Part shown: in pieces, positions 1 to 64,000 of the stretch
Numbering within the stretch: position 1 is the first letter of the stretch
Layout: every line of letters begins with the position of its first letter
Origin: Nitrosomonas sp.
GTDB taxonomy: Bacteria; Pseudomonadota; Gammaproteobacteria; Burkholderiales; Nitrosomonadaceae
DNA: 64,000 nt
Reading direction: 5' to 3'
NCBI RefSeq assembly: GCF_024282095.1
Contig: NZ_JAMWZS010000005.1
Location: 29,051 to 93,050 of the forward strand
Program-made: the position numbers and the translations under genes
Notes under the pieces: generated by a model
What the model saw: the letters and a program-made list of their open reading frames with translations, nothing else
Told to the model about the DNA's origin: nothing
Database searches by the model: none

Positions 1-1299
1 GTTTTCTTTTCGATACCGACAATGAGTGCCGGTATCGCAGTAATGGAGCAGAGTGTTAAAGAACTGGGACAGGCATTTTCCGGCGCTCCGACCAACATTA
101 CTGACGGCAGCATGGTGTTTTTTAATCCCGGTGCGATGAGCCAGGTTCGGGGCAGATTAGCCTCGATGGCAGGCTATGTTGTCGCACCGTCTGCAACCTT
201 TCACAACAGCGCTTCACAGTTGAGTCCGGCACTTGGCGGCGCGCCGCTCAGGGGAAATGAAGGGGGTGATGCAGCGAATCTGGTATTTGTTCCCAATATT
301 TATTATGTCCAGGAATTGACCAAGCGGGTGGCATTCGGCTTTGGAATTAATACGCCTGTTGGTATGCGAAACAGCTATGACTCTGGCTGGAAAGGGCGCT
401 ATCAAGCGCTTGACTCGGAAATTGCAGTGCTGAACTTTAATCCATCCCTATCCCTGAAAGTAACAGAGAAGCTTTCACTGGGCGCCGGTTTTAATGTGCA
501 GTACCTGCGAACCAGATTAACCAATGCCGTTGATTTCGGATCCATTTGCCTGCAAGCTTTGGGGCCGGCGCCTTGTGCCGGTCAGGGGTTGCTACCGCAA
601 GCAGCGGATGGACATGCCTCACTCAAAGGCGATAGTGTAGGGTTTGGTTATAACTTTGGCGCTTTTTATGCGTTGAATCAAGATACGCATTTGGGTGTGA
701 GTTATCGTTTTAGAGTTGCGCATGACGTGCATAGCAATGCAAATTTCTCTGTACCCGATAGTGCCGCAGTATTAACACAGGGCGACCGTTTTGTTGATAC
801 GCATGCGCGCACCTCGGTCACACTGCCCGATAATGTATTGTTTGGTTTTTCTCATCGCCTCAATCCGCGCTGGGCAATTTCTGCAGATGCTTTGTGGACA
901 CATTGGAGTCTGGTGCGCGAACTCAGAACGGATTTTTTATCGGCGCAACGCGATGACGTGGTGGATATGAAATGGCAGGATACATGGCGCTATGCCTTTG
1001 GTATCAATTATCTGTCCGAAGGCAATAAATGGATGCTGAGAACCGGATTTGCATACGACCAGACACCGGTTCCGAATGCGCAGCACAGATCGCCAAGAAT
1101 CCCTGACAGCAGTCGCTACTGGTTAACAGCAGGTGTGACGTATGCAGTGCTGAAAAATGTCAATATACACGCTGCTTATGCACACTTGTTTATGGACGAT
1201 GCCACGATTAACCGGCGCGGAGCAACCGCAGACCTTCTTGCCGGGCAATATTCCGAACAAGTCAATATCGGCGGTCTGCAGATGGATTGGCGTTTCTGA
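1..1299 (+). CDS. OmpP1/FadL-family outer membrane transporter (5' end outside window)
   Basis: Long-chain fatty acid/hydrophobic compound porin of the FadL (OmpP1/TodX) family, an outer-membrane beta-barrel. The reading frame is open to the left edge: codons before the first ATG (22) read VFFSIPT, which looks like the end of a signal peptide, so the true start lies upstream. The mature N-terminus has the family pattern of a residue stretch EQSVKELGQAFSG followed by a segment on pits of Gly/Asn and 'NPG', and the protein ends in 'MDWRF', a terminal aromatic typical of BAM-assembled barrels. The 425 visible residues are close to full family length. It is followed 127 bp later by ftsH on the same strand; no shared function is evident. 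Confidence 0.85.
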   Translation, partial: VFFSIPTMSAGIAVMEQSVKELGQAFSGAPTNITDGSMVFFNPGAMSQVRGRLASMAGYVVAPSATFHNSASQLSPALGGAPLRGNEGGDAANLVFVPNIYYVQELTKRVAFGFGINTPVGMRNSYDSGWKGRYQALDSEIAVLNFNPSLSLKVTEKLSLGAGFNVQYLRTRLTNAVDFGSICLQALGPAPCAGQGLLPQAADGHASLKGDSVGFGYNFGAFYALNQDTHLGVSYRFRVAHDVHSNANFSVPDSAAVLTQGDRFVDTHARTSVTLPDNVLFGFSHRLNPRWAISADALWTHWSLVRELRTDFLSAQRDDVVDMKWQDTWRYAFGINYLSEGNKWMLRTGFAYDQTPVPNAQHRSPRIPDSSRYWLTAGVTYAVLKNVNIHAAYAHLFMDDATINRRGATADLLAGQYSEQVNIGGLQMDWRF

Positions 1300-1426
1300 T
1301 TTGAGTGTCGATACATCACATCAATCAATGGATTGCTGAAAATTATCACTGATTGAGGTATCTTATTGTGCCAAGGGATTCTGGCATGACAGGAAATATG
1401 ATCACCGATAAAAATTGAGGCAATCC

Positions 1427-3247
1427 ATGGATAAAAAAGCACAAGTCAACTTCTGGTTTATCATTGTGGCGGTACTGAGTTTGCTGTTGATACAGAATTT
1501 ATATACGCAATACACTCAGATTAAGCCTATTCCGTACAGTCAATTTCAACATTTCCTGGAACAGGGACGTGTTGCCGAAATCGCAATTACGCAAAATCAG
1601 ATCTATGGCACGCTCAAGGAACAGCATGCAGACGGATTTAAGGATTTTGTGACTACGCGCGTAGAGCCTGGGTTGGCTGAGATACTGGACAAACACAACG
1701 TGGTTTATACCGGAGTTGTGCAAAGCACTTGGTTGCGCGATTTACTTTCTTGGATTGTACCCACGGCCATTTTTATCGGTATTTGGTTTTTTATTATGCG
1801 GCGTATGGGCGGCAATATGAGCAGTGGATTGATGTCGATCGGTAAGAGCCGCGCCAAAGTGTTCGTGGAGAAGGAAACCAAAGTAACCTTTAATGATGTG
1901 GCGGGTGTTGATGAAGCCAAGGAAGAATTGGTTGAAATCATCAATTTTTTGAAAAATCCTGTTGATTATGGCCGTTTGGGCGGTCGCGCACCCAAAGGGA
2001 TTTTGCTGGTAGGGCCGCCAGGTACCGGTAAAACATTACTGGCACGCGCCGTGGCAGGTGAAGCGGGAGTGCCGTTCTTTTCCATTTCCGGTTCGGAATT
2101 TGTCGAAATGTTTGTCGGTGTGGGGGCAGCCAGGGTGCGTGATTTGTTCGAGCAAGCGCGGCAAATGGCACCAGCCATTATTTTTATCGATGAATTGGAT
2201 GCGCTGGGTCGTGCGCGCGGTGCCTACGGATTGGGCGGAGGGCATGATGAGAAAGAGCAAACACTGAATCAATTGCTGGCCGAATTGGACGGTTTCGATT
2301 CCAGCAGCGGAATTGTGTTACTGGCCGCGACCAATCGTCCGGAAATTCTTGATCCGGCGTTATTGCGCGCCGGACGGTTTGATCGGCAAGTGCTGGTGGA
2401 TCGACCCGATAAAATCGGGCGTGAGCAAATCCTCGTGGTGCATGCAAAAAAGGTGAAGTTGCATACTGATGTGAAAATCGAGCAAATTGCGGCTTTGACG
2501 CCCGGATTTACCGGTGCGGATCTGGCAAACCTTATCAATGAAGCCACACTGCTGGCCACGAGACGCGGTGCTAACAATGTGGCCATGGAAGATTTCAATA
2601 ATGCCATCGAACGTATTGTCGCGGGATTGGAGAAACGCAATCGTCTATTGAATCCTGATGAACGGCGCGTAGTGGCATTCCATGAACTGGGCCACGCCAT
2701 GGTGGCATTGGCACTGCCGCGCACTGACGAAGTGCACAAGATATCGATTATTCCGCGCGGCATCGGCGCATTGGGTTATACCATTCAACGTCCGACGGAA
2801 GATCGCTATCTGATGACGCGTGTGGAATTGCAAAATAAAATGGCGGTGTTGCTGGGTGGGCGTGCCGCCGAGCAAATCGTGTTCAGCGAAGTATCCACAG
2901 GGGCTGCGGATGACCTGGTGCGCGCTACCGATATTGCCCGAGCCATGGTGCTGCGCTACGGCATGAGTGAAACTTTGGGCAATGTGGCTTATGATCGGGA
3001 ACAATCGGTGTTTCTACAAACGAATATTCCGATGCCGCAGAATCGTAATTACAGCGAAGAAACCGCCAACAAGATTGATATTGCCGTACGTGAACTGGTC
3101 GATCAGGCACTGGAGCGCGCAATCAATATTTTGCAAACCAATCGAAACTTGCTGAATCAGACTGCGGAAGAATTATTGCAGCATGAAACACTGAATCAAC
3201 CTGAGATATATAAACTAAAGCAGGCGATTGCTTCGAATGCGTTTTAA
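1427..3247 (+). CDS. ftsH: ATP-dependent zinc metalloprotease FtsH
   Basis: Membrane-anchored AAA+ protease that extracts and degrades membrane and regulatory proteins. Two N-terminal membrane segments (about residues 7-25 and 100-120) flank a short periplasmic domain; then Walker A GPPGTGKT (about 194-201), Walker B with FIDELDALG, the second region of homology with an arginine finger ([17 protein letters not shown]), and the zinc site HELGH (419-423), where most family members have HEAGH. A TTG at 1415 is also in frame, but ATG 1427 has a GAGG six bases upstream and is preferred, giving 606 residues. It is not next to rlmE or folP, the usual neighbours of the main ftsH, so it may be a second paralogue. 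Confidence 0.93.
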
Positions 3248-3262
3248 CGACCTGTTAACAGG

Positions 3263-4264
3263 TCAGTTATTGGCAACCTGAAGTGCATCGCTATGCAGAT
3301 AAGGTGGAATCAATACGCGAATGGGTCTTGGGCTGATGCAGAACGCAACGGTGCTTTCCGCCTCGATATCGCGATTGCGGAAATAATCGCCATCCACTTG
3401 CAGCGGGTAAGATTGCTGATGCAGGGTACATGCAATATGTTTTCCTGAAAAATACTGCATGGGCAGATTTGCGGGTTTGTGTTGCAGGATTTTCATGGCT
3501 TTGATCAACTCATGCTGATGCCGTGCTCCCGGTAGGAAACCCAAAACAAGCTCGTTTTTTGATGGATCAGCAGTTGGCACGAGTTGCAAATTTCTGGCAT
3601 ACGCTGAATTGTTGGCCACTATGATATATCCGGACCCATGATCAATGACTTGTTTTCCATCAACGCTGACCGATACCGTCGGATGATGCAAGGCGCATAA
3701 CGCTTTCAGTCCATGCCAGATATAAATCGAATCATTCAACGGTCCTTTCCGTTTACCGATATTCTTGACCGTCAGCGAATCCAGACCCATGGATGCCATA
3801 TGAAAGAAAGGCTTTTCCCCTTGGATGCCTTGACCGCTGATTAAGCCATAGAATTGCTGCAGGCATGTTCCTGCATCAATGGCCCGAAGCAAGTCATCGG
3901 CGCTGGTACTCATTTCATAGGAACGTGCAAATAATGATTCATTGCCACCCGGGATGGCATAAATCGGCGTGCCCGTTTGGTTGATGGCATCCAGCAATTT
4001 TCTGATGGTGCCGTCTCCGCCGACTACCACGACAAGATCACTGGCTGCGATATCGTCTGTAATGCGCGTGTAACCTTTCATCTTTTTTTCAGAGGTGCGC
4101 ACGGTAACGACTTTTCCTTGCAAAGCCAATGCCATTTCCAGCTTGCAGGCGAGTGTTTCGGTATTGCCTGCACTGGATATCGGGTTATAGATAATCAGGA
4201 TTTTCTGTGGTGACGGTATTTTGATGATCAGCTGATCGGGTTGAAATAGGGAATTATTTTTCAT
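3263..4264 (-). CDS. Diacylglycerol kinase-family lipid kinase
   Basis: Member of the DAGK/sphingosine-kinase-like fold (DAGKc domain), which transfers phosphate to diacylglycerol or a related lipid. Visible: an N-terminal nucleotide-binding start (ILIIYNPISSAGN), the hallmark GGDGT around residues 84-88, and a following 'IPGGNESLFAR' where classical enzymes have 'PlGTgNdfAR', so the nucleotide-binding loop is somewhat divergent. The C-terminal half is the usual beta-sandwich. ATG 4264 is preferred over an in-frame TTG at 4267. It begins 17 bp after the stop of the glycosyltransferase gene and is almost certainly co-transcribed with it. In this setting it could recycle diacylglycerol or act on a related lipid; the substrate is an inference. 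Confidence 0.8.
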   Translation of the reverse strand: MKNNSLFQPDQLIIKIPSPQKILIIYNPISSAGNTETLACKLEMALALQGKVVTVRTSEKKMKGYTRITDDIAASDLVVVVGGDGTIRKLLDAINQTGTPIYAIPGGNESLFARSYEMSTSADDLLRAIDAGTCLQQFYGLISGQGIQGEKPFFHMASMGLDSLTVKNIGKRKGPLNDSIYIWHGLKALCALHHPTVSVSVDGKQVIDHGSGYIIVANNSAYARNLQLVPTADPSKNELVLGFLPGARHQHELIKAMKILQHKPANLPMQYFSGKHIACTLHQQSYPLQVDGDYFRNRDIEAESTVAFCISPRPIRVLIPPYLHSDALQVANN

Positions 4265-4281
4265 CAAAGTCTAATATTCAG

Positions 4282-5325
4282 TTAAGCACATGCAACGGGT
4301 GATACGGTTACCCCAGACCAAATCTGCTGGTACCATGATCGATCAATCGGCGGCATGCCATCCTTGATCCATTGCACCAGATACCGGGCGGTATTCGGAT
4401 AAGTGACGCGAACGGCTTGGGTTGCATAGAGCCATTGCTCAATCAGTGCAGCATCCATGACGTGCATCATGCGTCCGTAACCTAACGTTTGCAGCGCCAG
4501 TGCATTGGATACCTGCTCCATCTGTGCATGTACCGGTTTTACCAGGATTTTCTTGCCCAGTTGTAACGATTCGCTGGCCAGTTCAAAGCCGGCGTTGCAA
4601 ATGATGCCCGCACAATCCGCCAAATCGCTTTGAAAGCCTTCCAGCGATAGCGGCTTGCAGTGAATGTGTTCGTGCGCGGAGGGGATGACCTCAGGGGAGT
4701 AGTTGAAAAATTCGAATGCTTTGAAGGGCGCCAAAATTGCCATCACACGATGCTGATCTTCAAACGGCAGGTAGACGACGATTTTATTTTTTTGTGTCCG
4801 CTGTTGCGCGATGGGTGTTTCAATCACCGGTGGCAGAATGGGCTGATCAAAATGATGCCAATGCAAACCGATGCCGGTACTCACCGGCGCAAAATTGCTC
4901 ATGACAGCTTCAGACAACGGATCATTACCCGCGCGCGGGATGTCGTATTGAAACGCATATTGATGGCTGATGCCGATAGTTTTCTTGTTTTGCCGGCGTG
5001 CCGCCCAAGCGGTTACCGGTTCGTAATCGCAAATAACCAGATCGTAGCTACTCAAATCCAATTGTTTGATGTCTCTCAGGAAATGTAGCGGTTTGGATTG
5101 AAATACTGTTTTCAAGTGATTGATTTTGCCGTTCTGAGTACTGAAAGTCAGGCCTTGGCGCCATTGATAACCGTTAAAAACATGCATGTCGAAAAACTTA
5201 TCCTGCGGCCTGCCGCTAAACTGATAAGTCACTTCAAAATTCGCAGCTTGTAATTCCCTGGCCATAATCCGGCCGCGCGTGATATGACCGTTACCTGTTC
5301 CCTGAATACCATAAAATATTTTCAT
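4282..5325 (-). CDS. MJ1255/VC2487-family glycosyltransferase
   Basis: GT-B fold glycosyltransferase of the MJ1255/VC2487 type, related to MurG and diacylglycerol glucosyltransferases. The N-terminus MKIFYGIQGTGNGHITRG is the acceptor-side glycine loop; the C-terminal half carries the donor-binding pattern 'CNAGFELASESLQLGKK' followed by 'PVHAQMEQVSNA'. There is no membrane segment, consistent with a peripheral cytoplasmic enzyme. ATG 5325 is chosen because family homology starts exactly there and a GGGAAG lies ten bases upstream; an in-frame TTG at 5343 adds six unrelated residues. First gene of a two-gene unit with the lipid kinase, behind a cluster of Pho-box half-sites. A role in making a phosphate-free glycolipid from diacylglycerol is inferred from context. 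Confidence 0.78.
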   Translation of the reverse strand: MKIFYGIQGTGNGHITRGRIMARELQAANFEVTYQFSGRPQDKFFDMHVFNGYQWRQGLTFSTQNGKINHLKTVFQSKPLHFLRDIKQLDLSSYDLVICDYEPVTAWAARRQNKKTIGISHQYAFQYDIPRAGNDPLSEAVMSNFAPVSTGIGLHWHHFDQPILPPVIETPIAQQRTQKNKIVVYLPFEDQHRVMAILAPFKAFEFFNYSPEVIPSAHEHIHCKPLSLEGFQSDLADCAGIICNAGFELASESLQLGKKILVKPVHAQMEQVSNALALQTLGYGRMMHVMDAALIEQWLYATQAVRVTYPNTARYLVQWIKDGMPPIDRSWYQQIWSGVTVSPVACA

Positions 5326-5437
5326 ATTAGTGTGACTTCCCAACGGATTGGCGTGGCATTGAATGCGAACCTGAATCAGCCAGTGTATTAATATTCTTTG
5401 GTGGCATCATCATGGTCATATTCAACGAGACCAACAA

Positions 5438-5561
5438 AGTTTAGCGATCTGCGATGACAAAAAAATGACGGTTTTTTGGCGTTTATGTGACAGTTTGATG
5501 GATATTGGATTATTGAATCGACACCTAGAGTGACAGTCATCCGGTGGTTCATGAGTGACAT
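5438..5561 (-). promoter_or_regulatory. Candidate PhoB-box array and -10 for the glycosyltransferase operon
   Basis: Reading the minus strand, five seven-base half-sites resembling the Pho-box unit CTGTCAT/C occur: ATGTCAC (5561-5555), CTGTCAC (5536-5530), CTGTCAC (5493-5487), CCGTCAT (5471-5465) and TTGTCAT (5460-5454). The last two are separated by exactly four T residues, the canonical 7-4-7 spacing, and the third unit is 22 bp (two 11-bp steps) further up. A -10-like TAAACT (5443-5438) lies ten bases after the last unit, the spacing known for PhoB-activated promoters. Binding by PhoB is inferred from the pattern alone. Confidence 0.65.
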
Positions 5562-5592
5562 GTTGCAGTGAATCAACGACGCTTCTGGTCAG

Positions 5593-6507
5593 TTAACTGT
5601 TTTGCATCCATTGATGGATTTGTTGGCGCTGATCGGCGTACCATAATTTGCCGACATCTAATGCTTTTTGCTGCATGACCGCGTTATTGGCGGAATCCAT
5701 ACTGTCCGGCATATCGAAGTTTTTCAGACAATGATTGATATACAACAAGCGATTGCCCAGCATTTCCCCGGTCATTCTGACATTTGCCATCATCTTCTCT
5801 CTGAGAATGATGGACGCGATTCCTTTCGCCGACCATTGTAATCCGCCATAGCCGCACGCCTTGGCGCCGTTCACTGCAAAGCTGCGCCAGCCTGAGCCGA
5901 TGGAGAGCACTTTGATTTCGCAGGCATGCCAATATTGCTTGGCATGGAGATAGCTGCTGAGCCCGGGGTTATTCATGCCGACACCGCCATCGATGCGCCA
6001 GTCGCCATCCGCCATTTGCACGGGCGGGTAAAACGATGGTGCCGCTGTACAGGCATCGGCGATTTCGCTTAACAGGAAATCCGGCTGGTTGTCATTGGTG
6101 AAAACTTCCAGTTGATCCTGATTGAGGTTGAAACAGGGAATCAATATGCGCTTGCTGAGCGATGACAGCCTCAAGCTTCCCAGTTCTTTTTGTAACGCCA
6201 AACGCTTCGAAGTGCCTTGATACTTTGGGCGGATTTGCAGTTTATTGAATAACCGATTTACCCAATGTTCTGCCATTATTTTTTCCAGCAATTTTTCTTG
6301 CTCGACTAATCGGATGATTGCTGTTGCACTCATGCCGCGTCCCATGATCAGGCAGGTAATCAATCCCCCTGATGAGGAACCGGCCATCATGTCAAATAGA
6401 TCGTAGGTTGAGGTGCCGGTGTCTTGTTCCAAACAAGCCAATACGCTCAATTGAATCAGCAAATGACTGCCGCCGCCGTCCAGACTGAGGACATGCTTAA
6501 CTTGCAA
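5593..6507 (-). CDS. Patatin-like phospholipase
   Basis: Patatin-fold lipid acyl hydrolase with a Ser-Asp dyad. Visible: oxyanion loop DGGGS (residues 10-14), nucleophile elbow GSSSG (43-47, serine 45), and the catalytic aspartate in DGGVGMNNPG (about residue 174). At 304 residues it is normal for soluble bacterial patatins; no signal peptide. The start is TTG 6507: there is an in-frame stop six codons upstream, no in-frame ATG before the conserved region, and a GGAG lies seven bases in front. It is read in the same direction as the phosphoesterase 87 bp upstream and the glycosyltransferase downstream. Probable role: releasing acyl chains from phospholipids during lipid turnover. No cyclic-nucleotide synthase is nearby, so a CBASS effector role is not supported. 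Confidence 0.85.
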   Translation of the reverse strand: MQVKHVLSLDGGGSHLLIQLSVLACLEQDTGTSTYDLFDMMAGSSSGGLITCLIMGRGMSATAIIRLVEQEKLLEKIMAEHWVNRLFNKLQIRPKYQGTSKRLALQKELGSLRLSSLSKRILIPCFNLNQDQLEVFTNDNQPDFLLSEIADACTAAPSFYPPVQMADGDWRIDGGVGMNNPGLSSYLHAKQYWHACEIKVLSIGSGWRSFAVNGAKACGYGGLQWSAKGIASIILREKMMANVRMTGEMLGNRLLYINHCLKNFDMPDSMDSANNAVMQQKALDVGKLWYADQRQQIHQWMQNS

Positions 6508-6594
6508 TGCGCATCTCCGATATCATCCAGTGCCTCCAATATCATCCTGAGTGATACAGTTTGCAGCGGTTTGGAAGCTTGTCATGTTGCGGGC

Positions 6595-7404
6595 TTACGC
6601 AGCTTTTTTACTGGCCAGCAATTCTTCCTGCACATAGTTTTTGTGTTGCTCAAACCGCTCGGACCAGAAAACCAGTTCCAATGATCCATCGTTATGTTCC
6701 AGCAATGTGGAGCAACTTTCCACCCAATCACCGTCATTGCAATACAGTATCGAGTTGATTTCTCTCAATTCAGCGTGGTGGATGTGACCGCAAACTACGC
6801 CATCGACGCCACGATCTTTTGCCAGATGCGCCAATGCATCCTCAAAACTGCTGATGTAGCTGACTGCGTTTTTTACCCGCAATTTTAGATAGGCTGCGAG
6901 CGACCAATAAGAAAACCCGAAGTATTTGCGTAAACCGTTGATGTAGTGATTCAGATCCAGCAACGTATCGTAGGCGACATTGCCGAGTTTTGCGAGCCAG
7001 CGGCTATTTTTGACGATGACATCAAATTCATCGCCATGCATGATCAACAGCTTTTTACCTTCGGCTGTAGTGTGTACATAATCCTGGTGAATTTCCACAT
7101 TACCGAAAACGTGACCAACGCAGTCCCGCATACCTTCATCATGATTACCCGGTATATAAATGACTTTGGTGCCATGTTTGGCTTTGCCTAAAATGGACCG
7201 GACCACATTGGTATGCGCTTGCGGCCAATAAGGACTCTTTTTGATACTCCAGAAATCGACGATATCGCCGACCAGGAAAAGGTAATCGGTTTCAACCGAA
7301 TGCAGAAAATGCAGCAGCGCTTCCGCTTGGCAACCGCGGAACCCGAGATGCACATCGGAAATCCAAACACTTCTTACTTTGATAGGGGCTTTATTTTTTA
7401 ACAT
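6595..7404 (-). CDS. LpxH/PlcP-like calcineurin-type phosphoesterase
   Basis: Metal-dependent phosphoesterase of the LpxH-like group (COG2908 type). The five metal-site blocks are present: SDVHLG (Asp17, His19), GDIVDFW, GNHDE, HGDEFD, and GHIHHAE near the C-terminus. Family members of this size (about 270 residues) include UDP-2,3-diacylglucosamine hydrolases and PlcP, a phospholipase C that strips head groups from phospholipids under phosphate limitation to give diacylglycerol. Neighbouring patatin, glycosyltransferase and lipid kinase genes favour the PlcP reading, but sequence alone does not separate it from a lipid A enzyme. ATG 7404 is the first in-frame start. The final residues KKAA are not diagnostic. 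Confidence 0.8.
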   Translation of the reverse strand: MLKNKAPIKVRSVWISDVHLGFRGCQAEALLHFLHSVETDYLFLVGDIVDFWSIKKSPYWPQAHTNVVRSILGKAKHGTKVIYIPGNHDEGMRDCVGHVFGNVEIHQDYVHTTAEGKKLLIMHGDEFDVIVKNSRWLAKLGNVAYDTLLDLNHYINGLRKYFGFSYWSLAAYLKLRVKNAVSYISSFEDALAHLAKDRGVDGVVCGHIHHAELREINSILYCNDGDWVESCSTLLEHNDGSLELVFWSERFEQHKNYVQEELLASKKAA

Positions 7405-7477
7405 ACATGCCTTTTTAAGTGGATAAGTGACGGTTCCACAGCATAAAGTGTGTTTGTTAAGCTTCCTTGAAGTATTT

Positions 7478-7506
7478 GTTAAATATTCATGAAATCTTTG
7501 TGAAAA
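7478..7506 (-). promoter_or_regulatory. Weak Pho-box-like tract upstream of the LpxH/PlcP-like gene
   Basis: On the minus strand three seven-base units spaced exactly 11 bp, TTTTCAC, ATTTCAT and ATTTAAC, resemble the CTGTCAT/C unit but lack its G. They lie about 75-100 bp before the ATG at 7404. No convincing -10 follows at the expected distance. Recorded as a possible degenerate Pho box only. Confidence 0.22.
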
Positions 7507-7612
7507 AAGCTTGGGGAGTGATTTTTGCTATGAATCTTTGATGCCGATCAGCGGATTCAAGTAAGATTTGTTTTCGACAACATCTTAACCGGCGACACTA
7601 CACCCGAACATA

Positions 7613-8641
7613 ATGCATAGCACACCCACTTTGAAACAGGCATTACCCGAGCTGCAGCAAATTGAAGCCATTATTCAGCAGGACAACGCCGTGCATTTAC
7701 ATACTAGGGTGCTATGCCGCGTAGCTTGTGGTGATAGTGAATTGCCGGTGTATGTGCTGACACTCGGCAATAGTGCGCAAGATATTCCGTGTGTGACGTA
7801 TGTCGCCGGTATCCATGGGTTGGAGCGTATTGGCACGCAAGTGGTCATTGCATTTCTTGAGGGCCTGCTGGAGCGTTTGAAGTGGGATCGGGTTCTGGCT
7901 GAAATGCTGCAGCGGGTAAGAATTAACATCCTGCCCATCGTCAATCCAGTTGGGATGTTGAATAACACTCGCGCAAACGGGCAAGGCGTCGATCTGATGC
8001 GCAATGCGCCGGTGGACAGTCACGAAAAAACCATTCTACTGGCCGGCGGGCACCGCATTTCATCCCGATTGCCGTGGTACCGCGGCAAAGCGGATGAGTC
8101 CATGCAACCGGAAGCGCAGGCGTTGTGCGATTTTATTGCGCAAGAAGTTTTACCTGCGCCGTTCAGCCTGGTTCTGGATTGTCATTCCGGTTTCGGTTTT
8201 CGCAACCAAATCTGGTTTCCTTATGCCAGAAGCCGGCTTGAGCCGATCAAACATTTAAAGGAAGTGTGTAATCTGCGCAATCTCTTCATGCAAACCTATC
8301 CGCATCAGGATTATCTGTTTGAACCGCAATCGCAGCATTATCTGGTGCATGGCGATCTATGGGATTTTCTGTATCTGAAATCGCTGCAGAACGATAACGT
8401 TTTTCTGCCATTGACACTGGAAATGGGGTCGTGGCGATGGATACGCAAGAATCCGCTGCAGTTACGCCGATTGTCGGGGCTATATCACCCGATCAAGCTG
8501 CATCGACTCAATCGGGTGTTGAGAAGCCACTTAATTCTGATGGAATTTTTGTTGCATGCAACGTTATCGTATCAAAACTGGATTAATGACAGTGATGCGC
8601 TGGAATTGGAGCAACAAGCGCGGGTGCTCTGGTATTCATGA
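7613..8641 (+). CDS. M14-family zinc carboxypeptidase/deacylase-like protein
   Basis: Zinc hydrolase of the M14 / succinylglutamate desuccinylase-aspartoacylase superfamily. Zinc ligands are visible as HGLE (His68, Glu71) and a later histidine in LDCHSGFG; VDLMRN matches the substrate-arginine region and the late LTLEMGSW supplies the catalytic glutamate. There is no signal peptide, so it acts in the cytoplasm. It overlaps the following hydrolase gene by four bases (ATGA), indicating coupled translation. It is divergent from the phosphoesterase gene; 208 bp separate the two starts. Substrate unknown: peptide, amide or acyl-amino-acid substrates are all possible. Confidence 0.75.
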   Translation: MHSTPTLKQALPELQQIEAIIQQDNAVHLHTRVLCRVACGDSELPVYVLTLGNSAQDIPCVTYVAGIHGLERIGTQVVIAFLEGLLERLKWDRVLAEMLQRVRINILPIVNPVGMLNNTRANGQGVDLMRNAPVDSHEKTILLAGGHRISSRLPWYRGKADESMQPEAQALCDFIAQEVLPAPFSLVLDCHSGFGFRNQIWFPYARSRLEPIKHLKEVCNLRNLFMQTYPHQDYLFEPQSQHYLVHGDLWDFLYLKSLQNDNVFLPLTLEMGSWRWIRKNPLQLRRLSGLYHPIKLHRLNRVLRSHLILMEFLLHATLSYQNWINDSDALELEQQARVLWYS

Positions 8642-9384
8642 TGCAACGTGAACATTTTGTGCTGATCCGCGGATTATTGCGTGAAGCCCGGCACTGGGGG
8701 GAATTTACCGGCAATCTGCAGCAACAATTTTCCGATGCCGTGATCAGTACACCGGATATCCGAGGCAATGGCCGGTTGCATCAGCTCACCAGCCCAAAAA
8801 CCATCGCGGGAATGACCGAAGCACTGCGCCAGCAAATCGACACAACCCAACCGCTCAGATTGATCGCACTCTCGATGGGCGGAATGATCGCGATGGATTG
8901 GATGACGCGCTATCCCCATGAAGTGGCAACAGTTGTTTTAATCAACACCAGCGCGAGACCGCTATCGCCGTTTTACCATCGCTTGCGCTGGACGATCTAT
9001 CCTCAAGTGCTCAAGATGATTACCCATTCTGCTGCACAAAGGGAAGCGGATATTCTGAATCTGACTTCAAACCGCCATCAGCACGACAGTAAATTGCTGG
9101 GGTCCTGGCAGCAGTGGCGGCAGCAAAATCCGGTGTCAACGGCCAGCGCCAGGAATCAATTTCTGGCAGCGCTAAAATTTTCCATCGCAGCCAAGCCGCA
9201 ACAGCCCATACTCGTTGTGACCAGCCAAGCGGATCGTCTGGTGGATTACCGTTGCAGCCTGAAACTGGCACAAACCTGGCAAACCGGCTATGTGCAGCAT
9301 GAGTCGGCGGGGCATGATTTGCCGCTGGATGAGCCGGAATGGTTGGCTGAAATCATCAGGAAGTGGGTTGATCAGAAAATTTAA
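8638..9384 (+). CDS. Alpha/beta-fold hydrolase
   Basis: Alpha/beta hydrolase of esterase/lipase type, 248 residues, no signal peptide. The nucleophile elbow is ALSMGG (serine near residue 81), the acid is likely the aspartate in SQADRLV and the histidine is in SAGHDLPLDEP near the C-terminus, so the triad is complete. Oxyanion-side RGLL replaces the usual HG motif. Starts with ATG overlapping the previous stop (ATGA), so the two form a translationally coupled pair. Substrate not predictable; the lipid-gene neighbourhood suggests an ester or lysolipid. Confidence 0.78.
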   Translation: MMQREHFVLIRGLLREARHWGEFTGNLQQQFSDAVISTPDIRGNGRLHQLTSPKTIAGMTEALRQQIDTTQPLRLIALSMGGMIAMDWMTRYPHEVATVVLINTSARPLSPFYHRLRWTIYPQVLKMITHSAAQREADILNLTSNRHQHDSKLLGSWQQWRQQNPVSTASARNQFLAALKFSIAAKPQQPILVVTSQADRLVDYRCSLKLAQTWQTGYVQHESAGHDLPLDEPEWLAEIIRKWVDQKI

Positions 9385-9391
9385 TTTAAAT

Positions 9392-9604
9392 TTAGACGGT
9401 TATTTCAGCATATGGAACAATACTTGTTGGCTGCGGTACAGGCAAACCATCTTCAATCATACCTTCGATATGCAGTTCAATCGCGTCACGAATTTCCTGT
9501 TCTGCTTCCTCAATGGTAGCGCCGGTTGCTATGCAACCAGGCAAATCGGGCACATAGGCTGAGTAGTTATTTTCCGCTTTTTCGACAACGATTGCGTAAT
9601 GCAT
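9392..9604 (-). CDS. hicB: HicB-family antitoxin
   Basis: Small antitoxin of the HicAB type II system: it adopts a degraded RNase-H-like fold that covers the HicA toxin. Recognisable pattern: MHYAIVVEKAENNYSAYVPDLPGC, then GATIEEAEQEIRDAIELHIEGM and a short C-terminal tail. At 70 residues it is the short form without a separate DNA-binding domain. ATG 9604 lies three bases after the stop of the upstream hicA remnant, the standard order and spacing. Because the partner toxin gene is internally deleted, this may be an orphan antitoxin. Confidence 0.88.
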   Translation of the reverse strand: MHYAIVVEKAENNYSAYVPDLPGCIATGATIEEAEQEIRDAIELHIEGMIEDGLPVPQPTSIVPYAEITV

Positions 9605-9607
9605 GAT

Positions 9608-9712
9608 TTACTCCTTCAGTTTCGCTTGCTTGAATTGTCGATGACTGCCTCGTGTTGTGACAAGATACCAGCCATCTCGTTTCAGCATGCTCAAAATTTC
9701 ATTTACTTTCAT
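9608..9712 (-). pseudogene. hicA: hicA toxin gene with internal deletion
   Basis: Directly upstream of hicB is a 34-codon frame that begins as a normal HicA (MKVNEILSMLKRDGWYLV, then TTRGSHRQFK with the catalytic-type histidine at residue 24) but then jumps to QAKLKE and stops. Intact HicA proteins have about 60 residues, continue from HRQ[FY]K through a beta-strand and helix, and end in ...LKQAGLKE. The visible product therefore looks like the two ends of HicA joined, with about 25 central-to-late codons lost in frame. The ATG (9712) and the spacing to hicB are preserved. The product is predicted to be inactive. Confidence 0.75.
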
Positions 9713-9779
9713 GAAAATAGGATAACAGATTGCAATAGCTTTTCCACAATGCCCAATGTTCGATAGTTATAAGATGCCG

Positions 9780-10025
9780 TTAATGATTTCCACGCAGTAA
9801 GCCAGACACACTGAGGTCTTCATCGATATCTGGCCAATGGATACCTTCACCATCGCCCAGAAGTTCGTAGTTCGTTCGCTGATTTTTCGTGGCAGCTGCC
9901 AAGCGAGGAAACCACACTAAAGGAACAATGATTTTTCTTCCATCCACCAGAGAGACAATCATATCGTCATCTGTAAATTCAACACCTTCTGCTAAAGCAT
10001 ATGTTTCAACTGCCAATATACTCAT
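9780..10025 (-). CDS. DUF2442-domain protein
   Basis: Small DUF2442 protein (81 residues). Pattern: VEFTDDDMIVSLVDGRKIIVPLVWFPRLAAATKNQRTNYELLG, then EGIHWPDIDEDLSVSGLL, the typical fold core with a conserved W-P-D-I-DED. The start is placed at ATG 10025 because the domain begins right there; an upstream ATG at 10088 would add 21 residues lying inside the preceding gene. It overlaps the DUF4160 gene by 20 bases. DUF4160/DUF2442 pairs recur on mobile DNA and are thought to behave like toxin-antitoxin modules; that role is not proven and is inferred here. Confidence 0.8.
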   Translation of the reverse strand: MSILAVETYALAEGVEFTDDDMIVSLVDGRKIIVPLVWFPRLAAATKNQRTNYELLGDGEGIHWPDIDEDLSVSGLLRGNH

Positions 10026-10242
10026 TCCATGCCTCCATAAACATCTGTCGATTTTCGTCAACGTGCTTCTGTATCGCTCGTAACTCATGTGAAGAAAAGT
10101 GCTTTGAGCTTGCTAACCCGACGGGATTTAACCAGAATTTAGCAAGAAATCTCTCGCGTTGCACGTGAATGTGTGGTGGCTCGCCTTTTTCGTTGCTGTA
10201 AAAGAAGAAACGATAAGAACTTAACCTGAGTATTGTGGGCAT
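10006..10242 (-). CDS. DUF4160-domain protein
   Basis: DUF4160 protein of 78 residues. Key pattern: MPTILRLSSYRFFFYSNEKGEPPHIHVQ with the conserved 'EPPHIHV', followed by AKFWLNPVGLASSKHFSSHELRAIQKHVDENR. Upstream member of a two-gene unit with DUF2442, overlapping it by 20 bases. The pair is next to hicBA, so this 850-bp stretch holds two toxin-antitoxin-like modules inserted between the hydrolase pair and olsF. Biochemical function of the family is not known to me. Confidence 0.82.
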   Translation of the reverse strand: MPTILRLSSYRFFFYSNEKGEPPHIHVQRERFLAKFWLNPVGLASSKHFSSHELRAIQKHVDENRQMFMEAWNEYIGS

Positions 10243-10514
10243 ATTGTTACCTACTTCATCCTTTTTTAGGCATAAAGTTTGAGTTATCTGTTTTCATGAA
10301 GAGTGGATTCTCAGCTTGGTTTCTGCCTCGCGCAGGAGTGAATGGTAAGAGCGTATCTGTACTTCAGGTATATTACGATTCCACGCGGTTCGCGAAAACT
10401 CTTTAGGCGAAGTTGATCGCGCAAATATGCCTGCGCTTCAGCGCAGGCATCGATATCATCATATCAAATTCGCCAATCTCTCGGAAATTCAGTTAATAAA
10501 TCAGTAAAAAGTTA
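10243..10514. other. Non-coding stretch with a perfect hairpin
   Basis: No gene is visible between the DUF4160 start and the olsF promoter. The one clear structure is a perfect inverted repeat at 10427-10450: ATGCCTGCGC, loop TTCA, GCGCAGGCAT (10-bp stem). It is not followed by a T-run in either direction, so a simple terminator is unlikely; a REP-like or recombination site is possible. Confidence 0.5.
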
Positions 10515-10548
10515 ACGTCATTTTTCTGTCACATTAATCCTCTATCGT
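10515..10548 (+). promoter_or_regulatory. Candidate Pho box and -10 for olsF
   Basis: ACGTCAT (10515-10521), TTTT, then CTGTCAC (10526-10532) fits the Pho-box layout of two seven-base units 11 bp apart; the second unit is a perfect consensus match and the first matches five of seven. A -10-like TATCGT (10543-10548) follows after exactly ten bases, the same geometry as at the glycosyltransferase operon. It lies 50 bp before the olsF ATG. PhoB control is inferred. Confidence 0.62.
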
Positions 10549-10582
10549 ATCCAACATTCAATTCCCGTAATGGAGTCGGTTT

Positions 10583-12340
10583 ATGCTGAATGTCGATGCC
10601 TTGCTGAAAGATTATTTTCAGAATACGGATGAGGCCAATGACAAGCCGCTGATGAAGGCGGCTTCCTCAGTCTTAAAAAAGCTTTTTCATCAGAAAGAAA
10701 TTAACGATTTCATTGAGACTCACCAATATCTGGAGGGATTGGAGTTTAACGATGCGGTACTGGAGCATTTTAATTTTACCTTTCAGGTTTCCAGCAAAGA
10801 CCGCGCACGCATCCCTGATCAACGTCGTTTGCTGATTGTCGCCAATCATCCCATCGGCTCGCTGGATGGATTGGCGCTGCTCAAGCTGGTATCGGAGATC
10901 AGAACCGATGTGAAGGTTGTTGCAACGGCTTTGTTGAATTGTATTGATCCGCTGAAAAGCTTGTTTCTCTCGGTGGACAACTCGTCAGAATCAGCCAATC
11001 ATCGCGAAAGCATGCATCAGATAGTTGAGGCACTGGAAGCGGAGCAGGCGGTCATTTTATTTCCAACCGGAGAAGTTTCGCGAATTTCCCCGATGGGCGT
11101 ACGCGATGGTAAATGGAAAACCGGTTTCTTATCGCTAGCCAAGAAAACCAAGACTCCCATTGTTCCAGTCTATATCGGTGGCAAGAATTCAACGCTGTTT
11201 TATGGCCTTTCCAGTATCTATAAACCGTTAGGTACAGTGATGCTGGTCAATGAGATGTTCAACCAAAAGGGCGGTGAAATTTCATTTCGGATCGGCAAAC
11301 CGATCCCGTGGGAATCGATTGCGGCAATGGATTTATCCAAAAAAGCTGTGGCGAAACTGATGCGCAAGCAGGTCTATTTATTAGGTAAGAAGAAGAAAAA
11401 AGAACTGTTCAAACCGATTGAAAATATCATTCACCCAGTTCGCACCCAATTAATCCGCAAGGAATTGAAAGCTTCGCAACTCATTGGTAAAACCCAGGAT
11501 GGCAAGCACATCTATTTATTTGACTATATGTCGAATTCCAGTGTGATGCGTGAAATCGGCCGGTTGCGAGAATTATCTTTCAGGCAGGTACAGGAGGGAA
11601 CCGGTAATGCTCTGGATATCGACAGTTATGATCGCTATTACCGGCACCTGATTCTCTGGGACGAAGACGAATTGGAAATTATCGGCTCCTATCGCATCGG
11701 AGAAGCCGCCAGGATTCTCAAGGAACATGGAGAAGCAGGGCTGTACACTCATAGCTTATTCGAGTTTAGTCCAGCGTTTAGGCCTTATCTGGAGCACGCG
11801 ATCGAGTTGGGGCGCAGTTTCATTCAACCCAGATATCAGGGGAAACGCAGCCTGGATTATCTGTGGTATGGAATTGGCGCTTATCTGTATCAGCATCCAG
11901 AGATACGCTATATGGTTGGGCCGGTTTCGCTGAGCACTTCTTTGCCTGAGTCTGCGCAGAGAGTGATTGCAGGTTTTTATACAGGGCTTTTCGGCAAAGA
12001 CGAATTGCTTGTTCGTGCCAGACTTCAATTTGAATTTGATCTGATTGAAGATTTTTCACCATTCAATAAGGTTTCGGATGCAACTGAATATAAGCAAGCC
12101 TATGCGGTGCTTAAAGAAAAAATGGAAGAATTTGGCGTAAAGGTGCCGGTATTGTATAAGCAATACGTGGAGCTATGCGAGCCGGGTGGTTGTGAATTTC
12201 TGGGTTTTAATATTGATCCTAGTTTTTCGAACTGCGTGGATGCATTGATTCTGGTGCATATCAATGCCATTAAAGAAAAGAAACACCAGCGCTATATTGA
12301 AAGCCATGCAGTAGTTACGCAGAATCTGCATTCTGCATAA
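10583..12340 (+). CDS. olsF: OlsF-type bifunctional ornithine-lipid acyltransferase
   Basis: Fusion of two acyltransferases that together make ornithine lipid, a membrane lipid without phosphate. The N-terminal half is a PlsC/OlsA-like O-acyltransferase: NHPIGSLDG (His89 to Asp95, an HX5D variant of the usual HX4D) and ILFPTGEVSR as the acceptor motif. The C-terminal half (from about residue 300) is a hemolysin/OlsB-like GNAT N-acyltransferase (RELSFRQVQEG, then YDRYYRHLILWDEDELEIIGSYRIG). 585 residues is the expected length for the fusion. ATG 10583 has GGAG seven bases upstream. A candidate Pho box precedes it. Known for OlsF: the C-terminal domain N-acylates ornithine and the N-terminal domain O-acylates the product. 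Another aminolipid cannot be excluded. Confidence 0.85.
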   Translation: MLNVDALLKDYFQNTDEANDKPLMKAASSVLKKLFHQKEINDFIETHQYLEGLEFNDAVLEHFNFTFQVSSKDRARIPDQRRLLIVANHPIGSLDGLALLKLVSEIRTDVKVVATALLNCIDPLKSLFLSVDNSSESANHRESMHQIVEALEAEQAVILFPTGEVSRISPMGVRDGKWKTGFLSLAKKTKTPIVPVYIGGKNSTLFYGLSSIYKPLGTVMLVNEMFNQKGGEISFRIGKPIPWESIAAMDLSKKAVAKLMRKQVYLLGKKKKKELFKPIENIIHPVRTQLIRKELKASQLIGKTQDGKHIYLFDYMSNSSVMREIGRLRELSFRQVQEGTGNALDIDSYDRYYRHLILWDEDELEIIGSYRIGEAARILKEHGEAGLYTHSLFEFSPAFRPYLEHAIELGRSFIQPRYQGKRSLDYLWYGIGAYLYQHPEIRYMVGPVSLSTSLPESAQRVIAGFYTGLFGKDELLVRARLQFEFDLIEDFSPFNKVSDATEYKQAYAVLKEKMEEFGVKVPVLYKQYVELCEPGGCEFLGFNIDPSFSNCVDALILVHINAIKEKKHQRYIESHAVVTQNLHSA

Positions 12341-12697
12341 ATCACTATTTTGAATATTAAGAATGATGAATTGGAGTTGATATTATCGTCCCATTATTTG
12401 TGCCAAATAAGACGCAAAATTTTATATTTTTGTTCTATTCTTTGATATTTTGTACCAAACTGGTTTTTGTTTATTTTTCTGCGCTAATCCCTAATTGATG
12501 CACTTTTCAAGCATTTTTTCTTTCCTCTTATCTAGTGCTGGTGGCTCTGGTGGTGCAAATGGTCAAATTACTACTAGGCGCATAATGAATCCAACACTAT
12601 CAAAAGGAAGTAGCCCGGGGTATCCTCGTGGTTGCTTCAAGTATTAAATTCAGCATCTTCTAAACCGCAAGGTGTAGATCCATATACTGGAAACACG
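12341..12697. other. Non-coding, AT-rich stretch after olsF
   Basis: No reading frame with family features is seen. Several T-rich runs follow the olsF stop, but no clear hairpin terminator was found. It may be a scar left by lost accessory DNA, since mobile-element remains begin about 1.3 kb downstream. Confidence 0.4.
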
Positions 12698-12799
12698 CTA
12701 TCCAACGCACAAACGCATTTTCTGAGGTTTGTTGCTTAATGCAGTGTTTGTCAGTGTTGCGGCAATGCGTAAGATATCAATGGCTATATCATTTTTCAT
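12698..12799 (-). CDS. Possible 33-residue small protein
   Basis: A short frame, MKNDIAIDILRIAATLTNTA then LSNKPQKMRLCVG, preceded by GGGAGA six bases before its ATG, a strong ribosome site. It is predicted to be largely helical with no membrane segment. No family recognised. It could be a small protein or the surviving start of a deleted gene. It is divergent from the adenine methylase gene. Confidence 0.3.
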   Translation of the reverse strand: MKNDIAIDILRIAATLTNTALSNKPQKMRLCVG

Positions 12800-12863
12800 A
12801 AGATTCTCCCGTGTTAAATTAAGATTGCGTTTCTGAGTTGCGATAGCAGTTTAATACAGGAAT

Positions 12864-12881
12864 ATGTCATCTAAATGTCAC
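12864..12881 (+). promoter_or_regulatory. Pho-box-like site upstream of the adenine methylase
   Basis: ATGTCAT (12864-12870), CTAA, ATGTCAC (12875-12881): two units at 11-bp spacing, each differing from CTGTCAT/C only in the first base. It is 61 bp before the methylase ATG. No -10 is as well placed as at olsF; TACACT at 12904 or GATAAT at 12886 are candidates. Either the methylase is phosphate-controlled or the site is left over from a lost gene. Confidence 0.45.
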
Positions 12882-12942
12882 ACAAGATAATTAACAAATA
12901 AGCTACACTCTCAAGCGAAGCAATCAAATTGGGAAATATGCT

Positions 12943-13806
12943 ATGAAGTTCGATACCCCACTACGTTACCCGGGCGACAAAGCCAGATTGGCAGACTTTT
13001 TCAAGATGGTTTTTAGGCACAATGCCTTGCTGGACGGTCATTACGTTGAGCCATATGCTGGCGGCGCTGGGATAGCGCTAAACTTGCTTACTCAGGGCTA
13101 TGTATCCTGTATTCATCTGAACGATTTGAGTCCTGCTGTATTTGCTTTCTGGCATAGCGTTATCAATCAACCGGAAGAGCTTTGTAGAGCCATTCATGAT
13201 GTAAAAATAACAAAAGAAGAATGGCTTAAACAAGAAGCTATTCTTAATACGCCTGCCGATCATAGTCTGCTTGAGGTCGGATTCTCGAACTTTTTTCTGA
13301 ATCGTACTAACCGACCAGGAGTGCTCTGGAAAAATGCATTCAGGGAAATAAAACAGAGCGAGCTTTGGGCGGTTGATCCGCGTTTTAACAAAAATGAGTT
13401 GATTCGCCGGATTGAATGGATTGCCATGTTTCGCCCACGGATTCGCTTGTATAACCTGGATGCAGAAGAATTTATTAAATCCGTATTGCCTGCACTTCCA
13501 AGTAAAACGCTCGTTTATCTTGATCCTCCCTACTATGTCAAAGGATGGTGGCCTTATGAAGGCGACTATTCACATGATGACCATATAAACATCGCAAAGC
13601 TGGTCAAGGAACAGATCGACCAGTATTGGATGGTTTCATACGACAATGTACCAGAAGCCATTGAAATGTATAAAGGTTACCCATCTATAGTCTATGATAT
13701 GAAGCATCGTGCGCGAGATAGCTACATAGGTACTGAGATCATGTTTTTTAGCGATAGACTGATTATTCCTGATGTAGATAATCCTGTGGATCTGAAGGCA
13801 GCTTAA
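12943..13806 (+). CDS. D12-class (Dam-like) adenine-N6 DNA methyltransferase
   Basis: Solitary N6-adenine methyltransferase. AdoMet site: YVEPYAGGAGIAL (motif I) plus an N-terminal FDTPLRYPGDKARL block typical of Dam/D12 enzymes; catalytic motif IV is DPPYY (about residue 198). At 287 residues it is near the usual Dam length. ATG 12943 has a GGGA eight bases upstream. No restriction endonuclease, specificity subunit or phage gene is adjacent, so it is best called an orphan methylase; the next gene downstream is an IS256 remnant. Sequence specificity cannot be told from the protein alone. Confidence 0.85.
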   Translation: MKFDTPLRYPGDKARLADFFKMVFRHNALLDGHYVEPYAGGAGIALNLLTQGYVSCIHLNDLSPAVFAFWHSVINQPEELCRAIHDVKITKEEWLKQEAILNTPADHSLLEVGFSNFFLNRTNRPGVLWKNAFREIKQSELWAVDPRFNKNELIRRIEWIAMFRPRIRLYNLDAEEFIKSVLPALPSKTLVYLDPPYYVKGWWPYEGDYSHDDHINIAKLVKEQIDQYWMVSYDNVPEAIEMYKGYPSIVYDMKHRARDSYIGTEIMFFSDRLIIPDVDNPVDLKAA

Positions 13807-13977
13807 TTGCGCACCAGGTTACATGGGAGCGGTGGGCCGCGCTATTTTATGGACAAAATTGTCCTGCTAAAGCCATAAATACCTGACAAGATAGCTAAAG
13901 GCATTTATTGATACGCACTGGCTGAAATATTGAGGAATTTCTGCCCTGGTGTTACCCGAGGGGCATTTCAAAGGGAG

Positions 13978-14395
13978 ATTTTTCAGAGACACTGCTTGGG
14001 TGCATAAAACTGTCAATTAGAAAAACTGCCCAAAGCCATGCAGCCCAACGTCAAAAAAGCTTTGCATAATATCTGGCAGGCAGAGCCCGGAAAGAAGTTT
14101 ACAAAGCATTGGATGACTGTATTGAACGGTTCAGTCGGAAATACCCCTAGCGCGATGGACTGTCTGGCCAAAGACAAAGATTCCATGCTGGTTTTTATGA
14201 TTATCCTACCGAGAATTGGCAGCATATCAGAACCACCAATCCGATTGAGTCTGTATTTGCTACTGCCAGACTAAGAACTGCCAAAACGAGAAATTGTGGC
14301 AGCCGGACAACAATACTGACTATGGCTTCTAAATCAATGAAAAATGCACAGAAAAAATGGCTCCGGTTGAGAGGGTATAACTTGCGAAGGCTGTC
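13978..14395 (+). pseudogene. IS256-family (Mutator-type) transposase remnant, 3' part
   Basis: Conceptual translation with several frame changes gives the C-terminal part of an IS256 transposase: 'RDTAWVHKTVN', 'LEKLPKAMQPNVKKALHNIW', then 'FYDYPTEWQHIRTTNPIESV', 'FATARLRTAKTRNCGSRTT' and 'KNAQKKWLRLRGYNL'. These match the family signature around the third catalytic residue (TTNPIES). The frame is broken at least around 14015, 14090 and 14200, and the N-terminal two thirds are absent. Decayed, non-functional. Confidence 0.8.
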
Positions 14396-14430
14396 TTGTT
14401 CGTTAAGAAAATTTTTACTGGAGTGAATCA

Positions 14431-15561
14431 ATGAAAAAGATCAAGCTTCAATTTGAGAAAGAAGGGGAGGGAATATCGAAGTCTCTGTCTGCGTTTGTAC
14501 GTTTAGGGGATTCGATTTTCGCAGCAGGCGACGAAGGGGGCGATCTAGCCAGACTTAAAGAATTTGATGATGGCACTTGTTTTAGGCTCAAGGAATTGAT
14601 CAATTTGAGTAATTGGTTTGATTTTCCAATCCCGCCACAAAAAGACCAGACAAAACAGGTGATGGAAGTTGATCTTGAAGGGATGGATTTTGACTATACC
14701 AATCAGCTCTTATGGCTGGTTGGCTCGCATAGTCTGAAACGCGGTAAGGCGGATGCAACGTTTGATACAAAGAAGAATTTGGAACTACTTGGTAAAGTGA
14801 AACCAGATGCAAATCGATTTTTTCTAGGTTGCATGTTCCTGCATAAAAACAAAAATAATCAGTTTCGACTTTCTCTGAATGAGGGTGCCAACAACACACG
14901 TGCAGCTCAGCTTAGATGTGATGCAACCACAAGCGAACTGCTGGACGAGATTAGACGCGATACGCTATTCACTCGTTTTTGTGACCAAAATGGTGGAATT
15001 CCTGGCAAGGATAATGGCATTGATATTGAGGGCTTAGCATGTGTGCCCAATGGAAGAGTGCTTGTAGGAATGCGCGGGCCAGTGTTACGAGGAATCGCAA
15101 CTATTCTTGAATTAGCGCCGGAGCGGATTGATTCACCTAGTACGAAAGCCGATCAGTTGCAACTGACAAAGATTGGTCCCACGGGGCTTAAATATCGTCG
15201 CCATTTTTTGGATCTGGCTGGGCATGGAGTTCGTGATTTGTGCTGGGATGGTGATGATCTGTTAGTTCTTGCCGGACCAACTACAGGTCTTGACTCACCA
15301 CCATTAGTTTTTCGATGGAAAGCAGCGATCAAGGCATTTGGGAAAATGAGTGGTGATGAAGAAAAGTTCGTTTGGCGTTCAGAAAATGTGCTTGTGCAAC
15401 AATCCCTAGGCTCAACCTGGAAGCAGGTTGAGACAGGTGCTGATCATGCTGAAGCGATTACATTGTTTGACAAGAAGCGCCTAATGATCGGTTACGATTC
15501 GCCCAGCACAAAACGTTTCCACAAACCGGCTTCGGTTATAGTGGATATCGTTGATTTGTAG
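14431..15561 (+). CDS. DUF3616-domain protein
   Basis: 376-residue protein of the DUF3616 type, predicted to be a beta-propeller-like all-beta protein. Supporting patterns: an N-terminal 'ISKSLSAFVRLGDSIFAAGDEG' blade, a central 'VDLEGMDFDYTNQLLWLVGSHS' and 'GIDIEGLACVPNGRVLVGMRGP', and a late 'DHAEAITLFDKKRLMIGYDSP'. No signal peptide or membrane segment. ATG 14431 has GGAG eight bases upstream. It is intact although sandwiched between an IS256 remnant and an IS3 element, which suggests acquired cargo. Function unknown. Confidence 0.75.
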   Translation: MKKIKLQFEKEGEGISKSLSAFVRLGDSIFAAGDEGGDLARLKEFDDGTCFRLKELINLSNWFDFPIPPQKDQTKQVMEVDLEGMDFDYTNQLLWLVGSHSLKRGKADATFDTKKNLELLGKVKPDANRFFLGCMFLHKNKNNQFRLSLNEGANNTRAAQLRCDATTSELLDEIRRDTLFTRFCDQNGGIPGKDNGIDIEGLACVPNGRVLVGMRGPVLRGIATILELAPERIDSPSTKADQLQLTKIGPTGLKYRRHFLDLAGHGVRDLCWDGDDLLVLAGPTTGLDSPPLVFRWKAAIKAFGKMSGDEEKFVWRSENVLVQQSLGSTWKQVETGADHAEAITLFDKKRLMIGYDSPSTKRFHKPASVIVDIVDL

Positions 15562-15621
15562 AGCTACAGTAAATTAGAATTTTTTTTGATTGCTGATGAA
15601 AAGTTACTGCCAGTCAATACT

Positions 15622-15690
15622 GGCGGATTCAACTTTGAAGTGCAATTTTTGTAAGGAAGTTTATAGGCAAGCTGCGATAGTATCGGAGCT
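15622..15690 (-). repeat. 69-bp repeat, inverted copy at 24870-24938
   Basis: The reverse complement of this stretch matches 24870-24938 over 69 bases with about five differences. The opposite-strand reading encodes the end of a transposase-like frame (RYYRSLPINFLTKVALRN then stop). It is probably the end of another insertion sequence left at both sites. Here it ends 31 bp before the left end of the IS3 element; in the other copy it abuts the truncated IS3 directly. Confidence 0.7.
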
Positions 15691-15771
15691 ACTTAAACGA
15701 CCAAGTAAAAGGAGCACAGATTGAATCGCACCGGATTTTCCGGAGATAAAATGATTTGAGAGGAGGAGAAG

Positions 15772-16091
15772 ATGAAGAATCAAATCAGTTATTCACCGGA
15801 AGTACGAGAACGAGCGGTAAGATTGGTATTCGAGCAGCAAAAGGAGCATGGATCGCAGTGGTCGGCGATCAAATCGATTGCATCAAAGATTGGCTGCACA
15901 GCGGAAACATTGCGGACATGGGTAAGAAGAGCGGAGACCGATCAGGGAATTCGGGGAGGCATGTCGACTGCGGATCGGGAAAGGCTCAAGGAATTGGAGC
16001 GGGAGAATCGGGAATTAAAGCGAGCCAACGAGATATTGCGTAAGGCATCGGCTTATTTTGCCCAGGCGGAGCTCGACCGCCGACCGAAATA

Positions 16092-16092
<1 letters not shown>
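15772..16092 (+). CDS. IS3-family transposase OrfA
   Basis: 106-residue OrfA with an N-terminal helix-turn-helix ([18 protein letters not shown], then [20 protein letters not shown]) and a C-terminal leucine-zipper-like segment ([22 protein letters not shown]) used for dimerisation. ATG 15772 follows a GAGGAGGAG ribosome site. Its stop overlaps the ATG of orfB by one base (TAATG). Confidence 0.9.
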
Positions 16093-16991
<899 letters not shown>

Positions 16992-17072
16992 CTCAAAACA
17001 AACAGTCTCCGGAAATACCGGGGCGATTCAGTTTGTCGTTAAGCTCAATCATCATCTTGCGTTCCGTTGCGC

Positions 17073-17354
17073 TTAATGATCGAGCTTTCTGGCTAAAAAA
17101 TCGCGTTCTACCGTCAGTTGCCCTATGACACGATGTAAATCGTCTGTGGTTTGTCCGCTTGCTTTGCCAGCACTGTTGTTCCTGGAAAACAACTCGGCCG
17201 CTTGTTCTATGAGTTGCCGTTTCCAGCTATTGATCTGCGTGGGATGTATCCCATAACGTGCTGCCAGTTGCGCAATGGTTTCATCTTCCCGTATCGCCGC
17301 CAGCGCTACTTTCGCCTTGAATTCAATGGAATATTGTGTGCGTTTCTTGCTCAT
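17073..17354 (-). pseudogene. OrfA of a second IS3-family element; orfB lost
   Basis: 93-residue OrfA beginning MSKKRTQYSIEFKAKVALAA, with a helix-turn-helix (IAQLAARYGIHPTQINSWKRQ) and a C-terminal helix ERDFLARKLDH. The frame of its OrfB would begin just downstream on the minus strand (...ASERKMMIELND-like) but is cut at about 17031 by the right end of the other IS3 element. No further orfB sequence was found at 15690-15721 on the far side, so the downstream half has been deleted. Confidence 0.75.
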
Positions 17355-17389
17355 GATTATGATCCTCGGATTGTCCATAGCAGAGCTTA

Positions 17390-18019
17390 ACAACCTGTAC
17401 AGTTTTGCGGTACCACTTCAGCTGGAGCGAGCACAGCGGATTCACAAGCAGCAGCCGAAAGACAAAAACAAACTCTACGCGCTGCATGTGCCGAAAGTCG
17501 AATGCATCGGCAAGGGCAAGGCGTGCAAGCCGAACGAATTCGGTGTCAAGACCAGCATTGTGGTCACGCACAAGAACGGCCTGATGGTCGGTGCAAAAAC
17601 CTTCCCCCGCAATCCCTACGATGGCCATATTCTTCATAAGCAGCTCACACAGACACAGATTTTACTCGAAGATGCAGGATCAACACCGAAGCAAGTCATT
17701 GCCGATCTCGGATTTTGCGGGGTGGATGCCGACAACCCGGACGTGAACATCATCCATCGTGGCAAGTACAAGTCACTGACAATGCCGCAGCGACGCTGGC
17801 TCCAGCGTCGACAGGCCGTGGAGCCTGCGATTGGGCACCTGAAGTCGGATCACCGAATGGATCGCTGCTGGTTGCAGGGCAGGAGATGCGCTGCATGCTG
17901 TGCTGTGTGCGGCGGGATACAACCTGCGCTGGCTGATTGTGGGCATTACTCCGCTTGGGGCTAAAGAGTATTTTGTTGCGCCTTGTGTTACTTCAGTTGA
18001 TCAACCGCTTCCGCGCTAA
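17390..18019 (+). pseudogene. IS5-family transposase remnant (N-terminus missing, frameshifted)
   Basis: C-terminal two thirds of an IS5-group transposase: 'KLYALHVPKVECIGKGKACK', 'PRNPYDGHILHKQL', 'VIADLGFCGVD', 'RQAVEPAIGHLKSDHRMDRC'. After WLQG a one-base frame change is needed to continue as 'GDALHAVLCAAGYNLRWLIV' and 'TPLGAKEYF', ending at the TAA at 18017-18019. The start lies in DNA adjoining the IS3 orfA remnant, so the 5' part was lost at that junction. Confidence 0.8.
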
Positions 18020-18149
18020 ACAGCCATATATTGACGAAGCTTGCTTAAATACGCCTGTCATTGCTAAGGCAGGGGCGACTACCAAGTATGCACTTGCCGG
18101 ATGAACCAAACATTCGATCTTCCCGCTAAATTCACACCCATTTTCTCAC

Positions 18150-18340
18150 CTTGAAATTCCTAATGGAAAATCTGGGATGAGTTGTGCGAAAAGAACTTTC
18201 ATAACCGCATATTCGACAGTATTGGCGTGCTCAAATCTCATTTGGTCGATGCAATTCGACGTATGGAGGAATCCTCGGATGTGGTGAAATCAATCACCGG
18301 GTGGGATTGGAAAATTAATTCACTTTGTAACGCTAATTAG
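18150..18340 (+). pseudogene. IS630-family transposase remnant, C-terminal end
   Basis: The frame ending at TAG 18338-18340 reads WDELCEKNFHNRIFDSIGVL, then KSHLVDAIRRMEESSDVVKS and ITGWDWKINSLCNAN, the characteristic tail of IS630-type transposases after the last catalytic glutamate. Upstream sequence is garbled (a stop in 'AATTCCTAATGG'). Only about 60 codons remain. It ends 60 bp from the stop of the aldolase gene on the opposite strand. Confidence 0.75.
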
Positions 18341-18402
18341 AATAAGGGGGGTGATTTTGTTCTGACCAGAACCGGATTTTGACAGCTAGGTGCAAGCACA
18401 GG

Positions 18403-19620
18403 CTATGCATCTACTAATTCCTTCAATCCAAATTCCGTACTTGATAAAGTCGGAGCAAAAGTAATACTGATTTTTTCAGGGTCAACGGATCGGGATAATT
18501 GATTGAAAAAATATATATACTCCGGATGGGATTGTAAGTTGCTAATGGCATCGGTATGGGCTAGCTGAATACGCCAGCATAAGCGATATTGATTCAATTC
18601 AGATAATGCCCAGCCGGAGAAAACTTGGCGCACACCAGGAATAGCCGTTAAGGTTTTGCGGCCTAGTTCAATCAGGGCATCCAATTGTCGTAAGCGATGG
18701 CTTTCAACGTAGCAAAGGATGATCTGTTCTGCGGGTTGCCAAGGACGGCACTGAATCAATACTTCCGCTGCACGGCCTGCCGAACCCCAAAGATGCATCC
18801 ACTGCTTGATTTGTTCAAAGAGGCTCTCCGTCACTCCATGAAGAACCTCAATATAGCCTTTTCTGGCGCGCGTTTGAACATTGGAACGAATTGTCGCGGC
18901 TGCAATATCGGAAAGCTCCGTGTAACAATTGATTTTGGCAACGCCATTTAAGATTAACTTATGGTATTGGTCTTCAACCAAACCGCTGCCGCCATGCAAT
19001 ACCAGCGGAATTCCAATTTCATCATTAATTCGTTTCAGACGTTTGAAATCTAGTTTAATCCGGCTATGCTGACGGCCATGCAGGGTGCCAATGGATACGG
19101 CGAGAAAGTCTATACCGGTGCGGTCAACATATGCTTTTGCCTCTTCAGCTGAAGTATAAATAACTTCGCCAAGGTGATTGTCCGCATTTTCCCCTTCTGT
19201 GCCACCTACAAAACCAAGCATTCCCTCAATTGCAGCGCCGCATGCGTGCGCTATTTCTGCGGCACGGCTAGTCTGAGTGATATTGTCGGTAAACGACTCT
19301 AAGGAAACATCCAGCATGACACTATTACATCCCAAGTTAATAGCCTCGGTAATAGATTCGTGTTTTTTTGCATGGTCAAAATGTATCGCTATCGGTACCT
19401 TAGCCTGATGTGCGGCTCGTTCAACCGCTGGAATGATTAGCCTGAAATCATGTGCTTTGAAGAGCGGCTCGGAAAGATTAAGAATGGCGGGTGAACGGCA
19501 GGATTCGGCTGCCATGATAATAGCTTCCATGAAATCCAGACTTACCAGTCCAAAACCACCAATTGCATAGTTATTTTGATAAGCATGATCCAACATATCG
19601 CGCATATCTACAAGTGGCAT
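18403..19620 (-). CDS. Class II fructose-bisphosphate aldolase fused to a Dabb domain
   Basis: Residues 1 to about 280 are a class II (zinc) aldolase of the FbaA/GatY group: AIHFDHAKKH (zinc histidine and catalytic aspartate), GEVIYTSAEEAKAYV, SIGTLHGRQH (zinc histidine), and VLHGGSGL (zinc histidine plus phosphate-binding glycines), then KINCYTEL. Residues about 290-395 look like a stress-responsive A/B-barrel (Dabb) domain: IILCYVESHRLRQLDALIEL, IPGVRQVFSGWALSE, then IQLAHTDAISNLQSHPEYIYF. In the Calvin cycle the aldolase makes FBP and sedoheptulose bisphosphate. Last gene of the cbb operon; ATG 19620 has GAGG six bases upstream. The fusion is unusual; the 405-residue length accounts for both domains. 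The Dabb role is unknown. Confidence 0.82.
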   Translation of the reverse strand: MPLVDMRDMLDHAYQNNYAIGGFGLVSLDFMEAIIMAAESCRSPAILNLSEPLFKAHDFRLIIPAVERAAHQAKVPIAIHFDHAKKHESITEAINLGCNSVMLDVSLESFTDNITQTSRAAEIAHACGAAIEGMLGFVGGTEGENADNHLGEVIYTSAEEAKAYVDRTGIDFLAVSIGTLHGRQHSRIKLDFKRLKRINDEIGIPLVLHGGSGLVEDQYHKLILNGVAKINCYTELSDIAAATIRSNVQTRARKGYIEVLHGVTESLFEQIKQWMHLWGSAGRAAEVLIQCRPWQPAEQIILCYVESHRLRQLDALIELGRKTLTAIPGVRQVFSGWALSELNQYRLCWRIQLAHTDAISNLQSHPEYIYFFNQLSRSVDPEKISITFAPTLSSTEFGLKELVDA

Positions 19621-19658
19621 TTTTATCCTCTGAAATTTAGGGGTGTGAAAAAATTAGC

Positions 19659-20009
19659 TCAATGCATAATTTTTTCAAGTGCCTGATCCAAATCATCCAG
19701 AGCTGAACCCATGATAAGACCTGCACAGCTATGGTATAACCACAATTCACAAGAAATGGGCAGGTGTAAACTATGTCGTCCACGAATCTGAAACTCGCGC
19801 CATGCCAAAATGGGCTGATCCTCTGTGTTGCTGTCAACACATAACCACATGGTACTGTCTAGAATGACTTCTAATCCACGATGCTGCTGTAATGTAACTC
19901 GCAGTGGATAGCCTAATCGCAGCAGCGCAAGCCGCCCGCGGTTATAACAAGCCGCTTCGATCGTTTTAGGGAAAATTCGCCAGGGGAGAGTTAGCGTTTC
20001 CATCGCCAT
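19659..20009 (-). CDS. Uncharacterised protein of the cbb operon
   Basis: About 116 residues from ATG 20009 (MAMETLTLPWRIFPKTIEAA). An upstream start at 20081 would overlap cbbX by 56 bases and is less likely; ATG 20003 is also possible. Visible: no signal peptide or membrane segment, several Trp and Cys residues, 'GRLALLRLGYPLRVTLQQHR', 'WREFQIRGRHSLHLPISCEL', ending LDDLDQALEKIMH. Lies 16 bp after cbbX and 38 bp before the aldolase, so it is co-transcribed with carbon-fixation genes. I do not recognise a family. Confidence 0.6.
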   Translation of the reverse strand: MAMETLTLPWRIFPKTIEAACYNRGRLALLRLGYPLRVTLQQHRGLEVILDSTMWLCVDSNTEDQPILAWREFQIRGRHSLHLPISCELWLYHSCAGLIMGSALDDLDQALEKIMH

Positions 20010-20025
20010 CCAGGTACTGTAAATT

Positions 20026-20967
20026 TTATTTTTTATTTTTTGTATTGCGCTCACTATCCAGCGTACTTTCAAGAAAAACACGACTCGCTAGAATATCTTC
20101 CGCTTCTAATGTGATGAGATCAGTTTTGGATAACGATTTCTTTGTTCCAGAAAATAATCGATTTGCTTGTCGCAGTCGAGCACGATCAAGCGCATTGCGA
20201 ACCGAACGGGCATTGGCAAAATGCTCCGACTTCATACGCAGGCGTATATATTTCCCGAAGGCCTCTTCCCCGGCTGCACTGAAACAGTAATTCTGGCTTG
20301 CTAACATTAATTTAGCGATTGCAACTAATTCATCTGGGCCATAATCCGGAAAGTCGATATGGTGCGCTATACGCGAGCGCATGCCGGGATTGCTATGAAA
20401 GAATTTATCCATGCGATCTTTGTAACCTGCCAGAATAACGACCAAATCATCACGGTTATTTTCCATCGTTTGCAGCAGAATTTCTATTGATTCCGCGCCA
20501 TAATCACGTTCGTTCTCTGGTTTATAAAGATAATAAGCTTCATCGATAAAAAGAACACCCCCCATCGCTTTTTTTATTACTTCTTTTGTTTTGGGTGCGG
20601 TATGTCCAATGTATTGACCGACCAAGTCATCCCGGGTTACCGAAACCAGGTGCCCTTCACGTACATAGCCCAGGCGGTGTAAGATTTCCGCCATACGCAG
20701 AGCTACTGTCGTTTTTCCAGTACCAGGATTTCCAGTAAAACACATATGTAAACTGGGTGCACCCGCAGATAATCCCAGTTGTTTACGTACACGATCGACA
20801 AGCAACAATGCTGCAGTCTCACGAATACGAGTCTTCACAGGGATTAAACCAATCAGCTCACGATCTAGTTTATCCAGCACTTCCTGGATATTAGATTCCC
20901 GGAACTCTGCATCCAAATCAATCAATGTGTCTTTGGACGAGGTTAAGTTTTTAGATTGCTTAGACAT
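20026..20967 (-). CDS. cbbX: Red-type RuBisCO activase CbbX
   Basis: AAA+ motor that removes inhibitory sugar phosphates from form IC RuBisCO by pulling on the C-terminus of the large subunit. Walker A GNPGTGKT (about residues 79-86), Walker [13 protein letters not shown], the pore loop region [17 protein letters not shown], sensor-like [12 protein letters not shown] and arginine region [17 protein letters not shown] are all present. 313 residues, normal length. Third gene of the operon, 158 bp after cbbS; a stem-loop sits in that gap. ATG 20967. Confidence 0.95.
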
Positions 20968-21078
20968 GTTTGATCACTCATCGAGGTCTCATGGGATAGA
21001 GACTGGCATACATTAATTATATTAATTTAATCTTTAAGATAACTTCTATTTAATGCTATCACCCTTGCATTGTTACTA

Positions 21079-21109
21079 TTTCTCTCCCTCCTTTATGGGG
21101 AGAGAGAAA
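21079..21109 (-). terminator. Stem-loop between cbbS and cbbX
   Basis: CTCTCCC (21082-21088) pairs with GGGAGAG (21098-21104); with a few extra A-T/G-T pairs the stem reaches about ten. Read along the operon it is not followed by a T-run, so it is more likely an attenuator or mRNA-stabilising hairpin that sets cbbLS above cbbX than a full terminator. Confidence 0.4.
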
Positions 21110-21125
21110 CCTTACTCTTACTACT

Positions 21126-21560
21126 CTAATAGCGCTCAGCTTCCGGTTTGTCGGTCGCATAGGAGTGAATAGTATAACTAATGCTCCGTCCAGCTCCTTC
21201 TTGACGCACCAAACCAAAACCTGGTTCTTTCTTAGGCCGGTTGACAATATAGGACATAGTTGGACTTTCCACTCCACGTGTCGAGTTAAATGCAGTTACG
21301 CGGATATAGTGGTTTGGAAAAGTTTTACGACAGCTATTGATTTCCATCAAAATTCCAGCAGGGTCCTTCAAATCAAACATTGGATTACCAAACATTTCCC
21401 AATAGGTATTCCGTGGATGAGGGTCATCCGTGTATTCAATTCCGATTGCCCAGCCATTTTTCAACGCATATTTGAGTTGTGTTGAAATTTGCTTGTCGGT
21501 CAACGGAGGCAAGAAAGAAAATTGCCCCTGTGTGAGTATATTACCTGGATTAGTCATCAT
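21126..21560 (-). CDS. cbbS: RuBisCO small subunit, red-type
   Basis: 144 residues. N-terminal GQFSFLPPLTDKQISTQLKY and GWAIGIEYTDDPHPRNTYWEMFG are standard small-subunit segments; the long C-terminal tail after about residue 110 (NRPKKEPGFGLVRQEGAGRS, then ISYTIHSYATDKPEAERY) is the extra beta-hairpin that marks form IC/ID enzymes and forms the barrel in the central channel. ATG 21560 is preceded by AGGAG eight bases away. 20 bp after cbbL. Confidence 0.96.
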   Translation of the reverse strand: MMTNPGNILTQGQFSFLPPLTDKQISTQLKYALKNGWAIGIEYTDDPHPRNTYWEMFGNPMFDLKDPAGILMEINSCRKTFPNHYIRVTAFNSTRGVESPTMSYIVNRPKKEPGFGLVRQEGAGRSISYTIHSYATDKPEAERY

Positions 21561-21580
21561 AATTGTATCTCCTAAAATGG

Positions 21581-23086
<1,506 letters not shown>

Positions 23087-23155
23087 CTATAAACATTAGT
23101 TAGGAAGTAGCCATCAGCGGGGAAAAACTATAGTAGAATCTTTAAACCATAAATA

Positions 23156-23179
23156 ACAATCAATTGTTTCGATGATTGT
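23156..23179. promoter_or_regulatory. Candidate CbbR operator in the cbbL/cbbR intergenic region
   Basis: An inverted repeat ACAATCA, ten-base spacer, TGATTGT fits the LysR-type interrupted dyad (T-N11-A pattern). It is 41 bp before cbbR and about 100 bp before cbbL, in the 164-bp divergent region where CbbR is expected to bind. Assignment rests on position and symmetry only. Confidence 0.45.
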
Positions 23180-23220
23180 GATAGATTTTTATCTATATGT
23201 GAAAATACAAGGAGAATTTC

Positions 23221-24174
23221 ATGCGCCACAGCACTTTGCGGCAACTTGAGGTTTTTGAAGCGATTGCTCGCTTGAAAAGCTTTACCCGTGCGGCTGAAGA
23301 ATTATTTCTGACTCAACCAACGGTATCGATGCAAGCCAAAAAACTGGCGGATGAGATTGGCCTACCTTTATTTGAGCAAGTCGGCAAGAAAATTTATCTG
23401 ACCGATGCAGGAAAAGAGTTTTATCAAACGTGTCTTGTCATATTTGAGCATTTTTCCCGTTTCGAAATGATCGCATCCGACATGAAAGGCCTGAAATCAG
23501 GAAAACTGCGGCTTGCGGTGGTCACTACGGCGAAATATTTTACGCCACGTTTACTGGGCATGTTTTGCCAGAAATACCCTGGTATAGACGTTGCACTGAA
23601 AGTGACGAACCGCGAGCGTGTACTAGAGCGACTAACCAATAATCAGGACGATCTCTATATCTTAGGTCAAGTTCCAGATGCAATTGATGCCGTAGCGGAA
23701 GTATTTTTGGACAACCCATTGGTTGTTCTTGCCGCGGCAGATCACTTGCTTGCCAATGAAAAAAAAATTACTGTTGATCGCATCTGTGATGAGCCCTTTA
23801 TCATGCGTGAGCCAGGTTCTGGAACAAGAATGGCTACAGAACGGTTTTTTTTAGAACATAATCACAAACTGAAAGTTCGCATGGAATTGGGGAGTAACGA
23901 GGCGATTAAACAAGCTATTGTTGGCGGATTAGGTATCGCCGTCTTGTCGCGGCATACTCTGGCGCTTGATGCACCGATGGGGCAGCTTGCGATACTTGAT
24001 GTTGAAGGATTTCCAATTGAACGTCACTGGTATTTTGCTTATCCATCCGGCAAGCAATTGTCGATTGTGGCGCAGACGTTCTTGGAGTATTTGCGGCAGG
24101 CATCTGATTACCTGGAAGATTTATCATGCCGCCATGCGATTTCTGGACATTGTCCCTTGTTAAAAAACGAATAA
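23221..24174 (+). CDS. cbbR: LysR-type transcriptional regulator CbbR
   Basis: 317-residue LysR-family regulator. N-terminal winged helix-turn-helix: LRQLEVFEAIARLKSFTRAA, EELFLTQPTVSMQAKKLADE, IGLPLFEQVGKKIYLTDAGK; the remainder is the periplasmic-binding-protein-like effector domain (VTTAKYFTPRLLGMFCQKYP onward), including FIMREPGSGTR. Divergent from cbbL with 164 bp between the starts, the classic arrangement for the activator of the cbb operon; metabolites such as NADPH or PEP are known co-effectors in other species. ATG 23221 follows AAGGAG at seven bases. Confidence 0.93.
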   Translation: MRHSTLRQLEVFEAIARLKSFTRAAEELFLTQPTVSMQAKKLADEIGLPLFEQVGKKIYLTDAGKEFYQTCLVIFEHFSRFEMIASDMKGLKSGKLRLAVVTTAKYFTPRLLGMFCQKYPGIDVALKVTNRERVLERLTNNQDDLYILGQVPDAIDAVAEVFLDNPLVVLAAADHLLANEKKITVDRICDEPFIMREPGSGTRMATERFFLEHNHKLKVRMELGSNEAIKQAIVGGLGIAVLSRHTLALDAPMGQLAILDVEGFPIERHWYFAYPSGKQLSIVAQTFLEYLRQASDYLEDLSCRHAISGHCPLLKNE

Positions 24175-24234
24175 GGTATCATCGGATGTAGCGTATTAAT
24201 TGATAGGGTTCAGAACTTTAGCAGGCTGTTAAAG

Positions 24235-24869
24235 TGAATCCCCACGGGTTTCCCGGAGATTAAATGATTTGAGAGGGGGAAAAGAAGAAGAGTCAAATCA
24301 GTTATTCACCGGAAGTACGAGAACGAGCGGCAAGATTAGTATTTGAGCAGCAAAAAGAGCATTGGGATGCGATCAAATCGATCGCATCGAAGATTGGCTG
24401 CACAGCGGAAACATTGCGAACTTGGGTAAGGCGGGTGGAGACCGATCAGGGGGTTCGTGCAGGCATGTCGACATCGGATCTGGAAAGGCTCAAGGAATTG
24501 GAGCGTGAGAATCGGGAATTAAAGCGGGCCAGCGAGATATTACGGAAGGCATCAGCTTATTTTGCGGAAGGATGCTCGACCGCCGGCCGAAGTGATGGCA
24601 ATATTTGTCGATCAACATAACAGTACGGGGTCGAGCCGATCTCGCTGGCAAATTCAGATTGCCTCGTCGAGCAACTCATGAGCATAAAGCACGACAACGC
24701 GATCCTGATCGGCTAACCGATCGCATCAAACGAGACTTGGCGCTTGAACGCGATGTGCAGCGTATCTGGGAAAAGAACTTCAAAGTCTATGGCGCTGACA
24801 AAGTATGGCGGCAACTATTGCGTGAAGGTATTCGCGTTGCCCGTTGTACAGTTGAACGGTTGATGAAGA
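24235..24869 (+). mobile_element. Truncated, decayed IS3-family copy
   Basis: Left end TGAATCCCCACGGGTTTCCC (24235) is related to the left end at 15722. OrfA has lost its start (AAG at 24285 where the other copy has ATG) and has an in-frame 9-base deletion; orfB has a 4-base deletion near 24615. After GTTGAACGGTTGATGAAGAA the IS sequence stops at about 24869 and a foreign 69-bp fragment follows, so the catalytic core is absent. Same orientation as the complete copy; the two bracket the cbb genes. Confidence 0.82.
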
Positions 24870-24938
24870 AGTTCCGATACTACCGCAGCTTGCCTATAAA
24901 CTTCCTTACAAAAGTTGCACTTCGAAATTGAATCCGCC
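24870..24938 (+). repeat. 69-bp repeat, inverted copy at 15622-15690
   Basis: Matches the reverse complement of 15622-15690 with about five differences. Encodes FRYYRSLPINFLTKVALRN then stop in the frame continuing from the truncated IS3. Likely an end of a different insertion sequence that interrupted or replaced the 3' part of the IS3 copy. Confidence 0.7.
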
Positions 24939-24997
24939 CTCTTCCACTTCATTGAGCACATCCTGTTATGGTGTTTATTTTGTTTAGCCACTGCAGC

Positions 24998-27898
24998 TTA
25001 CGTCGCCACAATCACCCGCACGGCGTCGAGCCGCAGATTGCTGGACTTCAATGCATTGGTCAGTTGCAGCAATTGCTGTTCAAAGAATTGAATTTCTTCT
25101 GCGCGTACGTTCGGATTGACTTGTTGCAAGGCTTTGAGGCGTTCGATTTCCGGGAAGAAGGTTTGTTTTATTCGTGTTTCAGCCTGCGCAATGAGTTGCG
25201 GTGCTTGCGCATTAGCTTTTTGCTCGCTTAAAGTCAGCAAGGCCTTTATCGCATCTTCTTTCAGTTGAATCACCTGTTTGGCGATACCTGCCGCTACCGC
25301 TGCCAAATGCTGATTGATCGCATCGTGCTCCAGGTGCGGATAATCGTCGTTACCCTGTTCATCCAGCAAAACACGAATCAACGCGGACGGCAAGTAGCGA
25401 TTACCTTGCTGCACACCTTGCCCGCCCGCTTCCAGCACGAACAGGCTTTCCAGAAATAAGGTGCCCGGTTGTACTTTTTTATGTTTCATGGCAGAAACCA
25501 CGGCGTTACCGGTTTCATGATTCAGGATTCTTTCCATCGCGTGGATGACCATCGGATGTTCCCACGTCAGGAAGTGCATATCTTCATTGGCGAGCGCAAC
25601 ATTCCTGGCATACGTAATCACCGAGCCTTCATCCTGCAAGCCGGGAAACGGCATGCTCATGTGTTCGCTCGGCTCAATCAGAAAACTACCGGCGCGGTGT
25701 TCTTCGACATGGACGCCACAACAATCGAACACCGTCTCCATGTATTGCAGCAGTACGGGATCGTCATCCTGAGCGCACGCTTCCTGATACAGTCTTTCCG
25801 CAATAGCGGGACGAAAAGAATTATATTCCAGCAGCTTATCGCGCCCGCGATCCAACGCCTCGTTCAATGCCTGATTGACCGATTGTGTAACAGCGATCAG
25901 ATCGGACAACGTGTCACCGTGGGTTTGACGCTGATGCAGCGCAGCGATAAGCGCGCCTTCCGTTTGCGAGAAGACGGTTTGGCCTGCCGGGCAGGTTTTC
26001 TCAAACGCATTCAAGCCCTCGTGGTACCAGTGAAACATCACCGCCAGCGCGCTGTTTTCCAGATAGGAAACATGAATCTGAATGGTTTCCGTCTGCCCGA
26101 TACGATCCAATCGGCCTATGCGCTGCTCCAGCAAGTCAGGATTGAGCGGCAAATCAAATAACACCAGATGATGGGAAAATTGAAAATTGCGCCCTTCGCT
26201 ACCGATTTCCGAACAAATCAATACCTGCCCGCCAGCATCCTTATCGGCAAAATAGGCCGCTGCACGGTCACGTTCAATCAAACTCATGCTCTCATGAAAT
26301 ACCGGTATATATTGGCCAGTCAGAATCTTGAGTGCCTGAGCGATATCCCGGGCGGTTTGCGCATTAGCGGTAATAACCAGCACTTTTTCCGGTTTCAACT
26401 GCTTGAGCGTGACAGTTAACCAGTGAATACGCGGATCTACGTCTGTCCAATAGGGATCTTCCGGCTCGGCTCTGACCTGATAGAGCAATTCAGGGCACAA
26501 CAACAATTGGGGTTTTGACAGGTTCGTTGTTTCAAAGGTGGTCAAACATTGCTGATATTGTGCCGGTAACATCAGGGGAACCGCGTTAAGTTTGCGCTCA
26601 GGAAATCCTTTAACCGCAGCACGCGTGTTACGAAACAATATGCGACCGGTTCCATGCCGATCCAGCAATAATTCAGCCAACATTTTTCTTGCCCGCCGGC
26701 TTTGTTCCCCATCTGCTTCCTGGCCTTGTAGCTGCGCAAGCAATTCTTTGCATTGCGCGGAATCGACGGTCGAAATAATCATCTGCCGGATTGCGTCATT
26801 CAGCTTCCGGCCTTCCAATAACGCTTCGACTGCTTTGGCAATCGGCTCATAGGATTGTTCTTCAGCAACAAAAGCCGCAAAGCTGTTGAAGCGATCCGGG
26901 TCAAGCAAGCGCAGGCGCGCAAAATGACTGGCTTTGCCTAATTGCTCCGGGGTCGCTGTCAATAACAGCACGCCCTTGATACAGGACGCCAATTGCTCAA
27001 TCATGGCATACTCCGGGCTGATCTCCTGTTCAGACCAGCGTAAATGATGCGCTTCATCGACCACCAACAAGTCCCAATTGCCTGCCAGTGCAGCCTGAAA
27101 TCGTTTTGGGTTTTGGCACAAAAAATTCAAGCTGCACAGTATGAGTTGCTCACTATGAAATGGATTTTCCCACTCGCCACCTTCTTCCAGTGACTGGCAG
27201 CGTGCTTCATCAAATATGCTGAATTGCAGATTGAAACGCCGCAGCATTTCCACCAGCCACTGGTGTATCAAGGTTTCCGGAACCACAATAAGTACGCGCT
27301 TGACACGTTCTGTCAACAATTGCTGGTGTAGTATCAATCCCGCTTCAATTGTTTTTCCCAACCCCACTTCGTCCGCCAGTAAAACACGGGGCGCATAACG
27401 ACGCGCAACTTCATGCGCAATATAGAGTTGATGCGGAATCAGGCTGGTACGAGTACCAATCAGTCCGCATAGCGGCGCATGCGCCAGTTGATTACGCATC
27501 AGCAAGGTTTGATAGCGAATCCGGAACCATTTGTCCTGGTCAAACTGGCCGGTAAATAAGCGTTCTGCCGGACGGTTCAATTGCAGATGATGTGCTAGCT
27601 GTTCTTCGGCGAGTTCAAGCCAATCTCCGCGCTCACTTACGCCGGAATAGACAACCAGGCCATCATGCTCATCCACTTGCTCGACTTTCAATGAAATGCC
27701 GTCATGGCTACTGATGACATCGCCCACCTTGAAAATAACACGTGTCAACGGTGCTGAAAGCCTGGCGTATGCGCGAGTTTCGTTCACCGCTCCAAAAGCG
27801 ATAATTATCACTCTATGTTCAACATTCCGGACCGTGCCCAGACCCAGTTGTAAATCAACATCGCAAATCCAACGTTGACCCGGCTTAAAATCGTGCAT
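24998..27898 (-). CDS. rapA: RNA polymerase-associated SWI2/SNF2 ATPase RapA
   Basis: Recycles RNA polymerase by using ATP to release stalled post-termination complexes. 966 residues, full length for RapA. The N-terminal Tudor-like part opens FKPGQRWICDVDLQLGLGTV; helicase motifs follow: ADEVGLGKTIEAG (Walker A), VVDEAHHL (DEAH box), LLTATPEQLG (motif III), SEIGSEGRNFQF and RIGRLDRIGQ (motif VI). The C-terminal region matches the RapA-specific domain, ending LRLDAVRVIVAT. ATG 27898 has no obvious ribosome site. A monocistronic minus-strand gene between an IS3 scar and a DUF2490 gene. Confidence 0.95.
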   Translation of the reverse strand: MHDFKPGQRWICDVDLQLGLGTVRNVEHRVIIIAFGAVNETRAYARLSAPLTRVIFKVGDVISSHDGISLKVEQVDEHDGLVVYSGVSERGDWLELAEEQLAHHLQLNRPAERLFTGQFDQDKWFRIRYQTLLMRNQLAHAPLCGLIGTRTSLIPHQLYIAHEVARRYAPRVLLADEVGLGKTIEAGLILHQQLLTERVKRVLIVVPETLIHQWLVEMLRRFNLQFSIFDEARCQSLEEGGEWENPFHSEQLILCSLNFLCQNPKRFQAALAGNWDLLVVDEAHHLRWSEQEISPEYAMIEQLASCIKGVLLLTATPEQLGKASHFARLRLLDPDRFNSFAAFVAEEQSYEPIAKAVEALLEGRKLNDAIRQMIISTVDSAQCKELLAQLQGQEADGEQSRRARKMLAELLLDRHGTGRILFRNTRAAVKGFPERKLNAVPLMLPAQYQQCLTTFETTNLSKPQLLLCPELLYQVRAEPEDPYWTDVDPRIHWLTVTLKQLKPEKVLVITANAQTARDIAQALKILTGQYIPVFHESMSLIERDRAAAYFADKDAGGQVLICSEIGSEGRNFQFSHHLVLFDLPLNPDLLEQRIGRLDRIGQTETIQIHVSYLENSALAVMFHWYHEGLNAFEKTCPAGQTVFSQTEGALIAALHQRQTHGDTLSDLIAVTQSVNQALNEALDRGRDKLLEYNSFRPAIAERLYQEACAQDDDPVLLQYMETVFDCCGVHVEEHRAGSFLIEPSEHMSMPFPGLQDEGSVITYARNVALANEDMHFLTWEHPMVIHAMERILNHETGNAVVSAMKHKKVQPGTLFLESLFVLEAGGQGVQQGNRYLPSALIRVLLDEQGNDDYPHLEHDAINQHLAAVAAGIAKQVIQLKEDAIKALLTLSEQKANAQAPQLIAQAETRIKQTFFPEIERLKALQQVNPNVRAEEIQFFEQQLLQLTNALKSSNLRLDAVRVIVAT

Positions 27899-28075
27899 GT
27901 GATGCTTTGTGATTAGAAAGAGAGCAGTATAGTAATGGAAACAGAAAAAAAATATGACTATTTCTTGGATCTGTTCAGATTACGAATAGACAATGAATTC
28001 AGGAAAAAAACCAGGAAACGGGAAATCCGTTGACAGATATACTCTGTGATACAAGCTTGGAAACAGAAAAATTTT

Positions 28076-28114
28076 GGCCGATTAATTTCTTGAGTTAAAG
28101 GAAATTAATCGGCC
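28076..28114 (-). terminator. Rho-independent terminator of the DUF2490 gene
   Basis: A perfect 14-bp inverted repeat, GGCCGATTAATTTC (28076-28089) and GAAATTAATCGGCC (28101-28114), with an 11-base loop. Read on the minus strand the stem is followed by AAAATTTTT, giving a U-run. It lies 50 bp after the stop of the gene at 28164-28919. Confidence 0.8.
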
Positions 28115-28163
28115 GAATAAGAAACAGACACTACTGTTATATAAAGCAGTACAGCAAATCAGT

Positions 28164-28919
28164 TTAGAAATTCAGAAACAAATTAGCTACCAGATTGTGC
28201 ATCATTTGATCAGGACGAGCGCTATGCGGTCTGTTGATGAATTGGTTCATATAACCCAATTCAACGGTTGCATACTGATTGATTTTGTAACCCAATCCAA
28301 CGAATGCCCGGTTCTGATCGTAACCACGAGAAATGAAACCAGGATTATCAACGGTCGTCATGGCGATAAACAATTCGCTTTGAACGATAAAACTGAGATT
28401 CGGATCTATTGCCGGCATTGGAACCGCCAGTTTAACCAATTGGCGGAATCGATGAGCCACATCATCACTACCAGCAATGGGAGCGTTATGGTCGAAGAAT
28501 CGCTGCTCAAAACGGCTACGTGCTGATAATCTACCAAATGAGAAATTATCCGCCCAGGTCACTTGCTCCCAGATTCGGTGCTCATTAAATGGATGCGCGA
28601 TCGATAACGGTTCAGCTGTTGGTGCCCAAGCGTAACCTGCCCACACAACAATTTTATCGGTTATCGCATAACCTAAACCAGGACGTATCAGGGATTGCGT
28701 AAATTGAGTAGCATCATTACCAAAACGTCCTTGTCCTTCCATCCACCATCTGAATTTTTTTAAGTCCGGATTATTCGGGTTAATCGCACCAAAATTACCC
28801 AGTGCTGTAATATTTCCCCAAACTTCAAAATCTTCTACGGTCCTGTCAGCAGCGGCCGGGTTACTAAAAATCAAACCAAACGCAACCAATAAAATAAATT
28901 TGTTTATTTTCTTAAACAT
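28164..28919 (-). CDS. DUF2490 outer-membrane beta-barrel protein
   Basis: 251 residues with a clear signal peptide (MFKKINKFILLVAFGLIFSN then PAAA-D). The rest alternates hydrophobic and polar residues as in a small barrel: 'FRWWMEGQGRFGNDATQFTQ', 'SLIRPGLGYAITDKIVVWAG', 'IWEQVTWADNFSFGRLSARS', 'RFEQRF' and ends LVANLFLNF, a BAM-recognised terminal Phe. 'RSRFEQRF' is a hallmark of DUF2490. GGGAG is five bases before ATG 28919. Probably surface-exposed; substrate unknown. Monocistronic with its own terminator. Confidence 0.8.
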   Translation of the reverse strand: MFKKINKFILLVAFGLIFSNPAAADRTVEDFEVWGNITALGNFGAINPNNPDLKKFRWWMEGQGRFGNDATQFTQSLIRPGLGYAITDKIVVWAGYAWAPTAEPLSIAHPFNEHRIWEQVTWADNFSFGRLSARSRFEQRFFDHNAPIAGSDDVAHRFRQLVKLAVPMPAIDPNLSFIVQSELFIAMTTVDNPGFISRGYDQNRAFVGLGYKINQYATVELGYMNQFINRPHSARPDQMMHNLVANLFLNF

Positions 28920-29313
28920 GCAATCTCCCTTTAAAACAATATAATTTTCTGAAGCTGTTAGTTAATATAAAAAAGCAACCTCTACGCATGCAACCACTCA
29001 CTATTTATTGAATGTAAGCAGTTGCTTGCTTCACTTTCTCGCCTGAAAAATGAATTTTCACGCACACCTTACTAATTACACAGTCGCGCACATTAACACA
29101 ATAAATGTCAAGAAAATGTTAAGAAAAACGACCGCAACAAACCATATTATTACAGCTAATTACAATTAAGATTTAATAACCTAGATTAGAAATCCAAGAA
29201 CTCTAATGACATTTTTTTATGACACAGCTGCGCACAATAACACGGCAATTGTTAAGAAAGTGTCAAGAAAAAACCACAATGTGTGATAGTACTTCTATTG
29301 TTCTCATTAACAG
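28920..29313. other. Non-coding AT-rich region with an imperfect direct repeat
   Basis: No gene is seen. A repeat of about 50 bp occurs at 29079-29128 and again at 29223-29272 (exactly 144 bp apart, roughly 41 of 50 bases identical), with a core GCGCACA-T-AACAC followed by GT-AAGAAA-TGT-AAGAAA. The upstream copy lies in the region before the DUF2490 gene, the second just before the MITE-like element. Confidence 0.5.
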
Positions 29314-29457
29314 ACAGGCCGTTGAAAAACGTTTTCGAGGCAGCCGATACCAGGCAAAAACAAATGAGAAAGCGCAGTTTACGCGTGATAAATGAGCATC
29401 TTGAAGCTGTTTTTAACACCGCGTAGTGGCGACACAGATAGTTTTTCAACGGCCTGT
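29314..29457. mobile_element. MITE-like element, 144 bp
   Basis: Terminal inverted repeats ACAGGCCGTTGAAAAAC (29314-29330) and GTTTTTCAACGGCCTGT (29441-29457) are perfect over 17 bases; flanking TTAA on the right and TTAACAG on the left could be target-derived. The interior has no gene. Ends of the type CAGGCnGTTGAAAAA are seen in IS1182/IS5-group elements, so it is probably a non-autonomous relative. Confidence 0.65.
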
Positions 29458-29617
29458 TAAGGCTCAGCACCTTAAGCCGGCATTATTTTCCTGAGAATTT
29501 TCACCTTTATTAAAATAATATACTTCCTTAAACCACAAATTACTTTAATAATCAATGCACTAAATATCTCAAGAAAGATGGATACAAAGTAACTGATAAC
29601 CAACTTAAAACATTTGT

Positions 29618-29647
29618 TTGACAAGTTGTCATGACACTGGGTATGGT
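29618..29647 (+). promoter_or_regulatory. Promoter with overlapping palindromes before the cytochrome c gene
   Basis: TTGACA (29618-29623) and TATGGT (29642-29647), 18 bases apart, form a sigma-70-like promoter 115 bp before the ATG. Two palindromes overlap the -35: TGACAA-G-TTGTCA (29619-29631) and TGTCATGACA (29627-29636). They suggest a dimeric regulator, identity unknown. Confidence 0.4.
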
Positions 29648-29761
29648 AGGCTGGTTATATGGCGACTGATTATATAATGCTAATGTAGCTAATTTTTGGA
29701 CGGAATTTTTTCCGTGTCATTGAAAATTGAATTGAATAAAACTGCAAACTGGAGTTAGAAA

Positions 29762-30073
29762 ATGAAAAAATTGAATTGTGCGTTAACGATGTCGGCACTA
29801 CTGATATTAGTCGGCTGCGGAGCGAGTAAAGACTATACTCCTCCAGCAGATGCTTCTGGTGAAACGATCTTCAGCTCAGCGTGTACAGAATGCCACAAAC
29901 CGATAAGCGCTAATGTTGCGATGGTGCTGAGTGAAAAAGTTGCGAATAAGGAAGCGATTATTAAGAAATTTCAGTCGGGAAGCATGAGAATGCCGGCATT
30001 CAAAAATATTCAAGGTGAAGCCGCAAATCGTTTAGCCGAGTATGTTCTGACGAATAGTCAAGTCAGCAAATAG
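29762..30073 (+). CDS. Small lipoprotein c-type cytochrome
   Basis: 103 residues. Lipoprotein signal peptide with lipobox LVGC (Cys20), then a single heme-binding motif CTECHK (CXXCH) about 20 residues into the mature protein, and a late methionine in SMRMPAF that can serve as the sixth heme ligand. Fits a class I-like cytochrome c (about 8 kDa mature) anchored to a membrane leaflet facing the periplasm; a role in electron transfer is inferred. ATG 29762 follows GGAG. Monocistronic. Confidence 0.85.
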   Translation: MKKLNCALTMSALLILVGCGASKDYTPPADASGETIFSSACTECHKPISANVAMVLSEKVANKEAIIKKFQSGSMRMPAFKNIQGEAANRLAEYVLTNSQVSK

Positions 30074-30116
30074 TGTTTCACCCGGCAGTCTGGATAGACG
30101 CGTAGGTGAAATTAAA

Positions 30117-31550
30117 TCATATCAGCAGCGAATGATTTTTGCGCTGCTGATGGGTACGCAGATATTTATCAAAAATTCCGCAAATACTACTAATCAGCAG
30201 CTGCCCTCTCGGTGTAACAACAATCTCTTCATCATCCAACGTTATCAATTCAGCTTGTGCATACAACAGAAGTTCTTTTAATTCCGTTGCGAAGTAGTAT
30301 TTAAATTCAATTGGAAAGAAAGTTTCTACCGATTCGAATGAGAGTACTGAGTGACAAATAAGCGCTTGCATAACGGAACGGCGCATCAAATCGTCAGCAC
30401 TTAATTCAATCCCACGCATTATTGGAAGCATGCCGTGTTCTAGCTTGTCGTAGTAGTGCAGAAGATCACAATGATTCTGGCTTAAGGTCGGCCCGACACT
30501 TCCGATTCCTGAGACACCTAATGCGATATGATCGCAATCAGGATAAATCGAATAACCTTGTAAACCGTAATGCAACCTGCCTTGTCGTTGTGCAATGACT
30601 AACTGATCGTCCTGTTTAGCAAAAAGATTCATGCCAATATGCGTATAACCCGCATCAGTCAAACGAGTAATTGCAAGCAACAACATCTCAAGCCTGGTTT
30701 CTTCATTTGGCAAATCTTCTAAGTTAATGCTTCGCTGTGGCTTGAATTTCTCCGGTAGATGCCAATAATTCAATAAATTAATTTGAACCGGATTTGCAGC
30801 AATAATGCTTTCCAAAGTATAGGCAAATTTTTCTAGGCTCTGTTTGGGTAATCCGTAAATCAATTCAATTCTGATTGTTTTAAAGCCTGCTTGTTGCGCA
30901 TCGCGAATAGCACACAATGTAGCATCTTCTGTTTGAATACGATGTATGGACTGCTGTACCAGTTGATCAAAATCCTGTACCCCGATAATTGCGCAGTTAA
31001 AACCGATTGCTTTCAATGCGGGCATAGAAAGTTGAGCAATTTGCCGCGAATCAATCTCTATGCAAAACTCCCCCGCTTTTATTAAATTAAAATTTTTCTG
31101 GATGTCATTGATGATGCCACTTAATTGCGCATTACTCAGAAAAGTAGGTGTACCGCCTCCAAAATACAATCGCTCAACTATGGGAGCATTTTTAAGTAAC
31201 TGGCCTTGGAGTCTTATTTCACGTGACAAATAATTAAGATATTTTTTTATACTGCCATGATTATCAGAAACAATCTGATTAGAATGGCAATAAAAGCATG
31301 CAGAATGACAAAAAGGAATGTGCACATACAATGACAACGATCTACGAAAAGATCCAGTCTTACGACGACTAAACCAAGCTGAATATCGATGCGCATCAAA
31401 TGTTTCAACAAAATAATCTATTTCCGGATACACGCGATAGTCTGCATAATGACATCCGAAATGGCGCATAAAGTCCAAATTAATTTCCAGCAAAGCAGCA
31501 GCCGATGGCGAATGCACTAAGATATTTTCCTTTGTAACGATTGAAGTCAA
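30117..31550 (-). CDS. HemN-like radical SAM protein (divergent coproporphyrinogen III dehydrogenase)
   Basis: Closely follows E. coli-type HemN along its length: YVHIPFCHSACFYC, GGGTPTFL, IEIDSRQI, IGVQDFD, IELIYGLPKQ, and a C-terminal HemN domain (YWHLPEKFKPQRS, RGQLLISSICGIFDKYLR). The three cluster cysteines CX3CX2C are present, but the two residues after the third cysteine are HS where HemN has GC, so the fourth conserved cysteine is missing. HemN oxidatively decarboxylates coproporphyrinogen III without oxygen; whether this protein still does is uncertain. The start is uncertain: TTG 31550 has no ribosome site, GTG at residue 12 is an alternative. Divergent from fnr and behind an FNR box. 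Confidence 0.75.
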   Translation of the reverse strand: MTSIVTKENILVHSPSAAALLEINLDFMRHFGCHYADYRVYPEIDYFVETFDAHRYSAWFSRRKTGSFRRSLSLYVHIPFCHSACFYCHSNQIVSDNHGSIKKYLNYLSREIRLQGQLLKNAPIVERLYFGGGTPTFLSNAQLSGIINDIQKNFNLIKAGEFCIEIDSRQIAQLSMPALKAIGFNCAIIGVQDFDQLVQQSIHRIQTEDATLCAIRDAQQAGFKTIRIELIYGLPKQSLEKFAYTLESIIAANPVQINLLNYWHLPEKFKPQRSINLEDLPNEETRLEMLLLAITRLTDAGYTHIGMNLFAKQDDQLVIAQRQGRLHYGLQGYSIYPDCDHIALGVSGIGSVGPTLSQNHCDLLHYYDKLEHGMLPIMRGIELSADDLMRRSVMQALICHSVLSFESVETFFPIEFKYYFATELKELLLYAQAELITLDDEEIVVTPRGQLLISSICGIFDKYLRTHQQRKNHSLLI

Positions 31551-31662
31551 AAGAAATTAAAATTGATGTGTAATAAGTAAATCTACTGACGCCTATCCGC
31601 ATGATCTTAAATACTGTTCAAATCAAAAAAGAAACTCCACTTTCTTGGATAATATCGGTAAG

Positions 31663-31703
31663 ATTATGCATAAATCACAAATATCAGCTTTGATTCAAAT
31701 CAA
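31663..31703 (-). promoter_or_regulatory. FNR box and -10 of the hemN-like gene; shared with fnr
   Basis: TTGAT-TCAA-ATCAA (31690-31703) is a perfect FNR consensus dyad. On the minus strand CATAAT (31668-31663) is a good -10 whose expected start point (near 31656) puts the dyad centre close to -41.5, the class II activation position. The same dyad is 29 bp before the proposed fnr start, so it could also autoregulate fnr. Confidence 0.7.
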
Positions 31704-31732
31704 CCGGAGTATGAATACGCAGTTCCTTACAT

Positions 31733-32497
31733 TTGGAAAATACTTTGCCTCTAGAAATCTCGACATGTAATCATCTTGACATCTCACACGTCAGATCAAG
31801 CTGTGCGACCTGTAGTTTGCGCGAACTATGCTTGCCAGTCGGCCTAAATGAGCAAGAGATACAAGCGCTCGGCGATGTAGTAAGCCATAAGCGTAAAATT
31901 CAACGAGGCGGATCGCTCTATCGCACAGGTTCAAAGTTTCAATCACTATTTGCCATTCGTAGAGGATTTTTAAAGACCTGCATACTCGAACAAGACGGGC
32001 GGCAACAAGTTACTGGTTTTCATATGACAGGCGAATTGCTGGGATTGGATGCTATCAGCACAGAAATACATACGTGTGATGCGATCGCCCTTGAAGATAG
32101 TGAAGTATGCGAGATTCCTTTTGAGAAATTAGAGGAAATCAGCCGCGTTATCCCGTCACTGATGCGTCATTTTCATAAAATCATGAGCCGTGAGATAGTG
32201 CGGGATCACGGGGTTATGCTGCTGCTAGGCAGTATGAAGGCGGAAGAGCGCCTGGCGACCTTTCTGCTCAACTTATCGCGCCGGTTTCTAATGCGTGGCT
32301 ATTCCGAATGCAATTTTAATCTACGCATGACGCGCGAAGAGATTGGCAGCTACCTCGGCCTTAAACTAGAAACCGTTAGTCGCGCTTTTTCTAAACTCCA
32401 GGATGAAAATATCATTACAGTCGATAACAAGCACATACAAATAAACGATATTGCTCGCTTAAGAATGAAAATGGGAAACACAACCTGTGATACCTAG
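31733..32497 (+). CDS. fnr: FNR-type oxygen-sensing regulator
   Basis: CRP/FNR-family regulator with an oxygen-labile 4Fe-4S cluster. Cluster ligands: SSCATCSLRELC (spacing CX2CX5C) plus a cysteine in HTCDAIAL. The cAMP-binding-like core has FAIRRGFLKT and GFHMTGELLGLDAI; the helix-turn-helix EEIGSYLGLKLETVSRAFSKLQ carries the E..SR residues that read TTGAT. 254 residues. The start is set at TTG 31733; an in-frame stop at 31712 and lack of any in-frame ATG before the cysteines leave few options, and no good ribosome site is seen. Expected to control anaerobic and denitrification-related genes. Confidence 0.88.
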   Translation: MENTLPLEISTCNHLDISHVRSSCATCSLRELCLPVGLNEQEIQALGDVVSHKRKIQRGGSLYRTGSKFQSLFAIRRGFLKTCILEQDGRQQVTGFHMTGELLGLDAISTEIHTCDAIALEDSEVCEIPFEKLEEISRVIPSLMRHFHKIMSREIVRDHGVMLLLGSMKAEERLATFLLNLSRRFLMRGYSECNFNLRMTREEIGSYLGLKLETVSRAFSKLQDENIITVDNKHIQINDIARLRMKMGNTTCDT

Positions 32498-32613
32498 CAA
32501 ACCTTGACGATCTTTGCCACGAATCAACAGAACATCTTATCAGATCAGTCCCCTGGAAAAGTTTCCATCACAACATAAAAATCGTCAACACGCTTATTCT
32601 ATTTCATGTCAAC

Positions 32614-32641
32614 TTGAGTAAGTATTGGAAAATGCTATAAT
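32614..32641 (+). promoter_or_regulatory. Sigma-70 promoter of the rpsB cluster
   Basis: TTGAGT (32614-32619) and a perfect TATAAT (32636-32641) with a 16-base spacer, about 150 bp before the rpsB ATG. The rest of the 294-bp gap between fnr and rpsB shows no gene. Confidence 0.55.
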
Positions 32642-32791
32642 ATACAAATAATTTGACTCTAAATTATTGGTAACTGGCTGTAATGCCTGCATTATATGCA
32701 AGTCAAATTAAATTCGCACATTCGCCTACAAAATACACTCTGCATATGGAGTGATTGCGGTGAATGGAGGCTCAATCCTAAAGGAGAACTT

Positions 32792-33514
32792 ATGTCTGTA
32801 ACCATGCGACAAATGCTGGAAGCAGGTGTTCATTTTGGACACCAAACACGCTTCTGGAATCCCAAAATGGCCCCGTATATATTTGGCCATCGTAATAAAA
32901 TTCACATCATCAACCTTGAAAACACTTTGGTGATGTACGAAGAAGCCATGAAATACGTACGCCAATTATCAGCGAACAAAGGTGTTATCCTGTTTGTTGG
33001 CACCAAGCGGCAGGCGCGTGACATTGTGCGCGAAGAAGCGATGCGCTGCAATTCCCCTTATGTAGACCAACGCTGGTTAGGCGGAATGCTGACTAATTTC
33101 AAAACTATAAAGCAATCTGTCAAACGCTTACAAGATATGGAAAATATGGCTCAAGATGGCACACTGGATAAGTTAGTAAAAAAAGAAGCGCTTGATCTCC
33201 AAAGAGAATTAGAAAAACTCAACAACAGCTTAGGTGGCATCAAAGACATGAAAGGCCTTCCCGATGCTTTATTTGTCATTGATGTTGGATATCAAAAAGG
33301 TGCTATTACAGAAGCCAGAAAGCTTGGCATTCCAGTCATTGGCGTAGTGGACACCAATCATAATCCGGATGGTTTACAGTACATCATTCCAGGAAACGAT
33401 GATTCAAGTCGGGCAATACGCTTATATGCCCGTGGTGTAGCTGATGCTATTCTGGAAGGACGTAATCAAGCCATTCAAGAAATTGTTGAAATGAGTACTG
33501 CAGAAGCTGAATAA
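32792..33514 (+). CDS. rpsB: 30S ribosomal protein S2
   Basis: S2 of the small subunit; 240 residues. [47 protein letters not shown] and [20 protein letters not shown] are signature blocks. ATG 32792 follows AAGGAG; an in-frame upstream start at 32696 would add 32 residues not found in S2. First gene of the rpsB-tsf-pyrH-frr-uppS-cdsA-dxr cluster. Confidence 0.97.
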
Positions 33515-33569
33515 GCAAAAAACTGCTTTTCTTTAGTATTCATCAGACATATGGACTATATATGTGCAA

Positions 33570-33615
33570 CTTACCAGATTTGTATAGAATGTAAGCGTAC
33601 TCTCTATCTGGTAAG
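33570..33615 (+). promoter_or_regulatory. Stem-loop between rpsB and tsf
   Basis: CTTACCAGAT (33570-33579) and ATCTGGTAAG (33606-33615) form a perfect 10-bp stem around a 26-base loop in the 150-bp gap. There is no T-run, so it is more likely an attenuator, RNA processing site or protein-binding element than a terminator. Confidence 0.4.
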
Positions 33616-33664
33616 TATCTGTACCCCATTCGTAAACTAATTTTGTATCTGGAGTAAAGTAAAA

Positions 33665-34546
33665 ATGGCGGAAATTACCGCAAGCATGGTAAAAGAACTG
33701 CGTGAGATGACAGGGCTCGGCATGATGGAATGCAAGAAAGCCTTGGCAGAGACTGCTGGTGATATGAAGGCAGCTGAGGATTTGTTGAGAATTAAAAGTG
33801 GTGCCAAAGCAAGTAAGGCAGCTGGCCGAATTGCAGCGGAAGGTGTCGTTGGCGTATATATCTCAGCAGATAGTCGTTGCGGTGCACTCGTTGAAGTCAA
33901 TTGCGAGACGGATTTTGTTGCCAAGAACGACGATCTCATTCATTTTTCCAAAAACCTGGCTGAACTCATAGCAACCAAAAGCTTGACTGACATCGCAGCA
34001 TTAAGTGATGCATCGCTACCTTCCGGCGAAACTGTGGAATCAACCCGCAAGGCACTAATCATGAAATTGGGGGAGAACATCAGTATCCGCCGTTGTGCAC
34101 GCCATACGACACAAGGCCAGCTGGCATCCTATCTTCATGGAACCAAAATCGGTGTCATGGTGGATTACACGGGTGGAGACGAAGTACTGGGCAAGGATTT
34201 GGCAATGCATATTGCGGCCAGTAAACCTATGTGCGTATCCAAGGAGCAAGTGTCGGCAGATGTGCTGGAACATGAACGTCAGATTTTTACTGCACAAGCC
34301 GCCGATAGTGGTAAGCCGGCGAATATTATCGAAAAAATGGTCGATGGTCGCATTGCAAAATATCTTGCAGAAATCACACTATTAGGCCAACCCTTTGTTA
34401 AAGACCCAGAGCAAACCGTGGAAAAATTACTGGCCAAAAAATCCGCCAAAGTAAATGGTTTTACTATGTTCGTTGTCGGTGAAGGTATAGAAAAGAAATC
34501 TGAGAATTTTGCTGAGGAAGTAAAAGCACAGATGGGACAAGTATAA
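33665..34546 (+). CDS. tsf: Translation elongation factor Ts
   Basis: Nucleotide-exchange factor for EF-Tu, 293 residues. N-terminal UBA-like [19 protein letters not shown], the TDFVAKND motif that enters EF-Tu, and the C-terminal region [20 protein letters not shown] are all standard. ATG 33665 with GGAG upstream. Paired with rpsB as in most bacteria. Confidence 0.97.
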
Positions 34547-34583
34547 TCATTCAAGTTACGGTACTCTCAAAAAGCCATCCGCT

Positions 34584-35300
34584 ATGACCACAACTGCCTA
34601 TAAACGTATTTTACTCAAACTATCCGGTGAAGCCCTGATGGGCGAAGACAAATATGGCATTAATCACGCGGTAATGGGAAGAATCGTTGCTGAGATTGAA
34701 GAAATCAGTAAGCTAGGGGTTGAAATCGCAATCGTTGTAGGTGGTGGTAATATTTTTCGTGGCATGCAATCGGCTAATAGTGGACTTGAGCGTGTTACTG
34801 CAGATTATATGGGGATGCTGGCTACCGTCATGAATGCTTTGGCATTGCAAGATGCCATGAAATTGGCTGGACTGGTGCCGCGTATACAATCCGCTTTGCG
34901 CATCGAGCAAGTGGTAGAGCCTTATATCCGTGGAAGAGCGATACGTTATCTGAAAGACGGTAGAATAGTCATTTTCGCAGCAGGAACCGGAAATCCTTTT
35001 TTTACCACAGATACTGCGGCTGCATTACGGGGCATGGAAATGAATGTCGATATTATGCTTAAAGCTACCAAGGTGGATGGCATCTATACCAGCGACCCAA
35101 AAATCAATCCGGAAGCAACGCGTTTTCATAAGTTATCTTTTGATGAAGCGATTGCCAAGAATCTGCAAGTGATGGATGCAACAGCATTGACACTCTGTCG
35201 TGACCAGAAATTACCATTAAATGTATTTAGTATTTTTAAGGCCGGAGCGCTTAAACGTATAATCATTGGAGAAGATGAAGGGACGTTAGTAACAGTCTGA
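34584..35300 (+). CDS. pyrH: Uridylate kinase
   Basis: UMP kinase of the amino-acid-kinase fold (238 residues); makes UDP in pyrimidine nucleotide synthesis. Visible: [61 protein letters not shown] and the [10 protein letters not shown] loop. Lies 37 bp after tsf in the conserved cluster. Confidence 0.97.
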
Positions 35301-35352
35301 TCCGAGTTTGATTGCAATCTCTTGAAATAAAGATGCAAAAGGGATAAATATT

Positions 35353-35910
35353 ATGATTGCTGATGTAAAAAAGTCTGCTGAACAGAAAATGCAAAAAAGC
35401 CTCGAAGCATTAAAAGTAGATTTAAGTAAGGTCAGAAGTGGACGAGCACATACTGGTTTCCTTGATCATATTACCGTTGACTATTATGGAACGCCAACAC
35501 CAATCAACCAAGTGGCCAATATCAATTTAATTGATGCACGAACCATCGGCGTTATTCCTTGGGAAAAAAAAATGGGCAGTCCAATTGAAAAAGCAATTCG
35601 GGAATCTGATTTAGGCTTAAACCCAATGCCGGTTGGTGAAACCATCCGTGTTCCTATGCCAGCACTCACTGAAGAACGGCGCCGAGATCTTATTAAAGTG
35701 GTAAAACATGAAGCGGAAGCTGTTCGTATTGCAATGCGCAATATACGTAGAGATGCCAATGCACACTTGAAAGAATTACTGAAATCCAAAGAAATATCGG
35801 AAGATGATGAACGCCGCGGTCAAGATGATATTCAAAAACTGACTGATCGCTACATCACTGAGATCGATAAAGTTTTACAAGTCAAGGAAGCCGAACTGAT
35901 GGCTGTTTGA
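35353..35910 (+). CDS. frr: Ribosome recycling factor
   Basis: 185 residues; with EF-G it splits post-termination ribosomes. [51 protein letters not shown] and the C-terminal coiled helices are typical. ATG 35353, 52 bp after pyrH; the next gene begins 1 bp after its stop. Confidence 0.97.
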
Positions 35911-35911
35911 T

Positions 35912-36679
35912 ATGCCTCAAGGCCCAAGTTCAACGCTAGAGATACCTGAAACAGGTTTAATACCCAAACATATCGCTATTATCATGGATGGTAATGGACG
36001 ATGGGCTCGAAATCGCTTCATGCCTCGTATGGCTGGACATCAGCAAGGCGTTGAAACCGTTCGTGGCGTTATAAAAGCCTGCATAGAGCGCAATGTTGCC
36101 TATCTCACTTTATTCGCATTCAGCAGCGAAAATTGGCGCCGACCCGCAGAAGAAATTTCTTTTTTGATGCAACTTTTTACAGGCGCATTGGAGCAAGAAA
36201 TTACCAAGCTGCATGAAAATGGTATTCGATTTAAAGTAATCGGCGATATATCAAAGTTTGAACCTAAAATAATAGAGTTCATCCAGAGCGGCGAGCAGTT
36301 AACTGCTCAAAATACACGACTAACATTCACTATCGCCGCCAATTACGGAGGGCGCTGGGATATCATGCAGGCTATGCGTAAAATGATGGCGCAATCATCC
36401 GAGGTACCGCTTAACTTCGAGGAAGAAAATCTGGCACAATATCTTTCCCTAAGCTATGCGCCCGAACCTGATTTATTTATTCGCACCGGCGGAGAATGTC
36501 GCATTAGTAATTTTTTGCTATGGCAGCTCGCTTATACTGAATTATATTTTACGAATACGCTATGGCCTGATTTTAATGAACATGAACTTGAATTAGCCAT
36601 TCAATCTTATCAACAGCGGGAGCGTCGGTTTGGTCGCACCAGCGAGCAGCTTCAGATGGCGTTATCTGCTGAAGGATAG
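35912..36679 (+). CDS. uppS: Undecaprenyl diphosphate synthase
   Basis: cis-Prenyltransferase that makes the C55 carrier for cell-wall and O-antigen synthesis. [10 protein letters not shown] (catalytic Asp), [23 protein letters not shown] and [20 protein letters not shown] are hallmark motifs. 255 residues. Starts two bases after frr, so translation is probably coupled. Confidence 0.96.
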
Positions 36680-36693
36680 GAAGAGCAATATAC

Positions 36694-37518
36694 ATGCTTA
36701 AAGCTCGCATTCTCACCACAATCATCATCTTGCCTTTATTTCTATCCGCAATATTCTATTTGCAAGACATTTTCTGGGTAACTTTTTTACTGGCGCTGAC
36801 AGCCATCGGCGCACGTGAATGGAGTAAATTAGCACAACTCTCGGTCCGAAATACCATCGCTTATATGCTACTCACGGTATTAGTAGGCGGAGAGTTATTG
36901 TTTCTATTGCGTGAATCTGTACAAATCAGTATCTATTCATCGGACCTACTATGGGTATATATCTTGTCAGTTATTTTTTGGATAGTGGGCGCACCACTCT
37001 ATCTAAAACAACTTTATACCATTAAAAATCCCGTGATCTGGATGTTGATTGGCTGGATAGTATTATTACCGACCTGTTTGGCGCTATATCAATTACGCGT
37101 TATCAGCCCATTGCTCTTACTGGGCTTTATGGCAACCATCTGGATTTCAGATACTGCAGCCTACTTCACCGGACGATCGTTAGGTAAACATAAACTTGCC
37201 TACACGATTAGTCCGAATAAAACCTGGGAAGGTGTCGCGGGCGCTTTAATTGCTGTATTGATATATGGTTTAGCTTGGAATTTCTGGATAGCTGAAGCAT
37301 CTTCAGCGATAACATTGATACCATTACTGATGGCTATGGCCATCCTAGGCATTATCGGAGATTTATACGAATCACTGATAAAGCGTCAGGCGGGCGTTAA
37401 GGATAGTGGCAACATTCTGCCAGGTCATGGCGGCATACTTGATCGCATTGATGCGCTGACGTCTTCATTGCCACTTGCTACGTTGGCATTACTCATTTAT
37501 TACTCCCCTTCGTTATGA
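36694..37518 (+). CDS. cdsA: Phosphatidate cytidylyltransferase
   Basis: Integral membrane CDP-diglyceride synthase, 274 residues with about seven membrane segments. The C-terminal signature [28 protein letters not shown] and [19 protein letters not shown] is complete. Provides CDP-diacylglycerol for phospholipids. Overlaps dxr by four bases. Confidence 0.95.
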
Positions 37519-38702
37519 AAACTATCCGCCAAATAACTATACTCGGATCTACCGGTAGTATTGGAGAAAGCACACTGGATGTCATCGCGCGTCACCCTGA
37601 TCGTTTCCAGGCTTTTGCACTGACTGCCAACAATAGTGTTGAAAAGATGCTGTCGCAATGCCAACGTTTCCGACCACGCTATGCGGTAATGTTAAACGCG
37701 GACAGTGCTGAACAATTGACTCAAGCAATACAAACAGCCGGAATCGATACCGAAGTCTTATCAGGCATTGAATCACTAGAAAAAGTAGCCTCCCTGCCAG
37801 AAGTAGATGCTGTCATGGCAGCCATTGTAGGCGCTGCGGGTATTCGTCCGACGTTTGCGGCAGCTCGTTCAGGAAAACTGGTGTTACTCGCCAATAAAGA
37901 AACGTTGGTTATGGCTGGACGGATTTTCATGGATCTGGTCAAGCAAAACAATGCCACGTTGCTACCGATCGATAGCGAACATAACGCGATCTATCAATCA
38001 TTGCCGCATCACTTTAATGGTAACTTAGCTGCAGCAGGCATCAGTCGTATACTGCTTACCGCTTCGGGCGGGCCATTCCGATGCGCCCCTTTAGCTTCCT
38101 TAGAGAAAGTAACGCCTGAGCAGGCTTGCGCGCACCCCAATTGGGACATGGGCCAGAAAATTTCAGTGGATTCAGCCACCATGATGAATAAAGGCTTGGA
38201 AGTTATTGAAGCGCATTGGCTGTTTGATGCAGCGCCGGATAAAATCCAGGTGGTCATTCATCCACAGAGTGTGATTCACTCGATGGTTGCCTATGTCGAT
38301 GGCTCGGTCATCGCGCAGCTTGGTAACCCTGATATGCGTACACCGATTGCGCATGCCATGGGCTATCCGGATAGAATTGAAAGTGGGGTACCCGCTTTAG
38401 ATATGTTCAAAGTTGCTCATCTTGATTTTGAAGCGCCTGACTTTAATAGGTTCCCATGTCTAGGATTAGCCTATCAAGCACTTGCCACGGGTGGAAACAT
38501 GCCCGCAGTGCTGAATGCCGCCAATGAGGTCGCCGTGGAATCTTTTCTTAAAAAGCGCATGGCATTTACAGCGATCCCAACTATGATTGCGCATGTTATG
38601 CAAACAATACAACGGGAAGAGATGACTACGCTGGATGATGTGCTAAGAACAGACGCGTTAGCTCGTGACAAGGCGCAAGAGTGGCTTGCAAATCTGCAAT
38701 AG
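37515..38702 (+). CDS. dxr: 1-deoxy-D-xylulose-5-phosphate reductoisomerase
   Basis: Second step of the MEP isoprenoid pathway, 395 residues. NADPH-binding [16 protein letters not shown] at the start, metal/substrate region [13 protein letters not shown], flexible loop ASGGPF, and [23 protein letters not shown] 37515 overlaps cdsA's stop (ATGA), so the two are coupled. Confidence 0.97.
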
Positions 38703-38849
38703 ATGATGCGAGAAAACTTGTTGATAATGAAGATGGATTCAATTTTCCTTAATTAATGATAGTATCTGCCTTGCATTCACTCAATGAAGCCATGAAATAA
38801 TCAGCATCATGCAGCAATACACCTTCTCGGACGCGCACAATAACTTGAC

Positions 38850-40217
38850 ATGTCAATAACTTATACAATCATTTCTTTCATTGTCGCCTTAGGCGTCCTG
38901 ATTACATTTCATGAATTTGGTCATTATCTGATAGCCCGCTGGAATGGCGTCAAAGTATTGCGATTTTGCATTGGATTCGGTCAACCCATTTTTCGTAAAC
39001 GCTGGGGAAAAGATCAAACAGAGTGGGTGATTGCAGCAATCCCACTGGGCGGTTACGTCAAAATGCTGGATGAGAACGAAGGAAAAGTAGCTCCCGAAGA
39101 TTTACCTCGTGCGTTTAATCGTCAACCGGTTGCGCGTCGCTTTGCCATCGTTGCGGCCGGCCCGATAGCCAACTTTCTGTTAGCTATCGCGCTATATTGG
39201 CTACTATTTATACTGGGTGTTAATGGTATGAAACCAGTATTGGGGCCAGTTGAACCGGCCACACCTGCTGCCTATGCAAAATTTGAAGCGGGTGAAACCA
39301 TTGTCAGTATCGAGAATGAAGCGGTCGCCAGCTGGCAGGATGCCCGCTGGACTTTATTACGATACGCAATTGATCAATCGGCGAACGTCAAAGTACAAAC
39401 CGTCAATAACAATGGCGAGATCAATTGGCGACATTTAGACCTGAGTCATATTGATCCCGATAAATTGAATGAAAATTTGCTTGGACTTATCGGATTAAAT
39501 AGTTATCAGCCCACGATCAAGCCTGTTATTGCTGAAGTAGTTCCTGATGGCGTTGGTTATCATGCCGGCTTGTTAGCAGGGGATGAAATTTTAGCCGTCA
39601 ATAATATCGAAATCGAAACCTGGATGACGCTGGTGCAAGAAATACGCGCCAATCCAGGACGCACTCTGGAGTTGGAAATTTTACGTGACAATCAAGTGAT
39701 CATGCTGGCCATCACACCCGAGACAGCCACAGAAAATGGCAAGCAAATCGGCAAGATCGGCATAGCACCTGTTATCAATCAGGCTGAATTCCAAGAATTA
39801 ATGATCACCGTCAGTTATCCGCCCGGTAAAGCGATTCAGAAAGCCGTTGAGAAGACTTGGGAAACAACCATCCTGACATTACAAATGCTATCTAAAATGA
39901 TCACGGGGGATGTGTCCTGGAAAAATGTCAGCGGCCCCATCTCAATTGCTGACTATGCTGGCCAATCTGCACAAATGGGATTGGTATCCTATTTGGCATT
40001 TCTTGCTTTAATCAGCGTCAGCATCGGTGTGCTGAATCTGCTACCCATCCCCATTCTTGACGGCGGACATTTAATGTATTATTTCATCGAAATGATCAGA
40101 GGGGCTCCGCTTTCTGACAAGATTATGCTGATTGGCCAGAAGATCGGTCTGACGATGTTGCTTACACTGATGGTTTTTGCCATATATAACGATATTAATC
40201 GGCTTATCACTGGTTAG
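38850..40217 (+). CDS. rseP: Site-2 protease RseP
   Basis: Intramembrane zinc protease that cleaves the anti-sigma factor RseA and signal-peptide remnants. HEFGH in the first membrane helix, a second motif PIPILDGGHLMYY, and two PDZ domains between them. 455 residues, four membrane helices. No ribosome site is obvious at ATG 38850. 148 bp after dxr and 3 bp before bamA. Confidence 0.95.
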   Translation: MSITYTIISFIVALGVLITFHEFGHYLIARWNGVKVLRFCIGFGQPIFRKRWGKDQTEWVIAAIPLGGYVKMLDENEGKVAPEDLPRAFNRQPVARRFAIVAAGPIANFLLAIALYWLLFILGVNGMKPVLGPVEPATPAAYAKFEAGETIVSIENEAVASWQDARWTLLRYAIDQSANVKVQTVNNNGEINWRHLDLSHIDPDKLNENLLGLIGLNSYQPTIKPVIAEVVPDGVGYHAGLLAGDEILAVNNIEIETWMTLVQEIRANPGRTLELEILRDNQVIMLAITPETATENGKQIGKIGIAPVINQAEFQELMITVSYPPGKAIQKAVEKTWETTILTLQMLSKMITGDVSWKNVSGPISIADYAGQSAQMGLVSYLAFLALISVSIGVLNLLPIPILDGGHLMYYFIEMIRGAPLSDKIMLIGQKIGLTMLLTLMVFAIYNDINRLITG

Positions 40218-40220
40218 ATA

Positions 40221-42539
40221 ATGAAATTCAAGTATTTTGTTGCACTGGCTGGCTTCTTCTTTGCTATCTCATGCTGGGCAAGTGAATCCTTCGTAGTTAA
40301 AGATATTCGCGTTGAAGGTATACAACGCACTGAAGCCGGTACTATTTTCAGTTATCTCCCGATTAAAGTCGGCGATACGCTGGATGAAGCAAAAGCAACA
40401 GAAGCCATCAAGGCACTCTATGCAACAGGCTTCTTCAAAGATGTCAGATTAAAATCTGAAAACGGTGTGTTAATCGTAGAAGTCGATGAACGGCCGGCTA
40501 TCGCGCAAATCAGCATCAACGGCGCAAAAGAGTTTGAAAAAGATAAGCTTGTTGAAGGCCTAAAACAGGCGGGCATATCGGAATCCAGAATTTTCAGCCG
40601 CTCACTTTTGGAACGCGCCGAGCAAGAACTAAAGCGCCAATATATCAGCCGCGGCAAATATGCCGTCAAAATCACCACCACGACTACACCGTTAGAACGT
40701 AATCGCATCGGCATTAATTTTGATATTAATGAAGGCCGGACCGCCCGCATCAAAAAAATAAATTTTGTCGGTAATGAGAAATTCAAAGACAGCGAGTTAC
40801 GTGGCCTGCTTGTTCTCAGGAAACCCGATTTATTGAGCTGGTTTACCAAAAATGACCAATATTCAAAACAGAAATTAGCCGCCGATTTAGAAACACTACG
40901 TTCCCATTATCTTGATCGCGGTTATCTGGAATTCAACATTGAATCCACGCAAGTGTCCATAACACCCGATATGCGTGATATTTACATCACCATCAATGTT
41001 ACTGAGGGGGCTCAGTATAAAGTCTCTGATATCAAAGTGGCTGGCGAGCTCCTGATACCGGAAGAAGAAATTCGCAAATTGATATTGTTTAAGGCTGGAC
41101 AAGTATTTGCACGCCAGAAATTGACGGAATCCATTAAATTAATCACAGATCGTTTAGGCGACGATGGTTATGCATTTGCCAATGTCAATGCGTCACCGGA
41201 ACTGGATTATGAAAACCGGCAAGCAGCCTTCACATTTTTTATTGATCCGGGGCGGCGTGTATACGTACGGCGTATCAACATATCGGGCAATGATCGTACA
41301 CGCGATGAAGTGATACGCCGCGAGTTTCGTCAAATGGAAGGCGCCTGGCATTCCACGAAAAATATTAATCTTTCCAAGCAACGCGTTGATAGGCTGGCTT
41401 TCTTTAACAGCGTGAATGTGGAAACGCCTGCTGTCCCTAACAAAACTGATCAGGTTGATATCAATGTCAAGGTAGAAGAAAGGCCCACCGGGTCTATTAT
41501 GTTTGGTGCCGGTTACTCGGATCGCCAGGGACTGATCCTGAACGGTTCAATTTCTCAGAACAATATTTTCGGCACTGGTAATTTCTTTAGTCTTGATGTC
41601 AATACCGGCGCAATCAATAAAACCTATGCCGCATCATTTACTAATCCCTATTTTACAGTGAACGGGGTAAGTCTTGGATTTGATGTCTACAAGCGCGACG
41701 TAGACACACGACCATTAACCCGGTTTGGCGAGTTTAAAACCGAAACGGTAGGTGCGGGAATACGGTTAGGTATACCGATCGCAGAAAATGATATTGTATC
41801 GATCGGCTTGGCGGCAGAGAACACGCAATTGGGTATTTTCACGAATAGCCCGCCACGCTACAAAGATTTCGTTGAAGAATTTGGTACGTCGACCAACAAT
41901 TTCCCACTCACGATCAGTTGGGCACGTGATCGCCGCGATAGTGCAATTTGGACAACTTCCGGAACAACGCATCGATTGTTTGGTGAAGTCAGCGCACCGG
42001 GTGGAGATTTAAATTACTATAAAGTGAGTTACCATCAAAAATGGTTTTATCCCATTACCGATAACCTGACCTTGATGGTGAATGGAGAAGTTGGTTACGG
42101 CGATGGCTATACAGGAAAATCGCTACCTTTTTTCAAAAACTTTTTTGCTGGGGGTAATAACTCCGTCAGGGGTTATGACTTAAATTCTCTGGGCCCTCGT
42201 GATACGGTTATCCCCAATATCCCCGGTGGTTCCTCTGCGATTAACTCAAGATTATTTGCAGTAGGTGCCAGTAAACGTGTTGTTGGTAATATAGAACTGA
42301 TGTATCCCGTACCCTTTATGAAAGATGATCGATCGTTGCGTTTGAGTGCATTTCTGGATGGCGGTACGACATTTAACAATTTCAATGAGCTTAACAATTT
42401 CATACGTTACTCCGCTGGGATTGCGCTTACCTGGGTATCGCCGATGGGACCGCTGAAAGTCAGTCTTGCAGAACCACTCAACGACATACCTGCTGACAAT
42501 TTGCAAAGATTCCAATTTATGTTCGGCCAACAATTCTAA
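40221..42539 (+). CDS. bamA: Outer-membrane assembly factor BamA
   Basis: Essential core of the BAM complex, 772 residues. Signal peptide (MKFKYFVALAGFFFAISCWA), five POTRA domains (SFVVKDIRVEGIQRTEAGTI marks the first), then a 16-strand barrel with FGAGYSDRQG, the VRGYDLNSLGPRD loop of the Omp85 family, and a terminal FMFGQQF. Follows rseP directly. Confidence 0.97.
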   Translation: MKFKYFVALAGFFFAISCWASESFVVKDIRVEGIQRTEAGTIFSYLPIKVGDTLDEAKATEAIKALYATGFFKDVRLKSENGVLIVEVDERPAIAQISINGAKEFEKDKLVEGLKQAGISESRIFSRSLLERAEQELKRQYISRGKYAVKITTTTTPLERNRIGINFDINEGRTARIKKINFVGNEKFKDSELRGLLVLRKPDLLSWFTKNDQYSKQKLAADLETLRSHYLDRGYLEFNIESTQVSITPDMRDIYITINVTEGAQYKVSDIKVAGELLIPEEEIRKLILFKAGQVFARQKLTESIKLITDRLGDDGYAFANVNASPELDYENRQAAFTFFIDPGRRVYVRRINISGNDRTRDEVIRREFRQMEGAWHSTKNINLSKQRVDRLAFFNSVNVETPAVPNKTDQVDINVKVEERPTGSIMFGAGYSDRQGLILNGSISQNNIFGTGNFFSLDVNTGAINKTYAASFTNPYFTVNGVSLGFDVYKRDVDTRPLTRFGEFKTETVGAGIRLGIPIAENDIVSIGLAAENTQLGIFTNSPPRYKDFVEEFGTSTNNFPLTISWARDRRDSAIWTTSGTTHRLFGEVSAPGGDLNYYKVSYHQKWFYPITDNLTLMVNGEVGYGDGYTGKSLPFFKNFFAGGNNSVRGYDLNSLGPRDTVIPNIPGGSSAINSRLFAVGASKRVVGNIELMYPVPFMKDDRSLRLSAFLDGGTTFNNFNELNNFIRYSAGIALTWVSPMGPLKVSLAEPLNDIPADNLQRFQFMFGQQF

Positions 42540-42560
42540 ATTCAGTTGAGATCCTGTCAG

Positions 42561-43103
42561 GTGAAAATACCGAAAAAAATCAATCGATGGTGGTGCCATA
42601 TGATGATAGTCCTTATCATCATGGCTTTCGCCAGTGGATTGGCTGGCGGTATTGCGTTTGCCGGCGATATCAAAATTGGTGTGGTAAATACCGAAAAAAT
42701 TTTGCGAGAATCTTTGCCGGCGATACAAGCACAGAAAAAAATTGAACAGGAATTTGTGCCGCGTGACGAAGATATCAAAAAAATTGCTGTACAAGCTAAG
42801 ACACTTCAAGACAAGCTTGAGAAAAACGGCATGACCATGGAAGAAACTGAACGGCGTCACTTAGAAAGAAATCTGGCCAATCTTAGTCGGGAATATCAAC
42901 GCGCACAAAAACAAATGCGAGAAGATCTCAGCGTGCGTCAGAACGAGGAATACGGCATCATTCTGGAACGCACCAATCGGGCGATCAGTAAAATCGCCGA
43001 AGCAGAAAAGTATGATCTGATTTTGCAACTGCAAGACTCTGTTTATAGAAGCCATCGCATTGATATTACAGACCAGGTCATTAAAGCACTCGATAGTGAA
43101 TAA
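42561..43103 (+). CDS. skp: Periplasmic chaperone Skp/OmpH
   Basis: Chaperone that carries unfolded outer-membrane proteins to BAM. Signal peptide with positive start (KIPKKINRWW) and a hydrophobic core cleaved after IAFA, then DIKIGVVNTEKILRESLPAI and a long coiled-coil arm with many Lys/Glu. The start is uncertain: GTG 42561 gives the best signal peptide; TTG 42546 and ATG 42600 are in frame. 22 bp after bamA. Confidence 0.9.
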   Translation: MKIPKKINRWWCHMMIVLIIMAFASGLAGGIAFAGDIKIGVVNTEKILRESLPAIQAQKKIEQEFVPRDEDIKKIAVQAKTLQDKLEKNGMTMEETERRHLERNLANLSREYQRAQKQMREDLSVRQNEEYGIILERTNRAISKIAEAEKYDLILQLQDSVYRSHRIDITDQVIKALDSE

Positions 43104-43164
43104 CCCATCATTTATGGAACCCAGCCGTCTATTAAGATGGATATTGCGTTAAAAGGAAAACAAT

Positions 43165-43608
43165 ATGAGCACCATGAATATTCACGAAATCCTGAAATAT
43201 CTTCCGCATCGATATCCACTGTTATTGGTGGATAGAGTGATCTCTTTCGAGGCGGGCAAGGATATCGTTGCGCTAAAAAATGTCTCTATCAATGAACCCT
43301 TCTTTTCAGGACATTTCCCGCATTATCCTGTCATGCCCGGCGTTTTGATTGTAGAAGCATTAGCGCAAGCTGCCGCCATTCTGACACTTAGAACAGAAGA
43401 CACGACCAATACGGACGACAGAGTTTATTACTTTGTAGGCATTGATGGCGTTCGCTTTAAAAAACCCGTTATGGCCGGCGATCAGTTAATACTCAAGGTA
43501 GCCATCGAACGGCAAATAAAAGGCTTATGGAAGTATTCGGCGCGCGCTGAAGTCGATGGACAGCTCGTCACTGAAGCCAAACTGATGTGTACCTCGAGAA
43601 ATATATAA
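43165..43608 (+). CDS. fabZ: 3-hydroxyacyl-ACP dehydratase FabZ
   Basis: Fatty-acid-synthesis dehydratase, 147 residues. [13 protein letters not shown] at the start, the catalytic histidine in [16 protein letters not shown] and glutamate in IVEALAQAA. Ribosome site AAAGGA before ATG 43165. In most proteobacteria lpxD precedes and lpxA/lpxB follow it; here it lies directly between skp and rnhB. Confidence 0.96.
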
Positions 43609-43643
43609 TACTTAACCACCCCCGGCTGTTATAGCTGCCGCGA

Positions 43644-44303
43644 ATGGAAAATCCAGGAATCGAAACAACTGGTACCAATACGTTGATTTGCGGTACCGAC
43701 GAGGCTGGCAGAGGACCATTGGCCGGACCTGTTTTTGCAGCATGCGTTGTGTTGGATGCCGACTACAAAATAGACGGACTGGCTGACTCTAAGACATTGA
43801 GCGAAAAAAAGCGTAATGCGCTGGCGATCACGATCAAAACATATGCTAAAGCATGGGCAATCGCTTCTGCTTCGGTACAAGAAATTGATCAGCTCAATAT
43901 TCTACAAGCAAGCTTGCTTGCCATGAAACGCGCTGTCGAAAGCTTACCCTTCACACCGCATCTGGTATGGGTCGATGGCAATCAAAGTCCACGCCTGAAA
44001 TGCCCGGTACGCACCATCATACGAGGTGATAGCCTAATACCCGAAATCTCAGCCGCCTCGATCCTTGCCAAAACAGCGCGGGACGCAGAAATGCAAAGAC
44101 TGCATCAATGTTTCCCATTATATGGATTTGATCAGCACAAAGGATACCCCACCAAACAGCATTTGGCCGCGCTACAACAACACGGTGCCAGCGAGGTACA
44201 CCGGCAAAGTTTTGCGCCGGTCAGGAAAAGCGTATTGTCCCGTAATACGCTCACACAAGCAGCAGTATCAAACGCTGGTAACCCGGATTTGCTTAGCCAA
44301 TAA
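43644..44303 (+). CDS. rnhB: Ribonuclease HII
   Basis: Removes RNA (including single ribonucleotides) from DNA hybrids. [18 protein letters not shown] holds two active-site acids; [20 protein letters not shown] and [11 protein letters not shown] follow. 219 residues with a slightly long C-terminal tail. 35 bp after fabZ. Confidence 0.95.
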
Positions 44304-44326
44304 CTGAATTCGTCTGACAATGGAAT

Positions 44327-44370
44327 AATAAACAACCCCATGGCAAGCAAGGCCACGGGGATTGTTTATT
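44327..44370 (+). terminator. Long hairpin after rnhB
   Basis: AATAAACAA-CCCC-A-TGGC (44327-44344) pairs with GCCA-C-GGGG-A-TTGTTTATT (about 44353-44370), close to 18 pairs with small mismatches. The T-rich part lies within the descending stem and no separate T-run follows. Probable transcription end of the envelope cluster. Confidence 0.55.
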
Positions 44371-44581
44371 ACCACTACGAAAACAGCATTTGCACTGGAG
44401 GCGCTGTAGCCAAGAAGCAGCAAATAAATTAATTGCAGTGCTGTGGATAGCATTTTCACCGAGCATTTATTTCTCAAAGCAAGGCAAAAATTTGCTTTGT
44501 GCGTATAATGGCGTTTATTCAATTTCATGTAAGTTTTAGACAAACTTTTTGAGTATTAGATTAGATAAGGATAAGCCTGCT

Positions 44582-45067
44582 ATGCGCATCGAAAAAAATA
44601 CCGTGGTCTCTCTCAATTATGAATTGTCAGATGCCACAGGAAACATTCTGGAGAAAACAGATACGCCAATCAGTTACTTGCACGGTGGCTACGGTGGCAT
44701 TTTCCCTTTGGTCGAAGAAGCTCTGCATGAAATGGAAATCGGTTATTCCTGCTCCGTTTCCATGGAACCGGAAGATACTTTTGGTGAATATGATGCCGAA
44801 TTGATCCGCGTAGAACCGCGCAGTTCTTTTCCTGCTAATGTGGCGGTAGGTATGCATTTTGAAGGCGGTGCAGAAGACTCGGATGACGTCATCGTCTACA
44901 AAGTCACCGATGTGACTGACGATAGCGTCATTGTCGATGGCAACCATCCTTTTGCAGGTATGCGGTTGAATTTTTCCTGCACAGTGACGGCAGTTCGCCC
45001 AGCCACGCTGGAAGAAATTACTCATGAACATGTACATGGTGCGCATGGTCACGGTCATGAGCATTAA
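44582..45067 (+). CDS. SlyD-like FKBP-type peptidyl-prolyl isomerase
   Basis: FKBP domain with an inserted chaperone flap (IF domain), 161 residues. MRIEKNTVVSLNYELSDATG, then ISYLHGGYGGIFPLVEEALHEM, the flap around VEPRSSFP, and a C-terminal histidine-rich tail (HEHVHGAHGHGHEH) that can bind nickel or other metals as in SlyD. ATG 44582 is preferred; the TTG at 44549 adds residues not seen in the family. Faces mutS tail to tail. Confidence 0.9.
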   Translation: MRIEKNTVVSLNYELSDATGNILEKTDTPISYLHGGYGGIFPLVEEALHEMEIGYSCSVSMEPEDTFGEYDAELIRVEPRSSFPANVAVGMHFEGGAEDSDDVIVYKVTDVTDDSVIVDGNHPFAGMRLNFSCTVTAVRPATLEEITHEHVHGAHGHGHEH

Positions 45068-45104
45068 CAGAAAACCGGTATCCGGTTGCTCCAAAGATTA
45101 ACGG

Positions 45105-47699
45105 TCATTTTGCAGTATCAACTGCTTTCTTCAATACATAAAGCTGCTCGAGTGCTTGCTTGGGGCTGAGTTCATCCGGTGCAAGGTTTTGCAACATCGC
45201 AATCACCGGATGCGCTTCTACAGTATCTTGTTCCGGCTCAGGAACGGAACTGGAAAACAAGTCCAGTTGCGGTGTTTTCCTTACACTCTCCTGCTCCAGT
45301 TTAATCAGGTGCTTTCTCGCCACTTTAATGACTGACTCGGGAACGCCTGCCAGTGCGGCGACTTGCAAGCCATAACTCTGGCTTGCCGGACCCTCGGCTA
45401 CTTTATGTAGAAAAACAATGCGGTGTTTATACTCCACCGCATCCAAGTGAACATTCTTGATATGTTTAAACTCTTCCGCAAGTTTTGTTAATTCAAAGTA
45501 ATGCGTTGCAAACAATGTAAAGCTGCGGCTTTTGGTCAGCAAATACCGGGCAATTGCAAACGCTAGTGCCAAACCGTCAAAGGTAGAAGTACCGCGCCCG
45601 ACTTCATCCATCAGCACCAGACTATGCGCCGTCGCGTTATGCAATATATTGGCTGTTTCCGTCATTTCCACCATAAACGTCGAACGGCCGCCGGCAAGAT
45701 CATCGGCAGCGCCAATCCGGGTGAAAATCTGATCCAGCACACCGATGCGCACTTGTTTGGCAGACACATAACTGCCGCAGTGAGCCAATAAGGCAATGAG
45801 CGCGATTTGCCGCATGTAGGTGGATTTTCCACCCATGTTGGGACCGGTAATCATCAACATTTGCGGTTTTCCGGTAGGCTCGGCGCCTAACTGAACATCG
45901 TTGGCAACAAAGTTTTCTATCTGGCTCTCCACAACGGGGTGACGACCGGTCTCTATGGTAAAAACATCCTCATCGGATAAATGCGGGGCGGAATAATCAA
46001 GTGCTTGCGCACGTTCCGCCAATGCGCACAGAACATCGATCTCAGCAATGCTCACGGCTATTTTCTGCAGTGCATGGACATACTTTAATAGCGCTTGCAA
46101 TAATCCATCATATAAATATTTTTCCCGCGCCAACGCCCGATCCTGTGCGGATAATGCTTTATCCTCAAAAGCTTTCAGCTCCGGCGTAATGTAGCGTTCA
46201 GCACTTTTTAAAGTTTGTCTGCGCCGGTAATCGTCGGGGATTTTTTCGCTGTGCGCGTGTGTGACTTCGATATAAAAACCATGCACGCGATTATATTCCA
46301 CCTTCAGATTAGGAATACCGGTGCGCTCCTTTTCGCGCATTTCCAGCTGCAACAAGAATTCCCCGCAATTGTTTTGCAACGCACGTAATTCATCGAGTTC
46401 AGCGTCATAACCATCGGCAATCACATTGCCTTCGCGCAGCACCACGCCGGGCTCTTCCAATAAGGATTTAGTCAATAATTCAACCAGCGCAGGTTCGATC
46501 TGCATGGTTTGGATCAATTGACTGATTCTCTCACTGCAACACGCTGCAACGGTCTGGATAATTTCCGGTAATCGTTGCAAACTGTCACGCAAACCCGACA
46601 AATCCCTCGGGCGTGCAGACTTGAGCGCAATGCGCGCGGTAATCCTCTCCACATCGACAATCTGCCGCAACAGGCTGCGCGCGGTCAGATAATGGTTCTG
46701 CTCATTTTCTCCGATCAAAGCTGCAATGCTATCGAGCCGTTTTTGTATGGCTGCACGATCGCGTAATGGATGATGCAGCCAGAATTGCAGCAAACGGCTA
46801 CCCATATTGGTCGAGCACGTGTCCAGTAATGACAACAGCGTGGGTGATCGTTCACCGCGAATGGTTTCAGAAATTTCCAGATTTCGGCGTGTCGCGGCAT
46901 CCATGCGCACATAGATACTCTCCCGCTCAGCTTGCAATGACGTGATATGGAGCGCAGCCGATCCTTGCGTCAGGCGGGTGTATTCCAATAAGGCACCAGC
47001 GGCGCATAGCGCGGTCGATAAATCCTCACAACCAAAACCGGACAAATCATGCGTTGCAAACTGCCGCGTAAGATTATTAACCGCACTATCGTTATCAAAC
47101 TGCCACACAGGTAAGCGCTTTAACGCCCAATTTTTTCCTTGTAGCTCAGTCAGCGTCAACGTTTCAGGTAACAGAATTTCTGCCGGCTGCAATCGCTCCA
47201 GCTCGCTGAGCAGATTTTGAGATGACGTTTCCATCACACGCAATTGCCCAGCCGCCAGATTCAGCCACGCCAACCCCAAAGTCGACTCATGCAAAAACAA
47301 AGCCAATAAAATGCAGTCGCGCTTATCCTCGAGCAATGCCGCATCAGTCAACGTTCCAGGTGTGATGATGCGAATCACTTCACGGGCTACCGGCCCCTTA
47401 CTGGTAGCCGGATCCCCCACCTGCTCACAAATAGCGACGGATTCACCCGCCTTGACCAGTTTTGCCAAATACTGTTCAGCCGCATGATAAGGCACCCCCG
47501 CCATTTTAATCGGCTCCCCGGCAGAAGCGCCGCGCTGCGTTAACGTGATTCCCAACAGTTTTGACGCTTTCTCCGCATCGTCAAAAAACAACTCGTAAAA
47601 ATCCCCCATGCGATAAAACATCAGCATGTCCGAATGCTGCGCCTTAATGCGCAAGTATTGCTGCATCATGGGAGTATGTTGGTCTTTTTGGGTTTTCAT
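45105..47699 (-). CDS. mutS: DNA mismatch repair protein MutS
   Basis: Mismatch-recognition ATPase, 864 residues, full length. N-terminal mismatch-binding [15 protein letters not shown] (Phe-X-Glu), Walker [16 protein letters not shown], Walker [26 protein letters not shown], and a C-terminal helix-loop-helix. ATG 47699. A minus-strand gene lying 144 bp downstream, in map terms, of a defence-type island. Confidence 0.97.
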
Positions 47700-47843
47700 C
47701 GGCTCTACAGAAGATTATTGTTGCATTGGAGAAACCAAAATGGCAGATATCAAGCGCTGATTATGGTATAAATTTTAATTGTCCGGAAGTTAGCATTAAT
47801 TAGTGATTGTAAAAGCTATACTAACCAATAGCTTGTTATTGCT

Positions 47844-48218
47844 TTACTTGAGATGGATCGAACCTGTATTCATTTGCTCATAGACTGTGTAAGGCAAAAC
47901 AACGGTATCCAATACTGCTGATAGCGCCAAATCAACAAGCATTAATTCCGGAATCGCCCCTACCCACAATGCCGTACGCGATGGTTTCCCACGTAACACA
48001 CACATATCATAGGAAACACCGCTATAAATTCGCGGTATTATTTCGCAGGGCGACTTCACTTGACTGAGATTACGCCGCGCAACCGCATCATCCCTGACAA
48101 CCGTATTAATTGTTCCACACCCCAACAGCATCAACGCGATTGAGTAAATGAGCGCACTTCTAAACTTACTGTTTATGCGACTGACTCGCAGGAATACCGG
48201 TTTATTGCGTAGCCGCAT
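47844..48218 (-). CDS. YceK/YidQ-family lipoprotein
   Basis: 124 residues from ATG 48218, which has a strong GGGAGG site; an upstream frame start at 48278 is inside the next gene and rejected. Lipobox MLLGC (Cys near residue 33) after a positively charged, long n-region, then the family end pattern LVDLALSAVLDTVVLPYTVY. Function of the family is unknown. It overlaps the nucleotidyltransferase gene by 17 bases. Confidence 0.72.
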   Translation of the reverse strand: MRLRNKPVFLRVSRINSKFRSALIYSIALMLLGCGTINTVVRDDAVARRNLSQVKSPCEIIPRIYSGVSYDMCVLRGKPSRTALWVGAIPELMLVDLALSAVLDTVVLPYTVYEQMNTGSIHLK

Positions 48219-48549
48219 GAACAACACCTCCCTTCGCTCGGGTATAAATCGCCACACCGATACGATCAATATGCGCAATCAGATCGGTATTTTCCAATAG
48301 ATGGTATTGGGATAAATCCACGGTGTAAGGCAGCATTAAATCATCAATCTGATTTTCAATGTGTATGAATTCAGCAAATGGAATTTCATCGCCCTTAATG
48401 GTCAGGTCAATATCGGAGCCCGCTCGATAATTGCCTTTGACCCGCGAACCATAAATTAAAACGGAGTTAATTGCAGGGTGCTGCGCAAAAACACTGTTCA
48501 GTTTGTCCAGCGTCGTGGACGATAAGCCAAATGGACGATCCTGAATCAT
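48202..48549 (-). CDS. MNT-type nucleotidyltransferase (antitoxin of HEPN/MNT pair)
   Basis: Minimal nucleotidyltransferase, 115 residues, with GSRVKGNYRAGSDIDL (the GSX10DXD metal site: GSR..., D-x-D). In known HEPN/MNT modules (HI0073/HI0074, MntA/HepT) this protein AMPylates and neutralises the HEPN RNase. It overlaps the upstream HEPN gene by four bases (ATGA), the usual order of toxin then antitoxin. Confidence 0.85.
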   Translation of the reverse strand: MIQDRPFGLSSTTLDKLNSVFAQHPAINSVLIYGSRVKGNYRAGSDIDLTIKGDEIPFAEFIHIENQIDDLMLPYTVDLSQYHLLENTDLIAHIDRIGVAIYTRAKGGVVHAATQ

Positions 48550-48959
48550 GACAGGTATTTTTCCATTTCCGCTTTTAGCGCGACAAATAACGGATAGTAG
48601 TGCTGAATAATCACGCTAACCAACTGCTCAGCGACACGATCATCATAAGTATGCGATGAGATATTTCGACTTTGTATCATTGCCATCCATTGCTCACCAT
48701 CTGCAATGAGCGCTACTTTAAATGCTTCACGGGTGGCGTCTTTTGAACCTTTGACATTCTGATTGCCTTGATCCTGCAGATAATCTCTCAGTACGTTCCA
48801 GGCCAACTCATGGGTGAATTCGAACGCTTGAATCACACCCTGCTTTTCCAGTTGCGTGAGTGTGCGTTGTTGGTTCAGGTCGACTGCATTTTGCAGTTGC
48901 AGCAACGCTTTTTTGTAACTAGCAAAACGCTGTTGCCATCGAATACCCGAGGTGATCAT
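48546..48959 (-). CDS. HEPN-domain protein (HI0074/HepT-like toxin)
   Basis: 137 residues of the nucleotidyltransferase substrate-binding (HI0074) group. RNISSHTY is the RX4HXY motif of HEPN ribonucleases (about residues 97-104); FEFTHELAWNVLRDYLQDQG is the conserved helix. First gene of the pair. The GATREAFKVAL-like loop also matches the family. Likely a growth-arrest or defence module; which tRNA or RNA it cuts is unknown. Confidence 0.85.
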   Translation of the reverse strand: MITSGIRWQQRFASYKKALLQLQNAVDLNQQRTLTQLEKQGVIQAFEFTHELAWNVLRDYLQDQGNQNVKGSKDATREAFKVALIADGEQWMAMIQSRNISSHTYDDRVAEQLVSVIIQHYYPLFVALKAEMEKYLS

Positions 48960-48997
48960 GATAATTTTCGATAATGGATAGATCTAATTTTTTTATT

Positions 48998-49174
48998 TTA
49001 CTGGATAGAACGGTCAATGCGGAAAGTATCCGGTTGAATTGCAGCATAGACGAAAATCGCTGTGATGAGAATGATCATGATGAAAGCAGCTTTTTTAATA
49101 ACATATGAGCCAGAATGGCTCATAGAATGATATTGGTAAATAGCCGATACATGAAAGCGTTGTTTGCACATCAT
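48998..49174 (-). pseudogene. Truncated N-terminus of an SRPBCC/polyketide-cyclase-like gene
   Basis: 58-codon frame: MMCKQRFHVSAIYQYHSMSH, then one membrane helix (KKAAFIMIILITAIFVYAA) followed by IQPDTFRIDRSIQ and a stop. 'hydrophobic helix - RPDTFRVERSI' is the standard start of membrane-anchored SRPBCC proteins, whose 130-residue ligand-binding domain is entirely missing here. The cut is 39 bp from the HEPN start, marking a junction of inserted DNA. Confidence 0.55.
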
Positions 49175-49260
49175 TTACCCTTGGATTAATATGGCCTCTA
49201 AGTAGGAATTGCATGGAAATAACCCCATAAAATTGTGAACATCTTCTGAACTAAGTATCC

Positions 49261-52014
49261 ATGGATAACAAGAATACAAAACCTAATTCATTTGATGTAT
49301 TTCTTTGCCATAACAGTGATGATAAAGCCGAGATAAGGCACATCGCCGATGAACTGATAAAGCAAGGAATCAAGCCTTGGTTAGATGAAAGAGAAATACC
49401 TCCCGGTACTTTATGGCAAACAGCACTTGAAGAACAAATTGCCAACATAAATTCTGCAGCAGTCTTTGTGGGTAAAAGCGGCATTGGTCCTTGGCAGGAC
49501 ATAGAAATCAGAGCCTTCATTAATGAGTTTGTCGAACGCAAGTGTCCTGTTATCCCTGCTATTTTACCTACTACTGAGAAAATACCTTCTTTGCCCATTT
49601 TACTAAAAAATCTGCACTATGTAGATTTTAGAGAACCGGATCCTGACCCATGGCTGCAAATACAATGGGGCATCACCGGAAATAAGCCCGATTCTCAAAC
49701 ATCATCGAATAGCGAACCAAGCGATAAAGCAGAGCTTCTTCCTGAAAAAGAAAAACAACTCATTGAGCTTAGATTACCAGGTAACCTCGATGATTTTTCA
49801 AACGAACACAAAGAAGAATTACTCGCTGCACTTAGTGCGCTTCTTAAAATTGGTGGCGGCATTAAAATCACAGAAAGTAAACCAGGTAGTGTTAGGGTAT
49901 TTCTTGAATTAACCCCAGAGCAAGCTGATAAGATCTATGCGGCAGCCAAAAATGGCAAGCTTGATAATTTAGGGATCACAGAAGCACGGCTTTACCCTTC
50001 TCTTGCTGACCCTCCCAATGCAGAAGAACGAACTCAACTGCTTATCCTGCTAAATCATGTTAAGGAAAACTGGATTGATGGTGTATTAAAACAGTCTCTT
50101 TATCACCAGACGCTCATTTCACTGGGCAAGCATGCCATGGATGATGCCGTTGAGACACCGTGGAATAATACAGTTAATCTGCCAAAGCAGCGCCAGCAAT
50201 TGCACTTAGATGACACTCAGATTGATACTGTATTTGATGCCACGGGTTTATTACTGATCTTGGGCGAACCAGGTTCTGGTAAAACCATCACATTACTCGA
50301 ACTAGCATCACTACTTATCAAACGTGCCGCAGTCGATTCCAAGGAGCGTATTCCGGTTGTATTAAATCTATCAAGTTGGCAAAAATCGCAATCTTTGGTG
50401 GAATGGATTGCTGACAAGATGCGCAGTGCTTATCAAGTGCCAAGTAAATTAGCGCGAACATGGTTAGATCAGGGCTATATAGTTCCATTGCTTGATGGTT
50501 TGGATGAAGTTAGAACAGAAAACCAACCGAATTGTGTTGAAGCGATCAATAAATACATTGATGAATTTCATCCTTCGGGTCTGGTTGTGTGCAGTCGCTT
50601 GAAGGAGTATCAATGGCTTCCTGAGCGACTTAAAATGAATGGGGCAATCTGTATCGAACCGTTGAACCAGCAACAAATTGATAGTTATTTTGCCGCATTA
50701 GGGGATGAACTCAAATCGTTACGAATGGCTATACAAGAAGATACCGCTTTGCAGGAATTAGCCCAATCTCCACTGATGCTGAATATCATGAGCATGGCGT
50801 ACCAATCGGCAGATTCAGAAAGCCTGGTTGAGAAGGAACTGCCGGTAGAAACTCGGAGGACGAAAATCTTTGATGCTTATGTGGAAAAGATGTTTCAACG
50901 TAAAGAATCGACAAATCAGATTTTTCCAAAAGAAAAAGTAAAATTGTGGCTGAGTTGGTTAGCCAAGAAGATGCAGGAGCAATCACAATCAGTTCTTTTT
51001 GTTGAGAATATACAGCCGAGTTGGTTGGATAATTGGAAACAACGATTTGCTTATGGAGCAATATTATCTCTAAATATCGGACTGTTTTTAGGATTGTTTT
51101 TTTTCTTGCTTGGTCTTCTGATTTCTCTGCCAGATACCACCATCAATGACGTAAGACTGGTTGGTAAGTTGAAGGCTGGACTAGTGTTAGGTTTTCTGAT
51201 TGGGTTATTTGCTAGATCGAGCTCATCCACTCTTAACGGTATTATTTGTGCATTAATTACTGGCTTAGTTAGCTTCTATTCCCCAGAGGGACTGCTGGGA
51301 AATGGATCTGCTAGCGGAGCTGTATTCATAGGATTTGCCGTAGGACTAATTACTTCTAGTTTAGGTCCATTAAACAACATCAAGGCTACTGAAGAGTTAA
51401 GCTGGATGGCAGATGCATTTTTTAATAACCTCAAAATATACTTACTGATAAATATACTATTTTGGGGATCACTTGCCGAGTTTACATCCGATTCAGGACT
51501 TATGGGGGTCTTTCTTGGATTTTTTTTCGGGATTGTTACCGGAATTTCTGGAGGCTATATCGAGAAAATTAAAACTGATAAAAATACGCCTAATCAAGGT
51601 ATTATATTGAGCATAAAAAATAGTATCTTGACTGGGTTGGTAGCCTTAATAACTTTTATATCGGCCTACAGCCTATTATTCATCTTTATCGCATTTTATT
51701 TGAAGAGAACAACAGCGGAAATTTTTACCTCTGGAAATACTGTCTTGGCTACAGGCCCATTAGTTACTGGACTATATATTGCTTCGGTTATGACGTTTAA
51801 GCATGGATTAGGATCCGCTCTTAAACATTATACTCTACGTTTGGTTCTTTGGTGCAATGGAAAAACACCCCTCAAATTTATACCTTGCCTGGATCATTGC
51901 GCAAAACTTATCCTGCTCAAGAAAGTAGGTGGTGGTTACATTTTTATACACCGTATGTTGCTAGAGTATTTCGCTAAACTGGAGCCCACGAATAGTAAAT
52001 CAACAAAAGTATAA
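49261..52014 (+). CDS. TIR-NACHT protein with C-terminal multi-helix membrane domain
   Basis: 917-residue STAND-type protein. Residues 10-100: TIR domain (FDVFLCHNSDD, WLDEREIPPG; Glu82 in WQDIEIRAF aligns with the NADase glutamate). About 165-245: a small alpha/beta linker (IELRLPGNLDDFSNEHKEEL, GSVRVFLELTPEQADK) like effector-associated domains in other STAND proteins. About 310-560: NACHT ATPase, Walker A GEPGSGKT (335-342) and Walker B VPLLDGLDEV. About 600-830: roughly eight Gly-rich membrane helices. The end GGYIFIHRMLLEYFAKLE is a winged-helix motif seen at the end of many NACHT proteins. Probably an intracellular phage sensor whose TIR depletes NAD. Divergent from the HEPN/MNT pair; alone in its operon. 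Confidence 0.82.
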   Translation: MDNKNTKPNSFDVFLCHNSDDKAEIRHIADELIKQGIKPWLDEREIPPGTLWQTALEEQIANINSAAVFVGKSGIGPWQDIEIRAFINEFVERKCPVIPAILPTTEKIPSLPILLKNLHYVDFREPDPDPWLQIQWGITGNKPDSQTSSNSEPSDKAELLPEKEKQLIELRLPGNLDDFSNEHKEELLAALSALLKIGGGIKITESKPGSVRVFLELTPEQADKIYAAAKNGKLDNLGITEARLYPSLADPPNAEERTQLLILLNHVKENWIDGVLKQSLYHQTLISLGKHAMDDAVETPWNNTVNLPKQRQQLHLDDTQIDTVFDATGLLLILGEPGSGKTITLLELASLLIKRAAVDSKERIPVVLNLSSWQKSQSLVEWIADKMRSAYQVPSKLARTWLDQGYIVPLLDGLDEVRTENQPNCVEAINKYIDEFHPSGLVVCSRLKEYQWLPERLKMNGAICIEPLNQQQIDSYFAALGDELKSLRMAIQEDTALQELAQSPLMLNIMSMAYQSADSESLVEKELPVETRRTKIFDAYVEKMFQRKESTNQIFPKEKVKLWLSWLAKKMQEQSQSVLFVENIQPSWLDNWKQRFAYGAILSLNIGLFLGLFFFLLGLLISLPDTTINDVRLVGKLKAGLVLGFLIGLFARSSSSTLNGIICALITGLVSFYSPEGLLGNGSASGAVFIGFAVGLITSSLGPLNNIKATEELSWMADAFFNNLKIYLLINILFWGSLAEFTSDSGLMGVFLGFFFGIVTGISGGYIEKIKTDKNTPNQGIILSIKNSILTGLVALITFISAYSLLFIFIAFYLKRTTAEIFTSGNTVLATGPLVTGLYIASVMTFKHGLGSALKHYTLRLVLWCNGKTPLKFIPCLDHCAKLILLKKVGGGYIFIHRMLLEYFAKLEPTNSKSTKV

Positions 52015-52034
52015 ATCTTGTTGCATTTATTTTA

Positions 52035-54623
52035 TTAATTTTTTTCCACCCAATCGATCACACTGGCAAGCGCCGCGGGCAGCCGATCCGGCTGTGTGCC
52101 GCCCGCCTGCGCCATATCCGGCCGACCGCCGCCTTTGCCGCCGACTTGTTGTGCGACAAAATTAACCAATTCTCCGGCTTTGATCTGACTGGTCAGATCA
52201 GCGCTGACACCGGCGATCAGGGTTATTTTCCCGTCTTCAACGGTACTCAGCACGATGGCGCAGGGTTTCAGCTTATCTTTGAGCTGATCCAGTGTTTCAC
52301 GCAAAACTTTAGCATCGGCGTTTTCCAGATTGGCAGCCAACACTTTGATGCCTCTTATTTCCTGCGCTTGCGCTGCTAAATCATCGCCTTGAGAGCTGGC
52401 AAGTTTGGTTTTTAAGCGCGCCAGTTCTTTTTCTGTTTGCCGCACATTGTCGATAATCTGGGCAATTTTTTGCGTGACTTCCTGTGGACTGGTTTTTAAG
52501 CTATGCGCGATTTCCAGCAATTGCGCTTCGCGTTGTTGTACATAGTCGACGGCTGCTTTTCCCGTGACTGCTTCTACGCGGCGGATACCGGCAGCCACGC
52601 CCGATTCCGTTACAATTTTAAAAAAGCCGATTTGTCCGATTTGCGGCACATGCGTACCGCCACATAATTCGGTAGAGAATTCACCCATGCCGATGACGCG
52701 CACGACGTCCGAATATTTTTCACCAAACAGCGCCATGGCGCCGCGCTTGATGGCGTCGTCATATTTCATCGTGGACGCTTCCACGATAGCGTTGTTACGG
52801 ATTTGTTCGTTGACCAAACGCTCGATGTCACGAATTTCATCCGCAGAAAGTGGTGCGTTGTGGGCAAAGTCAAAGCGTGTGCGGTTGGCGTCGACCAACG
52901 AGCCTTTTTGCGTCACATGCGTGCCCAGTATCTGGCGTAGCGCAGCATGCAGCAAGTGGGTCGCTGAATGATTGTTCGCGGTGCTGGTACGGGTTAACGG
53001 ATTGACTTTGGCCAGCACGGTATCCTTGATCACCAGCCGGCCGCTACGCAATAAACCTTTATGGCCAAACACGCCGGCTTGTATTTTTTGCGTGTCCGCT
53101 ACGGCAAAAGTGCCATTCGCCACCAACAATTCGCCGCTGTCGCCGACTTGTCCGCCGGATTCGGCATAAAAAGGGGTCTGATCCAGAACCACCACCGCTT
53201 CATCACCGGCTTCGATGAAATCCACCGCACTGCCTTGCTTGTAAATCGCCAATACCTGCCCTTCATGCTGCAACGTCTCATAACCATAGAAAGTGGTTTG
53301 ATTGCCGCTGTATTCAATGCCTTCCTGCATGGTGAATTTGTTGGCGGCGCGCGCTTGTTCGCGCTGGCGTGCCATGGCCTGCTCAAAACCGGCATGGTCG
53401 ACGCTAATGCCTCGTTCACGCGCGATGTCGGCGGTCAGATCAATAGGGAAGCCGAATGTGTCATAGAGCCGGAATGCGGTTTCACCATCCAGTACCTTGA
53501 TTTTCTGACTGAGTGCAGTTTCCAGAATCTGCATGCCGTTTTCCAGCGTCTCGGCAAAACGCTCTTCTTCTTGCTGTAACACGGCGGCAACACGTGCTTT
53601 GGCGGCAACCAGTTCCGGATAGGCTTGCCCCATCACTTTGCTTAGATCTTCCACCAATTGATAAAAGAAAGGCTGTTTTTGTCCGAGTTGGTAACCATGG
53701 CGGATAGCGCGGCGGATGATGCGCCGCAGCACATAACCGCGTCCTTCGCTGCCGGGAATGACGCCATCGGTAATCAAAAACGAGCAGGCGCGGATATGAT
53801 CGGCAATCACTTTTAAGGAATTATCCGCAAGGTCTTTGGTATGGGTGACGCGCGCGGCGGCTTTGATCAAGCTTTGGAACAGATCGATGTCGTAATTGCT
53901 GTGAACGTGCTGCATGACCGCGGAAATCCGTTCCAGTCCCATGCCGGTATCCACCGATGGCTTGGGCAGCGGGTGCAGTGTACCGGCGCTGTCGCGGTTA
54001 TATTGCATGAATACCAGATTCCAGATTTCAATGTAACGATCGCCATCAGCATCGGCGGAACCGGGCGGTCCGCCTTTGACTTCCGTGCCGTGATCATAAA
54101 AAATTTCGGAGCAGGGGCCGCAGGGGCCGGTATCTCCCATTTGCCAGAAATTATCCATGGTGGCAATCCGTACCAGGCGGGAAGCATCGACACCGACTTC
54201 GTTCAACCAGATATCCGCAGCTTCATCGTCTTCCGCATAAACAGTCACCCATAATTTTTCGCGTGGGATTTTCAGTGATTGGGTTAAAAAATCCCAGGCA
54301 AACAGAATGGCATTGCGTTTGAAATAATCGCCAAAGCTGAAATTTCCCAACATTTCAAAAAACGTATGATGCCGCGCCGTGTAGCCGACATTCTCCAGAT
54401 CATTATGTTTACCACCGGCACGCACGCAGCGTTGTGAGCTGACTGCACGCACATAGGGACGTTTATCCTGACCCAGAAATACATCCTTGAATTGCACCAT
54501 ACCCGCATTGGTGAACAATAAGGTCGGGTCATTGTTCGGTACCAACGGACTGGAGGCTACGATGGTGTGACCGTGTGATTCGAAAAACTCGAGGAATTTT
54601 TGTCGTATTTCGCTGCTTTTCAT
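52035..54623 (-). CDS. alaS: Alanyl-tRNA synthetase
   Basis: 862 residues, full length. Class II core ([36 protein letters not shown]), editing domain zinc residues HSATHLLH and ELCGGTH, and the C-terminal oligomerisation domain ([16 protein letters not shown]). ATG 54623 overlaps the upstream OB-fold gene's stop by four bases. Last gene of recA-recX-OB-alaS. Confidence 0.97.
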
Positions 54624-54988
54624 ATTTTTTGCTGTTGCTCGTATCGTTCTAGTTCAAATACCGTCAAACCCACGGCTTCACCTTTGACGATGGCCAGGCT
54701 TTTGACTTTAACGCGGATGGTGATTTCTTCGTTCATCTTGGGTAAATCGAGTTCGGTTAGAACCGTAATCTCACCGCTTTTATCTTCCAATACATAGGAT
54801 TTTAGATTGACCATCGGTAGACGTGTGGGGTTTTTTGCAATGCCCTTCAGTTTAACTTCTTTGTCATCAAAATTGACGGGGGATTCATTGATTTCGTTGA
54901 TGGATACTATTTCATCCGCACTGGCCTGGTTGCCTGCCAACAAAAAAATTGCCAGTATGAACATCGTTTGCATGAGCAATTTTTTCAT
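54620..54988 (-). CDS. Exported OB-fold protein in the recA-alaS operon
   Basis: 122 residues with a signal peptide ([20 protein letters not shown], cleaved near QASA). The mature part reads as a small OB-fold ([53 protein letters not shown]). It overlaps recX and alaS by four bases each, so it is tightly co-transcribed, yet it is periplasmic. I do not know a function; it may bind a ligand or protein. Confidence 0.7.
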
Positions 54989-55443
54989 TGGTTCTCCTCA
55001 TTTGCTTGTGATAAAACCTGCTGTATTACTTCCATTGAAAACCCCCTGCTCATCATGAAACGCATTTGTTTGCCACGTTCTTCTCTGGTGCCGGGCAACT
55101 CGCCAAATTTTTTTTGCCAGATTTCAAGTGCTGCATCCAGCTCGGTTTCTTTCAGCGATAGCAATGCACTGTGAATCAAATGTTCATCAATGCCTTTTTC
55201 TTTTAACTCATAAACAATACGCTGGCTACCAAATCGGGATCTGCGCGTGCGGATGATTTGTTCAACAACCCGTTCAGCCGATAAAAAACCATTGTGTTCC
55301 AGCTTGTCCAGTACGATCGACAAAGCTTCCGGAGAGAACGAACGTGCATAAGCGGAAAGCTTTCTCTCCAGTTCCAAACGAGAATATTCACGTTGAGCCA
55401 GATAACGCAGCGCGCGCATTTCCAGGGGGGAACGGGTTTCCAC
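54985..55443 (-). CDS. recX: RecA regulatory protein RecX
   Basis: 152 residues. Three-helix repeats: LEMRALRYLAQREYSRLELE, VLDKLEHNGFLSAERVVEQI, IRTRRSRFGSQRIVYELKEK, GIDEHLIHSAL. Caps RecA filaments and inhibits recombinase activity. Starts 5 bp after recA and overlaps the OB-fold gene by four bases. Confidence 0.93.
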   Translation of the reverse strand: METRSPLEMRALRYLAQREYSRLELERKLSAYARSFSPEALSIVLDKLEHNGFLSAERVVEQIIRTRRSRFGSQRIVYELKEKGIDEHLIHSALLSLKETELDAALEIWQKKFGELPGTREERGKQMRFMMSRGFSMEVIQQVLSQANEENQ

Positions 55444-55448
55444 AAAGC

Positions 55449-56507
55449 TTATTTCTCTTTATCCGTTTTTTCTTTCTCGACTTTCTCAGCTTTCTCTTTT
55501 ACTGGTCTGGCTTGATCCACAATGCCTACAATCGACCGAATCTTCTGTTCAATTTCCTGGGCGATATCTTTGTGCTCTTTCAGGTAATCACGCACATTAT
55601 CTTTGCCCTGGCCGATTTTCTCACCTTTATAAGCATACCAAGCGCCCGATTTGTCGATGAGCTTATGTAATACGCCCAGTTCGATAATCTCGCTATCACG
55701 CGAAATGCCTTCACCATACAGAATGTCAAAATCCGCCTGCTTGAACGGCGGTGCCACTTTATTTTTAACCACTTTCACGCGCGTTTCGTTGCCGATGACT
55801 TCTTCACCTTTCTTGATCGATCCGGTACGTCGGATATCCAGGCGCACAGATGCATAAAATTTCAATGCGTTGCCGCCTGTCGTGGTTTCAGGGTTGCCGA
55901 ACATCACACCAATTTTCATGCGAATCTGGTTAATGAAGATGACCATGGTATTGCTGCGTTTGATATTGGCGGTAAGCTTGCGTAAAGCCTGTGACATGAG
56001 TCGTGCCTGCAATCCCATTTGCGGATCACCCATATCGCCTTCAATTTCTGCACGGGGCGTCAGTGCCGCGACTGAATCCACCACCACAATATCCACCGAA
56101 CCTGAGCGCACCAACATATCGGCTATTTCCAGCGCCTGCTCGCCATTATCAGGTTGAGATATCAGCAATTCCTGAACATTGACACCAATTTTCTGCGCAT
56201 ATTGGGGGTCCAGTGCATGTTCTGCATCAATAAAGGCTGCGGTTCCTCCGATTTTTTGCATTTCTGCAATCACTTGGAGTGTCAACGTGGTTTTGCCGGA
56301 AGATTCAGGCCCATAAATTTCAATGACCCGGCCGCGCGGCAATCCTCCCACCCCCAGCGCAATATCAAGCCCCAACGAACCGGTAGAAACAACTTGTATA
56401 TCATAGGCGACATCATTAGCGCCCAATCGCATGATTGAACCTTTGCCGAACTGCTTTTCGATTTGGGCCAGAGCAACATCAAGCGCTTTACTTCTATTTT
56501 CGTCCAT
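55449..56507 (-). CDS. recA: Recombinase RecA
   Basis: 352 residues; DNA strand exchange and SOS coprotease. [12 protein letters not shown] start, Walker [31 protein letters not shown] (Walker B and L1 region), [20 protein letters not shown] (L2), and a lysine/glutamate-rich tail with repeated KEK units. ATG 56507 with AGGAA upstream. Confidence 0.98.
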
Positions 56508-56700
56508 GATTTTTCCTGTTAAGAGTCAATCAAATTATCGCATAACCTGTGCCGCATCAATGTAACTTGTGATGAAGTTGTTTAACTTCACCAAGATTAC
56601 TGTAGTAAAAAACTCGAGTATCTGCTTTGCCTGCGATATAATCGCACGATGTCATTGAAGTGGCAGACATAAATTCGTCACTACACACTACATTTAATAA

Positions 56701-57384
<684 letters not shown>

Positions 57385-57522
57385 ACTTAACTGACCTCAT
57401 TTTCTGGTTCAAATAACAAATTCTAAATTCAGGATACCGGTTAATCGCGCCTGAATTCTTGCATGTACAAATGAGCAGAATACAAATAACTTACTTACGA
57501 TTTGATCAATCAGGAGAAAAAA

Positions 57523-58782
57523 ATGGCAATTAAAAATGCATTTTATGCCCAATCGGGTGGCGTTACAGCAGTTATCAACGCTTCTGCCGCGGGTGTTCTG
57601 GAAACGGCACGGCAACATTCCGATAAAATCGGTAATGTGTATGCAGGTCGCAATGGCATCATCGGTGCGTTGACCGAGGATTTGATCGATACCAACGCAG
57701 ATTCAGCAGCTTCAATCGCTGCACTGCGTTATACCCCATCGGGTGCTTTTGGTTCTTGCCGCTACAAATTAAAGAGCCTGGAACAGAATCGCCGCGAATA
57801 TGAACGTCTGATCGAAGTATTCAAAGCACACAATATCGGTTATTTCTTTTACAACGGCGGCGGCGATTCCGCTGATACCTGTCTTAAGGTCTCGCAAATA
57901 GCGGATACCCTGGGTTATCCGATTCAGGCGATTCACGTTCCCAAAACGGTTGATAATGATCTGCCGATTACTGATTGTTGCCCTGGTTTTGGTTCCGTCG
58001 CCAAATACATTGCAGTCTCTACACGCGAAGCGAGTTTTGATGTCGCCAGCATGTCCAAGACCTCAACCAAAGTTTTCATACTGGAAGTAATGGGTCGCCA
58101 TGCGGGATGGATCGCTGCGGCGGGTGGATTGGCTTCCAGTCCGGATTGCGAAATTCCGGTTGTCATTCTGTTCCCGGAAATCACCTTCAACAAAGAAAAA
58201 TTTCTTGTCAAAGTGGATCGCTGCGTCAAGGAATATGGCTATTGTTCAGTCGTGGTATCGGAAGGCGTTAAAGGAGAAGACGGTAACTTCCTGTCCGACC
58301 AAGGATTACGCGATGCTTTTGGTCACGCGCAATTGGGTGGTGTTGCACCCGTCGTCGCAAATATCATCAAAGATGGTCTGGGATTGAAATATCACTGGGG
58401 TGTCGCTGATTACCTGCAACGCGCTGCGCGCCACATTGCCTCTAAAGCCGACGTGGAACAAGCTTACGCCATGGGTAAAGCTGCGGTGGAATACGCCATT
58501 GCCGGACATAATTCCGTCATGCCGACGATAGTTCGTGAATCCAATACACCGTACCGCTGGAAAGTGGGTATGGCCCAGCTTGCAAATGTCGCCAATGTCG
58601 AGAAAATGATGCCGGCTGATTTTATCAGTGAAGATGGTTTTGGTATTACTCAAGCATGCCGTGAATATCTGGCGCCACTGATTGAAGGTGAAGATTATCC
58701 ACCTTATAAAAATGGCTTGCCTGACTACGTTCGGTTAAAAAATGCTGCGGTTGCAAAGAAACTGGGTGAGTTCAAGATTTAA
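57523..58782 (+). CDS. pfp: Pyrophosphate-dependent 6-phosphofructokinase
   Basis: PFKA-family enzyme using PPi, 419 residues from ATG 57523 (AGGAG seven bases upstream). NGGGDSADT and PKTVDNDLPITDCCPGFGSV: the lysine in PKTVDND, where ATP enzymes have glycine, and Asp in GGGDS mark PPi use. EVMGRHAGWIAAAGGLAS is the fructose-6-phosphate site. Reversible, so it can also dephosphorylate FBP and sedoheptulose bisphosphate in the Calvin cycle and save PPi. Precedes hppA by 228 bp, with no gene in between. Confidence 0.92.
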   Translation: MAIKNAFYAQSGGVTAVINASAAGVLETARQHSDKIGNVYAGRNGIIGALTEDLIDTNADSAASIAALRYTPSGAFGSCRYKLKSLEQNRREYERLIEVFKAHNIGYFFYNGGGDSADTCLKVSQIADTLGYPIQAIHVPKTVDNDLPITDCCPGFGSVAKYIAVSTREASFDVASMSKTSTKVFILEVMGRHAGWIAAAGGLASSPDCEIPVVILFPEITFNKEKFLVKVDRCVKEYGYCSVVVSEGVKGEDGNFLSDQGLRDAFGHAQLGGVAPVVANIIKDGLGLKYHWGVADYLQRAARHIASKADVEQAYAMGKAAVEYAIAGHNSVMPTIVRESNTPYRWKVGMAQLANVANVEKMMPADFISEDGFGITQACREYLAPLIEGEDYPPYKNGLPDYVRLKNAAVAKKLGEFKI

Positions 58783-59010
58783 GGATTAATCTGGATTGCA
58801 ATTGCATGAGTGTTGTATCGAAGTCAAACGACACCGATCAAGTCAATGAGCAATCCAAATTTCATTAATATTTAATGCACTCGGGTAACAAGAACATATA
58901 AAATACGTCCTGATTGTACTTAGGTTGTTAACAAGTGTTTAATAATGTGGAATTATTAGGCCAAGATTCTACATGTGATTTTGGTGGTCTGACTTTAATT
59001 GGAGTTCTTT

Positions 59011-61068
59011 ATGGCTAATGGTTTAGTTATCGCAATAGGTAGCGCGATTTTAGCCCTGATATTCAGTGGCATATGGATTAGGGGCATATATGTTCAATCG
59101 ACTGGTAACCAGCGCATGCAAGAAATTGCTACCGCTATACAAGAGGGTGCATCTGCATACCTGAAACGCCAGTACATGACGATTGGTATCGTGGGTGTTG
59201 TCTTATTTATTGCTCTTGCAATAGCACTCAGTTTGGACACAGCCATTGGCTTTGCTTTGGGCGCGCTTCTATCGGGTGCGGCCGGTTTTCTCGGTATGAA
59301 CGTTTCAGTTCAGTCGAATGTGCGTACCGCTCAGGCTGCAACCATCGGATTGAATGAAGCGCTCGCTATTGCTTTCCGTGGCGGTGCCGTGACCGGAATG
59401 CTGGTAGTCGGTTTAGGTTTGCTGGGCGTTGCTGGCTATTGCGCCATGTTATTTGATGGTGCCGATCCCAATCAAGCAGTCAGCGATGTGATTAAACCTT
59501 TAATTGGTTTTGCATTTGGCGGATCATTGATTTCTATTTTTGCTCGTTTGGGTGGCGGTATTTTCACCAAAGGCGCGGACGTAGGTGCTGATCTGGTTGG
59601 AAAAGTGGAAGCCGGTATTCCGGAAGATGATCCACGTAATCCGGCGGTGATTGCTGATAATGTGGGTGATAATGTCGGTGACTGTGCAGGTATGGCGGCT
59701 GATTTGTTTGAAACCTATGCGGTAACCATCATCGCTACCATGATCCTGGGTGCGCTGCTATTTTCAACCAATGCCATGGATGCTGTGGTTTATCCATTAA
59801 TGTTAGGGGCGGTTTCCATCGTCGCATCCATTATTGGTTGCTACTACGTCAAGATGCGCGAAGGCGGCAAGATTATGAATGCGCTCTATCGCGGACTGGC
59901 TGTTGCTGGCGGTATCGCTTTGCTTGCTTATCTTCCAGTGACCGTTTGGTTCATGGGCGATATGTCTTTGAATATTGATGGCACCGAAGTTGCCGGCGGC
60001 ATGCTGGTGATGCGTATATTCCTGGCTGCAACGATCGGCCTGGTACTTACCGGGCTCATGGTTGTCATTACTGAGTACTACACGTCAACGGATTTCCCAC
60101 CGGTTCAACATGTTGCTGAAGCATCAACCACTGGACATGCAACCAACATCATTGCAGGTTTGGGTGTTTCAATGCGCTCAACCGCAGCACCTGTGCTGGC
60201 TGTTTGTATCAGTATTTTATTGGCGTATGCATTAGCAGGCTTGTACGGCATTGCGATTGCTGCAACCGCAATGCTTTCCATGACCGGTATTATCGTAGCG
60301 CTGGATGCTTACGGCCCAATTACTGATAACGCCGGCGGTATTGCTGAAATGTCAGAAATGCCTGATTCAGTTCGTGCCATTACCGATCCTTTAGATGCTG
60401 TTGGCAATACCACAAAGGCTGTTACCAAAGGTTATGCCATTGGTTCTGCCGGCTTAGCCGCATTGGTATTGTTTGCTGATTACACCCATGCACTGGAACA
60501 TGCCGGACATGCGATAACCTTTGATTTATCCAATCACATGGTCATTATCGGCCTCTTCATTGGCGGCATGATTCCCTACTTATTTGGCGCCATGTCGATG
60601 GAAGCTGTTGGACGTGCTGCCGGATCAGTCGTGATTGAAGTACGCCGTCAGTTCAAGGAAATTCCCGGTATTATGGAAGGTACAGCCAAGCCTGACTATT
60701 CACGCGCAGTGGATATGCTGACCCAGGCAGCGATCAAGGAAATGATGATTCCTTCATTATTACCTGTACTGATTCCTTTATTAGTCGGTGTGATTCTGGG
60801 ACCACAAGCTTTAGGTGGTGTGTTGATGGGTTCTATCGTAACCGGCCTGTTTGTTGCGATTTCCATGACAACCGGTGGCGGTGCTTGGGATAATGCTAAG
60901 AAATATATCGAAGATGGTCACTTTGGCGGTAAAGGCAGTGAAGCGCACAAAGCCTCGGTAACCGGTGACACTGTAGGCGATCCTTACAAAGACACGGCAG
61001 GCCCAGCGATCAATCCACTGATCAAGATTATTAACATTGTGGCATTGCTGATTATTCCACTGCTGTAA
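59011..61068 (+). CDS. hppA: Membrane-bound proton-translocating pyrophosphatase
   Basis: 685 residues, about 16 membrane helices. Couples PPi hydrolysis to ion pumping. Active-site block [20 protein letters not shown] and [34 protein letters not shown]: lysine (not alanine) in GNTTKA marks the potassium-independent H+ type. [12 protein letters not shown] at the end. ATG 59011 has GGAG seven bases upstream; an earlier in-frame codon at 58999 overlaps that site. Confidence 0.95.
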
Positions 61069-61085
61069 TAATCTGTTACGTAAGT

Positions 61086-61118
61086 TAAAAAGCACACCAT
61101 AAATTGGTGTGCTTTTTT
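61086..61118 (+). terminator. Rho-independent terminator of hppA
   Basis: GCACACC (61091-61097), loop ATAAATT, GGTGTGC (61105-61111), then seven T; five A precede the stem, so it can serve both strands. 18 bp after the hppA stop. Confidence 0.92.
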
Positions 61119-61160
61119 TATTTGATTGCCCGGGATTACCACAAGGCGTCAGCAAGTTTT

Positions 61161-61883
61161 TTACATGCAGCGAATACTCTCAACCAACTCGGTTAACCTT
61201 GCCACATCGAGAATATGTATCACATCACCTTCACGCAGAATGATATTTTCAGCTTCCAGATCATTAAGCTCCCGCGTTACAGCTTCACGGTGCGTACCAA
61301 TAAGACACGCTAATTCAACATGCGTGGGTACTGCTGAAATAATTGCCTTATTGTTGGATATAGCTGCTTGTGTTTTGGCAAGATGCAGCAATTTAGCACG
61401 GATACGATTGGGCACTTTCAATGTATCGGATTCAAAAACCCGCTCGGTCAATCGACGTATTTGCCCAGTCAATCTTTGCAAAATTGCCGCTGCAATCTGC
61501 CGATTGCTGAAAATTAATTCCTGGAAGGCTGATGAGGAAATAGATGCCAGTAACGTACTGGTTTTGGCGACAACATTAGCCGATCGTGATTGACCATCAA
61601 TCGCCGTCAATTCACCAAATATCTCACCCGCAACCAGATCGCACAAAATAACTTCTTTGCCCGACATAGAATTATAATTCACACGCGCCTCACCTTGCGT
61701 GACGAAGAATACACTATTGGAATCATCGTGATACCGAACAATCTCCTCTCCAGCTTCATAGCGATGCCAATGACAGGCTTGCGCGATAGCTTCCAGATCA
61801 GTTAAAGACAGGTCCTTAAATTCCTTAATGACCGAAAGAAATGCACAGGCGCGATCAGGTGAAATTTGTCTTGCAGTCGTCAT
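61161..61883 (-). CDS. Crp/Fnr-family transcriptional regulator without Fe-S cysteines
   Basis: 240 residues. Cyclic-nucleotide-binding-like fold (YEAGEEIVRYHDDSNSVFFV, GEARVNYNSMSGKEVIL, GEIFGELTAIDGQSRSANVV), and a helix-turn-helix (VELACLIGTHREAVTRELND) with REAVTREL as recognition helix. The N-terminal FNR cysteines are absent, so it senses something other than oxygen through Fe-S. ATG 61883 is preferred; the TTG at 61910 adds nine residues. Tail to tail with hppA; target genes unknown. Confidence 0.85.
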   Translation of the reverse strand: MTTARQISPDRACAFLSVIKEFKDLSLTDLEAIAQACHWHRYEAGEEIVRYHDDSNSVFFVTQGEARVNYNSMSGKEVILCDLVAGEIFGELTAIDGQSRSANVVAKTSTLLASISSSAFQELIFSNRQIAAAILQRLTGQIRRLTERVFESDTLKVPNRIRAKLLHLAKTQAAISNNKAIISAVPTHVELACLIGTHREAVTRELNDLEAENIILREGDVIHILDVARLTELVESIRCM

Positions 61884-61989
61884 CCTTCTAAAACCTTTCC
61901 AAACAGTCAATATAACAATTGATTAAAGAATTGAGCTACTAGATATCTAATATAGATCGGAAAAATCGCTCATTAAAAATGCATGGTTT

Positions 61990-62460
61990 TTACTTGCACC
62001 AGCAATTTTGTCTCACATACCCCAAATTATCTATGTAAGTACCCGAGCAATCAACAGTAGCTTGATATGGATTACAACGAGCAGCATATGCATTGCCACT
62101 ACCACTTGCTATTTGCATTAATAAATTTTGCACGCTTTTATCATCGCCATAGTCAGTCGCAATTTTGGTACCCTCAGGCCTTATTAATTTATATTCTCTA
62201 TTATCTGATTTCTTAACAACAAGTATATAACTCGTATCTTTATCAATTGGAATAGTAATGTCTCTTTCTCCAAGACCTGCTGCTGTGGCATTTATTACTT
62301 TTTTTTCTTCTGCAAATAATAAATCATCTGGTGAAACTTCAATTCTTTTGAGTTTCTCTACTAGAAAGAGTGCCAGTAAGAATCCAATAACCAATATAAA
62401 TACAGTTGTCATTTCTTTTTTTGTATATGCCAACTTTTTCTCAATTTCTGTGTCTTTCAT
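61990..62460 (-). CDS. Small membrane-anchored protein of unknown function
   Basis: 156 residues. One membrane helix near the N-terminus (TTVFILVIGFLLALFLVEKL), then a soluble periplasmic part (ITIPIDKDTSYILVVKKSDN) ending with a cysteine-rich tail (ARCNPYQATVDCSGTYID, then CWCK; four Cys). 12 bp downstream of the barrel gene, so the two probably form an operon. No family recognised. Confidence 0.6.
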   Translation of the reverse strand: MKDTEIEKKLAYTKKEMTTVFILVIGFLLALFLVEKLKRIEVSPDDLLFAEEKKVINATAAGLGERDITIPIDKDTSYILVVKKSDNREYKLIRPEGTKIATDYGDDKSVQNLLMQIASGSGNAYAARCNPYQATVDCSGTYIDNLGYVRQNCWCK

Positions 62461-62472
62461 TTATCTCTCCAT

Positions 62473-64000
62473 TTAAAAATTTAAAGTTAATCTAACAAAA
62501 AAAGTACGACTTGGTATATAACTTGATGCTACTGGTTCAGATATATAAAATTGTGTATTTCTATAAAAAAAGCTTTCATCCAGAAGGTTTTTTACTTCAA
62601 AACTAAGTAACCCTCTTCGTGAAGGTAGTCTATAACCTGCTATTGCATCCAGCAAGAAAAAACTATCAAACCCTTCGGTTTTCCCAATCTTTGGATCAAG
62701 AAGAGTATGGCTTCTTCTTTCAAAATCTTGACTAATAAATGTTCCTGTCAAACTAGAAAATAATCCGTTCGGATTAAAATACTTGATACTGATAGGAGCA
62801 CTTAGCGTTTGAATTTTTTTTGGACTAACATCCAGAGGGCTAGTATGCTTATCATCATCGCGAATAAATTTCTCGAATTGAAACTCACCCGTCATCGACC
62901 AATTTGAATTAAAAATTGCGTAAAGATAAGAACGATAGACCTGCTCAGCTTGTTTCTCAAACTCCCGTGTAGTCAAATTTGGGACATCCAAGTTTCGTAT
63001 TGCAGCCTCTACACCACCATACAAATGATCCAAAATGCGAGCATCTAAGCCAACTCCTCTACGCCTTGATTTTGTACCATTAGGATCATCAAAGAATTGA
63101 TTAAAACCAGCTACTTGTGTTGGTTCGATAGTTTGTTGCGTAATCAAATCAGTTTTTACAGTTTCAAACCATGCTAATCGCAACCGTAAATCATCAGAAA
63201 TATTCCATTGCAATCCAAACTTTGGATCCAGCTCCTTTATTCTTAAAGGAGCTGATATAGCAGTACTAGAAGTTTTATATGAGCTATAACTAAAACCGAG
63301 TGTTGCGGTAACGTTTCTCGGTAGAAGCCAATGTGAATACATATAAGCATTGCTACGTTCATTTTCTATTTCTGATATTAAAGGATGGCCTTTATTGGCT
63401 GTATCAGATTCTACGCGAGATACTCCACCACCACTTGTTATATTAAAGAATTTCTCACGAAACAAGTGCTGAGTTTCAAATTGATATCGATCACTGCTAC
63501 TTGATTCACTATTCGCCGGATTAAGGGTACTATCTACTTTATTATTTGCATAAATTGTAGAAATGATAACATCTTGGTTGGGAGTAAAAGCATACCTTGC
63601 TCCTAACCGTACGGAATCCTCTTGTAACTTTCTTCTTCCCTTACTAGAAAATAATTTCGGATTAAAATCTAGTTGAATATCACCATGCTCTTTCTCACGT
63701 GTACGTAGTTCAACTTGAACATTAAATTTTGAAGTAAATGCATGCTGTATAAATGCACTATAGATGTTATGTTTCTGATCATTATTTGCGCGAAAGCCAT
63801 TAGTTTCGTAATGAAACTGCCCCAAACTGATGGAAGTACGCTCATTAAACTTCGAAAAAACCATTTCATTGCCTAAGGTGCCATTGCTACCTACAATCCC
63901 TGAGGTCACCAATTGCGGCTTGCTACGTTCCATGAGTGGTGCAAACTCATTAAATCCGGTCGAAGAAGGACCTGTGTTGGCAATAATATTGAGATCCGCT
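62473..64000 (-). CDS. TonB-receptor-like outer-membrane barrel protein (5' end outside window)
   Basis: Over 500 codons of an outer-membrane barrel; the frame stays open past the ATG at 63933 to the window edge (…ADLNIIANTGPSSTGFNEFA before it), so the real start is upstream. Beta-strand patterns recur (FSKFNERTSISLGQFHYETN, VQVELRTREKEHGDIQLDFN, ATLGFSYSSY), the tail LSFEVKNLLDESFFYR resembles TonB-dependent receptors, and it ends FFVRLTLNF. No plug domain is visible in this part. Ligand unknown. Confidence 0.7.
   Translation of the reverse strand, partial: ADLNIIANTGPSSTGFNEFAPLMERSKPQLVTSGIVGSNGTLGNEMVFSKFNERTSISLGQFHYETNGFRANNDQKHNIYSAFIQHAFTSKFNVQVELRTREKEHGDIQLDFNPKLFSSKGRRKLQEDSVRLGARYAFTPNQDVIISTIYANNKVDSTLNPANSESSSSDRYQFETQHLFREKFFNITSGGGVSRVESDTANKGHPLISEIENERSNAYMYSHWLLPRNVTATLGFSYSSYKTSSTAISAPLRIKELDPKFGLQWNISDDLRLRLAWFETVKTDLITQQTIEPTQVAGFNQFFDDPNGTKSRRRGVGLDARILDHLYGGVEAAIRNLDVPNLTTREFEKQAEQVYRSYLYAIFNSNWSMTGEFQFEKFIRDDDKHTSPLDVSPKKIQTLSAPISIKYFNPNGLFSSLTGTFISQDFERRSHTLLDPKIGKTEGFDSFFLLDAIAGYRLPSRRGLLSFEVKNLLDESFFYRNTQFYISEPVASSYIPSRTFFVRLTLNF

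What the first reader, a model, noticed from the sequence alone, without database searches (positions are those of the whole stretch)
3263..12340. Candidate phosphate-starvation membrane-lipid remodelling locus
Within 9 kb lie a patatin phospholipase, an LpxH/PlcP-like phosphoesterase, a MurG/DAG-glycosyltransferase-like enzyme with a lipid kinase, and an OlsF-type ornithine-lipid synthase. Known precedent: PlcP plus a glycosyltransferase replace phospholipids by glycolipids, and ornithine lipids substitute for phospholipids, under phosphate stress. Two of the units carry Pho-box-like promoters. Together they read as one programme: strip phospholipid, glycosylate the diacylglycerol, add ornithine lipid. 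I have not seen this particular combination described as a single locus in an ammonia-oxidiser-like genome.
Basis: partly seen in the sequence, partly recalled or inferred. Interest (0 to 1): 0.8.

Follow-up and report, generated by a model that had tools for sequence, protein, structure and literature searches.

The report
Nitrosomonas phosphate-starvation membrane-lipid swap locus
An ammonia-oxidising bacterium appears to carry a phosphate-controlled gene set that dismantles phospholipids and replaces them with sugar lipids and ornithine lipids, using a sugar transferase of a family whose job has been unknown.

Summary
The source is a Nitrosomonas near strain Nm84. The phosphoesterase is PlcP (55.5% identical to a Pseudomonas PlcP, 47% to a Sinorhizobium one), not LpxH. 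The glycosyltransferase is neither MurG nor Agt but TIGR00661 (MJ1255/VC2487) above cut-off, a family for which I found no assigned function. OlsF is above cut-off. Pho boxes precede plcP, the glycosyltransferase and olsF and recur across the genus. In 85 genomes of the genus PlcP occurs in 54: with this glycosyltransferase in 44, with Agt in nine, with neither in one, never with both. In four of those nine an OlsB-PlcP-Agt cassette sits beside the retained patatin and kinase genes, apparently replacing the older pair, so the glycosyltransferase probably glycosylates diacylglycerol as Agt does. In methanotrophs it mostly follows a PAP2 phosphatase, usually with Pho boxes. Enzyme activity, sugar and regulation are untested; the patatin's role is unclear. 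I rate it a new variant of PlcP-Agt remodelling.

The parts
3263..4267 (-). lipid (diacylglycerol-type) kinase with GGDGT motif; behind the glycosyltransferase
   Evidence: PF00781 57.5 bits above cut-off; TIGR00147 52.4 bits, below its cut-off; median gap 70 bp behind the glycosyltransferase, same strand, in 44 of 44 genomes where both are seen
4282..5343 (-). TIGR00661 (MJ1255/VC2487) family glycosyltransferase, proposed diacylglycerol glycosyltransferase; a start at 5325 also fits (conserved MKIFYGIQGTGNGH)
   Evidence: 238.6 bits, cut-off 195.9; alignments A1, A2; co-occurrence with PlcP
5454..5493 (-). Pho-box array before the glycosyltransferase; core CCGTCATTTTTTTGTCAT at 5454-5471
   Evidence: 33 of 45 orthologous promoters match 11 or more of 14 positions
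5593..6507 (-). patatin-like phospholipase, CapV relative; GSSSGG and DGG motifs invariant in 43 of 43 aligned
   Evidence: follows PlcP in 39 of 39 genomes where both are on one stretch
6595..7404 (-). PlcP phospholipase C-type metallophosphoesterase
   Evidence: 55.5% identity over 236 aa to P. aeruginosa PlcP (L021) and 47.3% over 241 aa to S. meliloti PlcP (L020); alignment with metallophosphoesterase motifs
7467..7506 (-). degenerate four-unit Pho-box array with 11-bp period before plcP
   Evidence: 44 of 45 orthologous promoters above the 99th percentile of shuffles for four units, 15 of 45 for two; the window's best two-unit match is only 9 of 14
7613..8641 (+). M14-family zinc carboxypeptidase-like protein, divergent from plcP; associated, role unknown
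   Evidence: within 300 bp of PlcP in 27 of 32 genomes where both are on one stretch; near the glycosyltransferase in 5 of 46 loci outside Nitrosomonas
8638..9384 (+). alpha/beta hydrolase overlapping the M14 gene; associated, role unknown
   Evidence: next to M14 in 36 of 36 genomes where both are seen
10515..10532 (+). Pho box before olsF, ACGTCATTTTTCTGTCAC
   Evidence: a box at the same position (-67 to -69) in 12 of 12 orthologous promoters examined
10583..12340 (+). OlsF bifunctional ornithine-lipid synthase
   Evidence: NF052615 787.8 bits, cut-off 620

Best explanation
A PhoB-controlled membrane-remodelling locus. When phosphate runs out, PhoB switches on three units (plcP-patatin, glycosyltransferase-lipid kinase, olsF). 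PlcP removes phosphate-bearing headgroups from phospholipids, leaving diacylglycerol. The TIGR00661 glycosyltransferase adds a sugar to it, doing the job that Agt does elsewhere. The lipid kinase returns surplus diacylglycerol to phosphatidic acid. OlsF makes ornithine lipid. Shown here: gene identities, conserved order, co-occurrence, apparent replacement of the PlcP-glycosyltransferase pair by OlsB-PlcP-Agt, and conserved Pho boxes. Inferred: every catalytic step, the sugar, the kinase's direction of use, the transcription units and regulation by phosphate. Least certain: the patatin.
For: PlcP identity. OlsF above cut-off. PhoB is encoded in the genome with its own tandem Pho boxes. Pho boxes: glycosyltransferase 33 of 45 promoters at 11+/14 including six perfect copies; olsF (two units) 12 of 12 and plcP (four units) 44 of 45 above 99% of shuffles; 345 control promoters from the same stretches pass at 2.0 to 6.4% depending on the threshold. 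In 85 genomes of the genus, the window's own included, glycosyltransferase (over cut-off) and PlcP co-occur in 44, glycosyltransferase without PlcP 1, PlcP without it 10, neither 30; Agt in 9, all 9 PlcP-positive, none with the glycosyltransferase over cut-off. Agt loci: PlcP-Agt adjacent in 9 of 9, OlsB in front in 8 of 9; in 4 of 9 the cassette lies beside patatin, kinase and the hydrolase pair, and the kinase tree groups those four with two glycosyltransferase-type species (support 1.0). Outside the genus, in a class sample of 369 genomes, 8 of 10 genomes with a family match (E<=1e-30), among them 5 of 5 over the cut-off, have PlcP, against 94 of 357 others; the two genes lie close together in 3 of these 10. 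In 46 loci outside Nitrosomonas (42 titled as methanotrophs) a PAP2 phosphatase stands at the start of the glycosyltransferase in 36. A Pho box above the shuffle threshold stands before 40 of 44 PAP2 genes examined in these and the class loci, against 3.4% of 297 control promoters.
Against: No activity, lipid or expression data. The genomes are related, so co-occurrence counts are not independent events. Of the 10 class-level genomes outside the genus, four have PlcP far from the glycosyltransferase, one has the two on different short contigs, and two lack PlcP; of the three with the genes close together only one match is over the family cut-off (G372), one is just under it at a contig end (G479, 193.4 bits) and one is well under (G235, 120.6). 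PAP2 enzymes can also act on polyprenyl or lipid A phosphates, so the acceptor need not be diacylglycerol. Patatin is absent beside PlcP in 7 of 46 window-type PlcP loci. 12 of 45 glycosyltransferase promoters score below 11 of 14. olsF promoters pass with two units but only 5 and 4 of 12 with three and four. The four-unit reading of the plcP promoter was made after seeing it, with a weight matrix I set from the consensus. In one of the four replacement loci (L110) OlsB appears split in two frames. The M14 tree does not resolve a sister for the four. Structure prediction could not be run.
Confidence: 0.8

Rival explanations
1. The phosphoesterase is the lipid A enzyme LpxH (or serves as it) and the cluster belongs to lipopolysaccharide synthesis.
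For: It is the only match in the genome to the LpxH model PRK05340 at E 0.01; no LpxH passed its cut-off and no LpxI was found in the 10 genomes searched, so the lipid A step is unassigned. Annotated plasmid records of its relatives are mostly labelled UDP-2,3-diacylglucosamine diphosphatase.
Against: 33.0 and 37.9 bits against cut-offs 190.35 and 134; 47 to 57% identity to PlcPs; 31 of 85 genomes of the genus (23 of 70 of the more complete ones) have no PlcP match, and of four near-complete ones checked none has a credible LpxH, so the genus does this step without it; Pho boxes and OlsF and glycosyltransferase neighbours.
Confidence: 0.05
2. The glycosyltransferase acts on another lipid (polyprenyl phosphate, lipid A or a glycosyl lipid) rather than diacylglycerol, though still in the phosphate response.
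For: No solved structure matched by sequence. PAP2 partners are also compatible with polyprenyl or lipid A phosphates. The family model also rings in archaea among the control genomes.
Against: Mutual exclusion with Agt and apparent replacement beside the same patatin and kinase genes; PlcP close by in other families (L200, L216, L219); coupling to a diacylglycerol-type kinase in 44 of 44 genomes.
Confidence: 0.17
3. The patatin is an orphan anti-phage (CBASS CapV-type) effector that happens to sit in the operon.
For: Best NCBIfam match is the CBASS phospholipase model; PADLOC matches are four 'Effector, Phospholipase' models; PDB matches include a CBASS phospholipase and CapV, the top ones being named only Patatin.
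Against: 130.8 bits against a cut-off of 200; no cyclase among the seven other proteins scanned; follows PlcP by at most 173 bp in 39 of 39 genomes where both are on one stretch.
Confidence: 0.2
4. The genes are neighbours by chance or by shared inheritance and have separate functions.
For: The units have separate promoters; gaps of up to 7.7 kb open between patatin and glycosyltransferase in some species.
Against: Some of the same partners recur in different arrangements outside the genus, and three promoters share conserved Pho boxes.
Confidence: 0.05

Closest known systems
PlcP-Agt lipid renovation pathway (Pseudomonas aeruginosa PA3219/PA3218, PMC8528852; Phaeobacter and SAR11, PMC4796936; Methylosinus trichosporium OB3b, PMC9239053; passages of each seen, plus sections 8 and 9 of the last)
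   Same: PlcP relative, a glycosyltransferase nearby, Pho boxes; an ornithine lipid alongside in OB3b
   Different: Agt (GT4) is replaced by a TIGR00661/PF13528 glycosyltransferase with no BLAST match to Agt; patatin and lipid kinase are added; OlsF in the same locus
Type Ia methanotroph plcP neighbourhoods with 'another putative DAG glycosyltransferase' (PMC9239053, passages and sections 8 and 9 seen)
   Same: PlcP with a non-Agt glycosyltransferase; here the TIGR00661 enzyme directly follows PlcP in a Methylobacter (L200)
   Different: the paper likens its enzyme to a Bacillus subtilis one; whether it is the same protein as here was not checked; ammonia oxidisers did not appear in the passages I saw
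PhoB-controlled OlsF of Vibrio cholerae (VC0489; PMC12186959, passages seen)
   Same: OlsF ornithine-lipid synthase under PhoB
   Different: the words PlcP and glycolipid do not occur in that paper's main text
OlsB-PlcP-Agt cassette in other Nitrosomonas (L043, L108-L111, L113-L115; L112 without a detected OlsB)
   Same: three corresponding functions side by side, with Pho-like boxes before OlsB
   Different: different PlcP lineage (grouped with a Burkholderiales PlcP), OlsB in the cassette where the window has OlsF, Agt instead of TIGR00661

Membership tests
PlcP | strong similarity to experimentally tested PlcPs | tested here: met
   55.5% to P. aeruginosa, 47.3% to S. meliloti; that L021 corresponds to PA3219 and L020 to the tested S. 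meliloti plcP rests on gene order and recall
PlcP | metallophosphoesterase metal-binding motifs | tested here: met
   DxHLG, GDxxD, GNHDE, HGD, GHIHH all present; that these are the metal ligands is recalled
PlcP | phospholipase C activity producing diacylglycerol | not testable with these tools
   needs an assay
LpxH (TIGR01854/PRK05340) | score above curated cut-off | tested here: not met
   33.0 of 190.35 and 37.9 of 134 bits
Agt (GT4 diacylglycerol glycosyltransferase) | sequence homology to Agt | tested here: not met
   no BLAST match at 1e-3 to PaAgt1 or SphAgt; own genome has no Agt match at 1e-20
TIGR00661 MJ1255/VC2487 glycosyltransferase | score above curated cut-off | tested here: met
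   238.6 of 195.9 bits
OlsF | score above equivalog cut-off over full length | tested here: met
   787.8 of 620 bits, residues 1-573
PhoB regulon | Pho box in promoter | tested here: met
   boxes conserved at three promoters, strong before the glycosyltransferase and olsF, degenerate before plcP; PhoB encoded
PhoB regulon | PhoB-dependent induction by phosphate limitation | not testable with these tools
   needs expression data
CBASS CapV phospholipase | score above cut-off and a neighbouring cyclase | tested here: not met
   130.8 of 200 bits; no cyclase among the seven other proteins scanned
Diacylglycerol kinase | DAGK catalytic domain | tested here: met
   PF00781 57.5 of 23.6 bits; more specific models below cut-off, so the substrate is open

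The most novel reading that the evidence does not exclude
A clade of the uncharacterised MJ1255/VC2487 (PF13528) glycosyltransferases is a second, Agt-unrelated class of phosphate-starvation diacylglycerol glycosyltransferase. It is fed by PlcP (ammonia oxidisers) or by a PAP2 phosphatase (type I methanotrophs) and can be swapped for an OlsB-PlcP-Agt cassette.
Probability: 0.65. Interest if true: 0.72.

Novelty: new variant of a known kind. Interest (0 to 1): 0.62.

Why it matters
Ammonia oxidisers and methanotrophs keep their key enzymes in internal membranes (recalled), so their phosphorus need is tied to lipids; in a methanotroph, losing plcP-agt slowed growth and disturbed membrane packing under low phosphate (PMC9239053, passages). 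This locus suggests that nitrifiers have the same option, and it proposes a function for a glycosyltransferase family without one. The two interchangeable gene sets inside one genus are a natural experiment on which lipid, and which sugar, is needed.

Tried and rejected
Rejected: LpxH (scores; no credible LpxH in four PlcP-negative genomes of the genus). Rejected: Agt or MurG identity for the glycosyltransferase. Rejected as evidence: Pho-box counts in the window alone (9 against 5.8 expected). Led nowhere: PDB sequence searches for the glycosyltransferase and PlcP; literature on MJ1255 (none) and on PF13528, TIGR00661 or Glyco_trans_1_3 (one unrelated paper by its title) and on VC2487 (one passage, a promoter bound by ChiS); LpxI search (none in 10 genomes). 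Literature searches for this locus in ammonia oxidisers: Nitrosomonas + ornithine lipid (2 papers), Nitrosomonas + phosphate limitation + glycolipid, ammonia-oxidizing + PlcP, Nitrosomonas + PhoB + phosphate starvation, PlcP + patatin + phosphate; I judged these from titles and the starts of abstracts only, and none seemed to describe it. The broader searches (7 papers, 12 papers) gave the papers cited. The library lacks most subscription papers.

Limits of the counts: OlsF was not searched genome-wide, only in fetched stretches. Orthologous promoters with under 200 bp of upstream sequence, and matches under 85% of the query length, were dropped before the counts. The genome search uses a coarse first look: TIGR01854 missed the window's own weak match.
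Full report
What is there. The window lies in a 2.8 Mb genome (G000, contig 26). Its glycosyltransferase is 97% identical to that of Nitrosomonas sp. Nm84, so the source is a Nitrosomonas near that strain. On the minus strand stand plcP (6595-7404), a patatin gene (5593-6507), a glycosyltransferase (4282-5343) and a lipid kinase (3263-4267). On the plus strand stand an M14 peptidase-like gene and an alpha/beta hydrolase (7613-9384, divergent from plcP) and olsF (10583-12340).

PlcP, not LpxH. The phosphoesterase is 55.5% identical over 236 residues to the PlcP of a P. aeruginosa record in which a glycosyltransferase and then an adenylate cyclase follow (L021). That is the PA3219/PA3218 arrangement tested in PMC8528852 (passages seen); the match of L021 to those loci is by gene order and recall. 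It is 47.3% identical over 241 residues to the S. meliloti protein next to a LuxR-type regulator and the acyl-homoserine-lactone synthase (L020). LpxH models score far below cut-off. In ten genomes of the genus no LpxH passed its cut-off and no LpxI was found; of the four near-complete genomes among them without PlcP, three gave no LpxH hit and one gave 15.9 bits. Lipid A synthesis in this genus therefore does not seem to depend on PlcP, although which enzyme does that step is open. In a 13-sequence tree E. coli LpxH sits on a very long branch (2.75), so the tree itself places it poorly.

The glycosyltransferase. It scores 238.6 bits on TIGR00661 (cut-off 195.9) and has no BLAST match to Agt. 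In 85 genomes of the genus, the window's own included, 45 carry it above cut-off, 54 carry PlcP and 9 carry Agt. Glycosyltransferase and PlcP co-occur in 44; the glycosyltransferase without PlcP appears once (G084, 88% complete), PlcP with neither once (G083, 76% complete). All nine Agt genomes have PlcP and none has the TIGR00661 enzyme above cut-off. Fisher p values are 2.6e-13 for co-occurrence and 1.9e-9 for exclusion, but the genomes are related and the values overstate independence.

Replacement. The nine Agt loci have PlcP directly before Agt in 9 of 9 and an OlsB-like gene before PlcP in 8 of 9 (the one scanned scores 146 bits on an OlsB model, below its cut-off of 320). Their PlcP is another lineage, grouping with a Burkholderiales PlcP (one representative, support 0.988). 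In four of the nine (L109, L110, L111, L114) this cassette sits beside the same patatin, lipid kinase and hydrolase-pair genes, while the window-type plcP and the glycosyltransferase are absent (each Agt genome has a single PlcP match). In L110 OlsB appears split in two frames. Kinase, patatin and M14 trees each place these four together (support 1.0, 0.999, 1.0); the kinase tree groups them with two glycosyltransferase-type species at 1.0, the patatin tree does so only at 0.40, and the M14 tree gives another, unsupported neighbour (midpoint rooting, so direction is inferred). The simplest reading is that an incoming cassette replaced the older PlcP-glycosyltransferase pair, which implies equivalent function.

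Gene order. Patatin follows PlcP within 173 bp in 39 of 39 genomes where both lie on one stretch; PlcP and the glycosyltransferase share a stretch in 35 genomes, within 1.5 kb in 25; the kinase follows the glycosyltransferase within 213 bp in 44 of 44 (the 45th is cut by a contig end); M14 and hydrolase adjoin each other in 36 of 36, and M14 lies within 300 bp of PlcP in 27 of 32; OlsF was seen on the same stretch as PlcP in 18 genomes. Patatin is missing beside PlcP in 7 of 46 window-type loci, at least one cut by a contig end (L118), so it looks optional.

Regulation. The genome encodes PhoB (TIGR02154, 349 of 296.2 bits), whose own promoter carries tandem Pho boxes. Genome-wide, 246 sites match CTGTCATNNNNCTGTCAT with up to 3 mismatches against 134 for the reversed pattern; none is better than 2 mismatches, and the window's glycosyltransferase box is one of 19 with 2; 11 of those 19 lie only inside ORFs, so single sites mean little. 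Across orthologous promoters, 33 of 45 before the glycosyltransferase match 11 or more of 14 positions, 27 match 12 or more and six are perfect; shuffles reach 11 in 4.9% and 12 in none. With an 11-bp-period unit matrix, the numbers above 99% of shuffles for two, three and four units are 33, 30 and 34 of 45 (glycosyltransferase), 12, 5 and 4 of 12 (olsF), 15, 35 and 44 of 45 (plcP) and 5, 7 and 7 of 7 (OlsB cassette). Upstream regions of patatin, kinase, M14, hydrolase, FtsH, FadL and Agt give 0 to 3 (n 9 to 48). Among 345 control promoters from the same stretches 2.0 to 6.4% pass. Against this, the matrix is my own and the plcP array was recognised after the fact.

Beyond the genus. The nearest relatives of the glycosyltransferase are 62-67% identical (the call kept the best 80 of 448 places); 42 of these 46 loci bear names of type I methanotrophs (class recalled), four are uncultured proteobacteria. 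A PAP2 phosphatase gene stands at the start of the glycosyltransferase in 36 of 46, PlcP within 6 kb in 7, and the hydrolase pair in 5. Of 44 PAP2 genes from these and the class loci, 40 have a two-unit Pho box above the shuffle threshold; 3.4% of 297 control promoters do. In a class-wide draw of 369 genomes, 12 had the family at E<=1e-30 (7 over cut-off) and 104 had PlcP; outside the genus 8 of 10 family-positive genomes, 5 of 5 of those over cut-off, have PlcP against 94 of 357 others (p 7.7e-4). PlcP lies close to the glycosyltransferase in three of the ten: G372 (PlcP, PAP2, glycosyltransferase; over cut-off), G479 (adjacent; 193.4 bits, just under, at a contig end) and G235 (adjacent, with OlsB next door; 120.6 bits). 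PAP2 can make diacylglycerol from phosphatidic acid and a DAG kinase does the reverse (established knowledge), so both partners point to the diacylglycerol node.

Mechanism. Low phosphate, PhoB, three units on. PlcP makes diacylglycerol from phospholipid; the glycosyltransferase caps it with a sugar; the kinase balances the pool; OlsF supplies ornithine lipid. The patatin may release acyl chains; its nearest models are CBASS-type phospholipases, but it is below their cut-off and no cyclase was seen nearby. All catalytic steps are inferred from family membership.

Known or new. PlcP-Agt with Pho boxes is established in several bacteria, and PMC9239053 mentions another putative DAG glycosyltransferase near plcP in type Ia methanotrophs. 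I found no paper in the held library that describes the locus in ammonia oxidisers or gives TIGR00661/PF13528 this role (listings seen). I therefore call it a new variant of a known kind.

Noticed in passing
7613-9384: M14 peptidase-like plus alpha/beta hydrolase pair stays next to plcP/olsF in much of Nitrosomonas and appears near the glycosyltransferase, PlcP or OlsF in 5 of 46 loci outside it; its role in lipid remodelling, if any, is unknown.
   Followed up: partly
9380-10250 (minus): Small ORFs resembling a HicA/HicB pair (named by sight) and a DUF2442 gene with a DUF4160-like ORF (by sight) lie between the hydrolase and olsF; they look like toxin-antitoxin-type insertions.
   Followed up: no
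own genome and 9 others of the genus: No LpxH over cut-off and no LpxI was detected in ten Nitrosomonas genomes, so the UDP-diacylglucosamine cleavage step of lipid A is unassigned.
   Followed up: partly
L051 (G000 contig 52, about 27090-27320): phoB and a divergent gene, probably for an exported protein (by sight), are each preceded by tandem Pho boxes.
   Followed up: partly
L222 8445-12140: In another family, PlcP and a low-scoring TIGR00661 relative lie beside an OlsB-like gene and an acyltransferase-like ORF (the last by sight), a further ornithine-lipid plus PlcP neighbourhood.
   Followed up: partly
12943-13806 and 15772-16092: An adenine-methyltransferase-like ORF and a transposase-like ORF lie downstream of olsF (named by sight).
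   Followed up: no
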